A stretch of DNA of 64,000 nucleotides, taken from the NCBI RefSeq assembly GCF_035920365.1, contig NZ_CP109150.1, positions 434,001 through 498,000 on the forward strand. The letters are read 5' to 3'. The translations under genes and the position numbers were made by a program. The notes below the pieces were generated by a model. It saw only the letters and a list, made by a program, of their open reading frames with translations. It ran no database searches and was not told where the DNA came from. The DNA comes from Micromonospora sp. NBC_01740. GTDB taxonomy: Bacteria > Actinomycetota > Actinomycetes > Mycobacteriales > Micromonosporaceae. Positions 1 through 64,000 of this stretch are shown in pieces (positions within the stretch are counted from its first letter, which is position 1; each line of letters opens with the position of its first letter).

Positions 1-219
1 AAGATCAGCGGCAAGCCGCTCGACCTCAAGCTGATCAAGCAGGCCTGGCCGACGCTGGAGTTCACCAACGACCCGATCGCCACGTCGCTGAAGACCGGGC
101 TCGACCACGCCGTCGCGGTCGGGCTGACCCAGCCGGTCAGCCTCGACGGTCTCTACGACCTCACCCACCTGAACGAGGTGCTCAAGGGCCAGGGCAAGCC
201 CGAGGTCGTCCAACCATGA
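1..219 (+). CDS. ABC transporter substrate-binding protein, C-terminal fragment (sulfonate/taurine/nitrate type)
   Basis: Only the last 72 residues are present; the start lies before the window. The fragment, ending KPEVVQP, reads like the final lobe of a type II periplasmic-binding-like receptor (SsuA/TauA/NrtA group), which in this family captures alkanesulfonates, taurine, nitrate or similar compounds outside the membrane and hands them to the permease. The stop overlaps the ATG of the ATPase gene (ATGA, 216-219), so translation of the two is coupled. The fragment alone does not reveal the substrate; the family call rests largely on the two genes that follow. Confidence 0.75.
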   Translation, partial: KISGKPLDLKLIKQAWPTLEFTNDPIATSLKTGLDHAVAVGLTQPVSLDGLYDLTHLNEVLKGQGKPEVVQP

Positions 220-995
220 CGTCGACCACGACGATGCCACGCAGCGCGACCGGCTCGGTCGCGCTGCACGGCGTCACCAAGGTGTACGGGCGTGGGGCGA
301 ACGCCGTCGTCGCCCTGGACGGGGTCTCCCTCGACGTCGCGCCCGGCGAGTTCGTCTGCCTGGTCGGGGCCTCCGGCTGCGGCAAGAGCACCCTGCTCAA
401 CCTGGTCGCCGGCCTCGACCGGCCCAGCGGCGGGCGGATCACCCTCGACGAGGGCGTCGACCCGGGACTGATGTTCCAGGAGCCCGCCCTCTTCCCCTGG
501 CTCACCGTCGAGGGCAACGTCGAGGTGCCGCTGAAGCTGCGCGGGCTGCCCCGGGCGGCGCGGCGGGACCGGGTCGCCGAGCTGCTCGGCACGGTCCACC
601 TGGCCGACTTCGGCCGCAAGCGCCCGCACGAACTGTCCGGCGGCATGCGCCAGCGGGTGGCGCTGGCCCGCACCCTCGCCCTGGACACGCCGGTGCTGCT
701 GATGGACGAGCCGTTCGGCGCGCTCGACGCGATGACCCGGGACATCCTGCACGACGAGCTGGAACGGATCTGGACCGAGCGGCGACTCACCGTGATCTTC
801 GTGACGCACAACGTCCGCGAGGCGGCCCGGCTCGCCGACCGGATCATCCTGCTCTCCAGCCGGCCCGGCCGGATCATCTGGTCCACCCCGGTCGACGTGC
901 CCCGGCCGCGCCGCATCGACTCCCCCGAGGTCGCCGCGATCGCCGCCGAGGTCACCGGCCGCCTGCGTACGGAGGTGGGCCGCCATGGCCGGTGA
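216..995 (+). CDS. ABC transporter ATP-binding protein, SsuB/TauB/NrtD family
   Basis: A 259-residue cytoplasmic ATPase that would power uptake of a sulfonate, taurine, nitrate or related compound. Visible motifs: Walker A GASGCGKST (about 51-59), Q-loop Gln in MFQEP (about 88), signature LSGGMRQR (about 140-147), Walker B LLMDEP (about 161-166) and the H-loop in VTHNVREA. Length and motif spacing are normal for this family. It starts at an ATG overlapping the receptor's stop and itself overlaps the permease start by 11 bases, so receptor, ATPase and permease form one tight operon. Related families (SsuB, TauB, NrtD, ThiZ-like) cannot be told apart by sequence reading alone. Confidence 0.93.
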   Translation: MTSTTTMPRSATGSVALHGVTKVYGRGANAVVALDGVSLDVAPGEFVCLVGASGCGKSTLLNLVAGLDRPSGGRITLDEGVDPGLMFQEPALFPWLTVEGNVEVPLKLRGLPRAARRDRVAELLGTVHLADFGRKRPHELSGGMRQRVALARTLALDTPVLLMDEPFGALDAMTRDILHDELERIWTERRLTVIFVTHNVREAARLADRIILLSSRPGRIIWSTPVDVPRPRRIDSPEVAAIAAEVTGRLRTEVGRHGR

Positions 996-1869
996 CACCC
1001 TCGCCGCCGTCCCGCGTACCGACGCGGAGATCTCCGGGCTGGACGCCCTGGAGCTGGCCGGTCGGGAGAAGAGCCGCACGCGGGCCAGCCGGTTCTGGGC
1101 GGCGACCTGGCCGAAGCTGGCCGCGCTCGTCCTCGCCGTCGGCGCCTGGCAGGTCGTGGTCTGGACCGGCTGGAAGCCCGAGTACTCGTTGCCGGGCCCG
1201 GTGGCCGTGGGTCAGGAGCTGCTCCGGCAGGTCAGCGGCGTCCAGCTCTGGGAGGGGCTGGTCACCACCCTGCGCCGGGCGGCCCTCGGCTACGTCTTCT
1301 CGGTCGCCGTCGGCCTGCTGCTCGGCCTCGCGGTGGCCCGGTCGCGGATCCTGCGGGCCGCGATCGGCTCGATGATCACCGCGTTGCAGACGATGCCGTC
1401 GATCGCCTGGTTCCCGCTGGCGATCCTGCTGTTCGAGCTGAGCGAGAAGGCCATCTTCTTCGTGGTGGTGCTCGGCGCCGCGCCGTCCATCGCCAACGGC
1501 GTGATCGCCGGTGTGGACTACGTGCCGCCGCTGCTGCTGCGCGCCGGCCGCAACCTCGGCGCCCGAGGGCTCAACCTGTACCGGTACGTCATCGCGCCCG
1601 CCGCGCTGCCGGCCATCGTGGCCGGCCTCAAGCAGGGCTGGGCGTTCTCCTGGCGCAGCCTGATGGCCGGCGAGCTGATCGTGGTCGGCATCTCGCAGAC
1701 CTCGCTGGGCGCGCAGCTGACCTACTCGCGGGAACTCTCCGACTCGCCCTGGCTGATCTCCACGATGATCGTGATCCTGGTGCTGGGCCTGGCGGTGGAC
1801 GCCGCGTTCGGGGCGGCGGACAAGGCGATCCGGCGTCGGTGGGGCGTGTTGGACCAGGCGGGTCAGTGA
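985..1869 (+). CDS. ABC transporter permease, SsuC/TauC family
   Basis: A 294-residue membrane protein with about six hydrophobic helices after a charged N-terminal tail. The cytoplasmic coupling (EAA-type) loop is visible as AGRNLGARG...RYVIAPAALPAIVAGLKQGW, the segment that docks on the ATPase. The ATG is preceded by GGAGG about nine bases upstream, inside the end of the ATPase gene, which supports this start. It is the third gene of the importer operon and is followed after one base by the Rrf2 regulator gene. Substrate is inferred only from the family (sulfonate, taurine, nitrate or similar). Confidence 0.92.
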   Translation: MAGDTLAAVPRTDAEISGLDALELAGREKSRTRASRFWAATWPKLAALVLAVGAWQVVVWTGWKPEYSLPGPVAVGQELLRQVSGVQLWEGLVTTLRRAALGYVFSVAVGLLLGLAVARSRILRAAIGSMITALQTMPSIAWFPLAILLFELSEKAIFFVVVLGAAPSIANGVIAGVDYVPPLLLRAGRNLGARGLNLYRYVIAPAALPAIVAGLKQGWAFSWRSLMAGELIVVGISQTSLGAQLTYSRELSDSPWLISTMIVILVLGLAVDAAFGAADKAIRRRWGVLDQAGQ

Positions 1870-1870
1870 C

Positions 1871-2320
1871 GTGTACGTCTCCGCGCGCAGTGACTACGCG
1901 CTCCGGGCCATGCTCGCCGTCGCCGCCGCGGCTCCGGTCGGCGGCGGCGAGCTGGTCAAGGCGGGGACGCTGGCCGACAGCCAGGGCATCCCGCTGAGCT
2001 TTCTCCAGGGCATCCTGGTCGACCTGCGCCGGGCCGGCCTGCTGGTGAGCCACCGGGGCACCGAGGGCGGGTACGCCCTGGCCCGTCCCGCGGTGGAGAT
2101 CAGCGTCGGCGACGTGCTCCGCGCGATCGGCGGCTCCCTGACGACCGTCCGCGGCCTGCCGGCCGAGCGGGCCGGCTACGTGGGTGTGGCGACCGGCCTG
2201 CGGGACGTCTGGCTGGCCGTGCACGGCGCGATCGCCCTGGTGGTCGACCGGACCACCCTCGCCGACCTGCTGGGGGCGGAACATTCTGCGGCCGGCGCCG
2301 GGGAGACCCGCGCCCGCTGA
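1871..2320 (+). CDS. Rrf2-family transcriptional regulator lacking Fe-S cysteines
   Basis: A 149-residue winged-helix regulator starting at GTG one base after the permease stop, so it is probably the last gene of the importer operon. The N-terminal part (YVSARSDYALRAML... SHRGTEGGYALARP) is the typical Rrf2 DNA-binding domain. The protein has no cysteine at all, so it cannot bind the Fe-S cluster seen in IscR or NsrR; it resembles in that respect the cysteine-metabolism regulator CymR. Co-transcription with a sulfonate-type importer suggests, as inference, a sulfur-related control role. No ligand can be read from the sequence. Confidence 0.88.
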   Translation: MYVSARSDYALRAMLAVAAAAPVGGGELVKAGTLADSQGIPLSFLQGILVDLRRAGLLVSHRGTEGGYALARPAVEISVGDVLRAIGGSLTTVRGLPAERAGYVGVATGLRDVWLAVHGAIALVVDRTTLADLLGAEHSAAGAGETRAR

Positions 2321-2365
2321 CCGCGCACCGGCTCCTCCGGCGACGGGCAGGCGGGCCAGCGACGG

Positions 2366-2554
2366 TCAGCCGACTGTGGGCACCGGCCGCTCCGTCGGGC
2401 TGCGAAGCTCGACCGGAGCGGCTGGCGCGGCCCCGTCCGGGGTGGCGTGCCACGGCGTGAACACCGCGACCACGGCGAGCAGCAGCCCGGCCAGCGCCAC
2501 CGCGAGCACCAGCAACAGTTCCCGCGCCGCGCCCGAGCCGGCGTCGCCCGCCAT
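2366..2554 (-). CDS. Small single-span membrane protein, unknown function
   Basis: A 62-residue protein, MAGDAGSG..., with one strongly hydrophobic stretch (ELLLVLAVALAGLLLAVVAVF, about 12-32) followed by a Pro/Ala-rich tail. The chosen ATG at 2554 has GGGAGGGG about six bases upstream on the minus strand, a good ribosome-binding site; longer in-frame starts have none. It lies alone between the convergent Rrf2 gene and the DEAD-box helicase gene. I do not recognise a family; the hydrophobic stretch suggests a membrane-anchored peptide with a short outside tail, but topology is not certain. Confidence 0.55.
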   Translation of the reverse strand: MAGDAGSGAARELLLVLAVALAGLLLAVVAVFTPWHATPDGAAPAAPVELRSPTERPVPTVG

Positions 2555-2673
2555 GGTCACCCCTCCCATGCCGGGCGGTCCCGCCCGGATCTTCCCCCGC
2601 CCCCAGCTTTCACCACCCCCGGCGGCGGAAACAGTCGCCGATCGGACGTAACGTTCGCTGATTCCAGACTCAG

Positions 2674-2709
2674 CCGTCGGCTCCGGGCACGGGTGCCCGG
2701 AGCCGACGG
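2674..2709 (-). terminator. Strong hairpin after the DEAD-box helicase gene
   Basis: Two 17-base arms (2674-2690 and 2693-2709) are perfect reverse complements, leaving a minimal loop. It starts 23 bases downstream of the helicase stop codon on the minus strand. It has no clear T tract, as is common for actinobacterial terminators. Confidence 0.7.
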
Positions 2710-2732
2710 AGAGCGGAACGCGGAGGGGTTGG

Positions 2733-4064
2733 TCAGGAGGCGTGCGGGGTGCGGGGGCGCCGCGAGCGGCGGGGCCGCCCCGAGGCGCGGTGCGGAGCCC
2801 GGCCGCCCTCACCGGCGCGGCCGACCGACCGGCCGCCGGCAGACCCGGCGGAGGCGGCCTGCGGCGCGGGCGGCGCGATCGTCACCGGCACGCCGGACGG
2901 CTCCCGGGCGCCGGTCACCCGGGCCAGGGCCTCGTCGCCGGAGCGCACCTGGACGGACTCGGGACGGATGCCGGCGGTCGACATCAGCCGGGACACGTCC
3001 CGGCGCTGCTCCGGCAGGACCAGGGTGACGACCGTGCCGGACTCCCCCGCCCGGGCGGTACGCCCACCACGGTGCAGGTAGTCCTTCGCCTCGGCTGGCG
3101 GGTCCACGTTGACCACCATGTCGAGCCCGTCGACGTGGATGCCCCGGGCCGCCACGTCGGTGGCGACCAGCGCCGTCACCTGCCCGGTGCGGAACTGCTC
3201 CAGGATCCGGGTGCGCTGCGGCTGCGACTTGCCGCCGTGCAGCGCGGCCGCGCGTACCCCCTTGGCCAGCAACTGGCGGGCGAGCCGGTCGGCGCGGTGC
3301 TTGGTGCCCATGAACAGGATGGTGCGGCCCTCGCGGGCGGCGATCCAGGTCAGCGCGGTGGGCTTGTCCACCGCGTCGACGTGCAGCACGTGGTGGGTCA
3401 TCGCGGTCACCGTGGCGGTGCCCGGGTCGACCGAGTGCGAGACCGGGTTGCTGAGGAAGCGGCGCACCAGCTTGTCCACGCCGCCGTCCAGGGTGGCCGA
3501 GAAGAGCATCCGCTGCCCGTTCGGGGCGACCTGCTCCAGCAGCTTGGTGACCTGCGGCAGGAAGCCCATGTCGGCCATCTGGTCGGCCTCGTCGAGCACG
3601 GTGATGCCGACCTGGTCCAGCCGGGCGTCGCCGCGGTTGATCAGGTCGTGCAGCCGGCCGGGGGTGGCCACGACCAGTTCGGCGCCGGTGCGCAGGGCGT
3701 CCGCCTGGCGTTGCAGCGAGAGCCCGCCGACGACGGTGGCGCAGCGCAGCCCGACGGCGCGGGCGTACGGGTCGAGCGCGGTGGTGACCTGCTGGGCCAG
3801 CTCGCGGGTGGGCACCAGCACCAGGGCCAGCGGTCGGCCCGGGCGGGCCCGGCGGCCGGCGGTGCGGGACAGCAGGGGAAGCCCGAAGGCGAGCGTCTTG
3901 CCGGAGCCGGTGCGGCCCCGACCGAGCACGTCCCGGCCGGCGAGCGAGTCCGGCAGGGTCGCCGACTGGATCGGGAACGGCTCGGTGATGCCCTGGGCGG
4001 TCAGCTCGGCGAGCAGCGCCGGGGCCAGCCCGGTGAGGGCGAAAGAGGGTACGACAGTGGTCAT
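2733..4064 (-). CDS. DEAD-box ATP-dependent RNA helicase
   Basis: A 443-residue RNA helicase that would unwind structured RNA in the cytoplasm. All core motifs are visible: Q motif with PIQ (about 31-33), motif I GRTGSGKT (50-57), Ia PTRELAQQ, Ib TPGRL, motif II DEAD (158-161), motif III SAT (189-191), motif V ATDVAARG and motif VI HRGGRTARAG. After the helicase core comes a basic, Gly/Arg/Ser-rich tail typical of RNA-binding extensions. The ATG at 4064 is preceded by GAGGAAGG about eight bases upstream, so I prefer it to longer starts. It lies downstream of the cold-shock gene on the same strand, a combination that fits RNA unfolding at low temperature. Confidence 0.93.
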   Translation of the reverse strand: MTTVVPSFALTGLAPALLAELTAQGITEPFPIQSATLPDSLAGRDVLGRGRTGSGKTLAFGLPLLSRTAGRRARPGRPLALVLVPTRELAQQVTTALDPYARAVGLRCATVVGGLSLQRQADALRTGAELVVATPGRLHDLINRGDARLDQVGITVLDEADQMADMGFLPQVTKLLEQVAPNGQRMLFSATLDGGVDKLVRRFLSNPVSHSVDPGTATVTAMTHHVLHVDAVDKPTALTWIAAREGRTILFMGTKHRADRLARQLLAKGVRAAALHGGKSQPQRTRILEQFRTGQVTALVATDVAARGIHVDGLDMVVNVDPPAEAKDYLHRGGRTARAGESGTVVTLVLPEQRRDVSRLMSTAGIRPESVQVRSGDEALARVTGAREPSGVPVTIAPPAPQAASAGSAGGRSVGRAGEGGRAPHRASGRPRRSRRPRTPHAS

Positions 4065-4171
4065 GCGGAAGCCTTCCTCGACGCGGCACGTGTCGAGGGA
4101 GGGCGCCGGAGGCGGCGCTGTCACCGGCGGACCAGGCCGCGGGTGACTCACAAGCACGAACCGAAAGGGGT

Positions 4172-4239
4172 ACGGGCCCCGGCCCGCCGCCGTTCGCCGC
4201 CTGCTCACGCAGGTCGACGGTGCGGCGGGCCGGTCCCGT
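4172..4239 (-). terminator. Long hairpin between csp and the DEAD-box helicase gene
   Basis: Perfect 12-base arms (4179-4190 with 4222-4233) are extended by an outer ACGGG/CCCGT pair (4172-4176, 4235-4239) across a small internal loop. It lies 47 bases after the cold-shock stop and about 108 bases before the helicase start. It may terminate csp transcription or sit in a shared leader and modulate read-through into the helicase gene. Confidence 0.55.
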
Positions 4240-4285
4240 CACCGCACCCGGAGGGCGCGATGGGTGTTACTGGAAGATCCGAAGA

Positions 4286-4489
4286 TCAGAGCGGGCGGAT
4301 GTTCTCCGCCTGCGGGCCCTTCTGGCCCTGGGTCACCTCGAACTCGACCCGCTGGTTCTCGTCCAGGCTCCGGTAGCCGGAGGACTGGATCGCCGAGAAG
4401 TGGGCGAAGACGTCGGCGCCGCCGCCGTCCGGGGTGATGAAGCCGAAGCCCTTGTCAGCGTTGAACCACTTGACGGTGCCAATAGCCAT
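4286..4489 (-). CDS. Cold-shock domain protein (CspA family)
   Basis: A 67-residue single-domain protein, the normal length for CspA-type RNA chaperones that melt weak RNA structure. RNP1 (KGFGFI, about 13-18) and RNP2 (VFAHF, about 27-31) are intact, as is the opening [14 protein letters not shown]. The ATG at 4489 has AAGGAG about eleven bases upstream on the minus strand. A leader of roughly 130 bases separates it from the adnB terminator and contains a small hairpin. It is followed on the same strand by a DEAD-box helicase gene. Whether it is cold-induced or constitutive cannot be read from the sequence. Confidence 0.96.
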
Positions 4490-4520
4490 TTTTGTTTCGT
4501 CTCCTTGACGGAACGTCGAA

Positions 4521-4537
4521 CCCGCACTTGTTGCGGG
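4521..4537 (-). promoter_or_regulatory. Small hairpin in the csp leader
   Basis: CCCGCA (4521-4526) and TGCGGG (4532-4537) pair around a five-base loop, about 30 bases upstream of the csp start and just before its ribosome-binding site. It could be a structured 5' leader element; cold-shock mRNAs often have such leaders. Confidence 0.4.
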
Positions 4538-4611
4538 CTCGAAGAGGAGCGCGCCACGCGGAACTGCCTGGCTCGCTTGTCGCTTCTGGTCGCCCCGCCC
4601 GGAGAACTCCG

Positions 4612-4651
4612 GACACAACAAAGAGCGCCTGGGCCACAATCCTCCAGGCGC
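4612..4651 (-). terminator. Rho-independent-like terminator after adnB
   Basis: GCGCCTGG and CCAGGCGC (4625-4632, 4644-4651) form an eight-base GC stem with an eleven-base loop. On the minus strand it is followed by TCTTTGTTGTG, an unusually T-rich stretch for this genome. It lies 43 bases beyond the adnB stop. Confidence 0.75.
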
Positions 4652-4694
4652 ACACAGAGTCTCTGGGAACCATAACTGCAACGCGACCAACCTA

Positions 4695-7600
4695 TCATGG
4701 ATTCGTCCCGGCACCACCGTCTGCCGGAATTTCCGGTACGGAGGCGATCAGCGCGGTCAGCCCGTCCGCGTCGAGCAGGTCCGCCGGCCGGACCGTGACC
4801 CCGTCCCGCACGTAGTGGAACGCCGCGCCGACCCGCTCCACCGGCACGCCGGCCAGCTCCGCCCAGGCCAGCCGGTAGACCGCGAGCTGCACGGCGGCCA
4901 CCTCGGCGGCTACGCCGGCGGGCTGCCGGCCGGTCTTCCAGTCGACCACGTCGAACCGCCCGCCCGGCCGGGCGAAGACGGCGTCCATCCGCCCCCGGAC
5001 CACCACTCCGGCGATCACTGTGGCGAAGGGCACCTCCACCTCGACCGGCACCCGGTCGGCCCACTCGCTGGCCAGGAAGCGCTCCTGGAGCTCGGCCAAC
5101 GCCTCGTCCGGCGCCGCGTCCGCGTCCGCCGCACCCGGCAGCTCGTCCAGGTCGAGCAGCCGGTCGGCGCCGAACCGCTGCTCCAGCCACGTGTGGAAGG
5201 CGGTGCCCCGGCGGGCGTACGGATTGGGTTCGGTGGGCACCGGGCGGCGCAGCGCGCGGGCCAGCGCCGCCGGATCCCGGCGCAGCGCCACCAACTGGGT
5301 CACCGACAGCTGGCCGGGCAGGGCCACCTCGACGGCACCGGACTGCCGGGTCAGCTCGGCCCGCTCGGCGAGCAGCAGGTCGGCCTCCCGCCGCCACCGC
5401 GCCACGTCCGCGTCGTCGGCCGACGGGTCCGCGCCCACCCCGGCGGTGTCGTCGCCGCCGGACGGCGTCCGTTCGGCCGTCTCGCCGCCGGGCAGCGGGC
5501 GGGCAGCCGCGTCCCCGTCGGACAGTGGGCGGGCCGCCGGGTCGCCGTCGGCGAGGAAGCGGCGGACCAGGGCTGCCGCCTCGGCCAGCGCCGGCCGGCG
5601 GGCGCCCAGCGGGTCGGCCGGCCACTCGGCGCGCAGCACCACCTCGGTCGTCGGGTTGACCGCGTCGCCCGGCGGCTCCGGCGCCCACTCGTCCACCAGG
5701 TGCCCGGCGCGGGCGTCCAGGCAGGCGTCGTGCACCTCCCGCAGCAGCACCGACGGGCCGCGCGGCCGTTTGGTGCCCTCCCCCCACCAGTAGCCGGAGC
5801 AGAGCAGCAGCCGCCGGGGCCGGGTCACCGCCACGTACGCCAGCCGGCGCTCCTCCCGCTCGTCGTGCGCCCGCCAGGCGTCGGTGAAGTCCTCCAGCGC
5901 CCGGGCCACCCCCCGCTGGTCCTCGGCCTCGGCCAGGCCCAGCTCCGGCAGCCCGTCGGCGTCGCCGCGCAACGGGAACGGCAGCACGCCCAGCCCGCCG
6001 AGCCAGTGGTCGGAGTTGCGCACCGGCCCCGGCCAGACGCCCCGGCTCAGGCCGGCCACCGCGACCACGTCCCACTCCAGGCCCTTCGCGGCGTGCGCGG
6101 TGAGGATCTGCACCGCGCCCTCGACCACCTCCACCTCGCCCGGCGTGAGGCCGCGTTCCTCGTCCTCGGCGGCGGCCAGGTAGGCCAGGAACCCCGACAG
6201 GGTGGCGCCCGGCGTCTCCCCGCTGAAGCGGGCGGCGACGTCGCCGAGCGCGTCCAGGTGGCCCCGCGCCAGGCCGGCGTCCCCGGCCCCGTCCCGGCCG
6301 GCCCGCACCGCCACCTCCACGTCCAGGCCGATCGTCCGCTCGATGTCCGCGATCAGCTCCGGCAGGGACTGGTCCAGCCGGTAGCGCAGCAGGCCCAGCT
6401 CCCGGGCGTACGCCCGCAGCCGCGCGTAGCCCTCCGCCGAGTACGCCTGCGCCGGGCCCAGGTCGGCCAGCGCCTCCACCAGGGTCGCCTCGTCGAGCAG
6501 GTCCGGGCTGATCTCCGGGGTGCCGTCGTCGGCGAGCCTGCGCCGAGCCGCCGCGATGGACTTCGCCCGGCGGTGCAGGGCCACCAGGTCACGGGGCCCG
6601 ATCCGCCAGCGCGCGCCGGTCAGCAGCCGCAGCAGCGCGGCCCCGTCCGTCGGGTCGGCCAGCACCCGCAGCGTGCACACCACGTCCCGCACCTCGGGGG
6701 TGTCCAGCAGGCCACCCAGGCCCACCACCTCGACCGGCAGGCCGCGCTCGCGCAGCGCCGACTCGATCGCCGGAATCTGGCTGCGCAGCCGTACGAGCAC
6801 GGCGGTCGTGGGCCGCAGCGGCACCGGGATGTGCTCGGGCAGCACGCCGGGCATTCCGGCCGCGCCGCGCCAGGCGTGCAGCACGCTGTCGGCGATCCAG
6901 TCGGCCTCGTCGGCGTACGTCCGCAGCAGCGCGCAGTGGACGGTGCCGCCGGCGGCGCCGCGGGCGCTGCGGTGCGGGACCGGCTCCTTGACGCTCATCG
7001 CCGCGCGCAGCTCCGGCACCCGGGCGCCGGCGGCCCGCAGCGGGGTGGCCAACGCGTTGGCGACACCGAGGATCTCGGGCCGGTTGCGCCAGCTCGTGGT
7101 GAGGCTGAGCACCTCGGCCGGCGCACCGCCTGCGCGGGCGAACTCCGTGGGGAAGCGGTCCAGGGTGCCGGCGCTCGCCCCGCGCCAGCCGTAGATCGAC
7201 TGGCAGGGGTCGCCGACCGCCGTCACCGGGTGCCCGCCGCCGAAGAGCGCGTTGAGCAGCACCACCTGGGCATGGCTGGTGTCCTGGTACTCGTCGAGCA
7301 GCACCACCCGGAACCGGTCCCGCTCGATCTCGCCGACGCCCGGGTGGTCGCGGGCGACCCGGGCCGCCCGCGCGAGCTGGTCGGCGAAGTCCATCGCCTC
7401 GAAGTCCTCCTTGCGCCGGGCGTACGCGCGCACCAGCGGGAGCAGCTTCAGCCGGATCTGCTGGAGTTGCAGCGCCTTGCGCACGTCGGCGTAGACCCGG
7501 CCGGGGCGCACCTGCACCTCGGCGAAGAACCGGCCCGTCCACGCGGCCAGCGCGTCCGGGTCGACCAGGTGCTCGTCGAGCTCGCCGGCCAGCGCCAGCA

Positions 7601-8171
7601 CCGCGTCGGTGATCGTGCTCGGCATCCGGTCCACGCCGGACATGTCGCCGTCGTAGTTGCGCACGAGCAGGTCGACCAGCTGCCAGCGGGACGCCTCGGT
7701 GAGCAGCCGGGTGGACGGCTCGTAGCCCGCCCGCAGCCCGTGCTCGGTGACGATCCGGCCCGCGTACGAGTGGTAGGTGGAGACGGTCGGCTCCCCGGCC
7801 AGCGGGTCGTCGAGCGGGTCGCGCCCCCGCCGCCCGAGCCGCCGCACCAACTGGTCGAGCCGCGTACGCACCCGGTGCGCCAGCTCCCCGGCGGCCTTGC
7901 GGGTGAAGGTGAGCCCGAGCACCTGCTCCGGCCGCACGTACGAGTTGGCGACCAGCCAGACCACCCGGGCGGCCATCGTCTCCGTCTTGCCCGACCCGGC
8001 GCCCGCCACCACCAGCAGCGGCTCGACGGGGGCGGCGATGATCGCGGCCTGTTCCCGGGTCGGCGCGGGCAGCCGCAGCAGCTTCGCCAGCTCCACCGGC
8101 GTGTAGCGGGGGCCGGCGTCGGCGACCCGGGGCGCAGGGGTCGCGCTGCTGAAGAGGGCGGGCTGCGTCAA
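4695..8171 (-). CDS. adnB: AdnB-type subunit of the AdnAB helicase-nuclease (UvrD-like motor plus RecB-type nuclease)
   Basis: A 1158-residue protein for processing DNA double-strand breaks for recombination. The N-terminal UvrD-like motor has Walker A AGAGSGKT (56-63), motif Ia [11 protein letters not shown], motif [14 protein letters not shown], motif [17 protein letters not shown] and motif [13 protein letters not shown]. The C-terminal part is a RecB-type nuclease with GRMDAVF and [11 protein letters not shown] place the start at TTG 8171: it overlaps the adnA stop (TTGA), has GGAG five bases upstream, and leads straight into [10 protein letters not shown] long low-complexity linker with PSGGD-like repeats precedes the nuclease. 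Mycobacterial AdnAB has the same gene order with AdnA upstream. The subunit letter rests on that order and on the intact motor. Confidence 0.88.
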
Positions 8172-11100
8172 GGCGTCTCCGGACGACGGGTGGTCGGCGG
8201 CTCGACCACCTGGCGGCCCTGCCCGGACACCGGGCAGCTCGTACGCACCGGGCAGACCCGGCACTTGGAGTTGGCGACCGCGGCGAAGGTGGCGGCGGCC
8301 ATCGTATCCGCGGTACGCCGCACCAGCGCGGTCGCCCAGCCGGCCTCCGGGCCCTCCCCCGCCGGCGCCTGGCTCTGCTCCTTCGCGTCCTTCGCGCCGG
8401 TGCCGAGCTGCACCAGGGCCGCGCCGCCGGACTCCTCGCCGAAGTCGGCGAAGGCCCCCGCCTCCACCGCCGCCTGGTAGGCGCCGAGCTGTGGGTGCTC
8501 GGCGAGGTCGTTGGCCGTGACGGCGGTGGACTTGCCGGTCTTCAGGTCGATGACGACCAGCCGGCCGTCCTCGTCGACCTCCAGCCGGTCGACCCGGCCG
8601 ACCAGCTCGACCGGCCGGTGCGGGCCGTCGAGGCGCACCGCGAACTCGTGCTCGATGGCGAGCAGCCGGCGCGGATTCGCGGCCAGCCAGCGGAGCAGCT
8701 TGTCCACCATCGCCTCGGCGCGGCTGTGCTCCGGACCGACCATCCAGCGGGCGGCCAGCTCGATGACGTCGAACCGGGCGGCGACGTAGTCCAGCAGCGC
8801 CCCCCGGTCGGCGCTGGCGTCCTCGGCGAGCATCGCGGCGGCGTGCACCAGGTTGCCGACGCCCTGGGCGGCGCTGGCCGGCGGGCTGCCGCCGTGCCGC
8901 TCCAGCAGCCAGCGCAGGCTGCACCGCAGCGCGCTCTCCATCGCCGACGGGGTGACCCGGACCGGCTCCCCCTCGTCGACCAGCGGGCGGTCGTCGGAGA
9001 GCTGCCGCAGCCCCCACCAGTCGTCCGGGTGCGCGCCGGCCACCCCGGCGGCGGCGAGCCGGGCCAGCTCGGCAGCCGCCGCCTGCCGCCGGGCGTAGGT
9101 CACGGCCGGGTCGCTGACGGCGGTACGCAGCTCCGCCACCAGCGCCGGCAGGGTCAGCGCCCGGGGCGGCCGGCTCACCGGCAACGCCCCCGGTCGATCC
9201 GGCTCCTCCTGGTCGGTGGGATCCGTCGGGCCGGTCGGATCCGGCGGATCGGTGGGATCCGTCGGGGCGGACGGGTCGGTCGGGTCGGTGGGGTCGGTGG
9301 GGTCGGTGGGGTCGGTCGGGTCGCTGGGGCCCAGCTCGTAGAGGAAGCGGCTCGGCTGCTCCTCGTGGTCGTCGCCGCCCACCGCGGCGGAGGCGACCGC
9401 GCTGACCAGCAGCCGTCGCCGGGCCCGGGTGACCGCGACGTGGAACAGCCGGCGCTCCTCGTCGAGCAGCGCCGAGGTCTGCCCGACCAGGGCCGCCACC
9501 ACGCCCGCGCCGGCCGTCCGGCCGGCGAGCACGTCGACCAGGCGCTCCGAGCCGAGCAGGCTGCCACGCAGGCGCAGGTCGGGCCAGACGCCCTCCTGCA
9601 CCCCGGCGACCGCCACGAGATCCCACTCCAGCCCCTTCGCGGCGTGGGCGGTGAGCAGCCGCACCGTCTCCCCCCGGTCGGCGGTCGGGGCGAGGGTGTC
9701 GGCCGGCAGGTCCTGACCGAGGACGTGGTCGAGGAAGACCTCCGTACGCGCGCCGGGCAGCCGGTCGGTGAACCGGGCCGCCGCGTCGAAGAGGACCATC
9801 ACGGCGTCGAGGTCGCGGTCGGCCGCCTCGGCGCGGCGGCGCCGCGCGACGTCGCCCTCGCCGGTCACCGTCTGGCCGCGGCCGGTCGCCGCGGACCACA
9901 GCTCGGCGAGCCCGGTGGCCCGCCACACCGCCCAGAGCACGTCCTCCGCCGTGGCGCCGGGCCGCGCGGCGGACTCCCGGGCCACGGCCAGCAGACCGGC
10001 CACGGTCTGCGCCGGCTCCGCCCAGTGCCGCTCGATCCCGGCCAACCCGGCCGGGTCGCGCAGCGCCTCCACGATCAGTTCGCCCGAGGGCCGGCGGTCG
10101 CCGCCGGCCAGCGCCAGGGCGCGCAGCCCCTGCCGCAGCCGCCGCTCGGCCAGCGGATCGGCGCCGCCGAGCGACGAGTGCAGCAGCGCCACGGCGGCCT
10201 CCTCGTCGAGCCGCTCGGGCTCCAGGGCGCAGCGCAGCAGGAGCAGCAGCGGCGCGACCGCCGGTTGCAGGTGCAGCGGCAGGTCCTCGCCGTGCACGAC
10301 GGTGGGCACCCCGGCGGCGTGCAGGGCACGTTGCAGCGAGGGCAGCTGCCGCCCGGTGGAGCGCACCAGCACGGCCATCTCCGACCAGGGCACGCCGCCG
10401 AGCAGGTGTGCCTCGCGCAGGGCGTGCGCCAGCCAGGCCGCCTCGCTGGTGGCCGAGCGGAAGGTGCGTACCTCGACCGCGCCGGGGGGCGCGTCGGGCA
10501 GCGGGTGCAGCCGGCGGTGCGCAGCCGGACCGCGCAGCCGTCGCGCCAGCCGGCCGGACGCGGCGAGCAGGCGGGCACCGGCCCGGTAGGAGGTGGTGAG
10601 CACCACCTGTGCCGCGGGCGCTCCCGAGGCGGTGCGGAAGCGGTGCGGAAACGTGGCCACCCCCGCCGGGTCGGCGCCCCGGAACGCGTACGTGGAGGAA
10701 TCCGGGTCGGCGAACGCGACCAGGGGCTTGCCGCCTCCGGCCACCGTCGCGAGCAGGTCCTGCTGGGCCGGGTCGGTGTCGGCCAGCTCGTCGACGTAGA
10801 CGTACGCCAGCCGCCGGCGCTCGGCCGCGAGCAGCTCGGGGTCGTCGAGCAGCATTCCGGTGGCGGCCCGGACCAGCTCGGCCGGGTCGTACGCGACGGA
10901 GCCGCGGTTGCTGACGTCGCGCAGGGCGAGCACGGCCACGTACTCCCGCAGGAACCGCGCGGCGGCGGGCCAGTCGGCGCGGCCGAGCTTCTCGCCCAGC
11001 CGGGCCAGCTCGACGGGACCGACGCCCCGCTCGGCGGCGCGCATCAGCAGGTCGCGCAGCTGCGCCGCGAAGGCCCGGGTGCGCAACGCGGGGCGCAGGT

Positions 11101-11704
11101 CCTCCGGCCAGCCGACCGGGTCGTCGTCGGGCGCCTCGCCGACCACGTCGAGCAGCTCGCGGATGATCAGATCCTGCTCCGGCCCGGTGAGCAGCCGGGG
11201 GGACGGCTCGCCGCGCTCGGCCGCCGCCCGCCGCAGCAGCCCGAAGGCGTACGCCGGGAGGGTGCGCACCAGCGGCTCGCGCAGCACGCGGTGCCCGCCC
11301 TCGGCGACGCGGGCCTCGATCCGCTGGCGCAGCGCGGTGGCGCCCCGGCGGCCGAAGGTGAGCACCAGGATCCGCTCCGGGTCGACGCCCTCGGCCACCC
11401 GCGCGGCGACGGCCTCGACCAGCGTGGCGGTCTTGCCCGTGCCGGGACCGCCGAGCACCAGCATCGGCCCGTCGGTGTGCGCCACGATCTCGACCTGGCG
11501 CGGATCGGCCAGCCGCGCCGCCCCACGGTGCGCGTCCCCGTCGGCCGGCCCCCCGGACCGCCGCTCACCCTCCGTCGGCCCTCCGGACCGCCGCTCACCC
11601 CCGGTCGGCCCCCCGGACCGACCGTCCCCCCGGGCCGGCCCGCCGGGCCGGTGGTCCCCCCGGACCGCCTCCGCAGGCCGGCGCACCAGCCGGTACGCCT
11701 GCAT
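8168..11704 (-). CDS. adnA: AdnA-type subunit of the AdnAB helicase-nuclease
   Basis: An 1178-residue partner of AdnB, starting MQAYRLVRRP at ATG 11704. The motor domain has Walker A GGPGTGKT (85-92) and LTFGRRGATAL, but motif II reads VDELAD instead of the usual DEYQD, and motif III reads ADPDSSTYAFRGAD. Motif VI is VAVTRARRRLL. The C-terminal nuclease shows GRVDRLEV and VIDLKTGK, plus cysteines CSLRW upstream and CRVCPVRTSC near the end, the pattern of an Fe-S stapled AddB-type nuclease. Two low-complexity stretches stand out: repeated RSGGPTEGE near residues 20-55 and a (DPT)n linker encoded at 9211-9330. The stop overlaps adnB's start. Confidence 0.88.
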   Translation of the reverse strand: MQAYRLVRRPAEAVRGDHRPGGPARGDGRSGGPTGGERRSGGPTEGERRSGGPADGDAHRGAARLADPRQVEIVAHTDGPMLVLGGPGTGKTATLVEAVAARVAEGVDPERILVLTFGRRGATALRQRIEARVAEGGHRVLREPLVRTLPAYAFGLLRRAAAERGEPSPRLLTGPEQDLIIRELLDVVGEAPDDDPVGWPEDLRPALRTRAFAAQLRDLLMRAAERGVGPVELARLGEKLGRADWPAAARFLREYVAVLALRDVSNRGSVAYDPAELVRAATGMLLDDPELLAAERRRLAYVYVDELADTDPAQQDLLATVAGGGKPLVAFADPDSSTYAFRGADPAGVATFPHRFRTASGAPAAQVVLTTSYRAGARLLAASGRLARRLRGPAAHRRLHPLPDAPPGAVEVRTFRSATSEAAWLAHALREAHLLGGVPWSEMAVLVRSTGRQLPSLQRALHAAGVPTVVHGEDLPLHLQPAVAPLLLLLRCALEPERLDEEAAVALLHSSLGGADPLAERRLRQGLRALALAGGDRRPSGELIVEALRDPAGLAGIERHWAEPAQTVAGLLAVARESAARPGATAEDVLWAVWRATGLAELWSAATGRGQTVTGEGDVARRRRAEAADRDLDAVMVLFDAAARFTDRLPGARTEVFLDHVLGQDLPADTLAPTADRGETVRLLTAHAAKGLEWDLVAVAGVQEGVWPDLRLRGSLLGSERLVDVLAGRTAGAGVVAALVGQTSALLDEERRLFHVAVTRARRRLLVSAVASAAVGGDDHEEQPSRFLYELGPSDPTDPTDPTDPTDPTDPSAPTDPTDPPDPTGPTDPTDQEEPDRPGALPVSRPPRALTLPALVAELRTAVSDPAVTYARRQAAAAELARLAAAGVAGAHPDDWWGLRQLSDDRPLVDEGEPVRVTPSAMESALRCSLRWLLERHGGSPPASAAQGVGNLVHAAAMLAEDASADRGALLDYVAARFDVIELAARWMVGPEHSRAEAMVDKLLRWLAANPRRLLAIEHEFAVRLDGPHRPVELVGRVDRLEVDEDGRLVVIDLKTGKSTAVTANDLAEHPQLGAYQAAVEAGAFADFGEESGGAALVQLGTGAKDAKEQSQAPAGEGPEAGWATALVRRTADTMAAATFAAVANSKCRVCPVRTSCPVSGQGRQVVEPPTTRRPETP
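9211..9330 (-). repeat. (DPT)n minisatellite inside adnA
   Basis: About 120 bases made of near-tandem copies of a GGGTCGGTG-like nine-base unit, translating to Asp-Pro-Thr triplets between the motor and nuclease halves of AdnA. The reading frame is kept because the unit is a multiple of three. It probably acts as a flexible linker and could vary in length between strains. Confidence 0.8.
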
Positions 11705-11776
11705 CCGTCCATCCCACCACGCCGGTACGACACCCCCACCCCGCCACCCCGCCGGGGACCAACCCGCACTCCCCCG

Positions 11777-12322
11777 TCAGAGGAGCTGGAGTTCCAGGGT
11801 GTCCAGGGCGGCGGGGACCGTGTCGGTCACGGTGAGCAGGCCCAGGCCGGCGGGCTTGAGGAAGGTCTGGTCGGCCAGCGCGCCCAGCCAGTCGAGCACC
11901 GGGCGGTAGAAGCCGTCGGTGTCGACCAGCACCATCGGCTTGGCGTGCAGGGCCAGGGTGGCGGTCGTCCAGACCTCGAACAGCTCGTCGAGGGTGCCGA
12001 GCCCGCCCGGCAGGGTGAGGAACGCGTCCGACTTGTCGATCATGAGGGTCTTGCGGCTGGCCATCGAGTCGGTGACGAGCAACTCGTCCGACGCCAGGTC
12101 GGCAACCTCCAGGTCGACCAGCGACTGCGGGATCACCCCGACCGTCCGGCCGCCGGCGGCCCGCGCCCCGTCGGCCAGCGCGCCCATCATGCCGACGCAC
12201 CCGCCGCCGCTGACGAGGGTGTGCCCGCGCCGGGCGATCTCCGCGCCCGTCTCGGCCGCGAGGTCCAGCCAGCGCTGGTCGAGGGTACGGGAGGAGGCGC
12301 AGAACACGCAGATCGCCGCCAT
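11777..12322 (-). CDS. LOG-family protein (Rossmann fold, TIGR00730-type)
   Basis: A 181-residue protein of the LOG group, whose characterised members are cytokinin riboside 5'-monophosphate phosphoribohydrolases that cleave nucleoside monophosphates into base and ribose-5-phosphate. The diagnostic SRKTLM and PGGLGTLDEL motifs are both intact, and GGGCVGMMG marks the nucleotide loop. The length is normal for the short LOG class. It starts at an ATG one base after the stop of the second LOG gene, so the two are co-transcribed. Many bacterial LOG proteins have no known plant-hormone role; nucleotide housekeeping is as likely. Confidence 0.9.
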   Translation of the reverse strand: MAAICVFCASSRTLDQRWLDLAAETGAEIARRGHTLVSGGGCVGMMGALADGARAAGGRTVGVIPQSLVDLEVADLASDELLVTDSMASRKTLMIDKSDAFLTLPGGLGTLDELFEVWTTATLALHAKPMVLVDTDGFYRPVLDWLGALADQTFLKPAGLGLLTVTDTVPAALDTLELQLL

Positions 12323-12323
12323 G

Positions 12324-13184
12324 TCAGCGCTTCCGGTTCTCGTCGCCCGCCTCGGCGGCGGCCTGCTGGTCGGCGGCGGTGACGGCGACGGCCTCCTCGC
12401 GGACCGCCTCCTGCTCGACGTTGAGGGCGGCCTCGGCCTCCACGATGTGCCGGACCGCCGCGTCGACGTCGTCGGTCACGCAGATCAGCTCCAGGTCGAC
12501 GGGGCCGATCTTGCCGTCGGCGGCCATCGTGTCGCGCAGCCAGTCGAGCAGGCCGCTCCAGTAGTCGGCGCCCATCAGCACCACGGGGAACCGGGTCACC
12601 TTGCCGGTCTGCACCAGGGTGAGCGCCTCGAAGAGCTCGTCCATGGTGCCGAACCCGCCGGGCAGCACGACGAACGCCTGGGCGTACTTGACGAACATGG
12701 TCTTGCGGGCAAAGAAGTAGCGGAAGTCGATGGCCAGGTCGACCCAGTCGTTGAGCCCCTGTTCGAAGGGGAGCTCGATGCCGAGGCCGACCGACAGCCC
12801 ACCGGCCTCGCTGGCGCCCCGGTTGGCCGCCTCCATCACGCCCGGCCCGCCGCCGGTGATCACCGCGTAGCCGGCCCGGGCCAGGGCAGCGCCCAGCGCC
12901 TCGGCCAGCTGGCACTCGGGGCTATCCGGGTGGCTGCGGGCGGAACCGAACACGCTGACCGCCGAGGGCAGGTCGGCGAGGGTGTCGAAGCCCTCGACGA
13001 ACTCGGAGAGGATGCGCAGCGCCCGCCAGGCGTCCTTGGTCTTCCAGTCCTCACGCCCCCGCGAATCGAGCAGGCGCTGGTCGGCGGTGCTGCCCGTCAT
13101 CGCCTGCCGCCGCAGCGTCACGGCCCCCCGGTGCCGTTCCTGTCCCGGCTCGCGGCCGGCCTCCCGCCCGTTGCTCTGACCCAT
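12324..13184 (-). CDS. LOG-family protein, long form
   Basis: A 286-residue paralogue of the neighbouring LOG gene. The core keeps ITGGGPGVMEAANRGA, FFARKTMFVKYAQ and VVLPGGFGTMDEL, the AMP-binding and catalytic motifs. It differs by a roughly 60-residue charged N-terminal extension and an Ala/Glu-rich C-terminal tail. I chose ATG 13184 because TACGGT at 13192-13197 lies seven bases upstream, the layout of a leaderless mRNA, and no ribosome-binding site is present. The short LOG gene follows after one base. The two may act on different nucleotides or form mixed oligomers; nothing in the sequence decides this. Confidence 0.87.
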   Translation of the reverse strand: MGQSNGREAGREPGQERHRGAVTLRRQAMTGSTADQRLLDSRGREDWKTKDAWRALRILSEFVEGFDTLADLPSAVSVFGSARSHPDSPECQLAEALGAALARAGYAVITGGGPGVMEAANRGASEAGGLSVGLGIELPFEQGLNDWVDLAIDFRYFFARKTMFVKYAQAFVVLPGGFGTMDELFEALTLVQTGKVTRFPVVLMGADYWSGLLDWLRDTMAADGKIGPVDLELICVTDDVDAAVRHIVEAEAALNVEQEAVREEAVAVTAADQQAAAEAGDENRKR

Positions 13185-13493
13185 GGGAGCAACCGTAGTG
13201 GAGCCGCACCCGCCAGGTGCGCGCACCGTGAGCCGGGCCGCCGCAGGTGACGGGCGAGGCGACAAACGACGCCACCCCCGGGCGCCGGAGGACGCGGCCT
13301 CGGACGTCGACGGCACGGCCCCCGGCGACGGACGACGCGACCTCGGCGGCCACCTCGGGCGACGGGCGGGGCCGGGCCGGGCGACGATCGGAAATATTTT
13401 TCCGGATCTTGGGCAACTAATTCGGTCGCACGGGCGTCTTACTATTCACATACCGGGTATGCCCCGGCGCGCGCCTTCGGGGGAGGAGTCAGC
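13185..13493. promoter_or_regulatory. Divergent intergenic region with two palindromes
   Basis: About 309 bases between the leaderless long-LOG gene (leftward) and the 53-residue gene (rightward). It holds the -10-like TACGGT for the LOG gene (13192-13197), an AT-rich palindrome CGGAAA-TATT-TTTCCG (13389-13404), an AT-rich patch around TACTAT (13440-13445) and a CATAC-CGG-GTATG palindrome (13449-13461). The last matches a palindrome upstream of the subtilase gene. I see no additional gene in it. Confidence 0.6.
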
Positions 13494-13655
13494 GTGATCA
13501 GCAACAGCGAGATGATCCGGATCCGGCGGCAGATGCAGCGCCGCATCCGCGACGTGGTGGCCGAGCGCCGCCGCGCCCGCCTGATGGAACCGTCCACCGA
13601 CCAGGGCGGCCAGACCGACGCCCGGCCCTCCGCCGACGCGTCCACCACCGTCTGA
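13494..13655 (+). CDS. Small basic protein of 53 residues, unknown function
   Basis: The protein starts at GTG with GGGAGGAG about six bases upstream, one of the best ribosome-binding sites in the window, and ends at TGA 13653-13655. The first 30 residues are Arg-rich with a regular Met/Ile/Val spacing (SEMIRIRRQMQRRIRDVV) that could form an amphipathic basic helix; the tail is polar (Ser, Asp, Thr, Gly). A perfect 15-bp terminator follows 21 bases later. I know no family for it. The clean expression signals at both ends argue it is a real gene, perhaps nucleic-acid-binding by charge. Confidence 0.7.
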   Translation: MISNSEMIRIRRQMQRRIRDVVAERRRARLMEPSTDQGGQTDARPSADASTTV

Positions 13656-13676
13656 CCGCACCGACGACACCGTGCA

Positions 13677-13710
13677 CGGAAGGTCCGCGTCCTTCGACGC
13701 GGACCTTCCG
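13677..13710. terminator. Perfect 15-bp hairpin between convergent genes
   Basis: Arms 13677-13691 and 13696-13710 are perfect reverse complements around a CTTC loop. It lies between the 53-residue gene and the end of dapE and can serve both directions. Confidence 0.85.
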
Positions 13711-13741
13711 TCCATCCGGGGCACGCCCCGCGCGGGGAGCT

Positions 13742-14815
13742 TCAGGAAGAGGCGAGCCAGCGGCGCAGGGTGACGGCGCCCTCCCGGATCTTGCTGATCT
13801 CCACGTGCTCGTCGGGATGGTGGGCCAGGTTGGGGTCGCCGGGGCCGAAGTTCAGCGCCGGGATGCCCATCGCGGCGAACCGGGCCACGTCCGTCCAGCC
13901 CAGCTTGCCGATCGGCGCGGCACCGACCGCGGCGAGGAACTCCTTGGCGGGTGCCGCCTCCAGCCCGGGCGGGGCGCCGGCGGCCGAATCCGTGACCCGC
14001 ACGTCGAAGCCGGCGAAGACCTCGCGCAGGTGCGCCTCGGCCTCGGCCGGGGTCCGGTCCGGCGCGAACCGGTAGTTGACCTCGACCTCGCACCGGTCGG
14101 GCACCACGTTGCCGGCCACGCCGCCGTGGATGCGGACCGCGTTCATGCCCTCCCGGTAGTCGCAGCCGTCGATGGTCACCCGCCGCGCCTCGTAGTTGGT
14201 CAGCCGGTCGAGCACCTCGCCGGCCGCGTGGATCGCGTTCACCCCGTGCCAGGAACGGGCCGAGTGGGCGCGTACGCCGGTGGTGGTGACGACCCCGCGC
14301 ATGGTGCCCTGGCACCCCGCCTCGACGATGCCGTGCGTCGGCTCCAGCAGCAGCGCGAAGTCGGCCTCCAGCCACTCCGGGTACGCGTCGGCGACCAGGA
14401 AGAGGCCGTTGTACTTCGACTCGATCTCCTCGGCCTCGTAGAAGAAGTACGTCACGTCGTAGCGCGGGTCCGGCAGGCTCACCGCCAGGTTCAGCGCGAA
14501 CGCCACCCCGGACTTCATGTCCGAGGTGCCGCAGCCGTACATCAGGTCGCCGCGCGTGGTCGACGGGAAGTTGTTGTTCAGCGGCACCGTGTCCAGGTGA
14601 CCGGCGAGCACCACCCGCTGGTCACGGCCCAGGTCCGTCCGCGCCATCACCGTGTTGCCGTGCCGGTACGTGGTCAGGTGCGGTACGCCCCTCAGCACCT
14701 CCTCCACGCAGTCGGCGATCGCCTTCTCGTTGAGGGACACGGACTCCATGTCGACCAGCGCGCGGGTCAGCGCCACCGGATCGGCCAGGACCTCGGGGGT
14801 CAGCGGGTTCTCCAT
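13742..14815 (-). CDS. dapE: Succinyl-diaminopimelate desuccinylase
   Basis: A 357-residue M20-type metallohydrolase that removes succinate from N-succinyl-LL-diaminopimelate, giving LL-diaminopimelate for lysine and peptidoglycan. Visible metal-site motifs: LAGHLDTVP, the [11 protein letters not shown] aspartate, the FFYEAEEIE glutamates and LLLEPTHG, with LGWTDVARF and [17 protein letters not shown] near the end. ATG 14815 has TACCGT (14823-14828) seven bases upstream and no ribosome-binding site, so the mRNA is probably leaderless. It is divergent from dapD, the enzyme two steps earlier. Length and motifs match the actinobacterial DapE group. Confidence 0.93.
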
Positions 14816-14933
14816 GGTTCGCACGGTACCGTCAGATCCGGCGAGCGCGTGGAGCGAGCGTTCCGGGGCGGCCCGCGCGGGAGGCGGGGCGCGGAGGGCT
14901 CGCCGGCCCGCAGCACGAACGAGAGGTGAATCA
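14816..14933. promoter_or_regulatory. Divergent dapE/dapD promoter region
   Basis: The 118 bases separate the two starts. TACCGT at 14823-14828 (minus strand) sits seven bases before the dapE ATG, a leaderless arrangement. dapD has a normal ribosome-binding site, GAGAGGTGA, just before its GTG. I could not pick a convincing -10 for dapD. Confidence 0.6.
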
Positions 14934-15890
14934 GTGACGTCCGAATCCGCCTGGGGCATCGGCCTGGCCACCGTTACCGCTGACGACCAGGTGCTCGACA
15001 CCTGGTATCCGACGGGCAAGCTGGGCCTCGGCGAGCTGCCGCTGGTCGCCGGCGAGGACGAGGCGGACGTGCTGGACCTGCCCCCGGGGGCGGTCGGCGA
15101 CCGGGCGCTGCCCGGGCTGCGTACCGTCCAGGTGGTCACCGTGATCGGCTCGCTGGACGAGCCGATCAAGGACGCCGCCGACGCGTACCTTCGGCTGCAC
15201 CTGCTCTCCCACCGCCTGGTGCGACCCAACGAGCTCAACCTCGACGGCATCTTCGGCAAGCTGGCGAACGTGGCCTGGACCTCCGCCGGGCCCTGCCCCC
15301 CGGAGCGGGTCGACGAGCTGCGGGTCATCGAGCGGTCCGCCGGCCGCCACCTGGCCGTGTACGGGGTGGACAAGTTCCCCAGGATGACCGACTACGTGGT
15401 GCCGTCGGGCGTGCGGATCGCCGACGCCGACCGGGTGCGCCTCGGCGCGCACCTGGCGGCCGGCACCACCGTCATGCACGAGGGCTTCGTCAACTTCAAC
15501 GCCGGCACCCTGGGCACCTCGATGGTCGAGGGCCGGATCGTGCAGGGCGTGGTGGTCGGCGACGGCTCCGACATCGGCGGCGGCGCCTCGATCATGGGCA
15601 CCCTCTCCGGCGGCGGCACCGACCGGGTCCGCATCGGCGAGCGCAGCCTGGTCGGCGCGAACGCCGGCGTGGGCATCTCGCTCGGCGACGACTGCGTGGT
15701 GGAGGCCGGCTGCTACATCACCGCCGCCTCCAAGATCACCCTGCCGGACGGCCGGGTGGTCAAGGCCCGCGAGCTGTCCGGGGTGGACAACCTGCTGTTC
15801 TGGCGCAACTCGGTGACCGGTGCGCTGGAGGCGAAGCAGCGCAGCGGCAGGGGCATCGAGCTGAACGCCGCGCTGCACGCCAACGACTGA
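14934..15890 (+). CDS. dapD: 2,3,4,5-tetrahydropyridine-2,6-dicarboxylate N-succinyltransferase
   Basis: A 318-residue enzyme that transfers succinate from succinyl-CoA to tetrahydrodipicolinate, committing the succinylase branch of lysine synthesis. The C-terminal half is a left-handed beta helix of hexapeptide repeats ([60 protein letters not shown]). The N-terminal half is the actinobacterial type ([20 protein letters not shown]). GTG 14934 follows GAGAGGTGA at good spacing. It is divergent from dapE and convergent with the subtilase gene, with a strong hairpin between them. Confidence 0.94.
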
Positions 15891-15896
15891 CGGTCG

Positions 15897-15934
15897 CCCC
15901 GCCGGGCCCGCGGTCGGCCGCGGACCCGGCGGGG
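15897..15934. terminator. Bidirectional hairpin between dapD and the subtilase gene
   Basis: CCCCGCCGGG (15897-15906) pairs with CCCGGCGGGG (15925-15934); inside, CCGCGG pairs with a second CCGCGG around TCGG. It starts six bases after the dapD stop and ends seven bases before the subtilase stop, so it can serve both genes. Confidence 0.8.
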
Positions 15935-15941
15935 GTACGCC

Positions 15942-18900
15942 TCAGCGCAGGCGGTACGCCTGGATGACGCGCTGGGTGACCGTGTTGCCGGCGGTGTCCC
16001 GGGCGGTGGCCCGCAGCGAGACGTGTCCGGTGCCGGCCGGGTGCCGCACGGTGGCCGTCCAGCCGTCCCCGCCGCCACGGATCCGGGCCCGCTGCCAGGT
16101 CTTCCCGCCGTCGTAGGAGACGTCGACGGTCAGCGCGGCGACCCGGGCCGAGGGCGCGCCCGGCTGCCGCTGCACCGTCACCGGGATCACGAAGCTCCGG
16201 CCCGCCGGGGCGGCGTTGTCCCGGTCCAGTCGGGGCGTGAACCGGATCGCCGACGCCGGCAGCGCGGCCGGGTCGTCCCCGGCGACGTGCCGGGACCGGA
16301 ACGTCCAGGTGGCCGACACCTCGGTCGAGAGGTCGGTGAAGCTCCGCTTCGACGACGTCTCCAGCCGGTAGTCGGCCGCGCCCGGCGGCACGTCGAACCC
16401 GCCGTACGCCGGCTCCTCGTTCTCCCCTACCAGCGTCCCGTTGCGGTAGAGGGCGGTGCGGGCGGTGTCGGCGACCGAGCCGCCGGCGTGCCCCTCGGCG
16501 TCACTGTGCAGCGGCAGGCCCACCTCGATGCGGTCGCCCCGGCGGACGATCCCCGCCTCCGGGAACGACGGCCCGTACGGCGCGCTGTTCCAGCTCTCCC
16601 GGTAGTGCCGCCCGGCGCGCAGGCTCCGCTCCTCGGAGAACAGGATCGCCTTGGTGTCGAGCCAGCCGTCGTCGGTCGGCACCCCGAAGTCCAGCTCGGA
16701 GGACCAGCGCACGCCCCGGGTGTTGTAGTGCTCGACCCGTTGCCCGGGAGTGGCGGTGGGCAGCCCGACCGCCCAGCCGCCGAGGTCGGGATCCCGGTGC
16801 GGGAAGACCAGGCGCATCGCGGCCAGCCCCGGGCTGCCGCCGTTGAACCGGTGGGTGACGGTGGCCAGGTCGCTCGCCCGGTAGTGCCGGACGAAGCCGG
16901 TCGGCATCCGGCCCGGCACGGCCTCGTTGAGGGCGTAGAGGTAGGGGCTGCTCGCTGCCTTCAGGTCGGCCCACTGGCCGCTGACCGTGGCGACGAACCG
17001 CTCTGCGGGCACCGGCTTCCCGAGCCCTGCGGTGAAGAGACCGTCGAAGTCGGAGTCCAGCAGGCCGAAGGTGTAGCTGCCGTTCTCGGCGAGGAAGCCG
17101 GCCTCGGTGACGGCTAGCGCCGGGGTGGCCGAGCGCTGCGGGACGCTCATCCTGACCGGCTTGCCCCGTCGGGCGTCGAGGGTGATCCGCGTGTCCCCGC
17201 CGACCACCAGCTCCGGCTGGACGAGCTGGGTGGCCCCGGTGAGCTCGTCGCCGTCCACCTCGAACACGTAACTGACCAGCCCGTACCGGCCCTTGGGGAC
17301 CCGCAGCTCGGCGGTGCCGTCCGGGTCGTACAGGTCGTACGGGTGCAGCTCGTCCAGGGAGACCAGCGTGGTGCTGTGCTCGCCGGAGAGCGCGCCGGCG
17401 CGGTTCAGGTGCCGGGCGGTCACCGTGTAGCTCTCCACCTCCCGGTGCACCGCCAGCGGGATGCCCGCCGGGAAGTTGTCGCCGCGGACCACGATCCGGC
17501 CGGTGTAGTGGCCGTCCGGGCCGTCGACACGGGTGTTGGCGGTGACGGTGGTGCTCGCCGTGCCGCCGGCCGGCACGCTGATCCGGGTCGCGCCGAGAGT
17601 GAACATGCCGGCCGGGGCCGGCCTGCCGTCCGGGCCGGTCGCCTCGACGGCCAACTCCAGGTCGGTCGCGGTCCCGCTGTCGTTGCGCCAGGTCACCGTG
17701 CGGGTGACCGGGGCGTCGTCGCCGTGCGGCCAGAGCGTCCGCCCGAACGACACGCTCGGCGGGTCGTTGGTCAGCGACTGCCAGGTCGCCTTGGCCAGGT
17801 CGACCCGCCCGGCTCCCTGCTCGTATGCGGTCAGCTCGGGATTCGGCTTCGCCGAGGACATCAGGAGTGCCTTGATCTCGCCGGCCTTCGAGCCGGGCCG
17901 CATCTGGGCCATCAGCGCCGCCGCGCCGCTGACGTGCGGGGCCGCCATCGAGGTGCCCGACATCGCCACGTACCCGGTCCCGGCCGGGTCGCCGATCACT
18001 CCGTCCCGGCTGCGCGCCGCCACGATCCCCACCCCCGGAGCGGTGATGTCCGGCTTCAGCGCGTCGTCACCGGTGCGGGGACCACGGCTGGAGAAGTCGG
18101 CGAGGCTGTCGTCCCGGTCGACGGCGCCCACCGAGAGGGCGGCGTCGGCCGTGCTGGGGGAACTGACCGGCGCGAACCGGCCGGAGTTGCCGGCGCTGAT
18201 CACGAACAGGGCGCCGGTCTGCGCGGTGAGCGTGTTGACGGCCGCCTCCAGCGGGTCGACCTCCGGGGTGTCGAAGCCGCCGAGACTGAGGTTGATCACG
18301 TGGGCCCGCTGCTCGACCGCCGCCCACTGCATGCCGGCGAGGATCGCCGATTCCGGGCAGCCGTACGTCTCGCAGACCTTGCCGTCGAGAAGTGTCGCGT
18401 CCGGGGCCACGCCCTGCATCCGGCCGCCGGAGGCGGCGCCGCTGCCGGCGATGGTCGAGGCGACGTGGGTGCCGTGCCCGACGACGTCGCCCGGCGCGGA
18501 CTCCTCGGTGAAGTTGCGCGTCTGCGCCACCCGGCCGGCCAGGTCCGGGTGCGTGGCGTCGATCCCGGTGTCCAGCACGGCGACCCGGATGCCCCGGCCG
18601 GTCCAGCCGTTCCGGTGCGCCTCCGGTGCGCCGATCTGCGGCACGCTGCGGTCGAGCGTGAGCTGCCGCCGGCCGTCGAGCCAGATCCGGTCGGCACCCC
18701 CTGCCGCGCCGACCCTCGCACCGGCGGCGGTGACCGCCGCCCAGACCTCGGCGGCCCGCCGCTTGCTCGCCGTGGCGGCGAGCCCGCCGGCGGCGGGCAG
18801 CTCACGGGTGACCGTCACCCCGGCGGGCACGGCGGAGCGCCGGGCCGCGCCGGCACTGCCGGTGATCAGCAGGGGCAGGTCGTCGCGCCGGGCGTCGTCG

Positions 18901-19262
18901 TAGCCGGCGGCGACCAGTTCGGTGACGTCGAACAGCCGCCGGTCGATCCGCCCGTCCCGGATGGGCGCCACGGCGTCCTCGGGTACGACGGAGACGTGCC
19001 CCCGCTCCCGTCGGGTCAGGAAGCGGACGTCCTCGCGCCCGGGTGCGGGTCGCACACTGGCCCGGGTCCCGCTGACGGTGACCCGGTCGCCGGTGAGCAG
19101 GGTGACGGTGACCGGGCGGCTGGCGTCACCCACCCGGGACGGCGGGGTCGCGTCGGGACGGACGGTCGGTTGGGCGGGCTTCTGGGCGACGGCCATGCCG
19201 GGGGTGCCGAGCACCATGCCGAGCACCAGACCGAGACCGACCAGTTTTCTTCTTCGCTGCAA
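15942..19262 (-). CDS. Secreted S8 (subtilisin-like) serine protease
   Basis: A large 1106-residue extracellular protease. I place the start at TTG 19262: GAGGAGG lies five bases upstream and the product then opens with a classic signal peptide (MQRRRKL, a hydrophobic core, cleavage near AVAQ at 27). The longer ATG at 19307 would put charged residues ahead of the signal and destroy it. A propeptide-like region follows, then the catalytic triad: Asp231 (VAVLDTGID), His263 (GHGTH) and Ser438 (SGTSMAAPH), with oxyanion Asn in ISAGNSG. About 600 residues of beta-rich domains follow. A perfect palindrome upstream (19323-19341) suggests repressor control. Confidence 0.9.
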   Translation of the reverse strand: MQRRRKLVGLGLVLGMVLGTPGMAVAQKPAQPTVRPDATPPSRVGDASRPVTVTLLTGDRVTVSGTRASVRPAPGREDVRFLTRRERGHVSVVPEDAVAPIRDGRIDRRLFDVTELVAAGYDDARRDDLPLLITGSAGAARRSAVPAGVTVTRELPAAGGLAATASKRRAAEVWAAVTAAGARVGAAGGADRIWLDGRRQLTLDRSVPQIGAPEAHRNGWTGRGIRVAVLDTGIDATHPDLAGRVAQTRNFTEESAPGDVVGHGTHVASTIAGSGAASGGRMQGVAPDATLLDGKVCETYGCPESAILAGMQWAAVEQRAHVINLSLGGFDTPEVDPLEAAVNTLTAQTGALFVISAGNSGRFAPVSSPSTADAALSVGAVDRDDSLADFSSRGPRTGDDALKPDITAPGVGIVAARSRDGVIGDPAGTGYVAMSGTSMAAPHVSGAAALMAQMRPGSKAGEIKALLMSSAKPNPELTAYEQGAGRVDLAKATWQSLTNDPPSVSFGRTLWPHGDDAPVTRTVTWRNDSGTATDLELAVEATGPDGRPAPAGMFTLGATRISVPAGGTASTTVTANTRVDGPDGHYTGRIVVRGDNFPAGIPLAVHREVESYTVTARHLNRAGALSGEHSTTLVSLDELHPYDLYDPDGTAELRVPKGRYGLVSYVFEVDGDELTGATQLVQPELVVGGDTRITLDARRGKPVRMSVPQRSATPALAVTEAGFLAENGSYTFGLLDSDFDGLFTAGLGKPVPAERFVATVSGQWADLKAASSPYLYALNEAVPGRMPTGFVRHYRASDLATVTHRFNGGSPGLAAMRLVFPHRDPDLGGWAVGLPTATPGQRVEHYNTRGVRWSSELDFGVPTDDGWLDTKAILFSEERSLRAGRHYRESWNSAPYGPSFPEAGIVRRGDRIEVGLPLHSDAEGHAGGSVADTARTALYRNGTLVGENEEPAYGGFDVPPGAADYRLETSSKRSFTDLSTEVSATWTFRSRHVAGDDPAALPASAIRFTPRLDRDNAAPAGRSFVIPVTVQRQPGAPSARVAALTVDVSYDGGKTWQRARIRGGGDGWTATVRHPAGTGHVSLRATARDTAGNTVTQRVIQAYRLR

Positions 19263-19322
19263 CGGATCCTCCTCGTCGGGCGTTACTACCTGTAGGGAGA
19301 GACGCATTGACAGTCATCAGAG

Positions 19323-19341
19323 TTGCATACCGAGTATGCAA
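19323..19341. promoter_or_regulatory. Perfect operator-like palindrome TTGCATAC-CGA-GTATGCAA
   Basis: Eight-base perfect arms around CGA lie between the subtilase gene (leftward) and the acetyltransferase gene (rightward), about 60 bases from each start. A TTGACA hexamer lies just left of it (19307-19312, plus strand). The CATAC-CGR-GTATG core recurs at 13449-13461. Odd-centred palindromes of this size suit dimeric repressors such as TetR, PadR or GntR types. Confidence 0.6.
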
Positions 19342-19405
19342 AGTGAAGACACAAAGATGACGGAGCAGCCAACGAACAGGACCGATCCTCGGAGATGATC
19401 GACCG

Positions 19406-19963
19406 GTGACATCCATGAAGGAACGCATGCTGGCCGGCGAGCCGTACATCGCCGACGATCCGGAGATCGCCGCCGACCTGGACCGGGCCACGCGGCTGAT
19501 GGAAGCCTTCAACACCAGTCCGGCCGCCGACCCCGAGGCCCGGCTCGCGGCCCTGCGCGCCCTGCTCGGCGAGGTCGGCGAGGGGACCTACGTCCGACCG
19601 CCGCTCTACGTCGACTACGGCTGGCAGGTCCGGATCGGGCCGCGCAGCTTCGTCAACTTCAACGCGGTCCTCCTCGACGTCGCCCCGATCACCATCGGCG
19701 CCGACGTCCAGATCGGACCGAACGTGCAGCTGCTCACCCCCACCCATCCCGTCGAACCCGGGCCCCGCCGCGACAAGTGGGAGGGGGCCAAGCCGATCAC
19801 CATCGGCGACAACGTCTGGCTCGGCGGTGGGGCCATCGTGCTCGCCGGCGTCACCGTCGGGGAGAACACGGTCGTCGGCGCAGGCGCCGTGGTGACGAAG
19901 GACCTGCCGGCGAACGTGGTCGCCGTGGGCAACCCGGCCCGCGTCGTACGCCAGCTCGACTGA
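19406..19963 (+). CDS. Maltose/galactoside O-acetyltransferase-like hexapeptide transferase
   Basis: A 185-residue acetyl-CoA-dependent transferase of the LacA/Maa/NodL group, which acetylates sugar hydroxyls. An N-terminal helical domain (MTSMKERMLAGEPYIADDPEI) precedes the left-handed beta helix with repeats such as ITIGADVQIGPNVQLLTPTHP; the catalytic His is that of TPTHP. The end GAVVTKDLPANVVAVGNPARVVRQLD is typical. It begins at GTG 19406, with an alternative ATG nine bases later. It is divergent from the subtilase gene across a palindromic operator, so both may be under one regulator. The true acceptor sugar is unknown. Confidence 0.9.
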   Translation: MTSMKERMLAGEPYIADDPEIAADLDRATRLMEAFNTSPAADPEARLAALRALLGEVGEGTYVRPPLYVDYGWQVRIGPRSFVNFNAVLLDVAPITIGADVQIGPNVQLLTPTHPVEPGPRRDKWEGAKPITIGDNVWLGGGAIVLAGVTVGENTVVGAGAVVTKDLPANVVAVGNPARVVRQLD

Positions 19964-20003
19964 CAGCGTCAGTCCGCCGGACAGCCTCCCGAGGGCCGAC
20001 CCG

Positions 20004-20651
20004 TCAGAGCGGCGGCGGCTCGGCGAGCCGGACGACCAGGTCGGCGCGGTGCGCGGTGCCGGCCACCAGGGCGGCGTTGGCCTCGTCGCTGCCCGTCGCC
20101 CACGCCCGGGCCTGCTCCGCCGACCGCCCGTACGACTCGTGCCGGGCGGTCAGCCGGCGCAGCCGCAGCTCGGCGTCCAGGTCGAGGAACCACGCCTCGT
20201 GCAGCAGCGGCCGCACCTCGTCCCAGGGCGTCCCGGTCAGCAGCAGGTAGTTGCCCTCGGTGACCACCAGCCGCACCGACGGCGGCACCTCGATCGAGCC
20301 GGCCACCGGCTCCTCCAGGTCCCGGCGGAACGCCGGCGCGTAGACCGCCGTCGGCTCCAGCCGGTGCAGGCGACGCAGCAGCGAGACGTAGCCGTTGGCG
20401 TCGAAGGTGTCGACGGCGCCCTTGCGCTCCGCGCGGCCCAACCGGCACAGCTCGGCCTGCGCGAGGTGGAAGCCGTCCATCGGCACCAGCCGGGCGGTGG
20501 GGCCGACCGCCTCGACGATCTGCTCCGCCAGCGTCGACTTGCCCGCGCCGGGCGCCCCGGCGATGCCGAGCAGCTGCCGCGGGCCGGCCCCGGCGAGGGC
20601 CCGCGCCCGCGCCACCAGCTCGTCGGTGCCGACGACCCGGGCGCCGGCCAT
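20004..20651 (-). CDS. P-loop nucleoside/nucleotide kinase family protein (uridine kinase/phosphoribulokinase-like)
   Basis: A 215-residue P-loop kinase of the group loosely related to uridine and pantothenate kinases. Visible: Walker A GAPGAGKS (about 32-39), the substrate loop MDGFHL (about 58-63), PAFRRDLEEP and VVTEGNYLLL, where the Glu-Gly-Asn-Tyr motif is characteristic of this subgroup, then a lid with RLRRLTARHESYG. Its ATG shares one base with the stop of the SIMPL gene (TGATG), so the two are translationally coupled. Substrate could be a nucleoside or a sugar such as fructose in related proteins; I cannot decide. Confidence 0.86.
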   Translation of the reverse strand: MAGARVVGTDELVARARALAGAGPRQLLGIAGAPGAGKSTLAEQIVEAVGPTARLVPMDGFHLAQAELCRLGRAERKGAVDTFDANGYVSLLRRLHRLEPTAVYAPAFRRDLEEPVAGSIEVPPSVRLVVTEGNYLLLTGTPWDEVRPLLHEAWFLDLDAELRLRRLTARHESYGRSAEQARAWATGSDEANAALVAGTAHRADLVVRLAEPPPL

Positions 20652-21298
20652 CAGCCGAGTACCGGCTCGCTGATCGCGAACCGCGCCTGCACCGCGGCGT
20701 GCACGGTCTGCGGCTGCGGGTCGAGTTCCAGCTCCGGCGGGCCGCTCTCCGCGCCGTCGCCCATCGCGTACGCCATCCGGCTCATCATCGGCTGCTCCGC
20801 CGCGCCCGCGTCGGCCAGCTCGATCAGGGCGGTCACGCGGGCGCCGAGGGCCTCCGCGTACTCGCGGGCACGCAGCAGGGCGTCGGCGAGCGCGGCGTGC
20901 CGGGCCTCACGGTGGGCCGGGCTGTCCGGCCGCAGCGACCACCACGGCCCGGCCACCTCGATCTGGTCCTGGTCGGCGAGGCGCAGCATCAGCTCGCCGA
21001 GCGCGGTGAAGTCGCTGACCGTCACGGTGGTGGTCACGCTGCCGCTGTACGCCACCACCCGCTCGCCGGAGCGCCGGGTCTCCGGCCTGACCTGGAGCTC
21101 GCCGGTCTCCCGCCGGTCGATGCCGGGGCCCTCGCCGTCGAGCAGCACCCGGACGGCGGCGGCCCGTTCGGCCAGCCGTGTCAGGGTGGCCTCGCGGTCC
21201 CGGTCGCGCGCCCTGGCCGTCACCGCGAACCGGGCGATCTCCGGAGCCACCTCCCGGTACGCCTCGCCGCGCACCGCCACCACCGGCCCGTCCACCAT
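20651..21298 (-). CDS. SIMPL (DUF541) domain protein, no signal peptide
   Basis: A 215-residue protein with the SIMPL/DUF541 fold, recognised by VRGEAYREVAPEIARFAVTARARD near the start, YSGSVTTTVTVSDF in the middle and the late ALADALLRAREYAEALGA helix. Function of the family is poorly known; many members are exported, some with links to oxidative stress or signalling. Here no signal peptide is visible, so the protein is probably cytoplasmic. ATG 21298 has TAGGGT (21305-21310) six bases upstream and may be leaderless. It is coupled to the downstream kinase by a one-base overlap. Confidence 0.82.
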   Translation of the reverse strand: MVDGPVVAVRGEAYREVAPEIARFAVTARARDRDREATLTRLAERAAAVRVLLDGEGPGIDRRETGELQVRPETRRSGERVVAYSGSVTTTVTVSDFTALGELMLRLADQDQIEVAGPWWSLRPDSPAHREARHAALADALLRAREYAEALGARVTALIELADAGAAEQPMMSRMAYAMGDGAESGPPELELDPQPQTVHAAVQARFAISEPVLG

Positions 21299-21400
21299 GC
21301 CCTCACCCTAACCGCGCGCCCGCCGGCCCGCCCGCCGTCCGACCGCACGTCGACCGGGGTGCGGTCGGCGGCCCGGTGCGCACGCCCCGGCCGGTCCGGA

Positions 21401-22426
21401 TCAGGCCGAGTGGGCCGTCGCCGGGAGGTGGCCCGTGTAGGCGACCCGGTCGCCGTCGACCCGGCACTCGGTGAGGTAACCGCCGGCGGCCCCCAGCTCC
21501 AGCAGGAACTCCACCTCGGCGCGGTGGTCGCCGTCGGCGGGGAACTCCTGCCGGTGGGCGAGCAGGTCACGGTCGAACAGGACGGTACGCAAGTCCCGCG
21601 CCCCCTCGAAGTGACCGACCAGGGCGTCGATGTCCTGCTCGCGCAACGCGGTGGCGAGCCCGTCGAGGAACGCGGCGACCTGGCCGAGCTGTCGCACCAC
21701 CTGCTCGCGGTTGTCGAAGAGCATGTCGGCCGTACGCCGGGCCGGGGTGCCGGCGACCCGGGTGCCGTCCCGGAAGCTGCCCGCGGCGAGGCCCAGCACG
21801 GCGTCCCGGAGGTCCGACTTCGCCACCGCGCCGGCGAGGCTGCCGGCGAGCAGGTGGGGGATGTGCGACGAGAGCGCCACCACCGAGTCGTGCACCGCCG
21901 GCGACATCGGCACCACCCGGGCGGCGAAGACGTCCACGATGAGGTTGGACAGCATCCGGAACGGCCGGATCCCCTCGGCCGCCGGGCAGAGCACCCACGC
22001 GGCCCCCTCGAACAGCGCCGGCACGGCGGCGGCGAGCCCGGAGCGTTCGGTGCCCGCCATCGGATGGCCCGGTACGAACCGGTCGGTCAACCCGTTGGCC
22101 GTGGCGAAGGCGGCCACCGCGCCCTTCGTGCTGCCCACGTCGGTGAGGACGCAGCCGTCCCCGGCGTGCTTGGCGACGGTGAGCAGGGTCTCCGGCAGCC
22201 TCGGCAGCGGGCCGCAGAGGAACACGACGTCACGGTCGCGGACGGCCCCGCCCAGGTCGTCGGGGAAGGTCATCCCGCGTGCGCGCCCGTCCGCCCGGGT
22301 GGCCCGGTCCGGGTCCCAGCCGGCGACGTCCAGCCCCGCCTCGTGCAGCCGCAGCAGGACCGAACCGCCGATGAGGCCGGTGCCCACCACGGCGACCCGG
22401 GGTCGCCCTCGCGAACTGTCCACCAT
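21401..22426 (-). CDS. tyrA: Prephenate dehydrogenase
   Basis: A 341-residue NAD(P)-dependent enzyme converting prephenate to 4-hydroxyphenylpyruvate in tyrosine synthesis. The Rossmann motif VAVVGTGLIGGS is near the N-terminus; GHPMAGTERSG and ALSSHIPHLLAGSLA are the substrate-site motifs of the TyrA family. Starts GTG, ATG and GTG stand in a row (22429-22421); ATG 22426 has GAGG six bases upstream and is preferred. It follows dapC after 19 bases on the same strand and is probably in the ferredoxin-dapC transcript. The C-terminal region lacks an obvious ACT domain but carries about 70 extra residues after the catalytic core. Confidence 0.93.
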   Translation of the reverse strand: MVDSSRGRPRVAVVGTGLIGGSVLLRLHEAGLDVAGWDPDRATRADGRARGMTFPDDLGGAVRDRDVVFLCGPLPRLPETLLTVAKHAGDGCVLTDVGSTKGAVAAFATANGLTDRFVPGHPMAGTERSGLAAAVPALFEGAAWVLCPAAEGIRPFRMLSNLIVDVFAARVVPMSPAVHDSVVALSSHIPHLLAGSLAGAVAKSDLRDAVLGLAAGSFRDGTRVAGTPARRTADMLFDNREQVVRQLGQVAAFLDGLATALREQDIDALVGHFEGARDLRTVLFDRDLLAHRQEFPADGDHRAEVEFLLELGAAGGYLTECRVDGDRVAYTGHLPATAHSA

Positions 22427-22445
22427 CACGCGCCTCGGCGGTCAC

Positions 22446-23552
22446 TCAGGCGCGCAGCCGGCCGGCAACCGCCGCCACGTGCTCGTCGGACTCGGTCAGC
22501 GCCACCCGGACGTGCTGCCGGCCGCCCGGGCCGTAGAAGACGCCCGCAGCCGCGAGGATGCCCCGCCGGGCCAGCCAGTCGATCGTCTCCCAGCAGTCCT
22601 CGCCCCGGGTCAGCCAGAGGTAGAGCCCGGCCTCGGAGTGCTCGACGGTGAAGCCGGCGTCGGTGAACGCGGCGTGCAGGGTGTCCCGCCGGGCCCGGTA
22701 GCGCTCCCGCTGCTCGTCGGCGTGCCGCTCGTCGCGCAGCGCGGCCACCATCGCCGCCTGTACCGGCGCCGGCACGATCATCCCGGCGTGCTTGCGGACC
22801 TTGAGCAGCTCCGCCACCAGTGCCGGGTCGCCCGCCACGAATCCCGCCCGGTAGCCGGCCAGGTTGGACCGCTTGGAGAGCGAGTGGACGGCCAGCACCC
22901 CGTCGTACGACCCGCCGCAGACCTCGGGCGAGAGCACCGAGACGGGCTCGGCGGCCCAGCCCAGCGGCAGGTAGCACTCGTCGCTGGCGACCACCGCGCC
23001 GCGCTCCCGGGCCCAGTCGACCACCTTGCGCAGGTGGGCCGCCGGCAGCACCCGGCCGGTCGGGTTGCCCGGCGAGTTGACCCAGACCAGGCGCACCCGG
23101 GAGGTGGGGCCGACGGCGGTCAGCGAGTCGGCGCGCACGACGGTGGCGCCGGCGAGCCGGACCCCGTCCTCGTACGTCGGGTAGGCGATCGAGGGCACCA
23201 CGACGACGTCGCCGGGACCGATCCCGAGCAGGGTCGGCAGCCAGGCGACGAGTTCCTTGGAGCCGATCGTCGGCAGCACGCCGAGGCCGTCGACGCCGGC
23301 GCCGCAGGCCCGCGCCACCCAGGCCGCGATCGTCTCGCGCAGCAGCGGCGTGCCAGCGGTCAGCGGATAGCCCGGCGCGTTGGACGCGTCGGCCAGCGCC
23401 CGCCGGATCACCTCGGGCACCGGGTCGACCGGCGTACCCATGGAGAGGTTGATCAGGCCCTCAGGGTGCGCCGCGGCCAGTGTGGCCGCGGCGTCCAGGG
23501 TGTCCCAGGTGAACTCCGGCAGCCGTGACGAGACCGGCGCGGGCCGGTTCAG
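22446..23552 (-). CDS. dapC: N-succinyldiaminopimelate aminotransferase, apparent CTG start
   Basis: A 368-residue PLP-dependent class I aminotransferase that makes N-succinyl-LL-diaminopimelate, the step between DapD and DapE. Visible: SMGTPVDPVP, YPLTAGTPLLRETIAAW, WVNSPGNPTGRV, DECYLPL, HSLSKRSNLAGYRAGF with the PLP lysine, and the late RVALTESDE arginine. In frame there is no ATG, GTG or TTG near the expected start; CTG 23552 overlaps the ferredoxin stop as CTGA, has GAGGG five bases upstream and gives MNRPAPVSSRLPEF. The next candidate, ATG 23684, would lie deep inside the ferredoxin gene. The fdx-dapC pair is conserved in actinobacteria. Confidence 0.9.
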   Translation of the reverse strand: MNRPAPVSSRLPEFTWDTLDAAATLAAAHPEGLINLSMGTPVDPVPEVIRRALADASNAPGYPLTAGTPLLRETIAAWVARACGAGVDGLGVLPTIGSKELVAWLPTLLGIGPGDVVVVPSIAYPTYEDGVRLAGATVVRADSLTAVGPTSRVRLVWVNSPGNPTGRVLPAAHLRKVVDWARERGAVVASDECYLPLGWAAEPVSVLSPEVCGGSYDGVLAVHSLSKRSNLAGYRAGFVAGDPALVAELLKVRKHAGMIVPAPVQAAMVAALRDERHADEQRERYRARRDTLHAAFTDAGFTVEHSEAGLYLWLTRGEDCWETIDWLARRGILAAAGVFYGPGGRQHVRVALTESDEHVAAVAGRLRA

Positions 23553-23875
23553 TGGCCCTCGCCGCGCGGCGGCTGCGCGGCGACGAAGGTCGCGTCCTTC
23601 TCCACCTTGCCGATCTTCGAGGCGCCGCCGGGCGAGCCCAGCTCCTCGAAGAACTCGTAGTTGGCGCCGGTGTAGTCCTTCCACTGCTCCGGGACGTCGT
23701 CCTCGTAGAAGATCGCCTCGACCGGGCAGACCGGCTCACAGGCCCCACAGTCGACGCACTCGTCGGGGTGGATGTAGAGCATCCGGTTGCCCTCGTAAAT
23801 GCAGTCGACCGGGCATTCCTCGATGCAAGCCTTGTCGAGCACATCCACGCACGGCTCGGCGATGATGTAGGTCAC
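23549..23875 (-). CDS. fdxA: Seven-iron ferredoxin (3Fe-4S/4Fe-4S)
   Basis: A 108-residue electron carrier. The cysteine pattern matches Azotobacter ferredoxin I shifted by one: Cys9, Cys17 and Cys50 would hold the 3Fe-4S cluster; Cys21, Cys40, Cys43 and Cys46 the 4Fe-4S cluster; Cys25 corresponds to the extra free cysteine. The start is GTG 23875 with GGAGGAG at good spacing, giving MTYIIAEPC. Its stop overlaps the putative CTG start of dapC. A C-terminal extension of about 45 residues after the clusters is usual for this class. The redox partner is unknown. The actinobacterial gene is sometimes called fdxC. Confidence 0.94.
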   Translation of the reverse strand: MTYIIAEPCVDVLDKACIEECPVDCIYEGNRMLYIHPDECVDCGACEPVCPVEAIFYEDDVPEQWKDYTGANYEFFEELGSPGGASKIGKVEKDATFVAAQPPRGEGH

Positions 23876-23954
23876 CGGTCTTCTCCTCCGCAAGACACGC
23901 CGCGATCACCCGCGACGGTTAGAGCCTAGTATCTCGCCGGGGAGGGGGTCGATC

Positions 23955-24914
23955 GTGCTCCGACAGCAGGATGTGGGACACCGGATCGTGGTTCGCCGAA
24001 TCGTGGGGATTCGCGAAGGTCGGCCGCTCTTCTCGGACGCCCTCGGCGAGCTGGTCGAGCTGAGCGAAACCCATCTCACACTCGCCACCGCGCAGGGCCG
24101 GCTCCGGATCCCCGTGGCCGAGGTGCACCGGGCCAAGCGGGTGCCGCCGGCCCGTCGCCCCACCGCGGCGGCCGTGGTCGAGCTGGAACTGGCCGCCGAC
24201 GAGGCGTGGCCCGCCGCCGTGCGGGGACGGCTCGGCGACTGGCGGCTGCGCGCGGCCGACGGCTGGACCGGTCGGGCCAACTCGGCGCTGCCCGTGGGCG
24301 ACCCGGACCGGCCCCTGCCCGCCGCGCTCGACGCGGTGGAGCGCTGGTACGCCGACCTCGGTCAACCGCCGATGGTCAACACCCCGCTGCCGCTCGCCGC
24401 CCCGGTGGGCGCGGAGCTGGACGCCCGGGGCTGGGTCGGCAGGCCGCCCGTGCTGGTACAGACCGTGCCGCTGGCGGGGCTGCCGCCGGCCGCGCCGGAG
24501 CCCGCCGGAGCGCCGCCGGTCGAGCTGACCGCCGAGCCGTCGGACGACTGGCTCGCCGTCGCCGCCGGCCGCAAGGGCGGCCTGCCGGACGCCGCCCGGC
24601 ACGTGCTCACCGCCGTGGACCAGGTCCGCTTCGCCCACGTGTACGCCGACGGCACGCTGCTCGCCATCGGCCGGGGCACGGTCACCGGGCAGGGCCGCTG
24701 GCTCGGGCTCAGCCTCGTCGAGGTGCTGCCCGAGGCCAGGCGACAGGGTCTGGCCGGCCGGATCATCCGCGCGCTGGCCGACTGGGGCGCCGCGACCGGC
24801 GCCTCGCGCGCCTTCCTCCAGGTCGAGCAGCGCAACACCCCGGCGGTGACCCTCTACCGCACCCTGGGCTTCACCACCCACCACACCTACCTGACCCGTA
24901 CCCCACCCCCCTGA
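23955..24914 (+). CDS. GNAT-family N-acetyltransferase with N-terminal extra domain
   Basis: A 319-residue protein. The C-terminal half is a GNAT acetyltransferase: the acetyl-CoA loop is visible in LVEVLPEARRQGLAGRIIRALADWG, followed by AFLQVEQRNTPAVTLYRTLGF. The N-terminal half (IVVRRIVGIREGRPLFSDALGELVELSETHLTLAT...) looks like a small beta-barrel of the kind often fused to actinobacterial GNATs, then a linker. GTG 23955 follows GGGGAGGGGG. It is divergent from the ferredoxin gene, with overlapping -10-like TAGTAT (23927-23932). The acetyl acceptor is unknown. Confidence 0.88.
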   Translation: MLRQQDVGHRIVVRRIVGIREGRPLFSDALGELVELSETHLTLATAQGRLRIPVAEVHRAKRVPPARRPTAAAVVELELAADEAWPAAVRGRLGDWRLRAADGWTGRANSALPVGDPDRPLPAALDAVERWYADLGQPPMVNTPLPLAAPVGAELDARGWVGRPPVLVQTVPLAGLPPAAPEPAGAPPVELTAEPSDDWLAVAAGRKGGLPDAARHVLTAVDQVRFAHVYADGTLLAIGRGTVTGQGRWLGLSLVEVLPEARRQGLAGRIIRALADWGAATGASRAFLQVEQRNTPAVTLYRTLGFTTHHTYLTRTPPP

Positions 24915-24970
24915 CCGCGCCGTCCGCCCCCTCCGCCGTCCCCTCCGCACGGCGCCGTCGTCCGCCGCAG

Positions 24971-25033
24971 CGTTGATCATGAAGTTGTTGCCAGCGGAAA
25001 GCGCTTACAGCGGCAATAACTTCATGATCAACG
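24971..25033. repeat. Long palindromic repeat, 22-bp arms, GATC-type
   Basis: Arms 24971-24992 and 25012-25033 are reverse complements with one G-T wobble; the loop is 19 bases. Each arm begins CGTTGATCATGAAGTT or its complement. It sits between convergent genes, where it may also act as a terminator. Comparable palindromes lie at 53935-53982 and, inside a gene, at 58141-58201. AT-rich arms stand out from the GC-rich surroundings. Confidence 0.85.
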
Positions 25034-25076
25034 AGGTCAGGGGGTGGAGTGGGGGGGTGGGTGGGGTCGGGGTGGG

Positions 25077-25544
25077 TTAGCGGCGGACTACTCGGCGGGG
25101 CTTGGTGGCCCTCAGTTCGGCGTAGCGCTTGAGGGACTGCGAGCGGTGGTCCAGGCCCAGCGCCGTGAGGAGCAGGTAGCCGAGCAGCACACCCACGCCG
25201 GCTGCCGCGAGGTAGAGCCAGATCTGGGCGAAGAAGGTGCCCGCACCCCCGCCGAACGGGTCGTTGCCGACCAGCAGCGGCCCGACCAGCACCGTCAGCA
25301 GCAGCGCGATGCCGACCGCGGCGGCCAGGTCCGCGCTCCAGGCCGAGACGGGGCGACGCCTGCCCCACACGAAGGCGACCGCCGCCAGGACCAGCCCGAT
25401 CACCACGAACATCCCCAGCGACACCCGGTCGGCGGCGGCCGTGTCGTCGCCGTCGAAACCGAACCGGGTGACCAGCCGGGCGACCACGTTGACCGCGAAC
25501 AGCGCGACCGCGAGAACCCCGATCGCGCGCCACCGCTCACTCAT
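25077..25544 (-). CDS. Four-helix integral membrane protein, unknown function
   Basis: A 155-residue protein with four predicted membrane helices (about 7-24, 43-60, 72-92, 106-130) and a strongly basic C-terminus (RATKPRRVVRR). ATG 25544 follows GGGAGGCGTGCG, a good ribosome-binding site. It lies upstream of a palindromic repeat and downstream of another small membrane-protein gene, both leftward. No enzymatic motif is visible. The basic tail is probably cytoplasmic by the positive-inside rule. I do not recognise the family. Confidence 0.7.
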   Translation of the reverse strand: MSERWRAIGVLAVALFAVNVVARLVTRFGFDGDDTAAADRVSLGMFVVIGLVLAAVAFVWGRRRPVSAWSADLAAAVGIALLLTVLVGPLLVGNDPFGGGAGTFFAQIWLYLAAAGVGVLLGYLLLTALGLDHRSQSLKRYAELRATKPRRVVRR

Positions 25545-25622
25545 CGCACGCCTCCCGCCGTACCGCCCGCCGAAGCGGCGGGCCTCCTGGCAGGAATGTC
25601 TACCACCGGAACCTGTGCTCCG

Positions 25623-26081
25623 TCAGTCCCCCGACCGGACCGGTGGCGGTGCCAGGATCTGCCGGAAACCCATCACCGCGAAGGTCATCGCGCCGGCCAC
25701 GATCATCGCCAGGCCGACCCAGTTGTCGCCGGTGACGAGCAGGTCCCCCTCCGCGGTGCGGACCGCCGCCACCGACATCAGGACGAACCAGGGCGTCGCG
25801 GGCAGCACCACGGCCCACCGGCGACCGACGGCCTCGTGCGCGAACCAGCTCAGCGCGATGTTCGCGGCGATCGCGACGAGCACCGAGACGCCGATCAGGT
25901 GCCCGCCGACCCGGAGCGTGGCCAGCAGCAGCTCCAGCACCGCGGTGAGCGTCCCGGCGAGGACGGCGACCAGTCCGCCGGCGATCCGCAGGGCGAGGTC
26001 GAGCAGCCGCCGGGACGGCCCGGACGGCGGCGGGACGGTCTCCTGCGGGGCGGTCGACATCGACGCGACGGGCAGGGTCAC
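25623..26081 (-). CDS. Small membrane protein translationally coupled to mshB
   Basis: A 152-residue protein with a Pro-rich N-terminal tail and about four hydrophobic stretches ([60 protein letters not shown]). Its GTG start (26081) overlaps the mshB stop as GTGA, so it is made from the same mRNA. Family members of this kind occur beside mshB in related actinomycetes, but I know no function. Being coupled to a mycothiol gene does not by itself show a role in mycothiol metabolism. Confidence 0.72.
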
Positions 26082-26995
26082 CGGTTACCGGCCGCCGAGA
26101 CCGGGGACCGGTCCGGAGCGTCGGCGACGTCCAGCCCGGCGAAGAGGTCGTCCTCCCAGCCGTACGGGCCGCTGCCGGGTCCCCTCCCGCCCACCGCGAG
26201 GGTGTAGTACTCCACGCCCATGAACTCGCTGCCGAAGTTGCCGGCGATCGAGTAGAGCCAGGAGGCGTCGGGGATCTGGGTGGCGTGCGCGCGCATCGCC
26301 GCCTCCTTGGCGGCGTGCTGGTCCGTGGCGTCGATCCGGGCGGCGATCTGCGCGTCGGGGGTGCCGAAGGGCAGCTCCGAGATGTCCTGGATGCCGGCGA
26401 ACGGGTTGTCCGCCGACTCGGCGAAGTGGGTCAGGCCGGCCTCCAGCACGCTGAGCGGCATCGCCGTCCAGTAGACCTTCGCCGGGGCGAAGCCCTCCGC
26501 GTCGGCCAGCTCGTACGCGCGCATCGCCACCCGGTGCGCCTGGATGTGGTCCGGGTGCCCGTAGAAGCCGTTGTCGTCGTACGTGACCATGACCTGCGGG
26601 CGTACCTCCCGCATGATCTCCACCAGGTGCCCGGCGGCCTCGTCGAGGTCGGCCTGCCAGAAGGCGCGGGGGTGCTCGTTGGTGGCGAGGCCCATCATGC
26701 CGGAGTCGCGGTAACGGCCGGCGCCGCCGAGGAAGCGGTGGTCGGTGACGCCGAGCGCGGCGCAGGCGGCGGTCAACTCGGCGATCCGCCAACCGCCGAG
26801 CTGGTCGGCCTCGGCCGCGGCGAGCTGGGCGAGCGCCGGCACGTGGATCTCGCCCTCCTCGCCGAGGGTGCAGGTCACCAGGGTGACGTGAGCGCCGGCG
26901 GCGGCGTAGTGCGCCATCGTCGAGCCGGTGCCGATGGACTCGTCGTCGGGGTGCGCGTGGACCAGCAGGAGGCGGCGGTCAGGCAGCGTCGTCAC
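26078..26995 (-). CDS. mshB: N-acetyl-glucosaminyl-inositol deacetylase of mycothiol synthesis
   Basis: A 305-residue zinc-dependent PIG-L/LmbE-family deacetylase that makes GlcN-Ins, the second step to mycothiol, the main low-molecular thiol of actinomycetes. The metal motif AHPDDES is at 14-20 and the third ligand lies in [24 protein letters not shown] and [13 protein letters not shown] are typical of MshB. I prefer GTG 26995, which has TAGAGT (27003-27008) seven bases upstream and no ribosome-binding site; GTG 27004 is an alternative. It is divergent from the S9 peptidase gene and coupled to a membrane-protein gene. Confidence 0.93.
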
Positions 26996-27091
26996 GCCGG
27001 TCACTCTATCCGGCGGTTCTCCTCCGCCGACCCCGACGCGTCCGCGCAGGTCGGCCACATCACCCCCGGTCCCCGCTCTACGATCTGGACT
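26996..27091. promoter_or_regulatory. Compact divergent promoter, both sides leaderless
   Basis: Within 96 bases, TAGAGT (27003-27008, minus strand) lies seven bases before the mshB GTG and TACGAT (27079-27084, plus strand) lies seven bases before the S9 peptidase GTG. Neither gene has a ribosome-binding site, so both are probably translated from leaderless mRNA. Confidence 0.6.
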
Positions 27092-29233
27092 GTGGACTTT
27101 CCGGAGCTGGCCGCCCGCACCCGCCGGTTCAGCCGCGGAGCGCCGCGGGCGGTCACCGTGGCCGACGACGGCTCCCGGGTGGTCTTCCTGCGCTCGGCCG
27201 GCCCGGAGGACCCGGCCGACGCGCTCTGGCAGCTCGACGTGGCGACCGGCGAGGAGCGGCTCGTCGCCGACCCGGCGGCGCTGCTCGGGGCCGACGCCGA
27301 CGCCGACGCGCTGAGCCCGGGCGAGCGCGCGCTGCGCGAGCGGCTGCGGCTGAGCGCCTCCGGCATCGGCTCCTACACGCTCGACGGCGCCGGCCGGGTG
27401 GCGGTCTTCGCGCTGGCCGGGCGGCTGTTCCGGGCCGACCTGGTGCACGGCGACGTGGTCGAGGTGGCCACCGTCGGCCCGGTGCTCGACCCCCGGCCCG
27501 ATCCCACAGGGCAGCGCCTGGCGTACGTCACCGACGCCGCCGAGGGGGTCCGGCGGGGGCAGCTGCGGGTGGTCGAGCACGACGGCACGGACACCCTGCT
27601 GGCCGGCGAGGACTCCGGGGTGACCTGGGGGCTGGCCGAGCACATCGCGGCCGAGGAGTTCGACCGCTATCGCGGCTACTGGTGGGCGCCGGACGGTCGT
27701 GCGGTGCTGGCCGCCCGGGTGGACGAGTCCCGCGTGGAGCGCTGGCACCTGCACGACCCGGCCGACCCGGCGAGCCCGCCGACCACCGTCGCGTACCCCC
27801 GGGCGGGCACCGCGAACGCCGAGGTCAGCCTGCACCTGCTGGATCTCGACGACGGCTGGGTCGACGTGCACTGGGACCGGGAGACCTACCCGTACCTGAC
27901 GGCCGTGCACTGGGCCGACGGGGGCCCGCTGATCACCGTGCTGCGCCGGTCCCAGCAGCACGGCCTGGTGCTCGCCGTGGACCCGCGCACCGGCGAGACC
28001 CAGGTGCACGCCGAGCTGGCCGATCCGCGCTGGGTGGAGCCGATCCCGGGCACCCCGGCGCACCTGCCGGACGGCCGGGTGCTCGTCGGCGGCGAGCTCG
28101 CCCACGACGGGTACGACGCCCGCTGCCTCTTCGCCGACGGCACCCTGCTCACCCCGCCCTCGCTCTACGTGCGGCGGGTGGTGGGGCGGCTGCCCGGCGG
28201 CAGCGGCCCGGCCGACCTGCTGGTGGAGGCGAGCGACGGCGAGCCGAGCGAACGGCACCTGTTCCGGGTGCGCACCACCATCGGCGGCGGCGTGGACGCC
28301 CGCCGGATCACCACCGACCCGGGCTGGCACACCGCCGCCGTGGGCGGGGACGTGCTGGTGGTGGGCACCGCCTCGCTCGACCACGCGGGCGTCCGCTGGA
28401 CGGTGCGCCGGGGCGAGCAGGAGGTGGCCGTGCTGCGCTCGCTCGCCGCCACCCCGCCGTACGCGCCGCTGCCGCTGCTGGAGCGGGTCACCGACCGGCG
28501 GCTGCCGACGGCCGTGCTCTACCCGGACAACTACGTCACCGGCCGGCGGCTGCCGGTGCTGCTGGACGTCTACGGCGGGCCGGGGCACCAGGAGGTGCTC
28601 GCGGCCCGCGCGGCGTGGCTGGAGCGGCAGTGGTGGGCCGACGCCGGCTTCGCGGTCGTCACCATCGACAACCGGGGTACGCCGGGGGTGGCCCCCTCCT
28701 TCGAGAAGGCGATCCACCGCCGGGTGGCCGACGTCGTCCTGCTCGACCAGGTGGACGCGCTCACCGCGTTGGCCGGCAAGCACCCCGACCTGGACCTGGA
28801 GCGGGTGGCGGTGCGGGGCTGGTCGTTCGGCGGCTGGCTGGCCGGGCTGGCGGTGCTGCGGCACCCGGAGCTGTTCCGGTGCGGCATCGTCGGAGCGCCG
28901 GTCACCGACTGGGCGCTGTACGACACGGCCTACACGGAGCGCTACCTGGGCCTGCCGGACGACGGCACGGACATCTACGCGCACCACTCGCTGGTGGAAC
29001 TGGCCGGCGAGCCCGTGCCGGCCGGGGAGGCGGCCCGGCCGCTGCTGCTGGTGCACGGCCTGGTCGACGACAACGTGGTGGCCGCGCACACGCTGCGGCT
29101 GTCGGCGGCGCTGCTGGCGACCGGCCGGCCGCACTCCGTGCTCCCGCTGACCGGGGCCACCCACATGGCCGCCGGCGGCATCGCCGAGCGCCTGCTCAGG
29201 CTGGAACTCGACTTCGTCCGCCGGCACCTCTAG
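27092..29233 (+). CDS. S9-family serine peptidase (dipeptidyl peptidase IV-like)
   Basis: A 713-residue peptidase: an N-terminal beta-propeller (to about 450) followed by an alpha/beta-hydrolase domain. The catalytic Ser is in GWSFGGW, the Asp in HGLVDDNV and the His in GATHMAAGG. The family trims dipeptides or small peptides with limited access through the propeller. The DPPIV-like Glu pair region is suggested by [21 protein letters not shown]. No signal peptide is present, so it should be cytoplasmic. GTG 27092 has TACGAT seven bases upstream, giving a leaderless mRNA. It is followed by a strong hairpin before the convergent opp operon. Confidence 0.9.
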
Positions 29234-29390
29234 CCGCTCCGACGTGGCCGTCGCCACCGCGGGCCGGCGGAGAACTTCCTGGAGTTGGCGCAGGCGTGGA
29301 CGGCCAACTCGGGCCGGGAGCGTACCCGCGTGGGCTCCCGCTGGGCGGTGGCGCCGCGGGGCAGGTCGCGGGTGGGACGTGCGGACACGG

Positions 29391-29426
29391 CGACCCCCGG
29401 CCGACGACGTTGTCGACCGGGGGTCG
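29391..29426. terminator. Large hairpin between the S9 peptidase gene and the opp operon
   Basis: CGACCCCCGG (29391-29400) pairs with CCGGGGGTCG (29417-29426); the loop can itself pair CGAC with GTCG, and flanking CGGAC/GTCCG extends the stem. It lies between convergent genes and can terminate both. Confidence 0.8.
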
Positions 29427-29472
29427 GTCCGTGCGGTGTCACCGCTGGGGTGTCACCGCCTCACGGGCGTTG

Positions 29473-31218
29473 TCACTGCTTGACGTACGCGTCCACGAAG
29501 CTCGGCCAGCCGAAGATGCTGCCGATGAAGACGCCGCCGGCCTTCTCGCCGTGCGCGACGGAGACCACCTCGACGTAGAGCGGCACCGCCGGCGCCGTCT
29601 CCTTCATGAGCCGCTCGTCGATCTTGCTCCACTCGTCGGCCTGCTTGGCCGGGTCGAGCGCGAGGATCCGGTCGAACTCCGTGTTGAGCGCCTCGTTGTT
29701 GAGCTGCGAGGTGTTGCTGTTGCCCTCGGCCTTGATGCCACGGCCGTCGAAGAGCACCGGCAGGATCGACGCGCCGCTGGGCCAGTCGGCCGCCCACGAG
29801 TCGACCCAGATGTCGTACGGGTTGTCCTTCTTCTTCACCGTGTCGAGGTAGCCGTCCTCGGGGATCGTCTTGATCGTGACGGTGAAGCCGGCCTTCTCCA
29901 GCGCGTTCTTGATCTGGGTGGCCCGCTCCTGGGAGCTGGTCACGTCGGAGGTGAGCAGCACCAGGTTCTGCGTCTTGCCGGCGAGCAGCTCCTTGGCCTT
30001 CTCCGGGTTGCCGCCGTCGCCGGCCGGGTACGCGTCGAACTGCTTGTAGCCGAGCGTGGTGGGCGGCAGCAGCGTGGTCATCGGCACGGCGCCGTAGGGA
30101 CCGCCGAGGTTCTTGGTGATGCTGGTGCGGTCGATCGCGTGGTTGATCGCCTGCCGCACCGACAGGTCGGTGACCCGGGCGGTGTTGATGCTCAGGCGGT
30201 ACGCGTTCGGCGTGGCCGCGACGATCATCCGCTCCTTGAGCTTGGGGTCGCCGGTGACCTTGGCGAGCAGCTCCGACGGGACACCGCCGGTGGCGACCGC
30301 CGCGGCGTCGTTGCCGGTGCCGGCGAGCACCCGGTTGGTCTGGGCGGCCTGGTCCGCGCCCAGCGACCAGACGAACTTGTCCGGGTACTGGTGGCGCACG
30401 GCGTCGGTGGCCGCGTCCCAGTGCTCGTTGCGCTCGAGCACGATCTCGACGCCCGGGGTGTGCTTGGTGAACTTGTACGGGCCCGAGGAGAACGGCTGGT
30501 TGTCCAGGTTGACGCCGGTGTCCTTGTCGGCCGGCAGCGGCGCGGTGGCCGGCAGCGAAACGGCGAACGGCAGGTCACAGCGGGGCTTGTTGAACTCGAA
30601 GCGCAGGGTCTTCTCGTCGGGCGTGGTCAGCCCCGGCGGCAGCGAGGTCTTGTTGGCCTTGAAGTCCCACTTGGTGTCGTACTGCGGGCTGTCGACCAGC
30701 CACTCCTGGAGGTAGGTCGGGCCGCCGGTGAGGTCCGGGTCGAAGGACCGGGCGATGCCGTACGCGATCTCCTTGCTGGTGATCGGCCGGCCGTCCTCGA
30801 ACTTCACCCCCTGCTTGACCTTGAACTCCCAGACCTTGCAGTCGTTGTTGACGTTGGTGCCGGGGGTCTCGGCCAGGTCGCCGACCAGGGTGACGTTGCC
30901 CTTGCCGTCGTCCTTGAAGGTGGTGAGGAAGCGGGCGTAGAGCTGGCTTCCCATCAGGCCGGCGAACGAGTAGATCCGCTGGGGGTCCATGTGGGAGATC
31001 TTGTTCTCCCGCAGGATGTAGAACGTGCCGCCCTTGGCCGCGCCGGGCACCTCCGGCGCCGGGCCGAGAGAGTCCTTGGGGTCGGTCGCGATGGCACCGG
31101 TGCGCGGCTTGGTGGTGTCCACCCCGCCGGTGTCGTCACCGGTGTTCTCGCTGCACGCACCGAGGGAAACCATCAGTGCGATCGCACCGCCCAGGGCGGT
31201 GACGCGTCTTGCTCGCAT
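29473..31218 (-). CDS. Oligopeptide ABC transporter substrate-binding lipoprotein
   Basis: A 581-residue family 5 (OppA/DppA-like) receptor that binds peptides outside the cell for import. The N-terminus is a lipoprotein signal, with basic residues, a hydrophobic core and lipobox LGAC, Cys22 being the lipidation site. The SBP_bac_5 landmarks KQGVKFEDGRPITSKEIAYGI and FSSGPYKFTKHTPG are present. ATG 31218 follows GGAGGA at good spacing; the GTG two codons earlier is too close to that site. It is the last gene of the opp operon, 109 bases after oppB, a gap that could hold its own promoter or an RNA processing site. Confidence 0.93.
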   Translation of the reverse strand: MRARRVTALGGAIALMVSLGACSENTGDDTGGVDTTKPRTGAIATDPKDSLGPAPEVPGAAKGGTFYILRENKISHMDPQRIYSFAGLMGSQLYARFLTTFKDDGKGNVTLVGDLAETPGTNVNNDCKVWEFKVKQGVKFEDGRPITSKEIAYGIARSFDPDLTGGPTYLQEWLVDSPQYDTKWDFKANKTSLPPGLTTPDEKTLRFEFNKPRCDLPFAVSLPATAPLPADKDTGVNLDNQPFSSGPYKFTKHTPGVEIVLERNEHWDAATDAVRHQYPDKFVWSLGADQAAQTNRVLAGTGNDAAAVATGGVPSELLAKVTGDPKLKERMIVAATPNAYRLSINTARVTDLSVRQAINHAIDRTSITKNLGGPYGAVPMTTLLPPTTLGYKQFDAYPAGDGGNPEKAKELLAGKTQNLVLLTSDVTSSQERATQIKNALEKAGFTVTIKTIPEDGYLDTVKKKDNPYDIWVDSWAADWPSGASILPVLFDGRGIKAEGNSNTSQLNNEALNTEFDRILALDPAKQADEWSKIDERLMKETAPAVPLYVEVVSVAHGEKAGGVFIGSIFGWPSFVDAYVKQ

Positions 31219-31327
31219 ACTCACTCCTCCGGATCGCCGATGAAGGAAAGCTTCGCCTAGCCTTCAATGACGGTAAATTTCGAGCAGATAACGGGGCTAC
31301 AACGATCGGCACCCGGCACGCCTCGGG

Positions 31328-32314
31328 TCAGCCGAGGCGCACCCGGGGGTCGATGAACGCATAGAGCAGGTCGACGAGCATGTTGGCGACGACCACGAAC
31401 AGCGCGGCGATCAGCACCGTCCCCATGATGGTCGGCAGGTCCCCCTGGCTGACCGCCTCCACCGCCGTACGCCCCAGCCCCTGGATGCCGAAGGTGGTCT
31501 CGGTGATCACCGTGCCGCCGAGCGCCGTGCCCACGTCGAGACCGGCGATGGTGACGATCGGCGTGATCGCCGCCCGCAGCGCGTGTTTGCCGTACACCTG
31601 CCGCTTCGGCATGCCCTTGGCCCGGGCGGTACGCACGTAGTCCTCGGAGAGCGTCTCCAGCATCTGGGCCCGGGACAGCCGGGCGTAGATCGCGGAGAAG
31701 AGCAGCGCCAGGGTGACCCAGGCCAGCACCAGTCCCCGCGCCCACTCCACGGGATTCTCGAACAGCGACGTGTACCGCGGCGTGGGCAGGATCCGCAGGG
31801 TGTAGACGAAGATCAGCAACAGGACCGCGCCGACGAAGTAGAGCTGGAGCGAGGCGAAGGTCAGGGTGAGGCCGATCGAGATCCGGTCCAGCAGCGAGCC
31901 GCGCCGCAGGGCCGAGACCATGCCGAGCCCGACCCCGATGGCGAGCCACAGCACCGCCGCGGGCAGGACGATGCTCAACGTCACCGGCAGCACCCGGGCG
32001 AAGGTGTCGGTGACCGCCTCGCTGTTGACGTACGAGTAGCCGAGGCAGGGCGCCGCGCACTCGCCGCCCTGGGCGCTGCCCAGGTCACGGCCGACGAAGA
32101 TGCCCTTCATGTAGTCGGCGTACTGCTGCACCTTCGGCTCGTTGAGCCCCAACTCCGTCCGCACCCGCTCCAGACGCTCGGCGTTGCAGTTCTTCGGGCA
32201 CATGCCGGTCACCGGGTCGGCGGGCAGCGCGAAGAACAGCAGGAAGCTGACCACACTCACCGCGAACAGCACCGAGATCGCCAGCAGCACCCGCTTCACC
32301 AGGAAGCGCACCAT
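31328..32314 (-). CDS. Oligopeptide ABC transporter permease, OppB/DppB type
   Basis: A 328-residue permease with six membrane helices. The first helix near the N-terminus (RVLLAISVLFAVSVVSFLLFFALPADP) is followed by a large outside loop containing four cysteines (CPKNC and CAAPC), which could form disulfides. The coupling loop is EDYVRTARAKGMPKRQV, the usual OppB signature. It follows oppC after 12 bases and precedes the receptor gene. Peptide size preference cannot be inferred. Confidence 0.93.
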   Translation of the reverse strand: MVRFLVKRVLLAISVLFAVSVVSFLLFFALPADPVTGMCPKNCNAERLERVRTELGLNEPKVQQYADYMKGIFVGRDLGSAQGGECAAPCLGYSYVNSEAVTDTFARVLPVTLSIVLPAAVLWLAIGVGLGMVSALRRGSLLDRISIGLTLTFASLQLYFVGAVLLLIFVYTLRILPTPRYTSLFENPVEWARGLVLAWVTLALLFSAIYARLSRAQMLETLSEDYVRTARAKGMPKRQVYGKHALRAAITPIVTIAGLDVGTALGGTVITETTFGIQGLGRTAVEAVSQGDLPTIMGTVLIAALFVVVANMLVDLLYAFIDPRVRLG

Positions 32315-32326
32315 GCGCAGTACCCC

Positions 32327-33328
32327 TTACCGTGACGACTTCGGGTCGAGCGCGTCACGCAACGCGTCGCCGAAGAGGTTGAACGCCAGCACGAGCGCGA
32401 AGATCGTGATGCCGGGGAAGAAGACGTAGGCCGGGTCGGTCTGCAGGTAGTCGATGCTCCGGTAGATCATCCGGCCGAAGCTGGGCACCGACTCGGGCAG
32501 CCCGACGCCGAGGAAGGACAGCGCCGCCTCACTGGTCACGTACGACGGCACCAGCAGCGAGAACGACACCAGGATCGGGGCCCAGATGTTCGGCAGCAGC
32601 TGCCGGAAGAGCATGTGCCCCAGCCCCGCGCCGCTGGCCTTGGCCGCCTCCACGAACTCGCGTTCGCGCAGCGACACCACCTGGCCGCGTACCAGCCGCG
32701 CGGTGCTGGTCCAGCCGAACGCGGTGAAGACCACGATCAGCGTGGTGACCGCGAACCAGGTCGGCACCTCGTCGCGCGGGCCGTAGAAGCGCAGCGAGAA
32801 CGTCGGCACCACGGCCAGCGCGAAGATCAGGAACGGCATCGCCAGCGCCACGTCGGTGATCCAGCTGATCACCGCGTCCACCACCCCGCCGAGGTAGCCG
32901 GCGAGGATCCCGAGGACCACGCCGATCGTGGTGGTGATCAGGGCCGCGCCGAGCGCGATCAGCAGCGAGGTGCGGATGCCGTAGATCATCCGCATGAAGA
33001 TGTCCCGGCCCAGGCCGGGCTCCAGACCGAACCAGTGGTCGCCGCTGATCCCGCCGACGTATCCCAGCGGCATCCCCGTGCTGTCCAGCAGCTCGCCGAA
33101 CTGCTCGTTCGGGGTCACCCCGTAGAGCCGCTGGACCAGGGGCGCGCCCACCGCCAGCAGCACGAAGAAGACCAGCACCACGCCGCTCACCAGGGCCGTA
33201 CGGTCGCTGCGCAGCCGGCTGCGGACGAGCTGACCCGGCGAGCGGCCGACCAGCGTCTTCCCCTCGCCGGCGTCGCCGCCGGATTCGATCTCGGCCAGCG
33301 CCGTGCCCTCGACCGGGGACAAGCTCAC
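32327..33328 (-). CDS. Oligopeptide ABC transporter permease, OppC/DppC type
   Basis: A 333-residue permease with a roughly 45-residue cytoplasmic N-terminus, then six membrane helices. The OppC-type coupling loop [27 protein letters not shown] is clear, and the late [19 protein letters not shown] is diagnostic. GTG 33328 overlaps the stop of the ATPase gene upstream (GTGA) and has GGAGG nearby, so expression is coupled. It pairs with the OppB-type gene to form the membrane channel. Confidence 0.93.
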
Positions 33329-34413
33329 TTCGCCACCTCCTCGGCGGTCGTGCCGACCCCGGCCGACCCGGGGTCCACCGGCCGCGCGTCGTCGCCGGCC
33401 GGTCCCGTGGTGGCGCCGACCGGCCCCGTCTCGGGGAAGTGGCAGGCGATGGCCTGGGCGCCGCCGTCGCGCGACACCAGCGCCGGCTCCTCGGTGGCGC
33501 ACCGCTCCTGCGCCTTCCAGCACCGGGTGCGGAAGCGGCAACCCGACGGCGGGTCCAGCGGCGTCGGGACGTCCCCGGAGAGCCGGATCCGGCCCGCCGC
33601 GCCGAGCTGGGTGACGTCGGGGATGGCCGAGAGCAGGGCCCGGGTGTACGGGTGCTGCGGCCGTTCGTAGATGTCGTCCCGGTCGCCGATCTCGACGACC
33701 TTGCCGAGGTACATGACGGCGACCCGCTGGCAGAAGTGCCGCACCACGGCCAGGTCGTGGGCGATGAAGACGAACGCCAGACCGAGGTCGCGTTGCAGGT
33801 CGCGCAGCAGGTTGACCACCTGCGCCTGGATCGACACGTCCAGGGCGGAGACCGGCTCGTCGGCGACGATCAGCTTGGGTTGCAGGGCGAGCGCGCGGGC
33901 GATGCCGATGCGCTGCCGCTGGCCGCCGGAGAACTCGTGCGGGTAGCGGTTGTAGTGCTCCGGGTTCAGCCCGACCAGTTCCAGCAGCTCCTGGACCCGC
34001 TTCTTCACCCCGCCCGGCGGGGTGATCCCGTTGACCTGCAACGGCATCGCCACGATCCGGCCCACGGTGTGCCGGGGGTTCAGCGACGCGTACGGGTCCT
34101 GGAAGATGATCTGGAGGTCCTGCCGCAGCGCCCGCAGCTCGCGGCGGCCCGCGTGGGTGATGTCCCGCCCGGCGAACTCGATGCTGCCCGCCGTGGGCTC
34201 CAGCAGGCGCACCAGCATCCGACCGGTGGTCGTCTTGCCGCAGCCGGACTCGCCCACCAGGCCGAGCGTCTCGCCCGGGCGCACGTCGAAGTCCAGCCCG
34301 TCCACGGCCCGGACCAGGCCGCTACGCCGAAGCCCGTTGCGCACCGGGAAGTGCTTGGCCAGCCCGCGCACCCGCAGCAGCGGCTCCACCGGCTCCTTGA
34401 TCTCCACGTTCAT
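33325..34413 (-). CDS. Oligopeptide ABC transporter ATPase, OppF/DppF type
   Basis: A 362-residue ATPase. Walker [11 protein letters not shown]-loop [13 protein letters not shown], signature [15 protein letters not shown], Walker [13 protein letters not shown] and H-loop [11 protein letters not shown] are intact. The C-terminal oligopeptide-transporter extension with cysteines ([16 protein letters not shown]) could hold an Fe-S cluster, as suggested for related ATPases. ATG 34413 has GGAGG nine bases upstream; this site overlaps the first copy of a 60-base-period tandem repeat. It is separated from oppD by that repeat and coupled to oppC by a four-base overlap. Confidence 0.93.
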
Positions 34414-34424
34414 CGGAGCCAACC

Positions 34425-34536
34425 TCCGTTCGCGACTGCGGGACTCCGCTGCGCTGCGTTCCTCGCGCTCACCGGGGCCCACCTTCCGTTCGCGACTGCG
34501 GGACTCCGCTGCGCTGCGTTCCTCGCGCTCACCGGG
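34425..34536. repeat. Exact 52-bp direct repeat, 60-bp period, between two opp ATPase genes
   Basis: Bases 34425-34476 recur identically at 34485-34536 with an eight-base spacer. The second copy includes the oppD stop codon; the first copy reaches the ribosome-binding site of oppF. Because the period is 60, both copies keep the same reading phase. It looks like a recent tandem duplication of an intergenic segment. Confidence 0.9.
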
Positions 34537-35632
34537 CCACTCCCACCTGGGCGATGTCCTCCGCGTACAGCCGGGTCCGGTCGTCGGCGGAGAGGTGGCA
34601 GGCCACCAGGTGGCCGGGCGCGCCCGCCGGGCGCAGCTCCGGGACCTCGGTGCGGGACCGGTCGCCGTTGCGGTCGGCGTAGCGGCAGCGCGGGTGGAAG
34701 GCGCAGCCGGACGGCAGGTTGATCAGGCTCGGCGGGTTGCCCTTGATCGGCACCAGGTCCGCGTCCGCGTCGCCGTGCAGCGAGGGCACGCTGGAGAGCA
34801 GACCCCAGGTGTACGGGTGCTGCGGCCGGCGGAGCACCTGCTCGACGCTGCCGTGCTCGACGGCCCGCCCGCCGTACATGACCAGCACCTCGTCCGCGAC
34901 CTGGCTGACCACGCCCAGGTCGTGGGTGATCAGGATGATCGCGGAGTTGAACTCGGCCTGGAGGTCGGCCAGCAGGTCGAGGATCTGCGCCTGCACCGTC
35001 ACGTCCAGGGCGGTGGTCGGCTCGTCGGCGATCAGCAGGTCCGGGTCGTTGACCAGCGCCATGGCGATCATCGCCCGCTGCCGCATGCCCCCGGAGAACT
35101 CGTGCGGGTACTGGTCGAAGCGGCGGGCCGGCTGCGGGATGCCGACCCGGCCCAGCATGTCCACCGCGCGCTGGCGGGCCTCGCGCCTGCCGGCCTTCGG
35201 GTGGTGCACCCGGTACGCCTCGGCGATCTGCCGGCCCACCGTGTAGTACGGGTGCAGCGCGGACAGCGGATCCTGGAAGATCATCGCAATGTCCCGGCCG
35301 CGCAGCCGGCGTACCTCCTCGTCCGGCAGGCCGACGAGCTGGCGGCCGCCGACGGAGATCTCCCCGGTGATGCTGGTCCGCTTGGCGCTGTGCAGCCCGA
35401 GGATGGCCAGCGAGGTGACGCTCTTGCCCGAGCCGGACTCACCGACGATGCCGAGGGTGCGTCCCCGGGCCACCTCGAACGACACCCCGTCGACGGCGCG
35501 CACCACGCCGTCCTCGGTGTCGAACCGGACCCGCAGGTCGCTCACCCGCAGGTAGGGGTCCTGGCCGGAGCGCTGCTCCGGCACGTTGGGGCGGTCCGGT
35601 TTCCCGGACGGCGCCGACTCCGGCCTGTCCAC
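34529..35632 (-). CDS. Oligopeptide ABC transporter ATPase, OppD/DppD type
   Basis: A 367-residue ATPase, the first gene of the opp operon. Walker [20 protein letters not shown], signature [15 protein letters not shown], Walker [13 protein letters not shown] and H-loop [10 protein letters not shown] are visible. The C-terminal extension has the paired cysteines [13 protein letters not shown] 35632 follows GGGAGG at good spacing; I prefer it to ATG 35674 fourteen codons earlier. The upstream 227 bases, shared with a divergent Uma2 gene, must hold the operon promoter, but I could not pick a reliable -10. Confidence 0.93.
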
Positions 35633-35859
35633 GACCGCCTCCCTCAGCGACGAAGAGAACTTACAGGAAAGCACTGAGGGTGAAAATAAGCTACATAACC
35701 GGAGCTGTCAGCGGGCCACAGCGTAACGACTCTGCAACGGGCGTGAACAGCCCTCACCTCGGCATTCACCGGCGTTGACCTCACGCCCCCGGACAGCGGG
35801 TGCGACGATGGGCGCGGCAGTCCCGCAAGGATGTCCCCCGGCACGAGGTGGAGGTGACG

Positions 35860-36408
35860 ATGACCGCGGCGGTGTTCGGCCACGACGGCCCGTGGAGTGA
35901 AGAGGAGTACCTCGCCCTCGGCGAGACGCAGCAGCGCGTCGAACTCTTCGACGGGAGCCTTCACGTGACCCCAGCCCCCACGCCCCGCCACCAGAACATC
36001 TCCGGTGAGCTGCGGGCCGCCTTGCGAGGACCAACGCGGGAAGCCGGCCTCCGCGTCCTGGAAGCGGTGAACGTCCGGCTCCGGCCGGGGCGCATCCCCA
36101 TCCCGGACCTCGTCGTCACGGCCCCGATCGACCTCGACGACCCCTGGATCGAGGCGGCCGACGTGAAGCTGGTCTGCGAGATCATCTCGCCGGGCAACGC
36201 GGCCACCGACAAGGTGCTCAAGATGCACTACTACGCGGCGGCCGGTATCGAGTGGTATCTCCTGGTGGAGCAGGAGACGCTGAGCGTGCACGTCTACCAG
36301 CGGCAGGGCGCCCACTACGTCGAGCGGTCGGTGACCAAGGCCGGCGAGACGCTGGAGCTGACCGAGCCGGTCCGGGCCACGATCCGGCCGGCGGACCTGC
36401 TCGCCTGA
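35860..36408 (+). CDS. Uma2-family (DUF820) putative PD-(D/E)XK nuclease
   Basis: A 182-residue protein of the Uma2 family, common in actinomycetes and cyanobacteria, whose fold is a restriction-endonuclease-like domain. Visible: WSEEEYLAL, then RVELFDGSL with the first acidic residue, TPRHQNISGELRAAL, IPIPDLVVT with the Asp, and LVCEIISPGNAATDKVLKMHYYAAAGIEWYLLV with Glu and Lys of the active site. ATG 35860 has GAGG about six bases upstream; GTG 35854 is possible. Real substrates in cells are unknown. A second Uma2-like gene lies at 52248. Confidence 0.88.
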   Translation: MTAAVFGHDGPWSEEEYLALGETQQRVELFDGSLHVTPAPTPRHQNISGELRAALRGPTREAGLRVLEAVNVRLRPGRIPIPDLVVTAPIDLDDPWIEAADVKLVCEIISPGNAATDKVLKMHYYAAAGIEWYLLVEQETLSVHVYQRQGAHYVERSVTKAGETLELTEPVRATIRPADLLA

Positions 36409-36714
36409 CGGGCCACCGCCGCGGGACGCTTTTCGGGTGAGCCGCTCCGGTACGCCGGACAGGCGCCGGGTGAGGTTCTTAACATCCGGACATCGATCAT
36501 CGTGCGGGGCTTTCCACCGGCCGGGACACACGGGACACTGCCTTGCGCGGACGGCTCGCGAAGATCGGCGTAACGTGTGTCACTTAGCTGCGCCGTATCA
36601 CCGGCGCGGTCGTTGGTGTGCGCATGACGTGGCAAGCGGGTGCGGGTCTGCCGGTCCGCGTTGCCGACCGGAACTTGATCCGCCCGTGAGGGTCCTGTCA
36701 GGGAGACGACTCTA
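36409..36714 (+). promoter_or_regulatory. sdh upstream region
   Basis: The 306 bases before sdhC contain an AT-richer patch with TAACGT and a GTGTGTCAC sequence (36571-36583), two GGGACAC repeats near 36525-36536, and a small hairpin GCGCCG/CGGCGC (36590-36607) that would lie in the leader. I could not assign a promoter with confidence and see no extra gene. Confidence 0.4.
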
Positions 36715-37521
36715 ATGACATCAACGGCAACGAGGCCGCGGGGAGCGCGGGCGCGCGCCGCCATCGCGGCGAAGACGTTGCGAACCGACCGCTGGTGGCT
36801 CGCCCCGCTGATCACCGTGATCGGGCTCAGCGCGTGGGTGGCGTACGCGACGGTCCGGGTCTTCATGCACAAGTGGTACTGGGTCGAGGACTTCCACTAC
36901 CTGACCCCGTTCTACTCGCCCTGCGTGACCGAGCGGTGCGTGGAGGGCGCCTCCCACTTCGGACGGTTCCTGCCCGGCTGGTGGATCATCCCGGACGCGG
37001 CGCTGACGCTGCCGTTCCTGCTGCTGTTCCGGCTCACCTGCTACTACTACCGCAAGGCCTACTACCGGTCGTTCTGGCTGTCGCCGCCCGCCTGCGCGGT
37101 CCCCGACGGGCACAAGTCCTACGGCGGCGAGACCCGGTTCCCGCTGCTGGGCCAGAACCTGCACCGCTACTTCTTCTACGCCGCCGCGATCATCTCGCTG
37201 ATCAACACCTGGGACGCGGTCCTGGCCTTCCACTCCCCCAAGGGCTTCGGGTTCGGGCTGGGCAACATCGTCCTGCTCCTGAACGTGGTCATGCTGTGGG
37301 CGTACACGATCTCCTGCCACTCGTGCCGGCACATCATCGGCGGGCGGCTCAAGCACTTCTCCAAGCACCCGGTGCGCTACCGGGCCTGGAGCTTCGTCTC
37401 CGCCCTGAACGTCCGGCACATGCAGCTCGCCTGGATCACCCTCGGCACGCTGGCCCTGACGGACTTCTACGTCATGGCGGTCGCGGCCGGCTGGTTCAAC
37501 GACCTGCGGTTCATCAACTAG
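36715..37521 (+). CDS. sdhC: Succinate dehydrogenase membrane anchor (cytochrome b-type subunit)
   Basis: A 268-residue integral membrane protein with about five helices, directly before sdhA and sdhB. The sequence (HKWYWVEDFHYLTPFYSPC..., then FGRFLPGWWIIPDAALTLPFLLLFRLTCYYYRKAYYRSFW) matches the single-anchor type of the actinobacterial Sdh1 complex; several His residues (HRYFFY, SCHSCRHIIGGRLKHFSKH, RHMQ) could bind heme. It anchors the dehydrogenase and passes electrons to menaquinone. ATG 36715 follows GGGAGACGA. The next gene begins 12 bases after its stop. Confidence 0.9.
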   Translation: MTSTATRPRGARARAAIAAKTLRTDRWWLAPLITVIGLSAWVAYATVRVFMHKWYWVEDFHYLTPFYSPCVTERCVEGASHFGRFLPGWWIIPDAALTLPFLLLFRLTCYYYRKAYYRSFWLSPPACAVPDGHKSYGGETRFPLLGQNLHRYFFYAAAIISLINTWDAVLAFHSPKGFGFGLGNIVLLLNVVMLWAYTISCHSCRHIIGGRLKHFSKHPVRYRAWSFVSALNVRHMQLAWITLGTLALTDFYVMAVAAGWFNDLRFIN

Positions 37522-37533
37522 AGGGCCCCTGAC

Positions 37534-39462
37534 ATGACCAACACAACGCGAATCGAACGACACCACTACGACGTCGTCGTGATCGGGGCCGGCGGCGCCG
37601 GCCTGCGCGCGGCGATCGAGGCCCGCCTCGCCGGCAAGAAGACCGCGATCATCTCCAAGTCGCTCTTCGGCAAGGCACACACGGTGATGGCCGAGGGCGG
37701 CGCCGCCGCCGCGATGGGGAACGTGAACAGCCGGGACAACTGGCAGGTGCACTTCCGCGACACGATGCGCGGCGGCAAGTTCCTCAACAACTTCCGGATG
37801 GCCGAGCTGCACGCGAAGGAGTCGCCGCAGCGGATCTGGGAGCTGGAGACGTACGGTGCGCTCTTCGACCGCACCAAGGACGGGAAGATCTCGCAGCGCA
37901 ACTTCGGTGGCCACGAGTACCCCCGCCTGGCGCACGTCGGCGACCGGACCGGCCTGGAGCTGATCCGCACCCTCCAGCAGAAGATCGTGTCGCTCCAGCA
38001 GGAGGACAAGCGCGACCACGGCTCGTACGACGCCCGGATCAAGGTCTTCTCCGAGACCACGATCACCGAGCTGCTGCTCGACGGCGACCGGGTCGCCGGC
38101 GCGTTCGGCTACTACCGGGAGTCCGGCGAGTTCGTCCTCTTCGAGGCGCCCGCGGTGGTGCTGGCGACCGGCGGCGTCGGCCGCTCCTACAAGGTCACCT
38201 CGAACTCCTGGGAGTACACGGGTGACGGGCACGCGCTCGCGCTGCGGGCCGGCGCGACGCTGATCAACATGGAGTTCCTCCAGTTCCACCCGACCGGCAT
38301 GGTCTGGCCGCCCTCGGTGAAGGGCATCCTGGTCACCGAGTCGGTGCGCGGCGACGGCGGCGTGCTGAAGAACTCCGACGGCAAGCGGTTCATGTTCGAC
38401 TACGTCCCCGACGTCTTCCGCAAGCAGTACGCGGAGACCGAGGAGGAGGCGGACCGCTGGTACACCGACCCGGACAACAACCGGCGACCGCCGGAGCTGC
38501 TGCCGCGCGACGAGGTGGCCCGGGCGATCAACAGCGAGGTCAAGGCCGGGCGGGGCACGCCGGCGGGCGGCGTCTACCTGGACATCGCCTCCCGCAAGCC
38601 GGCGGAGGAGATCCGCCGCCGCCTGCCGTCGATGTACCACCAGTTCAAGGAGCTGGCCGACGTCGACATCACCAAGGAGCCGATGGAGGTCGGGCCGACC
38701 TGTCACTACGTGATGGGCGGTGTCGAGGTCGACCCGGACAGCGGGGCCGCGTTCGGCCACGTGCGGGGGCTCTTCGCCGCGGGCGAGGTGTCCGGCGGCA
38801 TGCACGGCTCCAACCGGCTCGGCGGCAACTCCCTGTCCGACCTGCTGGTGTTCGGCAAGCGCGCGGGCGGCCACGCCGCCACGTACGCCGACAGCCTCCC
38901 CGCGCGCCCGAAGGTGGGCGTCGCCGCCGTGGAGGCCGCGGTGGAGACGGCCCTGGCCCCGTTGCAGCGGGACACCGGCGAGAGCCCGTACACCCTCCAG
39001 CAGGACCTCCAGGCGGTGATGGGCGACCTGGTCGGCATCATCCGGCGCGAGGGCGAGCTGGTCGACGCGCTGGGCAGGCTGGCGGAGCTGCGGGAGCGGG
39101 TGGCGAAGGTCAGCGCGAGCGGCGGCCGGCGCTACAACCCGGGCTGGCACCTGGCGCTCGACCTGCGCAACATGCTGGTGGTCTCGGAGTGCACCGCGAA
39201 GGCGGCGCTGGAGCGGCGCGAGTCGCGCGGCGGGCACACCCGGGAGGACCACCCGGCGATGGATCCGGCGTGGCGTCGGGTCAACCTGGTCTGCTCCCTC
39301 GACGGCGACGCGGTGCGCCTGGAGCGCAAGCCGCTGCCGAGGATGCGCCCGGAGCTGATCGGCCTCTTCGACCGCGCGGAGCTGGCCAAGTACCTCACGG
39401 ACGAGGAACTCGCCGAGTTCGACGCCCAGGTCGCCGACGTCGAGACCGAGAAGGAGCGCTGA
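37534..39462 (+). CDS. sdhA: Succinate dehydrogenase flavoprotein subunit
   Basis: A 642-residue FAD protein that oxidises succinate to fumarate on the cytoplasmic face of the membrane. The dinucleotide motif VVIGAGGAGLRAAIEA is near the N-terminus; KAHTVMAEGG holds the His that binds FAD covalently in this family. FHPTGMVWPP and MHGSNRLGGNSLSDLLVFG supply substrate-site residues. The C-terminal helical domain ends AEFDAQVADVETEKER. It lies three bases before sdhB, so the operon is tight. The sequence is of the actinobacterial Sdh1 type rather than the E. coli type. Confidence 0.96.
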   Translation: MTNTTRIERHHYDVVVIGAGGAGLRAAIEARLAGKKTAIISKSLFGKAHTVMAEGGAAAAMGNVNSRDNWQVHFRDTMRGGKFLNNFRMAELHAKESPQRIWELETYGALFDRTKDGKISQRNFGGHEYPRLAHVGDRTGLELIRTLQQKIVSLQQEDKRDHGSYDARIKVFSETTITELLLDGDRVAGAFGYYRESGEFVLFEAPAVVLATGGVGRSYKVTSNSWEYTGDGHALALRAGATLINMEFLQFHPTGMVWPPSVKGILVTESVRGDGGVLKNSDGKRFMFDYVPDVFRKQYAETEEEADRWYTDPDNNRRPPELLPRDEVARAINSEVKAGRGTPAGGVYLDIASRKPAEEIRRRLPSMYHQFKELADVDITKEPMEVGPTCHYVMGGVEVDPDSGAAFGHVRGLFAAGEVSGGMHGSNRLGGNSLSDLLVFGKRAGGHAATYADSLPARPKVGVAAVEAAVETALAPLQRDTGESPYTLQQDLQAVMGDLVGIIRREGELVDALGRLAELRERVAKVSASGGRRYNPGWHLALDLRNMLVVSECTAKAALERRESRGGHTREDHPAMDPAWRRVNLVCSLDGDAVRLERKPLPRMRPELIGLFDRAELAKYLTDEELAEFDAQVADVETEKER

Positions 39463-39465
39463 CGC

Positions 39466-40563
39466 ATGGGTAACCAGAACCCCCAGGGGCCCGGGAAGCC
39501 GGGCGCGAAGCGCCAGTTCCGCATCTGGCGCGGCGACGAGAACGGCGGCGACCTCCAGGACTACATGGTGGAGGTCAACGAGGGCGAGGTGGTCCTCGAC
39601 GTCATCCACCGGCTCCAGGCGACCGACGCCCCCGACCTGGCCTGCCGCTGGAACTGCAAGGCCGGCAAGTGCGGCTCCTGCTCGATGGAGATCAACGGCA
39701 AGCCGCGGCTGAGCTGCATGACCCGGATGTCCACCTTCACGGAGGACGAGACGGTCACGGTCACCCCGCTGCGCACCTTCCCGGTGATCCGGGACCTGGT
39801 CACCGACGTCTCGTTCAACTACGAGAAGGCGCGGGAGACGCCGGCGTTCGCGCCGCCGGCCGACCTGGCGCCCGGCGAGTACCGGATGCAGCAGGTCGAC
39901 GTGGAGCGCTCGCAGGAGTTCCGCAAGTGCATCGAGTGCTTCCTGTGCCAGAACGTCTGCCACGTGATCCGGGACCACGAGGAGAACAAGCAGGCGTTCT
40001 CGGGGCCGCGGTACTTCATCCGGGCGGCCGAGCTGGACATGCACCCGCTGGACGCGAAGAGCGACCGCAAGGAGTACGCGCAGGCCGAGCAGGGTCTCGG
40101 ATTCTGCAACATCACCAAGTGCTGCACCGAGGTCTGCCCCGAGCACATCAAGATCACCGACAACGGGATCATCCCCATGAAGGAACGGGTCGTCGACCGC
40201 AGGTACGATCCCCTCGTGTGGCTTGGTAGCAAGATCTTCCGGAGGGGTCAGGTGCCTCAGACCATCGTGACCAGCGAACACGCCAGCGGCGCGGTCCGCG
40301 GCAGCGCCGCCCACGGGGGCGTGCACTCGCACGCGGGCGGCTCCCACGACCCGCGGGCCGAGGTGCAGGCGCAGCGCGGCGTCAACTGGGACCGCGAGGT
40401 GCCGAGGCCGACCGCGCCCGCCGTCGACGACCACGGCAGGCTGCCGCTGACGGAGCTCACCTTCGACCGGGCGGCGGCGCCGTCGCCGTTCGGCGACGAC
40501 GTGACCTTCCCGCTGCCGCCGGAGCACCTGAACTTCGCCCACCCGGAGCAGGACAAGCACTGA
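39466..40563 (+). CDS. sdhB: Succinate dehydrogenase iron-sulfur subunit with long His-rich C-terminal extension
   Basis: A 365-residue electron-transfer subunit, about 100 residues longer than usual. The normal part has the 2Fe-2S site CRWNCKAGKCGSC...C, the 4Fe-4S site CIECFLCQNVC and the 3Fe-4S region CNITKCCTEVCPEH, ending near KERVVDRRYDPLVWLGSKIFRR. After that comes a tail (263-365) rich in His, Gly and Pro (HGGVHSHAGGSHDPR). GGAGGGGTCAG directly before GTG 40252 resembles a ribosome-binding site, so the tail might also be made as a separate 103-residue peptide. Reading frame and codon bias stay the same, which argues against a frameshift. Confidence 0.93.
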   Translation: MGNQNPQGPGKPGAKRQFRIWRGDENGGDLQDYMVEVNEGEVVLDVIHRLQATDAPDLACRWNCKAGKCGSCSMEINGKPRLSCMTRMSTFTEDETVTVTPLRTFPVIRDLVTDVSFNYEKARETPAFAPPADLAPGEYRMQQVDVERSQEFRKCIECFLCQNVCHVIRDHEENKQAFSGPRYFIRAAELDMHPLDAKSDRKEYAQAEQGLGFCNITKCCTEVCPEHIKITDNGIIPMKERVVDRRYDPLVWLGSKIFRRGQVPQTIVTSEHASGAVRGSAAHGGVHSHAGGSHDPRAEVQAQRGVNWDREVPRPTAPAVDDHGRLPLTELTFDRAAAPSPFGDDVTFPLPPEHLNFAHPEQDKH

Positions 40564-40577
40564 CGTGCGCTGACGAC

Positions 40578-40612
40578 GACGGGGGCCGCGGCTGATGCCG
40601 CCGGCCCCCGTC
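40578..40612 (+). terminator. sdh operon terminator
   Basis: GACGGGGGCCGCGGC (40578-40592) pairs with 40597-40612 with one bulged base, around TGAT; the stem is followed by CTCTTTC. It lies 15 bases after the sdhB stop and before the convergent Nudix gene. Confidence 0.8.
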
Positions 40613-40640
40613 CTCTTTCGGCCCGGATGTCCGCTTCCGC

Positions 40641-41081
40641 TCAGGCGGCGGCCAGGATGGGCCGGAGGGCCGCGACGATGGGTGCGTCGGCCGGGAGCCA
40701 GGTGACGGTGTCCAACTCGTCGGCGGAGAGCCAGCGCAGCGCCGAGTGTTCGAGGGCCTGCGGCTGGTCGTCGTGCAGCAGGCGGGCCGCGTACACCTTG
40801 AGCACCGAGCGGCCGTGGGCCATCCGGACGTTGCGGCCCACCCGGTCGCCGATCTCCACGCGTACGGCCAACTCCTCGGCGCACTCGCGGGCGAGCGCGG
40901 CGGTCTCGCTCTCGCCCGGCTCCACCTTGCCGCCGGGAAACTCCCACATGCCCGCCACCTCGGGCGGGGCGGAGCGGGCGCAGGCGAGCACCCGGCCGTC
41001 CCTGATGATCGCCGCCCCGACGATCACCCTGAGGTCCCGTCGCTCGGCCTGCCCGCCGCCATTCGCCCGTTCGGTCCGCAC
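40641..41081 (-). CDS. Nudix hydrolase, MutT/8-oxo-dGTPase-like
   Basis: A 146-residue Nudix hydrolase. The Nudix box GGKVEPGESETAALARECAEEL is complete, with the metal-binding RExxEE glutamates. The upstream MWEFPGGK and the C-terminal LRWLSADELDTVTWLPADAPIV resemble MutT-type enzymes that clean oxidised nucleotides, though other pyrophosphate substrates are possible. The N-terminus starts at GTG 41081. It is convergent with sdhB across the sdh terminator and divergent from the PCD-like gene. Confidence 0.9.
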   Translation of the reverse strand: MRTERANGGGQAERRDLRVIVGAAIIRDGRVLACARSAPPEVAGMWEFPGGKVEPGESETAALARECAEELAVRVEIGDRVGRNVRMAHGRSVLKVYAARLLHDDQPQALEHSALRWLSADELDTVTWLPADAPIVAALRPILAAA

Positions 41082-41264
41082 GGGCGTCCAGCGTGCCAGA
41101 TCAATCGGCGGTTTGGGTAGCGTGGCCGACCGTCAGGGCAGGAGAACCCGGAAGTGTGGGCGTGGACACACCCAGCATGCGAGGACAGACTAGAAGGCAC
41201 CGACAAGACACGGGACGGCGACGATTTGGCCACAAGCCGGCAACGGCGCCTGGGAGGTGCGGTG

Positions 41265-41570
41265 ATGCGCGCGCTGTTCAGCAGTCGATCCAAGCACGAC
41301 TACCTCGACGACGCTCTCACCCTGCTCCCCGGCTGGATCCGCGAGGGTGAGCAGATCCGACGCACCCTCGTCATCGACGACTCGCAGCACGCCGCCCTCA
41401 CCGAGCGGGTGAAGGTGGTCGCCGACGCGCTGCACCTGCGTCCGGAGATCAGCCGCCTGGCCGACCAGACCCGCATCCGGGTGGGACACGGCAACGCGCC
41501 GCTGACCGAGGGGGAGGTCCTGCTGGCCGCCCGCATCGAGGACGCCTACCGCGCGGTCACCCAGCCCTGA
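41265..41570 (+). CDS. Degenerate pterin-4a-carbinolamine dehydratase-like protein
   Basis: A 101-residue protein whose overall pattern follows pterin-4a-carbinolamine dehydratase: LLPGWIREGEQIRRTLVIDD, then VKVVADALHLRPEISRLADQTRIRV, then LTEGEVLLAARIEDAY. The usual catalytic HHP triad is missing: the position reads LRPE. It therefore may have lost the dehydratase activity and kept a binding or partner role, or belong to a sister family. ATG 41265 has GGGAGG seven bases upstream. No phenylalanine hydroxylase gene is visible nearby. Confidence 0.6.
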   Translation: MRALFSSRSKHDYLDDALTLLPGWIREGEQIRRTLVIDDSQHAALTERVKVVADALHLRPEISRLADQTRIRVGHGNAPLTEGEVLLAARIEDAYRAVTQP

Positions 41571-41610
41571 CCCCGTTCCGCCCGGGGCGTCGGCCCGGGG
41601 CGTCGGCCGC

Positions 41611-42003
41611 TCAGGCGGCGTCCTGGGGATACCAGCGCAGCTCGACGGAGTTGCCGTCCGGATCCCGCACGTAGAGCGAGGTGGCGCTGCCCCGCGCGCC
41701 GAACCGGCCCACCGGCCCCTCGATCACCGCGAAGGCACCCGACGCGACGACCTCCGCCCAGTCCAGCGGCTCCACCACCAGACAGAAGTGGTCGACGTTG
41801 GATTCGCCCCGGTCCCGGCGCACGAGGTCGATGATGGTCCCCGCGTCGACCCGTACCGAGGGGAACGGGACCGCGCCGGCCCGCCACTGGTCGACCCGCA
41901 CCGGGGCCAGGCCGAGCAGCCCGCAGTAGAAGTCCAGCGCGCGCTCCACGTCGGTCACGTTGAGCACCAGGTGGTCGAAGCCCGTGACCCGTACCGCGCT
42001 CAC
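41611..42003 (-). CDS. VOC-family (glyoxalase/bleomycin-resistance-like) protein
   Basis: A 130-residue protein with the paired beta-alpha-beta-beta-beta modules of the vicinal-oxygen-chelate family. FDHLVLNVTDVERALDFYCGLLGL opens the first module; VDHFCLVV opens the second; and LYVRDPDGNSVELRWY carries the final metal-ligand Glu. Members include glyoxalases, dioxygenases and drug-binding proteins; the substrate is unknown. GTG 42003 overlaps the DUF1801 stop (GTGA) and has GGAGGTCAG just upstream, so it is the second gene of a two-gene operon. A LysR gene is divergent upstream. Confidence 0.9.
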   Translation of the reverse strand: MSAVRVTGFDHLVLNVTDVERALDFYCGLLGLAPVRVDQWRAGAVPFPSVRVDAGTIIDLVRRDRGESNVDHFCLVVEPLDWAEVVASGAFAVIEGPVGRFGARGSATSLYVRDPDGNSVELRWYPQDAA

Positions 42004-42362
42004 CTGACCTCCAGAGCGTGGGCCTGGCGCAGCCAGTCGGTGAACAGGGCGGGGTCGACGTCGGCGAGGGTGCGCAGCTTGACGGAGGCCATCTGCCGGG
42101 CGCCGGCGACCAGCCGCCCCGACGGGTCGGTGACCTCGCCACCACGCCACAGCCCGAAGGTGACGTACGAGCCGTACGCCTTCACGAGGCAGACGGGGCG
42201 CCGACCCGGCCGGTCGCCGAGGCCCCAGACCGGGTGTCCGTGCCACACCGCCCCGTTCGCCCCCGGCAGGGCCGCCTCGATGACGGGGCGTAGCTTCTCG
42301 CCGATCTCCCGCAGCGGGGCGTCGAGATCGGCCAGGTAGTCGGTGACTGTCGTCGTTTCCAT
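42000..42362 (-). CDS. DUF1801-domain protein
   Basis: A 120-residue protein beginning METTTVTDYLADLDAPLREIGEKLRPVIEAALPGANGAVWHGHPVWGLG, the typical start of the DUF1801/YdhG-like fold. FGLWRGGEVTDPSGRL and SVKLRTLADVDPALFTDWLRQA complete it. Biochemical function is not established for the family. ATG 42362 has TGAGGGGC at the right distance. It is co-expressed with the VOC gene by a four-base overlap and divergent from a LysR gene across a palindrome at 42415-42439. Confidence 0.85.
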   Translation of the reverse strand: METTTVTDYLADLDAPLREIGEKLRPVIEAALPGANGAVWHGHPVWGLGDRPGRRPVCLVKAYGSYVTFGLWRGGEVTDPSGRLVAGARQMASVKLRTLADVDPALFTDWLRQAHALEVR

Positions 42363-42414
42363 GCCCCTCACGATCCGCCGGCCGGCGACGCCGACCAAGA
42401 CGCGATCGCACTAC

Positions 42415-42439
42415 CATCGTTGAGCCGGAGTCAACGATG
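42415..42439. promoter_or_regulatory. LysR-type operator palindrome overlapping the lysR start
   Basis: CATCGTTGA (42415-42423) and TCAACGATG (42431-42439) are perfect reverse complements around seven bases. It contains a T-N11-A core, the usual LysR-type recognition shape. TACCAT (42412-42417) overlaps its left arm as a possible -10, and its right arm ends in the proposed ATG of the LysR gene. Confidence 0.7.
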
Positions 42440-43333
42440 GGGCGGGACGTGCTGGAACGACACGAGCTGGAGACCTTCCTGACCCTCGCCGAGGAGTTGC
42501 ACTTCGGCCGGACGGCGGAGCGCCTGCGGGTGACCACCGGGCGGATCAGCCAGGTGGTCAGGAAGTTGGAACGCCGCGTCGGCGCCCCGCTCTTCACCCG
42601 TACCAGCCGGGTCGTCCAGCTCACCCCGATCGGGCGGCAACTCGCCGAGGACCTGGCGCCGCTGGTCGCCGGCATCGACGACGCCGTACGCCGGGCCGTC
42701 GACGCGGGACGGGGCGTGACCGGGCGGCTGCGGGTCGCCTTCCTCGGCGAGTGGACCGCCCCGACGCTGCTCAAGGCCGTCGCCCTGTTCTCGCAGCGCC
42801 ACCCAGACTGCCAGGTCGAGGTGCGGGAGGTGCAGCTCTTCAACTCCCGGCAGAGCCTGCTCGACGGTTCCGTCGACGTCCTGATGGCCGCGTATCCCTT
42901 CGACGGGATGGCCTGCGGTCCGGCGCTGCTGGAGGAGCGACGGTTGCTCGCGGTGACCGCCGGGCACCCGTTGACCCGGGAGGCGTCGGTCTCCCTGGAG
43001 ACGCTCGGCGACCACCCGGTGGTGCAGTACCCGGCCGTGACCTCGGCGGAGTTCAAGCGCGACCGCACCCCCGAGCGGACCCCGTCGGGGCGGCCGGTGC
43101 CGAAGGGGCCGGCGGGCAACACGTTCTCGGAGATGCTGACGCTGGTCGCGATGGGGCGGGGGGTGCTGCCGGTGGGCGAGCACACGCGCCGCTACTACCC
43201 GCGCCCCGACGTGGCGTACGTACCGATCCGGGACGCGCCACCGATCCGGCGGGGCCTGGTCTGGCGGGAGAGCAACGGCACGGCCCGGGTCCACGAGTTC
43301 GTGCGGGCCGCGACCGACGCGAACACGACCTGA
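42437..43333 (+). CDS. LysR-family transcriptional regulator
   Basis: A 298-residue regulator. The N-terminal winged helix (ELETFLTLAEELHFGRTAERLRVTTGRISQVVRKLERRVGAPLFTRTSR) is standard, though the recognition helix reads TTGRISQVVRKLE. The effector domain is the LysR type, starting RLRVAFLGEWTAP. The ATG at 42437 lies inside a perfect operator palindrome; GTG 42449 is an alternative start. It is divergent from the DUF1801-VOC operon, so by the usual LysR pattern it probably controls that operon and itself. The effector is unknown. Confidence 0.9.
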   Translation: MGRDVLERHELETFLTLAEELHFGRTAERLRVTTGRISQVVRKLERRVGAPLFTRTSRVVQLTPIGRQLAEDLAPLVAGIDDAVRRAVDAGRGVTGRLRVAFLGEWTAPTLLKAVALFSQRHPDCQVEVREVQLFNSRQSLLDGSVDVLMAAYPFDGMACGPALLEERRLLAVTAGHPLTREASVSLETLGDHPVVQYPAVTSAEFKRDRTPERTPSGRPVPKGPAGNTFSEMLTLVAMGRGVLPVGEHTRRYYPRPDVAYVPIRDAPPIRRGLVWRESNGTARVHEFVRAATDANTT

Positions 43334-43366
43334 CGGGGCCCGCCCGGACTGGCATGATCGACGCCG

Positions 43367-44104
43367 ATGAGGCACGGAGAGTTCCGCCATCCACGGCTGG
43401 TCGAGGTCTACGACGCCGAGTGCCCCTGGTCGCGCGACGACGACTGGTTCCTCGCCGTCGTCGGCGAGACGCCCGGCGTACGGGTCATCGACCTGGGCTG
43501 CGGCACCGGGCGGCTCACCCTCGCCCTGGCCGAGGCCGGCCACACCGTCACCGGCGTCGACCCGGCCGGCGCGTCGCTGGACGCCGCCCGCGCCAAGCCG
43601 GGCGCCGAGCGGGTGACCTGGGTCGAGGGCACCTCGGCCGTACTGCCGGACCGGTCGTCCGACGTGGCGGTGCTGACCAGCCATGTCGCGCAGTTCCTCG
43701 TGGACGACGACGAGTGGGCGCGTACGCTCGCCGACCTGGCCCGGGCGCTGGTGCCCGGCGGCCGGCTGGCGTTCGACTCGCGCGACCCGGCGGACCGGCG
43801 GTGGGAACGCTGGAACCCGGTCGACTCGCGGCGACGGATCACGCTGCCCGGCGGCGAGGTGGTCCGGGCGTGGACGGAGGTCCACACGGTGGCCGGCGGG
43901 CGGGTCGACTTCACCCACCACTACCTCTTCGGCGACGGCGAGGAGTTGCTCAGCTCGGCCACCCTGCGTTTCCGCACGGAGGAGGAGCTGCGCGGTTCGC
44001 TGCGGACCGCCGGCTTCGCCGTGGACCGGATCCACGGCGGCTGGGGCGGGGAGCCGGTGGGCCGGGGTGACGGCGAGTTCCTCGTCCTCGCCCGCCGGCA
44101 GTGA
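43367..44104 (+). CDS. Class I SAM-dependent methyltransferase
   Basis: A 245-residue methyltransferase of the type 11 group. The SAM-binding motif VIDLGCGTGRLTLALAEAG is clear, followed by GVDPAGASLDAAR with the acidic ribose-binding residue, and then VLPDRSSDVAVLTSHVAQFL and LVPGGRLAFDSRD. The C-terminal part (LPGGEVVRAWTEVHTVAGGRVDFTHHYLFGDGEELLSSATLRF) is beta-rich and probably binds the acceptor, which cannot be inferred. It follows the LysR gene after 33 bases and has no obvious ribosome-binding site; CATGAT eight bases before the ATG could be a -10. Confidence 0.88.
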   Translation: MRHGEFRHPRLVEVYDAECPWSRDDDWFLAVVGETPGVRVIDLGCGTGRLTLALAEAGHTVTGVDPAGASLDAARAKPGAERVTWVEGTSAVLPDRSSDVAVLTSHVAQFLVDDDEWARTLADLARALVPGGRLAFDSRDPADRRWERWNPVDSRRRITLPGGEVVRAWTEVHTVAGGRVDFTHHYLFGDGEELLSSATLRFRTEEELRGSLRTAGFAVDRIHGGWGGEPVGRGDGEFLVLARRQ

Positions 44105-44138
44105 TCTTCGGTTGGCGCGCGCGGCCTACCGTGGGGGC

Positions 44139-44501
44139 ATGGCGAACGCGACGTACGACCGCAAGGAGCAGTTCCAGCAGATCCAGAGCGGCCTGCTCCA
44201 CGGAGAACAGATCATCGCCGTCTACGACGCCGTCGGCACCGGCACCGGCTTCATCGGCCTGACCGATCGGCGCGTCATCATCCAGGACCGCTCCTTCGTC
44301 GGTAAGCGGTACGCCATCACCAGCATCCCGTACTCGAAGATCACCAGCGTCAGCGTGGTCAGCAACAAGTCGTGGGGCGGCTCGTTCTTCTCCACCGGGG
44401 CCATCGCGATCCACGTCGGCACGCACACCTACGAGGTGGAGTTCCGGGGCGCCGACAAGAGCCACCACGTGCACAACGTGATCCTGCACCACATCAGCTG
44501 A
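44139..44501 (+). CDS. Bacterial PH-domain protein (YokE/bPH-like)
   Basis: A 120-residue protein with the pattern of bacterial pleckstrin-homology domains: EQIIAVYDAVGTGTGFIGLTDRRVIIQDRSFVGKRYAITSIPYSKITSVSVVS followed by a GAIAIHVGTHTYEVEFRG strand and a C-terminal helix. The family usually binds lipids or proteins or has no known ligand. ATG 44139 has TACCGT (44127-44132) six bases upstream and no ribosome-binding site, a leaderless layout. Its stop overlaps the convergent ECF sigma gene by eight bases. Confidence 0.82.
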   Translation: MANATYDRKEQFQQIQSGLLHGEQIIAVYDAVGTGTGFIGLTDRRVIIQDRSFVGKRYAITSIPYSKITSVSVVSNKSWGGSFFSTGAIAIHVGTHTYEVEFRGADKSHHVHNVILHHIS

Positions 44502-45729
44502 GCTGGTCGGCGCGCTCCAGCAGGGCGCGGCGCTCCGCCCCGCGGTGGGCGTCGGCGGCCCGCCGGAACAGCGCGGCGGCCCGCTCGCGGTCGCCCTGCC
44601 GGGCGGTCAGCTCCGCCTCCGCGGCGACGGCGAGCGGGTAGCCGTCCAGCGCCCCGCCGGCCCGGGCGGCGGCCAGCAGCGCCAGCCCCGCCGCCGGCCC
44701 GTACGCGTAACCGTGCGCGACGGCGCGGTTCAGCTCGACCACCGGCGACGGCTGCCACCCGGCGAGCCGGTCGTATGCCTCGGCGATCGCGCCCCAGTCG
44801 GTGGCCTCGGCGGACGCGGCGGTGGCGTGGCAGGCGGCGATCCGGGCCTGGAGGGCGTACGGGCCGTCCGCCGGGACCCGCGCGAGGATGCCGACGCCCT
44901 CGGCGATCGCGGCGTGGTCCCAGCGGGCGCGGTCCTGCCGGTCGAGGGTGAGCAGGTTGCCGTCGCGGTCGCGGCGGGCGGCGCGCCGGGAGTGCTGGAG
45001 GAGGAAGAGGGCCAGCTGGGCGGCCACCTCGGGCTGGCCCGGCATCAGCCGGTCGAGCAGCCGGGCCAGGCGGATCGCCTCGTCGGCGAAGGCGGGCTCG
45101 CCGTCGGCGTCGTAGCCCCGGGTGAAGAGCAGGTACAGCACGGCGAGGACGCCGGGGAGCCGCTCCGCGAGCATCGGGCCGGTCGGCACCCGGTACGGGA
45201 TGCCGGCGGCGGCGATCTTCGCCTTGGCCCGGGTGAGCCGCCGGGTCATGGTCGACTCGGTGACCAGGAAGGCCCGCGCGATGTCGGCGGTCGACACCCC
45301 GCAGACCGTACGCAGCGTCAGGGCGACCCGCGCCTCCAGCGCCAGGGCCGGGTGGCAGCAGGTGAAGACGAGCCGCAGCCGGTCGTCCACGATCTCCCCC
45401 TCCCCCGCCGTTCCCGGCTCGGGCTCCGCTCCGGTCAGCGTGAGGACTGCCAGCTCACGCAGCTTGCGCCGCTCGACCGAGGAGCGCCGGAGCACGTCGA
45501 TCGCGCGGTTGCGGGCCGCCGTCATCAGCCAGCCGCCCGGGTTGGCGGGCACGCCCTCCACCGGCCATCGGGCCAGCGCGAGCGCCGACGCCTCCTGGGC
45601 GCAGTCCTCGGCCAGGGTCCAGTCGCCGGTGACCCGGATCAGCGTCGCGACGATCCGGGCGTACGACCCGGTGCTCGCGGTGGCGACGGCGTCGGCCACC
45701 GCGAGCCGGTCGGTGGGGCCGTCAGCCAC
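44494..45729 (-). CDS. ECF42-type RNA polymerase sigma factor with C-terminal TPR-like domain
   Basis: A 411-residue sigma factor: sigma2 region DCAQEASALALARWPVEGVPANPGGWLMTAARNRAIDVLRR, sigma4 region LTLRTVCGVSTADIARAFLVTESTMTRRLTRAKAKI, then about 230 residues of helical repeats. The tail includes LLTLDRQDRARWDHAAIAEG, matching the DQDR-W motif described for the ECF42 group, which needs its C-terminal domain for function and has no anti-sigma factor. GTG 45729 lies eight bases inside the end of the DGPF gene, so the two are coupled. Target promoters are not evident. Confidence 0.9.
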   Translation of the reverse strand: MADGPTDRLAVADAVATASTGSYARIVATLIRVTGDWTLAEDCAQEASALALARWPVEGVPANPGGWLMTAARNRAIDVLRRSSVERRKLRELAVLTLTGAEPEPGTAGEGEIVDDRLRLVFTCCHPALALEARVALTLRTVCGVSTADIARAFLVTESTMTRRLTRAKAKIAAAGIPYRVPTGPMLAERLPGVLAVLYLLFTRGYDADGEPAFADEAIRLARLLDRLMPGQPEVAAQLALFLLQHSRRAARRDRDGNLLTLDRQDRARWDHAAIAEGVGILARVPADGPYALQARIAACHATAASAEATDWGAIAEAYDRLAGWQPSPVVELNRAVAHGYAYGPAAGLALLAAARAGGALDGYPLAVAAEAELTARQGDRERAAALFRRAADAHRGAERRALLERADQLS

Positions 45730-46057
45730 CCAGGCTGACGATCGGACGTAGTTCGAGCCGGCCCTCGCGCGCCATCGGGTGGGCGCGCGCCACCTCGATC
45801 GCCTCGTCCAGGTCGGCGCACTCCAGCAGGTCGAAGCCCACGATGACCTCCTTCGTCTCGGCGAACGGGCCGTCGGAGACCAGCAACTCCCCGTTGCGGA
45901 CGCGGACCGTGGTGGCCGCCGTCGTCTCCGCGAGGGCGTCGCCCGTCAGCCGCCGGCCCCGGGCGTCGTTCTCCGCCACCCACGCCTCGATGTCCGGCCA
46001 GTCGGCCCGGTCGGTGTCCGGCTCGCTGTCGGTGCAGACGAACATCAGGTATTTCAT
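45722..46057 (-). CDS. YCII/DGPF-domain protein, ECF42 partner
   Basis: A 111-residue protein with the characteristic VSDGPFAETKEVIVGF motif of the DGPF subset of the YCII family. Such genes are almost always next to ECF42 sigma genes and are common targets of those sigma factors. KYLMFVCTDSEP opens the ferredoxin-like fold. ATG 46057 has GAGGAG at good spacing. It overlaps the sigma gene by eight bases. A direct catalytic role has not been established for this group. Confidence 0.92.
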   Translation of the reverse strand: MKYLMFVCTDSEPDTDRADWPDIEAWVAENDARGRRLTGDALAETTAATTVRVRNGELLVSDGPFAETKEVIVGFDLLECADLDEAIEVARAHPMAREGRLELRPIVSLGG

Positions 46058-46133
46058 GTCGCTCCTCGATGTCGGGTACTCACCAGGGTGACGAACGGGC
46101 GACCCGGTTCCGGACGACGTGCGACCGGCGGTC

Positions 46134-46397
46134 TCAGAATCTCGCGGGGCGGCGGGTGCACGGACCGTCGTGGTCGGCCCGCAGCAGGCAGCGCCGGCCC
46201 TCGGGCAGCAGCGTGTCACAGAAGACCCGGTGCCGCAGGTGCTGCGCGTCCTCGGCGGAGACCGTCGTCTCGCCGGGGTCGGTCTGCGCGAGCACGCTCG
46301 CCCACCGCGCCACGACCCGAGCCAGGCGTACGGCGGAGAGCAGGTCCCTCGTGACGACCGGCAGGTGGATGACGAAACGCTCCCGGGCGGCTCTCAT
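46134..46397 (-). CDS. Small hypothetical protein with three cysteines
   Basis: An 87-residue protein starting MRAARERFVIHLPVVTRDLLSAVRLARVVARWASVLAQ. I prefer ATG 46397 because GGAAG lies upstream at the right distance; a longer GTG start at 46433 is possible. The C-terminal half has FCDTLLPEGRRCLLRADHDGPC, with three Cys and a His that could hold a metal. I do not recognise the family. It lies between the DGPF gene and a divergent GntR gene. Confidence 0.55.
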   Translation of the reverse strand: MRAARERFVIHLPVVTRDLLSAVRLARVVARWASVLAQTDPGETTVSAEDAQHLRHRVFCDTLLPEGRRCLLRADHDGPCTRRPARF

Positions 46398-46535
46398 CGG
46401 CAACGACTTCCGATCGACGGGTAGGTGGGGCACATGGCGGCCTGCCTCTCTGCCGGAGGGAACCAGAGCGTTTCCGTCCGGGCACGGACGGTGACAGCGA
46501 GACTAGCGAAGCAACGACCGTCCATCAAGGGCATG

Positions 46536-46549
46536 TAGCCATATAGCCA
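46536..46549. promoter_or_regulatory. TAGCCA-TA-TAGCCA direct repeat upstream of the GntR gene
   Basis: Two TAGCCA hexamers separated by TA lie 38 bases before the GntR start, in an AT-richer stretch that also includes CATATAG. It may be the binding site of the adjacent regulator or part of its promoter. Confidence 0.4.
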
Positions 46550-46586
46550 CAAGTTGTCATGGCGACGAGGGCACAAGGCTTGGGGC

Positions 46587-46997
46587 ATGACCATCGATCC
46601 GCGTTCGCACACGCCGGTCTACGTCCAGCTGGCCGACCTGTTGCGTCACCAGATCGAGTCGGGACAGCTACCCACCGGCTCCATCCTGAGCAGCGAGGCC
46701 AGGCTCACCCAGGAGCACGGCATCGGGCGTGACGCCGTCCGCATGGCGATCGGCATCCTGCGGTCCGAAGGACTGGTCAGCACGAGCCGACGCGGCACCC
46801 GGGTGCGGGAGACCCCACGACGCGAACCCGTGGAACTCGCTCCCGGCGCAACGGTGGTCGCGCGGATGCCCACGGGCGAGGAGCGGCGGAGCATGCAACT
46901 CGACGAGGGCGTGCCGGTGCTGGAGGTTCGCCACCCGGAGGGCACCACGGAGGTGCTGGCCGGCGACCAGGTCAAACTGACCCGCCCCACCGGCTGA
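46587..46997 (+). CDS. Short GntR-family transcriptional regulator
   Basis: A 136-residue regulator. The N-terminal 75 residues form a GntR winged helix (PVYVQLADLLRHQIESGQLPTGSILSSEARLTQEHGIGRDAVRMAIGILRSEGLVSTSRRGTRV). The C-terminal 60 residues (GATVVARMPTGEERRSMQLDEGVPVLEVRHPEGTTEVL) are far shorter than a normal UTRA or FCD effector domain, so its ligand sensing, if any, must be unusual. Such short forms are common in actinomycetes. A direct repeat upstream and a perfect palindrome downstream flank it. No obvious target operon lies beside it. Confidence 0.85.
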   Translation: MTIDPRSHTPVYVQLADLLRHQIESGQLPTGSILSSEARLTQEHGIGRDAVRMAIGILRSEGLVSTSRRGTRVRETPRREPVELAPGATVVARMPTGEERRSMQLDEGVPVLEVRHPEGTTEVLAGDQVKLTRPTG

Positions 46998-47010
46998 CCC
47001 ACCAACCCCC

Positions 47011-47028
47011 GACGCGCGGCCGCGCGTC
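47011..47028. terminator. Perfect GC palindrome after the GntR gene
   Basis: GACGCGCGGCCGCGCGTC is an 18-base perfect palindrome 13 bases after the GntR stop. It could fold as a hairpin with a minimal loop and end the GntR transcript. The remaining roughly 215 bases up to the next gene hold nothing I can identify. Confidence 0.5.
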
Positions 47029-47244
47029 CTGCCACGCCGGCCGGGACGTCCCGCAGCGCCGCGACGCCGAGCAGCGAGTGGAACACCACGTGCGTCAAAG
47101 CGCCTGTTTGACACCCATGGGTTCCACTCGTCCCGGCGGCGTTGGGCTATCGGGGCAGTCGGCAACGTCGTGGGCGTTGGCTCGGGCACCGGCCGAACCC
47201 CGACCGGCACCTGGCGCCGCGGAGCGGGTCGGTGGCGGCAGCGG

Positions 47245-48270
47245 TCACTGCTGGTCTAGCAGGAACGGTGTGTCCGGGCAGCTCAGGCACACGAAGATGC
47301 GCAGCGCGCCGTGCCGGCCGACGACGACCTCGGTCGGCTCGTACGGGTCGTGGTCGGGCTGGCCGTCCGTCCGCATCGGCTGCCACCGGCCGGCGCCCCG
47401 CTCCGAGGAGGCGACGACGAGGGCCAGCGTGGTGGGGCCGGCGCAGCGGGGGCACGGCGTCGGGCGCAGGTCGGTGAGGCTCCAGTCGGCGTAGCCGCCG
47501 ACCTTCCAGCCGGGTGCCATGAGGGTGTCGACGTAGTTGTCGTCGTCGTACTCGCCCTCCTTGTCCTGCTCGTCGACCAGTGTCCGCAGGGCCTCCGGCA
47601 GTTCCTGCGGGTACGGGTACTCGACGACCTGCTCCGGGTGCAGCCGGCACGGCCGGGGCACGTACTCGTCGTTCCCGATCTCGCCGCGCGGCGGCTGGCC
47701 GAGGAGATCGGTCAGGTCCGCCTCCCGCCGCCAGCGCAGCTCCACCGTCGGCCCCCACGGGCCCTCGGCGTGCTCGAACGGGCACCACAACACCTGTAAC
47801 AGGTCCGCCCCGCCGGGGCGCGGCAGGTCGGGGACGTCCTGCGCGCGCAGTTGCGCCAGTGGGACCATCGGGTTCGGCGCGGGGTGCGGTCGTGGCACGT
47901 ACCGGTAGCCGACGACCGGGCCGCCATCGCGCGAGCCCCAGCCGGTGAAGCCCGGGCCGACCAGGGTGGCGATCTCCCGGTGCAGCTCGACCTCGCCCTC
48001 GGCCAGGACGTGCGACTGCGTGCGCCGACGCTCCGCCGCCCGCATCCGCTCCACCAGCTCGGCCGGGACCGGCACCTCCTCGTGCACCATGTGCGGCGCC
48101 TCGCAGGTGGGCCAGGGCTCGTCGGCCGGCCAGAGCAGCGGCCCGCCGACGTGGCTCCCGGCGGCCGTGACCGCCCCGGGGCGCGGGTGCAGGCGGGTCG
48201 CCGTGCGGCCCCACTTCTCCAGGCCGGGGTAGCGGGCGAGCACGTCGGGCGGGAGGGGCGGGGTGATCAT
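47245..48270 (-). CDS. YwqG/DUF1963-like protein with CxxC pairs
   Basis: A 341-residue protein. GGPLLWPADEPWPTCEAPH and PLAQLRAQDVPDLPRPGGADLLQVLWCPFEH are the two hallmark segments of the YwqG/DUF1963 family, whose function is unknown. The C-terminal region adds CPRCAGPTT and FVCLSCPDTP, two CxxC pairs that could form a zinc-binding knuckle. ATG 48270 has TACGAT (48277-48282) six bases upstream and lacks a ribosome-binding site, suggesting a leaderless mRNA. It is downstream of the cupin gene on the same strand but has its own promoter-like box. Confidence 0.8.
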   Translation of the reverse strand: MITPPLPPDVLARYPGLEKWGRTATRLHPRPGAVTAAGSHVGGPLLWPADEPWPTCEAPHMVHEEVPVPAELVERMRAAERRRTQSHVLAEGEVELHREIATLVGPGFTGWGSRDGGPVVGYRYVPRPHPAPNPMVPLAQLRAQDVPDLPRPGGADLLQVLWCPFEHAEGPWGPTVELRWRREADLTDLLGQPPRGEIGNDEYVPRPCRLHPEQVVEYPYPQELPEALRTLVDEQDKEGEYDDDNYVDTLMAPGWKVGGYADWSLTDLRPTPCPRCAGPTTLALVVASSERGAGRWQPMRTDGQPDHDPYEPTEVVVGRHGALRIFVCLSCPDTPFLLDQQ

Positions 48271-48301
48271 GGCGAGATCGTAGGCGGTCGACGGTTCCCG
48301 A

Positions 48302-48715
48302 TCAGCCGCCGCCGACGACGTCGCAGGGGTGGGTGTCGCCCGGGTCGTACGGCGTGTCCGCCAACTCGACGGCCTGGGAGTGCTCCAGGGCGAAGTAGAC
48401 GTGGGCGCAGCGCGACTCCACCGTGACCGCGTCGCCCGCCTCGATCGTCAGCTCGGTCCGCTCGCCGGAGTCCAGGTCGCGGAACACCGCCCGGAGCCGC
48501 CCGCTGATCACGTACAGCGTCTCCGTCTTGTGGGCGTGGTAGTGGTTGCCGCGCGGCCGGGCGGCATCCGGCCGGAACTCCAGGTACGCCAGGAAGCGGT
48601 AGGTGCCGCCGTTGACGATCTGGGCCAGCTCGCCGGCCGGCGACTGGATCCGACCGCCACCTTCCGGGATCGGCGGTGACGTCACCGGAAGCCGGCGGAG
48701 GCGTACCTTCTGCAC
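48302..48715 (-). CDS. Cupin-domain protein
   Basis: A 137-residue single-domain cupin. The metal motifs are RGNHYHAHKTETLYVISGRLRAVF (His, His, Glu) and VTVESRCAHVYFALEHS (His). Small cupins include epimerases, isomerases and dioxygenases; nothing here narrows the substrate. GTG 48715 has TACGAT (48722-48727) six bases upstream, a leaderless layout identical to that of the next gene. Longer in-frame starts exist but have no signals. It lies 31 bases upstream of the YwqG-like gene. Confidence 0.82.
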   Translation of the reverse strand: MQKVRLRRLPVTSPPIPEGGGRIQSPAGELAQIVNGGTYRFLAYLEFRPDAARPRGNHYHAHKTETLYVISGRLRAVFRDLDSGERTELTIEAGDAVTVESRCAHVYFALEHSQAVELADTPYDPGDTHPCDVVGGG

Positions 48716-48780
48716 CGCCCGATCGTAGGTCCGACCCGGCGCCGCCCGGCCCGCGACGCGCGCAACCCGCACCGGCGGCG

Positions 48781-49287
48781 TCAGCGGTGCCGCCTGCCCA
48801 GCCGCCAGCCCGCCGCCGTCCAGCACGCCCCCCAGAGCAGGAAGAACGGCGACCACAGCAGCAGGTCCCACCACGCCAGGTCGCGTGCCAGGGCGGCGTG
48901 CCCGACCGGCGGCGGCCGGACGCCGGTCAGCAGCAGCGCGTCACCGATGAGGCCGTGCCCCAGCACCCCGACCGACCGGGCGATCATCAGGATGCCGAGC
49001 GTCCAGGTGACCGCCAGCAGCAGCCGGCGCGGCAGGGTGGCCCGCCAGGGGCGCAGGGTGGCCAGCGCGACCACGACGCCGACGACCGCGGCGGCGGCCA
49101 GCACCCAGTGGCTCGCCACGAACAGCGGATCACGGGCGAGGAGCCGTTCGCGCAGCTCCGGCGGGAGCGGATCCTTGTCGGCCAGCGCGTTTGCCCCCAG
49201 CGCCTGCGCGAGCTTCATCGCCCCGTAGGCCGACGCGCATGCCGCCGCGCCGTACGCGCCCACCCGCGCCCGGTCAGTGCGCGACAC
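48781..49287 (-). CDS. DUF3995-type membrane protein
   Basis: A 168-residue membrane protein with about four helices (VGAYGAAACASAYGAMKLAQALG, SHWVLAAAAVVGVVVALATL, RLLLAVTWTLGILMIARSV, WDLLLWSPFFLLWGACWTA). The pattern resembles DUF3995 proteins, whose function is unknown. GTG 49287 overlaps the end of the upstream gene by 14 bases, which encodes a protein of similar size and helix layout. The pair may be diverged paralogues acting together. Confidence 0.7.
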   Translation of the reverse strand: MSRTDRARVGAYGAAACASAYGAMKLAQALGANALADKDPLPPELRERLLARDPLFVASHWVLAAAAVVGVVVALATLRPWRATLPRRLLLAVTWTLGILMIARSVGVLGHGLIGDALLLTGVRPPPVGHAALARDLAWWDLLLWSPFFLLWGACWTAAGWRLGRRHR

Positions 49288-49735
49288 GTCTCGTCACCAC
49301 CACGTAGGACCGGATCATCGCCACGAGCAGCCCGATCACGACGAGCCCGAGGACCCCGTGGTACCACTGCCAGCCCACCCCGAGGCCCACGAACCCGTCC
49401 ACGATCATGATCGTCGCGCCGGCCCCGACAGCCAGCAGCATGCCCGCCAGCGCCAGCAGCATCAGGGGCCTCGGCACCCGGCGCCCCGACGCCGTGACCG
49501 TGGCGAGGGCCAGGCAGGCGCCCGCCACCCCCGACGCGGTCGCCGACCACTGCGCGGTCGCCACCCCCATCACGTCGCGGGCGTAGCGTTCGTGCTCGGC
49601 GGCCGGGACGACCGGGCCGCCCGGGAAACCGAGCCGGGATTCGAGGGCGAAGGCGGCCTTGCCCACGGCGTACGCGAGGAAGAGCACCGCCACCGCGTAG
49701 GCCGGCCATCGCCGCGCACCGGGAGAAGCATTCAT
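49274..49735 (-). CDS. DUF3995-like membrane protein, partner of the next gene
   Basis: A 153-residue membrane protein with four helices and a conserved-looking outside loop (ALESRLGFPGGPVVPAAEHERYARDVMGVATAQW). ATG 49735 has TAGCGT (49743-49748) seven bases upstream and no usable ribosome-binding site, so it is probably leaderless. Its stop lies inside the start of the following DUF3995-type gene, so translation is coupled. No catalytic motif is visible. It is divergent from sodA with 323 bases between. Confidence 0.7.
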   Translation of the reverse strand: MNASPGARRWPAYAVAVLFLAYAVGKAAFALESRLGFPGGPVVPAAEHERYARDVMGVATAQWSATASGVAGACLALATVTASGRRVPRPLMLLALAGMLLAVGAGATIMIVDGFVGLGVGWQWYHGVLGLVVIGLLVAMIRSYVVVTRRVAH

Positions 49736-50058
49736 GCTCCCGACGCTAGGCCCGGCGGACCGCGCGCCGACTCCCGAGCGCGAGGGGACGCCCTCCCCCG
49801 TGGGAGGGAGCGCGGACGGCCGCGCGGCCGCTGCGGCGGTGACGGCAGGGGCGGCGGTGACGTGCAGGGGCTGGCCGGTGGCACGTGCGGGCGCGCCTCC
49901 ACCGGTGATCATCGCGGCGTGGAGGCGCGCCCTACCGACAGCGTCGGCCGTGGAGCGAATCCCGTGCGACCCGCTCCAGTTGCCAATATTCCGCAGTTGC
50001 CAAGACTTTGCAATAAGGCATACTGACCGGAAGAGCGTCCACTCGCGAAAGGGTCCTC
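49736..50058. promoter_or_regulatory. Divergent region upstream of sodA
   Basis: Contents: -10-like TAGCGT for the leftward gene (49743-49748); a small hairpin CCCTCCC/GGGAGGG (49791-49808); a large hairpin at 49889-49932; two AGTTGCCAA direct repeats (49978-49986 and 49995-50003) and a TTGCAA (50008-50013) near a candidate sodA promoter, TTGCCA (49997-50002), 16 bases, CATACT (50019-50024). I see no extra protein-coding gene, but the hairpins are unexplained. Confidence 0.5.
49889..49932. terminator. Orphan 14-bp perfect hairpin upstream of sodA
   Basis: Arms 49889-49902 and 49919-49932 are perfect reverse complements with a 16-base loop. Neither neighbouring gene ends here; both start outward. 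It could end an unannotated short transcript, belong to the sodA leader if the start site is far upstream, or be a palindromic repeat. Confidence 0.55.
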
Positions 50059-50685
50059 ATGGCCGTCTACAAGCTCCCCGACATGCCCTACGACTACGGA
50101 GCGCTGGAACCCGCCATGAGCGGTCAGATCCTGGAGCTGCACCACAGCAAGCACCACGCGGCGTACGTCAAGGGCAGCAACGACGCCCTCGACCAGCTCG
50201 CCGAGGCCCGCGACAAGGGCGACTACTCGGCGCTGGTCGGCCTGGAGAAGACCCTGGCCTTCAACCTCTCCGGGCATGTCCTGCACTCGATCTTCTGGAA
50301 CAACCTCTCCCCCGATGGCGGCGACCGCCCGGACGGCGAGCTGGCCGCCGCCATCGGCGAACACTTCGGCTCGTTCGACGGCTTCGCCGGCCAGCTCTCC
50401 GCCGCCACGAAGAGCGTGCAGGGTTCCGGGTGGGGCGTCCTGGCGTGGGAGCCGCTGGCGCAGCGCCTCATCGTCGAGCAGGTCTACGACCACCACGGCA
50501 ACGTCGGGCACGGCTCCACGCCGATCCTGGTCTTCGACGCCTGGGAACACGCCTACTACCTTCAGTACAGGAACGTGCGCCCGGACTACGTCGACCGCCT
50601 CTGGGACCTGGTCGACTGGGCCGACGTCACCCGACGCTTCGACGCCGCGCGCGCCGCCGGCAACCCGCTCACCGTGACGCCCTGA
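50059..50685 (+). CDS. sodA: Superoxide dismutase, Fe/Mn family
   Basis: A 208-residue cytoplasmic enzyme that dismutates superoxide. Metal ligands are recognisable: His28 (LELHHSKHH), His76 ([11 protein letters not shown]), and the Asp and His of [12 protein letters not shown]. The VYDHHGN segment aligns with the actinobacterial SodA position that holds His instead of Gln, so metal preference (Fe or Mn) is not obvious. ATG 50059 has AAAGGG six bases upstream. The promoter region contains AGTTGCCAA direct repeats and a TTGCAA hexamer, loosely like nickel-regulator (Nur) half sites in streptomycetes, but this is inference. Confidence 0.95.
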
Positions 50686-50731
50686 TCCGGCCGACCGCTG
50701 ACCGGGTCGTGCTCCCGCTACCGTTCCCACC

Positions 50732-51067
50732 ATGACGGTGGTGCGCTCGATCCTGCTGTTCCTGCTCGCCGCGCTCGCCGAGATCGGCGGGGCCTGGCTC
50801 GTGTGGCAGGGCTGGCGCGAGCACCGGGGGCTGCTGTGGGTGGCGGCGGGGGTCGTCGCCCTCGGCCTCTACGGCTTCGTCGCCACCTTCCAGCCCGACC
50901 CGAACTTCGGCCGGATCCTGGCCGCCTACGGCGGCGTCTTCGTCGCCGGCTCCCTCGCCTGGGGCATGGTTGTCGACAAGTTCCGCCCCGACCGCTACGA
51001 CGTCGTCGGCGCGGCCATCTGCCTGGTCGGGGTCGCCATCATCATGTACGCCCCACGCAGCGGCTGA
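50732..51067 (+). CDS. YnfA/UPF0060 family small membrane protein
   Basis: A 111-residue membrane protein with four helices; [20 protein letters not shown] and [62 protein letters not shown] are diagnostic. The fold relates to small multidrug-resistance proteins, but the role of most members is not known. ATG 50732 has TACCGT (50719-50724) seven bases upstream and is probably leaderless. It follows sodA by 46 bases but appears to have its own promoter. Confidence 0.93.
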
Positions 51068-51161
51068 CCGGCGACCGGTCGCAGGGATGACGGTGACTGC
51101 CACCTTCGGCGACGCGCCCGCAACATGGATGACGGCGGTCGCGGGAACGTCGCGCTCGCCC

Positions 51162-51665
51162 TCAGGCCGGTGACCGGGTCTCCGGAACCCGGGGAGGGCA
51201 GTCGACGGTCACCGGGGTGATCTCTCGGGGCCCGCTCCTCTCCCGAGTGACGTCGAAACGGACGCAGATGTTGTAGTGCGTCTCCTCGCCGAGCCAGGTG
51301 TCCGAGGCGGCGCCCACCATCGCCACCTCCACCCTGGCCAGTAGGCCCGCGCCATGATCGTCAGGATCGTGGACCGACGAGGCGAGCTGCTCGCCCCCGG
51401 TCAGGGCGACGAGCCGGTCGAGCACCGACTCGTTGCTCGCCCAGCCGCTCAGGCTGTGCGAGTCGGTCGCCCACGCCTCGGTCTCGTGGGCGATCTGCCC
51501 GGCCCTCTCCAGGACGCGGTCCCGGGCCGCGTCGTGGCCCGAGCGGGCGCAGCCGACGCAGGACAGTGCGACGAGGCAGGCCAGCAGACCACCGCGCCCG
51601 ACGTTGCCTGTCGCCCGCCGCAGGGCCGAACCGAATGCCTGTCGACCACCGCTGTGCCGTGACAT
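51162..51665 (-). CDS. Putative exported lipoprotein, unknown function
   Basis: A 167-residue protein with an N-terminal hydrophobic stretch (GGLLACLVALSCVGCARSG) that ends in a cysteine suited to lipid attachment, although the lipobox is imperfect. After it come VLERAGQIAHETEAWATDSHSLSGWASN and a beta-rich part (VEVAMVGAASDTWLGEETHYNICVRFDVT). Two cysteines near the end (ICVRF, VDCPP) could bond. I do not recognise the family. It is convergent with the YnfA gene. Confidence 0.6.
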   Translation of the reverse strand: MSRHSGGRQAFGSALRRATGNVGRGGLLACLVALSCVGCARSGHDAARDRVLERAGQIAHETEAWATDSHSLSGWASNESVLDRLVALTGGEQLASSVHDPDDHGAGLLARVEVAMVGAASDTWLGEETHYNICVRFDVTRERSGPREITPVTVDCPPRVPETRSPA

Positions 51666-51786
51666 GACGTAAGGAGATCAGCGATCCCGTCGTCAGGCAT
51701 CCGTCCGGGTACTCAGAAGAAGCAGCGTCCCGCCATGCGCGACCCCACGGTCGGCATCCGGCCCGGCGGCAACGGCGTGCGCGTCC

Positions 51787-52242
51787 TCAGTACGGCTGGC
51801 CGCACACCTTCCAGGCCCCGTCCTCCTTCACCAGCCTGAACGTGTGCTGGTTGGTGAAGCCGCTGCCCAGCGTCAGGGCCATGTTCACCGTCGCCGACGT
51901 GCGGCCGTTGACGCTCGACACGTTGACGCCGTTGACCTTGTGACTGTGGATCCTCGGCTGCTGGGCGACACCCTGGGCGAACGCCTCCCTCGTGTACCCG
52001 CCGCGCGTGTCGCCGCACAACAGCTCGTACGCCGCATCCGGATCGCCGGCCTCCAGGTGGCTCACGAACGACTCGGCGGCCTGCCGCGCCGGGTCCGTCG
52101 CGCCCTTGGCCCCCTTGTACAGGAAGAAGCCGCCGATGCCGGCGCCGCCGCAGCACAGCACGACGACCACGCCGACGACGATCAGGACGGTGCGCAGCGT
52201 GCGCCGCTTCGGCGGTTGGGGCACCTGGTACGGGTGGGTCAT
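51787..52242 (-). CDS. Membrane-anchored NTF2-like (DUF4878-type) protein
   Basis: A 151-residue protein: short Pro-rich N-terminus, one membrane helix (TVLIVVGVVVVLCCGGAGIGGFFLY), then an outside domain ARQAAESFVSHLEAGDPDAAYELLCGDTRGGYTREAFAQGV ... WKVCGQPY that matches the NTF2-like/DUF4878 pattern, with two Cys able to pair. Function is unknown. ATG 52242 has TACCGT (52251-52256) eight bases upstream, overlapping the proposed start of the divergent Uma2-like gene, so the two starts compete for the same bases. Confidence 0.75.
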   Translation of the reverse strand: MTHPYQVPQPPKRRTLRTVLIVVGVVVVLCCGGAGIGGFFLYKGAKGATDPARQAAESFVSHLEAGDPDAAYELLCGDTRGGYTREAFAQGVAQQPRIHSHKVNGVNVSSVNGRTSATVNMALTLGSGFTNQHTFRLVKEDGAWKVCGQPY

Positions 52243-52247
52243 GGTTC

Positions 52248-52748
52248 ATGACGGTAGGGGATGCGAGCAATGGAGCACTCGTCTTCATGAGGTCTCCCCA
52301 GCGGGTCTGGCACGCCCGGATGGTCACCGCGCTGGTGAACCGACTGACGGATCAGGCACCGCCTGGCATCGAGGTCGACAGGGAGATCACGATTCGACTC
52401 GACAGATGGAATCGTCCCGAGCCCGATCTCCTGGCCACGACGGCACCTTACGATCCGTCCCGAACCTTCTACACGCCTGAGGAGACTCTTCTGGTCGTGG
52501 AGGTGGTCTCTCCGGAGTCGGCCCACCGCGGTCGGACGGTCAAGCTGCGCACGTACGCGGAAGCCGGCATCGCCAACTACTGGCGCATCGAGGAGGAGGA
52601 TGGATCACCGGTGATCCACGCCTACGAACTCGACGGTCCCACTCGGTCCTATGTGCCGACCGCAATTCATCGACACGAGCTGCGCACCACGACGCCGTTC
52701 ACGATCGAGCTCGATCTGAATGGGCTGGTGCCCGGCCGCAAGAGCTGA
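52248..52748 (+). CDS. Uma2-like protein, N-terminally shortened, possibly decaying
   Basis: A 166-residue protein with the core of the Uma2 nuclease fold: GALVFMRSPQRVWHARMVTALVNRL, RPEPDLLATT, LLVVEVVSPESAHRGRTVKLRTYAEAGIANYWRIEE. The usual first 20 residues, which carry the ELxDG acidic motif, are missing or altered to DASNG. Its ATG 52248 lies inside the promoter of the divergent gene and has no ribosome-binding site; ATG 52287 is an alternative. GC content is about 60-65% in lines I counted, clearly below the neighbours. It may be a transferred, partly degraded gene. Confidence 0.6.
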   Translation: MTVGDASNGALVFMRSPQRVWHARMVTALVNRLTDQAPPGIEVDREITIRLDRWNRPEPDLLATTAPYDPSRTFYTPEETLLVVEVVSPESAHRGRTVKLRTYAEAGIANYWRIEEEDGSPVIHAYELDGPTRSYVPTAIHRHELRTTTPFTIELDLNGLVPGRKS

Positions 52749-52788
52749 GCCGGGCACCGACTCCGTCAGAGCTTGGGTCGGATCGTCA

Positions 52789-53874
<1,086 letters not shown>

Positions 53875-53934
53875 GACGGGCCAGCTTACGCCGATGCCCC
53901 ACACCCCCGACGAGGCAGGCCGCCACGCCCGACT

Positions 53935-53982
53935 GATCTTGGTACGGAACGGCCCCTCCAGGGGCGCTCCCGTACCAAGATC
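53935..53982. repeat. Palindromic repeat, GATC-ended 13-bp arms
   Basis: GATCTTGGTACGG (53935-53947) pairs perfectly with CCGTACCAAGATC (53970-53982); an inner GCCCCT/AGGGGC pair (53952-53957, 53960-53965) extends the hairpin. It lies between the peptidase E-like gene and ychF, both leftward, and could also end the former transcript. Shape and GATC ends recall the palindromes at 24971 and 58141. Confidence 0.8.
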
Positions 53983-54036
53983 GACACGGAGGGCCGGGCC
54001 GGCCCGGAGGGTCGGGCCGGGGTCGGGTGAGGCGGG

Positions 54037-54771
54037 TCAGGCGAGCAGGCGGGGGGTGATCCGGGTTTCCCGGGCGGTGCCGTCGTCGGCGCGGCTGACC
54101 TCGTACGCCGAGGGGCCCTCGCGGTCCGCGACCGCCTCGACCAGGCGGGTGCCCCGGTAGAGCAGGCCGGTGCCGTCGTCGGTGCAGTGCGCAGTCGGCA
54201 GCACGCCGTCGGCGACCAGCTTGTGCATCAGCGGCCGGCGCTGCTCCTCGCTGTCGTAGTGCACGCCGTTGCCGTAGGGCAGCCAGCCCAGCCCGTCGGT
54301 GAAGCCGCGCAGGGTGGTGCCGAAGCTGTCGGTGGCCCCGCCGGCGTGCCAGCAGATCGAGCCGGCGGAGACGCCGCCGAGCACCACGCCGGCCTCCCAG
54401 CACTCGCGCAGGATCTCGCCGAGGCCGTGCACCCGCCAGACCGCGCAAAGGTTGGCGACGCTGCCGCCGCCGACCCAGATCACGTCCTGGGCGAGCAGGT
54501 GGGCGCGGACGTCGTCGACGTTCGGCATCGGGAAGAGCGCCAGGTGCGTCATCCGGAACCGGCTGCCGGCGAACGCCTCGTAGACCCGGGCGAGCGTGGT
54601 CGGCTGGTCCCCCTCGGCCTGGTTGAGGAAGCAGATCCTGGGCTCCGGCCCGGCCCCGGCCAGCTCGGCGGCGAGGTCGAAGACGGGGTTGACCCGCCGG
54701 GGCCCGCCGTCGCGGCGCGGCGCGTAGATGCCCATGCTGGTGGCGAGGATGGTCGGTTCACTGGCGGGCAC
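54037..54771 (-). CDS. Peptidase E/cyanophycinase-like (S51) protein
   Basis: A 244-residue protein of the class I glutamine-amidotransferase-like S51 family. The nucleophile is the Ser of GGVSAGSICWH; DVIWVGGGSVANL and ICFLNQAEGDQ are also typical. Characterised relatives cleave Asp-containing dipeptides (peptidase E) or cyanophycin. I prefer GTG 54771, which has GGAAGG six bases upstream, to ATG 54804. It is leftward and followed by a palindromic repeat before ychF. Substrate preference cannot be read. Confidence 0.87.
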   Translation of the reverse strand: MPASEPTILATSMGIYAPRRDGGPRRVNPVFDLAAELAGAGPEPRICFLNQAEGDQPTTLARVYEAFAGSRFRMTHLALFPMPNVDDVRAHLLAQDVIWVGGGSVANLCAVWRVHGLGEILRECWEAGVVLGGVSAGSICWHAGGATDSFGTTLRGFTDGLGWLPYGNGVHYDSEEQRRPLMHKLVADGVLPTAHCTDDGTGLLYRGTRLVEAVADREGPSAYEVSRADDGTARETRITPRLLA

Positions 54772-54907
54772 GGTCGTCCTTCCGTCGGGGTCGACTGTGC
54801 CCATCCTGCCCGAGGCCGCTCCCCTGCCGCCCAGCGCCCGCCACGCGGGCCCGCCACGGACGGTCGCCGGCCCGGGCCGCCCGTCGCCGCCAGGTCCGCG
54901 CCGCCGG

Positions 54908-55411
54908 TCAGCGTCCGCCGTCGGTGACCGCGCCCAGCAGCGTACGCAGCAGGTCGGCGAGGCGCCGCTGGTCCTCGGCGGGCAGCGCGTCGAGCAGGCG
55001 GCGCTGGACGGCCAGCCCCGCCTCGGCGGCCTCCTCCACCAGTTCGAGGCCGGCCGGGGTGAGCGTGACCTGGAGCCCGCGCCGGTCCGCCGGGTCGGGT
55101 GCGCGGCGGAGCAGTCCGGCGCGTTCCAGCCGGTCGAGTCGGCCGGTCATCCCGCCGGAGGTGAGCATCAGCGAGGCGGTGAGCGCCTTCGGTGCCAGCG
55201 TGTAGGGGGTGCCGGCGCGGCGCAGGGCGGCGAGCACGTCGAACTCGCCCCGGCTGATCGACCAGCGGGCGTAGGTGCGCTCCTGCTCGTCGCCGACGAG
55301 CCGGGCCAGCCGGTAGATCCGGCCGAAGACCGCCATCGGCTCGGGGCGCATTCCGGGCCGCTCGCGCTGCCACTGCTCGACGATGCCGTCGACGTCGTCC
55401 CGCTCGGTCAC
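54908..55411 (-). CDS. MarR-family transcriptional regulator
   Basis: A 167-residue winged-helix regulator. WSISRGEFDVLAALRRAGTPYTLAPKALTASLMLTSGGMTGRLDRLERAGLLRRAPDPADRRGLQVTLT is the standard MarR DNA-binding core with the DRRG wing. GTG 55411 gives MTERDDVDGIVEQW. It is divergent from an EamA-type exporter gene, with an imperfect palindrome in the 93 bases between; MarR proteins usually repress such neighbours until a ligand binds. The ligand is unknown. Confidence 0.92.
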   Translation of the reverse strand: MTERDDVDGIVEQWQRERPGMRPEPMAVFGRIYRLARLVGDEQERTYARWSISRGEFDVLAALRRAGTPYTLAPKALTASLMLTSGGMTGRLDRLERAGLLRRAPDPADRRGLQVTLTPAGLELVEEAAEAGLAVQRRLLDALPAEDQRRLADLLRTLLGAVTDGGR

Positions 55412-55462
55412 CCCCGGATTGTGCCGCACCTCGCACTCCCGCTTTCACTCGCCACGAAGTAG

Positions 55463-55482
55463 CTTAGTAGCAAGATACTTAG
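55463..55482. promoter_or_regulatory. MarR-type operator candidate CTTAGTA-N6-TACTTAG
   Basis: A 20-base inverted repeat matching in six of seven positions per arm, in an AT-rich patch between the divergent marR and eamA genes, 22 bases before the eamA start. Further TTAG repeats follow. Position and size fit a repressor site that would block both promoters. Confidence 0.6.
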
Positions 55483-55504
55483 CAACAAGAGTTAGCGAGG
55501 AACC

Positions 55505-56671
55505 GTGGACCGACGCCGGCTCGACATCCTGCTCACCGCCGCCGCGCCGACCGCGTGGGGCACGACGTACCTGGTCACCAGCGAACTGCTGCCGCCCGAC
55601 CGGCCGCTCTGGTCCGGCGTGATCCGGGCCCTCCCCGCCGGCCTGCTGCTGCTCGCGCTGACCCGGCACCGCCCGCACGGCGCCTGGTGGTGGCGCGCGG
55701 CCGTACTTGGCGCGCTGAACATCGGGGCGTTCTTCCCGCTGCTCTTCTTCGCCGCGTACCACCTGCCCGGCGGCGCCGCCGCGGTGCTCGGCGCCACTCA
55801 GCCGCTGCTGGTGGCGGGGCTGACGGTGCTCGTGCTGCACGAACGGCCCCACCCCCGGGCGCTGGCCGCCGCGCTCGCGGCACTCGCCGGGGTCACCCTG
55901 GTCGTGCTGCGCCCCGACGCGGGCCTCGACCCGACGGGCGTCGCCGCCGGGCTGACCGCCACCGCCGCGATGGGCGCGGGCCTGGTGCTGACCCGTCGCT
56001 GGGGCCGCCCGCCGGGCGTCGGCACGCTCACCGCCACCGGCTGGCAGCTCACCGCCGGCGGGCTGATGGTGGTGCCGGCGGCCCTGCTGGTCGAGGGGAC
56101 GCCGCCCGTGCCCGACCCGCCGGCACTGGCCGGCTACGCGTGGCTGACGCTGGTCGGGACGGCGCTGGCGTACGCGCTGTGGTTCCGGGGCGCGGCCCGG
56201 CTGCCGGTCACCCAGGTGTCGCTGCTCGGGGCGCTCAGCCCGCTGACGGCCGCCGTGCTCGGCTGGGCCGTGCTCGGGCAGGCGATGACCGGCTGGCAGC
56301 TCGCCGGCTTCGCCGTGGCGGTCGGCGCCACCGTGGCCGGGCAGCTGCCGGGACGCCGGCCCGGCCCGGCGGGCACCGCGCCCGGCGGGCCGGCCTGGCG
56401 TCGGTCGCGGGGACCGGCGGGTCAGTCGCCCGGGCCGGTGGGTCAGTCGCGGGGACCGGCCTGGCGGGGAACCACGGCCTCGATCGGCAGGGCGCCGGGA
56501 GCCAACTCCCCGGCGGCAGCCAGCGGCAGGGTGAAGCGGGCCTCGGCGGCGGGACCGGCCGCGTACGACTCGCGGAGCATCCAGCGCACCTCGTCGGCCG
56601 TCCAGCCCAGCCCGGCGCGGCCGGCGATCTCCCGGACCAGGCGCAGCGCCACCCGGGTGTCGTCGTCGTAG
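55505..56671 (+). CDS. EamA-family transporter (DMT superfamily) with extended tail
   Basis: A 388-residue membrane protein. The first about 290 residues are two EamA repeats of five helices each (ILLTAAAPTAWGTTYLVTSELLPPDRPLWSG ... WLTLVGTALAYALWFRGAARLPVTQVSLLGALSPLTAAVLGWAVLGQ), typical of metabolite or drug exporters. The tail (from about GRRPGPAGTAPG) is low complexity, with repeated RSRGPAG and GQS units, and runs 229 bases into the convergent gene, so its last part may simply be unselected read-on. GTG 55505 has GCGAGGA just upstream. It is divergent from marR. Confidence 0.88.
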   Translation: MDRRRLDILLTAAAPTAWGTTYLVTSELLPPDRPLWSGVIRALPAGLLLLALTRHRPHGAWWWRAAVLGALNIGAFFPLLFFAAYHLPGGAAAVLGATQPLLVAGLTVLVLHERPHPRALAAALAALAGVTLVVLRPDAGLDPTGVAAGLTATAAMGAGLVLTRRWGRPPGVGTLTATGWQLTAGGLMVVPAALLVEGTPPVPDPPALAGYAWLTLVGTALAYALWFRGAARLPVTQVSLLGALSPLTAAVLGWAVLGQAMTGWQLAGFAVAVGATVAGQLPGRRPGPAGTAPGGPAWRRSRGPAGQSPGPVGQSRGPAWRGTTASIGRAPGANSPAAASGRVKRASAAGPAAYDSRSIQRTSSAVQPSPARPAISRTRRSATRVSSS

Positions 56672-56925
56672 AACCGCATGCACCAGTGGTGCACCCACAT
56701 GCCCAGCGCGCGGAGGCCGTCGGCGTCGAGCGAGCGCACCAGCCGGCCGCAGGCGGTGTCACCGAACGCCCGCCCCGGGTCGCCGGCCCGGTCCCGTTCG
56801 ATCGCGCCGACGGCGGCCGGGGCGACCGCGCGCATCCGCTCGTAGAAGCGCTGCACCACCGCGCCGTCCAGCGGAGGGTGCCCGTCCCGTGTCGACGCCG
56901 CCCGCCGACCCGCCACGCTCGCCAT
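56443..56925 (-). CDS. Hypothetical protein, helical, unknown function
   Basis: A 160-residue protein. ATG 56925 has GAAGGGG about eight bases upstream. Sequence: DGAVVQRFYERMRAVAPAAVGAIERDRAGDPGRAFGDTACGRLVRSLDADGLRALGMWVHHWCMRFYDDDTRVALRLVREIAGRAGLGWTADEVRWMLRE, mostly amphipathic helices with a WVHHWCMRFYDDD motif that might bind metal. I do not recognise the family. It is convergent with, and overlaps, the tail of the EamA gene. Codon bias is typical for the genome, which supports it being the real gene of the overlap. Confidence 0.65.
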   Translation of the reverse strand: MASVAGRRAASTRDGHPPLDGAVVQRFYERMRAVAPAAVGAIERDRAGDPGRAFGDTACGRLVRSLDADGLRALGMWVHHWCMRFYDDDTRVALRLVREIAGRAGLGWTADEVRWMLRESYAAGPAAEARFTLPLAAAGELAPGALPIEAVVPRQAGPRD

Positions 56926-57066
56926 CGCCGCACCCCTTCTTGAGTTGGTGGCCGGACGGTACCGACCACAACCGACACTTTCGGCGCCGGGCGTCCGGTT
57001 CAGGCCCGCACGGCCACGTCCGATTCCCGCGAGCCAGGGGCGCCTGGCAGGGGCATCATCGGTGAC

Positions 57067-58605
57067 GTGGAGTTGGACTTCGAGCGGTGCTACCGGGCGG
57101 TCGACAGCCGCGACCAGCGGTTCGACGGCTGGTTCTACACCGGCGTCACGTCGACCGGGATCTACTGCCGGCCGTCCTGCCCGGCGACGACGCCGAAGCG
57201 GCAGAACGTCCGGTTCTTCCCCTCGGCCGCCGCCGCCCAGACGGCGGGGCTGCGCGCCTGCCGCCGCTGCCGGCCGGACGCCGCCCCGGGCTCCCCGCAG
57301 TGGGACGTACGGGCTGACGTCGTCGGTCGGGCCATGCGGCTGATCGCCGACGGGGTGGTGGACCGCGACGGCATCCCGGGGCTGGCCGCCCGGCTCGGCT
57401 ACACGGAACGGCACCTGCACCGGATGCTGCGGGCCGAGATGGGCGCCGGTCCCCTGGCCCTGGCCCGGGCGCAACGCGCGCAGACCGCCCGCACGCTGAT
57501 CGAGACCACCGGGCTGGGCATGGCGGAGGTCGCGTTCGCCGCCGGGTTCGGCAGCGTGCGGCAGTTCAACGACACGGTCCGGGAGGTGTTCGGGGCGGCC
57601 CCGTTCGAGCTGCGCACCGCCGGCCGCCGGTGCCCCGCGCCGGGCGGGGCGGGCACGATCACGCTGCGGCTCGCGTACCGCCCGCCGCTGCACGCGGAGG
57701 CGCTGCTGGACTTCCTCGCGCTGCGCGCGCTGCCCGGCGTCGAGGAGGTGCGCGACGGGACGTACCGGCGGGGCCTGCGGCTGCCGCACGGCGCGGGTGA
57801 GGCGGCCCTGACCCCGGCGGACGGGCACGTGACGGCGACGCTGCGGCTGACCGACATGCGCGACCTCGCCCCCGCCGTGGCCCGCTGCCGTCGCCTGCTC
57901 GACCTCGACGCCGACCCGACCGCCGTCGACGGCACGCTCGCCACCGACCCGGCGCTGGCCGGGGTGGTCGCCGCCGAGCCGGGCATCCGGCTCCCCCGCT
58001 CGGTCGACGGCTTCGAGATGGCCGTGCGCGCGGTCGTCGGCCAGCAGGTCTCCGTCCGCTCGGCCCGCACCACCCTCACCCGCCTCCTGGCACACCTCCG
58101 CCCGCCCGCCCGCCACACCCACACCCCCGGCCCCGCCGGCGTTGATCAAGAGGTTTCGACAGCCGGGGCGCGCTCTCGGGAGCCGAAACCTCTTGATCAA
58201 CTAGCCGAGGGGGCGGGGAGGGCGTGGCTGTCCGGTTTCCCCACCGCCGAGGAGGTGCTCGGGGTGCCGGACGAGGTGTTCGGGATGCCGGCAGGGAGGC
58301 GGGAGACGATTCGCGGGCTGGCCCGCGCCGTCGCCGACGGGTCGCTGGACCTGGCGCCGGGCGGGGACCGCGAGGAGACCGTCCGGCGGCTGCTGGCGCT
58401 GCCCGGGGTCGGGCCCTGGACGGCGGGCTACGTGGCCATGCGCGCCCTCGGCGACCCGGACGTCCTGCTCCCCACCGACCTCGCCGTACGCCGGGGCGCC
58501 GCCGCCCTCGGCCTCCCCGACGCCCCCACGACCCTCGACCCGTACGCCGACCGCTGGCGCCCCTGGCGCTCGTACGCGGTGATCCGACTCTGGAGAGCAG
58601 CATGA
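57067..58605 (+). CDS. Ada-AlkA fusion: methylphosphotriester/AraC domain plus 3-methyladenine DNA glycosylase
   Basis: A 512-residue DNA alkylation-repair protein. Residues 1-75 are the Ada zinc domain with four Cys in GIYCRPSCP and ACRRCRP, the first Cys being the methyl acceptor from phosphotriesters. Next is an AraC-type helix-turn-helix (LAARLGYTERHLHRML, VAFAAGFGSVRQFND). The rest is AlkA: an N-terminal domain, then helix-hairpin-helix LPGVGPWTAGYVAMRALG and PTDLAVRRG with the catalytic Asp. A palindromic element at 58141-58201 is read in frame between SVRSARTTLTRLLAHL and WLSGFPTAEEVL. GTG 57067 may be leaderless (CATCAT seven bases upstream). Its stop overlaps ogt. Confidence 0.93.
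   Translation: MELDFERCYRAVDSRDQRFDGWFYTGVTSTGIYCRPSCPATTPKRQNVRFFPSAAAAQTAGLRACRRCRPDAAPGSPQWDVRADVVGRAMRLIADGVVDRDGIPGLAARLGYTERHLHRMLRAEMGAGPLALARAQRAQTARTLIETTGLGMAEVAFAAGFGSVRQFNDTVREVFGAAPFELRTAGRRCPAPGGAGTITLRLAYRPPLHAEALLDFLALRALPGVEEVRDGTYRRGLRLPHGAGEAALTPADGHVTATLRLTDMRDLAPAVARCRRLLDLDADPTAVDGTLATDPALAGVVAAEPGIRLPRSVDGFEMAVRAVVGQQVSVRSARTTLTRLLAHLRPPARHTHTPGPAGVDQEVSTAGARSREPKPLDQLAEGAGRAWLSGFPTAEEVLGVPDEVFGMPAGRRETIRGLARAVADGSLDLAPGGDREETVRRLLALPGVGPWTAGYVAMRALGDPDVLLPTDLAVRRGAAALGLPDAPTTLDPYADRWRPWRSYAVIRLWRAA
58141..58201. repeat. Palindromic repeat inserted in frame in ada-alkA, 18-bp perfect arms
   Basis: GTTGATCAAGAGGTTTCG (58141-58158) and its exact complement (58184-58201) flank 25 bases that include a nested GCTC/GAGC hairpin. 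It has the same GTTGATCA end as the intergenic repeat at 24971 but lies inside coding sequence, translated as VDQEVSTAG...PKPLDQ. The AT content of the arms contrasts with the surrounding gene. Confidence 0.85.
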
Positions 58606-59102
58606 GCATGAACGACAGCACCGTCATCGACACCCCCGCCGGGCCGCTCAGCATCGTGGCCGGCCCGGACGGCGCGGTCCGGGCGGCGGGCTTCACCGGC
58701 GACCCGGAGAGCCTGCTCCCCCTGATGCACCCGGCCCTGCGGGCGCCGCTGCGGCACCGGGCCGACCTCGGCCCGGTCAGCGTCGCCGTGGCGTCCTACC
58801 TGGACGGCGAGCTGGCCGCGATCGACGCCGTGCCGGTCCAGCAGCACACGGGGGGCGCGTTCATGGCACACGCCTGGCAGGTGCTGCGCGAGGTGAAGCC
58901 GGGCGACCCGGTAACCTACACCGGTTTCGCCGGGCTGGCCGGCCGCCCCGCCGCCGTACGGGCCGCCGCCGCAGCCTGCGCCCGTAACGCCGCCGCCCTG
59001 TTCGTCCCCTGCCACCGGGTGCTGCGCACCGACGGGACGCTCGGGGGCTACCGCTGGGGGCTGGACGTGAAGAAGTGGCTTCTCGGGCACGAGCGGCCAT
59101 GA
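58602..59102 (+). CDS. ogt: Methylated-DNA-protein-cysteine methyltransferase
   Basis: A 166-residue suicide enzyme that takes methyl groups from O6-methylguanine. The acceptor site is VPCHRVLRTDG, followed by [43 protein letters not shown] is the DNA-binding helix region. ATG 58602 overlaps the ada-alkA stop (ATGA) and has GGAGAG upstream, so both repair activities are co-translated. This supplies the methyltransferase domain that the upstream Ada-AlkA fusion lacks. Confidence 0.94.
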   Translation: MSMNDSTVIDTPAGPLSIVAGPDGAVRAAGFTGDPESLLPLMHPALRAPLRHRADLGPVSVAVASYLDGELAAIDAVPVQQHTGGAFMAHAWQVLREVKPGDPVTYTGFAGLAGRPAAVRAAAAACARNAAALFVPCHRVLRTDGTLGGYRWGLDVKKWLLGHERP

Positions 59103-59150
59103 CGGGAAGCCGACACCTGCGCCGGCCCCGTTTGAGGCTACCGTCGGGTA

Positions 59151-60968
59151 GTGCCTGCGGAAGGTGACGGCGACCCGGCCTGCCCGGTCGATGCCGGCCG
59201 GCACCCGCTGCACAGCCTCTGGCGGCTGCGCCACTACCTGCGCCCGCACGCGGCCGAGTTCGGCTGGCTGCTGCTCGCCGGCCTCGCCGCCACCGGGGCC
59301 GGCATCGCCGTACCGCTGGTCGCGCAGCGGGTGGTGGACGGCCCGGTGGCCCGGCAGGACCCGGCCGGGCTGTTCCGGCTGGCCGGGCTGGCGCTGCTGC
59401 TCGGCCTGGTCGAGGCGCTGCTGATCTTCATCCGGCGCTGGGTGCAGTCGTCGTCCTCGATGCGGATCGAGGCGGCCATCCGCGAGGACGTCTACGCCCA
59501 CCTGCAACGGCTGCCGACCAGCTTCCACGACCGTTGGCAGTCCGGCCAACTGCTCTCCCGGGTCACCAGCGACCTGTCGGTGCTGCGCCGGTTCCTCTCC
59601 TTCGGCCTCTTCTTCCTGATCCTCAACCTGGTGACCTACCTGGCCGTGGTGACGCTGCTGATCCGGCTGCACCCCGCGCTGGGGCTGCTGGTGGCGGCGA
59701 GCGCGGTGCCGCTGTTCCTGATCAGCCGCCGCTTCGCGCGGCACTACCACGCGGCCTCGCGGCGGATGCAGGACCAGCAGGGCGACCTGGCCACGCTGGT
59801 CGAGGAGACCGCGCAGGGGCTGCGCACGATGAAGGCGTACGGGCGGGGGCCGGAACTCGCCGCCCGCTTCGCGACCGGTGCGCGGGCGCTGCACGACACG
59901 GGGGTCGGCAAGGGCCGGCTGCTGGCCCGCACCTCCGCCCTGCTCGACCTGGTGCCCAACCTGACCCTCGGCGTGGTGCTGGTCGCCGGCGCGGCGGCCG
60001 CCGCCAGCGGGGTGCTGACCATCGGCGAACTGGTCGCCTTCGTCAGCCTCCAGCTCATGCTGATCTGGCCGGTGCAGTCGCTGGGCTGGATCATCGCCAA
60101 CGGGCAGGAGGCCGCCACCGCCGCCGACCGGGTGCGCGAGGTGCTGGACACTCCGCCGGCCATCGTGGACGCCCCGCACGCGCTCGCCCTGCGCCGCGCC
60201 GACGTACGCGGGCGGCTCCGCTTCGAGCGGGTCTCGTTCCGTTACCCGGGCACCGCCGCGCCGGTGCTGCGGGAGATCGACCTGACCGTCGAGCCGGGCG
60301 AGACCGTGGCCCTGGTCGGGGCGACCGGCTGCGGCAAGAGCACCCTGCTCTCCCTGGTGCCCCGGCTGCACGAGGCGACCGGCGGGCGGATCACGCTGGA
60401 CGGGCACGACCTGCGCGAGCTGCGGCTGTCCGCCCTGCGCCGGCTGGTCGGGGTCGCCTTCGAGGAGCCGACGCTGTTCTCCATGTCGGTGTGGGAGAAC
60501 CTCACGCTCGGCCGGCCGGAGGCCGGCGAGGACGAGGTCCGGGCCGCGCTGGCCCTCGCCCAGGCCGACTTCGCGTACGAGCTGCCGTGGGGGTTGGCCA
60601 CCCGGGTCGGCGAGCAGGGGCTGTCACTCTCCGGCGGGCAGCGGCAGCGGCTGGCGCTGGCCCGGGCGGTGCTCGGCCGACCCGCGCTGCTCGTGCTCGA
60701 CGACCCGCTGTCGGCCCTGGACGTGCACACCGAGGCGCTCGTCGAGACCGCGCTGAAGCGGGTGCTCCGCACCACCACCGCCCTGCTGGTCGTGCACCGG
60801 CCCTCGACGATCGCCCTCGCCGACCGGGTGGCGCTGCTGGAGCACGGCCGGATCACCGCCGTCGGGCGGCACTCGGAGCTGCTCGCCGCCGTGCCGGCGT
60901 ACCGCGCGGTGCTCTCCGCCGAGCCCACCCCCGCGCCGCCCGGCGACCGTGGCCTGGTGCGTTCGTGA
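59151..60968 (+). CDS. ABC exporter half-transporter A, degenerate catalytic site
   Basis: A 605-residue protein: six membrane helices (about 35-330), then a nucleotide-binding domain. Walker A GATGCGKST, signature LSLSGGQRQRLALARA (canonical LSGGQ), Walker B LLVLDDPLSALD with Asp in place of the catalytic Glu, and H-loop VHRPST. The Asp substitution is typical of the degenerate half of heterodimeric exporters. GTG 59151 has TACCGT (59139-59144) six bases upstream, so the mRNA is probably leaderless. Its stop overlaps the start of the partner gene. The substrate (drug, peptide, lipid or siderophore) is unknown. Confidence 0.93.
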   Translation: MPAEGDGDPACPVDAGRHPLHSLWRLRHYLRPHAAEFGWLLLAGLAATGAGIAVPLVAQRVVDGPVARQDPAGLFRLAGLALLLGLVEALLIFIRRWVQSSSSMRIEAAIREDVYAHLQRLPTSFHDRWQSGQLLSRVTSDLSVLRRFLSFGLFFLILNLVTYLAVVTLLIRLHPALGLLVAASAVPLFLISRRFARHYHAASRRMQDQQGDLATLVEETAQGLRTMKAYGRGPELAARFATGARALHDTGVGKGRLLARTSALLDLVPNLTLGVVLVAGAAAAASGVLTIGELVAFVSLQLMLIWPVQSLGWIIANGQEAATAADRVREVLDTPPAIVDAPHALALRRADVRGRLRFERVSFRYPGTAAPVLREIDLTVEPGETVALVGATGCGKSTLLSLVPRLHEATGGRITLDGHDLRELRLSALRRLVGVAFEEPTLFSMSVWENLTLGRPEAGEDEVRAALALAQADFAYELPWGLATRVGEQGLSLSGGQRQRLALARAVLGRPALLVLDDPLSALDVHTEALVETALKRVLRTTTALLVVHRPSTIALADRVALLEHGRITAVGRHSELLAAVPAYRAVLSAEPTPAPPGDRGLVRS

Positions 60969-62836
60969 CCGGCGACACCGCCGGCCCCACGAGCGGGGCG
61001 GACCTCGCCCGGTGGCGCGGCGTCGCCACCGACCCGGACGCGGACCGCAGCCGCGCCGAGGACACCGACCCCGAGGCGGTGGCCCGGCTCCGGGCCCGCA
61101 GCCGGGTGCTGCTGCGCGACCTGCTGCGCCCGCACCGGCGCCGCCTCGCGCTGGCCGTCGCGCTGCTGCTCGGCCAGAACGCCGCCGCGATGGCCGGGCC
61201 GTACCTGGTGATGCTCGGCATCGACCGGGCGATCGCGCCGCTGCGGGCCGGCGAGCCCGGCCCGCTGCTGGTCGTCGCCGCCGGGTTCGCCGCCGCCACC
61301 GCCGTCGAGTACACCGCCCGCCGGGGCTTCCTCACCCTCTCCGCGCGGATCGGCCAGGCCGTCCTGCTCGACCTCCGCCAGCGGGTGTACGCGCACTTCC
61401 TGCGCCTGTCGGTGGCGTTCCACGAGCGGTACACCTCCGGCCGGATGGTGTCCCGGCTCACCAGCGACCTGGACTCGATCGGCGAACTGGTCGGCGGCGG
61501 CATCGACGGCCTGGTGCTGGCCGTGCTGTCGATCCTGTCGGTCGCCGGCATCCTGCTCTGGCTGGACGTGCCGCTGGCCGCGGTGACGCTGCTCGCGTTC
61601 CCGTTCCTGATCCTGCTGAGCCGCTGGTTCGCGCGGGCGTCGGCGGACGCGTGGCGGCGCACCCGGGAGACGGTGGCGCTGGTCATCGTCCACTTCGTCG
61701 AGTCGATGCGCGGCATCCGGGCGGTGCAGGCGTTCCGGCGGGAGCCGCGCAACCAGCAGATCTTCGGGGCGGTCAGCGACGACTACCGGCGGGCCAGCCG
61801 GGACGCGTTCCGGCTGATCGCGACGTACTCGCCGGGGATCAAGGTGATCGGCAACGTCACCGTGGCGGTGGTGCTCTGCTACGGCGGCTGGCGGGTGCTG
61901 GGCGGGGCGACCGGGATCGGCGTGCTGGCGGCGTTCCTGCTCTACCTGCGGCGGTTCTTCGAGCCGATGCAGGAACTGAGCCAGTTCTACAACTCGCTCC
62001 AGTCGGCCACGGCGGCGCTGGAGAAGCTCGCCGGGGTGCTCGACGAACGGCCGTCGGTGGCGGAGCCGGCGCGGCCCGTGCCGCTGCCCGCCGGGCCGGG
62101 GCGCGGGGCGGTCGCCTTCCGGGCGGTCACCTTCGGCTACCGGCCGGACGCGCCGATCGTCGCCGGGCTGGACCTCGCCGTCCCGGCCGGCCAGACCGTG
62201 GCGCTGGTCGGGGCTACCGGCGCCGGCAAGTCGACCGTCGCCAAGCTGCTCGCCCGGTTCCACGACCCGTTCTCGGGCGCGGTCACCCTCGACGGGGTCG
62301 ACCTGCGCGAGGTCGCCGACGCGGAGCTGCGGCGGGCCGTGGTCCTGGTCACCCAGGAGACGCACCTGTTCGGCGGCACGGTCGCGGAGAACATCCGGTT
62401 CGGCCGTCCCGGCGCCGACGACGCCGCCGTGGAGGCCGCCGCGCGGGAGATCGGCGCGCACGACTTCATCGCCGCCCTCCCCGACGGGTACGCCACCGAC
62501 GTGCAGCGGCGCGGCGGCCGGCTCTCCGCCGGGCAGCGGCAACTTGTCGCGTTCGCCCGGGCGTTCCTGGCCGATCCGACGGTGCTGATCCTGGACGAGG
62601 CCACCTCGTCGCTGGACGTGCCCACCGAGCGGATGGTGCAGCACGCCCTCGGCACCATCCTGGCCGACCGCACCGCGCTGGTGATCGCGCACCGGCTCTC
62701 CACCGTGGAGACGGCCGACCGGGTGCTGGTGCTCGACGCCGGGCGGATCGTCGAGGACGGCCCGCCCGGCCGGCTCGCCGTCGCCGGTGGCCGGTACGCC
62801 GCCCTGCACCGGCAGTGGCGCGACTCCCTGCTCTGA
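60965..62836 (+). CDS. ABC exporter half-transporter B, canonical catalytic Glu
   Basis: A 623-residue partner of the upstream gene: a charged N-terminus, six helices, then an ATPase with Walker [10 protein letters not shown], signature [11 protein letters not shown] (LSAGQ instead of LSGGQ), Walker [12 protein letters not shown] with the catalytic Glu, and H-loop IAHRLST. Its weak signature pairs with the weak Walker B of the partner, leaving one good and one degenerate ATP site. GTG 60965 overlaps the first gene's stop (GTGA), so both halves are made in equal amounts. Confidence 0.93.
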
Positions 62837-62912
62837 GCGCGCCGGCGGGACGCGTCCGGGCACGGGGCGAAACCACGTGGTCCGGCCCCCGGCCACTGCC
62901 TACCATCGACGG

Positions 62913-64000
62913 ATGACCGACACGGAGCGGACGGCCCGCGCCGGCGTCCCCGAACGTCCGAGCCTGGACGGCATCGAGGAGACCTGGGCGCGCCGCTGGC
63001 AGGAGGACGGCACGTACGCGTTCGACCGCGCGAAGGCGACCGTTCGGGGGCGCAGCGCGGCGTCAGACGCGCCGAGCCCGAACGGTCGCAGCGCCGACGT
63101 GTACGCGATCGACACCCCGCCGCCGACCGTATCGGGCGAGCTGCACATGGGGCACGTCTTCTCGTACACGCACACCGACGTGGTGGCCCGGTTCCAGCGG
63201 ATGCGCGGGCGCACGGTCTTCTACCCGATGGGCTGGGACGACAACGGCCTGCCCACCGAGCGCCGGGTGCAGAACGTGTACGGCGTGCGCTGCGATCCGG
63301 CGCTGCCGTACGACCCGGACCGGCAGGCCCCCGACACCCCGGTGAGCGAGGCCGCCCGCAAGGACCCGACCCCGGTCTCCCGGCGCAACTTCATCGAGCT
63401 GTGCGAGCGGCTGACCGTCGCCGACGAGCAGGTCTTCGAGGCGCTCTGGCGGCGGCTCGGGCTCTCCGTGGACTGGTCGTTGACGTACACGACGATCGGC
63501 TCGGCGGCCCGGGCGGCCTCGCAGCGGGCGTTCCTGCGCAACCTGGCCCGGGGCGAGGCGTACCAGGCGGAGGCGCCGACGCTCTGGGACGTCGGCTTCG
63601 CCACCGCCGTCGCCCAGGCGGAGCTGGAGGACCGGGAGCGGCCCGGGGCGTACCACCGGCTGCGATTCGCCGGGCCGGGCGGACGGGAGGTGCTCATCGA
63701 CACCACCCGACCGGAGCTGCTGCCGGCCTGCGTGGCACTGGTCTGCCACCCCGACGACGAGCGGTACGCCGACCTGGTCGGCGGCACCGCGCGTACGCCG
63801 GTCTTCGGAGTGGATGTGCCGGTGCGGGCGCACCCGCTGGCGGACCCGGCCAAGGGCACGGGCATTGCGATGGTCTGCACCTTCGGCGACCTGACCGACG
63901 TGACCTGGTGGCGGGAGCTGCGGCTGGACACCCGCGTGGTGATCGGCCGGGACGGCCGGCTGCTGCCCGAGCCGCCGGCCGGCGTGCCGGGGCAGCCGTA
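62913..64000 (+). CDS. valS: Valyl-tRNA synthetase, N-terminal part, with palindrome-encoded insertion
   Basis: The first 362 residues; the gene runs out of the window. The class I HIGH motif is [13 protein letters not shown] after [10 protein letters not shown], followed by [34 protein letters not shown], typical of one of the two ValRS lineages found in actinomycetes. The editing domain begins afterwards ([22 protein letters not shown]). Between FDRAKA and DVYAIDTPP about 16 extra residues are encoded by a hairpin-forming sequence (63036-63089). ATG 62913 has TACCAT (62901-62906) six bases upstream and is probably leaderless. Confidence 0.93.
63036..63089. repeat. Palindrome read in frame inside valS, 13-bp perfect arms
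   Basis: GCGACCGTTCGGG (63036-63048) and CCCGAACGGTCGC (63077-63089) are perfect complements; GGCGC (63049-63053) also pairs with GCGCC (63069-63073) inside. The translated segment lies just before the conserved catalytic-core start. The arm sequence differs from the GATC-type repeats. Confidence 0.8.

Follow-up and report, generated by a model that had tools for sequence, protein, structure and literature searches.

A near-fixed-length hairpin repeat of Micromonospora, dispersed mostly near gene ends and present in an open frame within ada-alkA

Translated palindromic repeats have so far been known from Rickettsia and Wolbachia. The Rickettsia palindromic elements (RPEs) occur in intergenic DNA as well as in frame within conserved genes, where they are translated and tolerated; they are 105–146 bp long, have 12-bp terminal repeats, and nearly half of them were reported in ORFs (PMC2229807, PMC10969869). 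The stem-loop repeats Bor, Ype, Efa and REP cluster near gene 3' ends (PMC1590033), and the Correia/NEMIS elements and other bacterial MITEs are short, carry terminal inverted repeats and sometimes give rise to in-frame gene fusions (PMC2229807). Among the titles and abstract openings surveyed, no paper on translated palindromic repeats in Micromonospora was found.

The element described here is located in a 64,000-nucleotide stretch (the window, positions 434001–498000) of the 7.317-Mb genome of Micromonospora sp. NBC_01740, within a gene encoding an Ada-AlkA fusion protein (Table 1). The first-pass annotation of this DNA had reported a 61-bp element with an 18-bp perfect inverted repeat and GTTGATCA ends, read in frame without a stop inside coding sequence, and its position, length, ends and open reading were all reproduced: the element starts in codon phase 0 of this reading frame, and its predicted translation is VDQEVSTAGARSREPKPLDQ. 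Pairing is perfect in the outer 18 positions; extended to the outer 20, it covers 19. The RNA fold predicted for positions 58141–58202 has an energy of −39.1 kcal/mol (z −6.90), a value equalled by none of 200 shuffled sequences, and the pattern GTTGATCA...TGATCAAC is present twice in the window (0.00 expected). Comparison with Rfam gave only chance-level matches, far below the family cut-offs. A simple scan of this copy, which considers loops of 3–8 nt only and is blind to this hairpin, detected neither a sigma-70 promoter nor a U-tract terminator.

Table 1. Features of the window and related loci of the same genome.
Feature	Position	Strand	Remarks
Ada-AlkA fusion gene, 512 aa, holds the element	57067..58605	+	ORF; Pfam; E. 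coli structure matches
Palindromic element of 61 bp, subtype A (arms AAGAGGTTT, centre of GCGCTC type)	58141..58201	.	phase 0, residues 359-379
Left arm (18 nt), perfectly complementary to 58184-58201	58141..58158	+	
Element centre, contains GGGGCGCGCTCTCGGG	58159..58183	+	
Right arm, 18 nt	58184..58201	+	
C-rich flank, left side of alkA element	58111..58140	+	
G-rich flank, right side of alkA element	58202..58231	+	
Intergenic copy flanked by convergent genes, with arms of subtype C (ATGAAGTTGTTGCC) and an AGCGCT-type centre	24972..25032	.	orthologous site in 5 relatives
Family D loci, own genome	L017, L019, L020, L022, L023, L028, L104-L110		

The host protein matches the Pfam families Ada_Zn_binding, HTH_18 and AlkA_N; E. 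coli AlkA structures align on either side of the link that holds the element, and Ada structures align to the N-terminus. The link between the AlkA blocks (residues 341 and 391) is indeed longer than usual, although the earlier figure of about 40 residues was too low: it comprises 49 residues, compared with 16 in E. coli AlkA (138 to 155). Some other genera carry different repeats in the same linker (L238, L239, L243), and the linker therefore looks permissive. Since the element spans 61 bp from phase 0 and both of its arms are free of stops, such an insert could be translated and tolerated and, to judge from the open frame, the ada-alkA copy appears to be translated.

Like the RPEs, the repeat is dispersed over intergenic and coding DNA and lies in frame within a conserved gene. 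In contrast to them, it is 61 bp long in all exact copies of its own genome and 60–62 bp in most of the copies listed elsewhere, with arms of 18–20 bp; only one of 41 loci in its own genome is intragenic (one more overlaps a gene end), as are six of 127 in the genus sample (131 less 4 judged non-elements on inspection); and one and the same gene is reused across the genus, with subtypes switching at a fixed site. The proposed likeness to RPEs thus holds for the dispersed, mostly intergenic distribution and the in-frame copy, and breaks down over the rarity of intragenic copies and the changing sequence at alkA. Because both length and ORF share disagree, we did not classify the element as an RPE. 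The protein-coding palindromic repeats of Wolbachia (cited in PMC2229807) are, by their name, likewise translated palindromic repeats.

The genome was searched with the pattern GTTGATCA-N31 to 61-TGATCAAC, which permits total lengths of 47–77 bp. This revealed 23 exact copies, each of 61 bp; the possibility, raised previously, that the inverted repeat occurs nowhere else in the genome was thereby removed. A control with the reversed pattern gave 0 matches in this genome and 0 in every row of the family genomes. With relaxed (TGATCA) ends, 59 places were found, some of them non-palindromic chance matches. An intergenic repeat noted before at 24971–25033 is present, although its true span is one base shorter on each side (Table 1). 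When this genome was examined for a longer parent element, 48 of 49 exact arms paired at 61-bp spacing, which speaks against one with these ends.

The family is widely distributed. At least one match to the pattern with exact ends was detected in 204 of 354 genomes of Micromonosporaceae (24 of 44 genera), with 0 to 121 copies per genome, and in 38 of the 150 genomes sampled from the order. Genomes with one or two matches often represent chance coding matches, and some single matches are clearly non-palindromic; high numbers were nevertheless observed outside the family (46 copies in G372, 38 in G364, 27 in G425). The centre CGACACGCCG was found again in G372, G435 and G441, which belong to three families of the order. 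In a public scan that gave at least 120 records, all the matches listed were from Micromonospora, Verrucosispora or another member of the Micromonosporaceae. Loci L111–L230 were gathered at a fixed length of 61 bp, which biases their length statistics and leaves the own-genome and family counts unaffected. One genome, G225, contains 89 copies, of which the listed ones are near-identical and 64 bp long; at four of its five loci L261, L264, L267, L270 and L273 the left flank ends with AATTCGC and the right one begins with GCGAAT, a picture like that left by a recent burst. The search with relaxed ends in the host genome also brought out another palindrome family, D (arms TGATCAGGACGCCATGGAC), which has a 57-bp core, as in the first family, and lies mostly farther from genes.

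The intergenic copies showed a pronounced preference for gene ends. Their median distance from a stop codon was 30 nt (at most 100 nt for 134 of 148 distances), 52 of the 101 placed copies lay between convergent genes as against 77 of 394 background gaps (p 8e-13), and only 5 of the 101 lay between divergent genes as against 119 of 394 (p 2e-10). Genes were called with a codon model, and the background gaps (at least 90 bp) include some that hold an element. A C-rich left border and a G-rich right border were seen with 28 of the 29 own copies of subtypes A, B and C and with 8 of the 13 own copies of family D; the figures were 103 of 110 for the copies from the genus, 28 of 30 for other copies and 85 of 86 for those in alkA. 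The opposite skew (G left, C right) was found in none. Among gaps free of the element, the same arrangement was seen in 5 of 36 convergent ones (reverse in 9) and 60 of 238 others (reverse in 39). It was also present in 45 of 63 alkA linkers without the element (reverse in 1).

A position just after stop codons, with convergent genes favoured, is that expected of a transcription terminator, and the stem-loop repeats REP, Bor, Ype and Efa also favour the 3' ends of genes (PMC1590033). The present element differs from the latter in being one longer hairpin with constant ends, changing arms and no link to RAYT. A REP whose movement depends on a RAYT (Y1 transposase), or an attC site of the integron type, is highly improbable, even though the element is a short palindromic repeat near gene ends and Y1_Tnp is present in G138 (9), G146 and G155, three high-copy genomes among those tested. 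This domain was detected in 7 of 30 chosen genomes and does not follow copy number: it was missing in the high-copy genomes G055, G041, G106, G058, G225, G285 and G320, and present in G006, G158 and G260, which have no or few copies; mobilization by a RAYT is not supported. Moreover, the element is 60–62 bp long as against 20–40 bp for REPs, according to PMC3733652, a treatment of REP superfamilies in which neither Micromonospora nor GATC is mentioned.

An Ada-AlkA protein match, in some cases partial or weak, was obtained in all 151 sampled genomes of the genus. The linker was parsed for the alkA tree in 157 of 160 loci (not in L346, L355 and L356), including 135 from the genus, 16 of whose 151 genomes were not parsed; the parser accepts open frames only, so that all of these linkers are open, and the listed alkA matches of relatives contain no stops. 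Among the 135 genus linkers, 82 carry the element at the same place, 8 contain remnants and 45 have none, compared with 2 element-bearing rows of 22 outside the genus. Copies were required to have GATC at both ends, and those of the L065 and L307 type were thus counted as absent or as remnants; L331 and L241 were assigned to the absent class by hand. The insertion is therefore not private to the host, as a first look at this gene might have suggested, and it is also not the case that all homologues carry an equivalent segment devoid of the palindrome. Within the clade of the host, L342 lacks the element and L065 has a decayed one. Eight genomes of the genus (5.1–5.9 Mb) with no exact copy at all have short alkA linkers.

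The alkA copies fall into three subtypes: A (arms AAGARGTT, centre often with AGCGCT), B (arms ATGAGGTTGACGG, centre GATCTC or GAGATC, i.e. either orientation) and C (arms ATGAAGTTGTTG, centre GGCGTGTC). These alternate on the alkA tree, with minimum numbers of changes of 8 for B-reverse, 8 for C, 6 for A with its centre and 5 for B-forward (counted from starred branches of a quick tree that was built with the linker left out, has SH-aLRT support only and leaves many forks open). Sisters of differing subtype include L321/L328 (support 99), L085/L284 (98) and L306/L311 (92). In the first of these pairs (B and C, respectively) the interiors of the elements differ, and the adjoining 20 bases on the right are identical; the linker on the left differs too, so the exchanged tract may extend further on that side.

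Switching was also observed between genes. In 28 of 62 comparable orthologous intergenic pairs the arm subtype differed, with core spans of 55/55 in 60 pairs and 55/54 in the other two (in three further pairs the second copy was not intact), and the centre motif was inverted in 5 of 29 pairs. Arms and centres combine more freely here than in alkA: the C arms of the host genome occur with three centres (CGACACGCCG, AGCGCT and GATCTCC). The site orthologous to window position 24972 is occupied in G125, G086 and G095 by versions whose arms differ and is empty in G025; in G130 it holds a D element with a further palindrome (GATCTTGCACTTTGTG ... CACAAAGTGCAAGATC on the reverse strand of L399, near the D element). 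Among 77 orthologous pairs, some of which involve overlapping loci (L006, L007), a gap of at least 40 was seen in none, and a recognised element was missing in 5; empty sites are under-sampled, as the loci were fetched because they hold an element.

Repeated insertion of a MITE-like mobile repeat at hairpin-prone C/G junctions, with a transposase acting in trans and each change of subtype reflecting loss followed by a new insertion, would agree with the great variation in copy number, the many near-identical copies in G225, and the empty and differently occupied versions of the site at 24972. We nevertheless consider it rather improbable. The element differs from Correia/NEMIS-type MITEs in that the arms in the host genome pair at one spacing and reveal no longer element with these ends, and in that no target duplication was found, the only empty orthologous site (G025) being too different in length to be read. 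In addition, a new insertion would seldom restore the neighbouring DNA in the way seen in L321/L328.

Within alkA, the letters of the arms have changed in a coordinated manner. Both-side changes were found in 12 of 20 arm pairs (shuffle mean 9.2; 12 reached in 5 of 500), and the covariation score was 0.243, compared with 0.099 for shuffles (reached in 0 of 500) and at most 0.089 for slid pairings; columns 4–7 and 55–58 are invariant by construction, as GATC ends were demanded at collection. Pair 9/53 is U-A in 56, A-U in 20 and something else in 4 of the 80 rows, and pair 12/50 is a G-U wobble in 10 of 80. The hairpin is thus maintained within the coding sequence while its letters change. The paired changes also speak, together with the wobble intermediates, for a single old insertion that was inherited, with the hairpin selected as an RNA or DNA structure, arms altered by paired point mutations, several lineage losses and convergent subtypes. 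The free combination of intergenic arms and centres and the mostly filled orthologous sites (in a sample biased to filled ones) point the same way. Such a history is still unlikely: no alkA row joins A arms to a C-type centre or the reverse (labels being assigned by pattern), pair 9/53 has swapped from U-A to A-U with few other combinations, and the centre motifs recur across genera and families.

In a nearest-copy test, the alkA element of seven out of eight genomes was closer to the alkA element of another species than to the intergenic copies used from its own genome, which argues against conversion from copies of the same genome as a general rule and favours allele exchange between strains or an old shared polymorphism. 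Exchange within the genome fits G050 alone, where the copy closest to the alkA element is an intergenic one from that genome (33 vs 30). Homologous recombination of alkA alleles between species, which would carry the element along and involve nothing specific to it, is accordingly a serious rival for the alkA site, and the similarity of subtype C centres in alkA across clades is in line with it. We regard it as possible, though not as the probable explanation. By itself it accounts neither for the intergenic switching nor for the identity to the right of the element in L321/L328, and it leaves unexplained that intergenic copies resemble those of their own genome (for 89 of 100 typed copies from eight genomes, the score against the nearest same-genome copy exceeded the mean of the scores against the nearest copy of each of the seven other genomes).

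The reading we prefer, with a probability of roughly 0.55, is that the repeat is non-autonomous, forms a hairpin, probably serves at transcript ends and is replaced as a cassette, the permissive alkA linker hosting one copy of it. The element, mostly 60–62 bp long, would combine constant ends (GTTGATCA...TGATCAAC) with complementary yet variable arms and a centre drawn from a few motifs. Its position past stop codons at C-rich/G-rich junctions suggests that the intergenic form probably acts as a hairpin ending transcripts in both directions. A site would be kept for a long time, while the part between the ends may be replaced by exchange, either with other copies of the genome or between strains at the corresponding locus; this replacement is deduced from comparison of present-day copies. 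The ada-alkA linker, C-rich and then G-rich as at the intergenic sites, would tolerate the approximately 20 extra residues. Two observations fit this reading poorly: within-genome exchange suits G050 alone among the eight genomes of the nearest-copy test, and a given type of arm is not always joined to one type of centre, as the three kinds of centre between intergenic C arms demonstrate. A bolder version is doubtful: the elements would be exchangeable and invertible cassettes, and an enzyme of host or mobile origin would recognise their GTTGATCA ends, perhaps also the centre (e.g. CGACACGCCG), and swap or flip the interior among sites. Arms and centre would then vary at unaltered length and pairing, also where the element lies in a translated gene.

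The genus offers a natural experiment, in which a single in-gene site can be compared in more than 100 species as empty, occupied by several subtypes or decayed. This makes it possible to test the in-place replacement of short repeats at constant length, as well as the tolerance of a protein for some 20 residues whose identity is set by a DNA hairpin. The element may also explain why many gene ends in Micromonosporaceae carry a structured repeat.

Several further observations were made. The intragenic copies of the genus sample comprise four in alkA, one in L202 at the end of a purB-like frame, and one in L198 (901–961, Verrucosispora sediminis), which is read in another phase within a loop of a predicted multi-pass membrane protein. 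The window contains 10 GTTGATCA sites in total (0.31 expected), six of which (3636, 18291, 23448, 34718, 37199 and 38261) are single and have no partner at 61 bp; these may be halves of the element or copies that have decayed. A motif pair of PE-PGRS genes, GATCA(N)33TGATC (PMC5217627), was considered and set aside, as it looks like a different, protein-related motif. Other long palindromes of 61–67 bp, with arms like TGCTCTGCATCCA or CTGCTTCAACCCA, occur at L004 1720, L230 7639 and L156 5963 and may represent a further family. Finally, a less perfect copy in G028 (L377, 1501–1561) opens a frame read as glnD (LIKKNASGHADDGDANLLIN); similar copies were found in G030, G056, G122, G105, G050, G032 and G044, and the glnD frame is possibly a second translated site.
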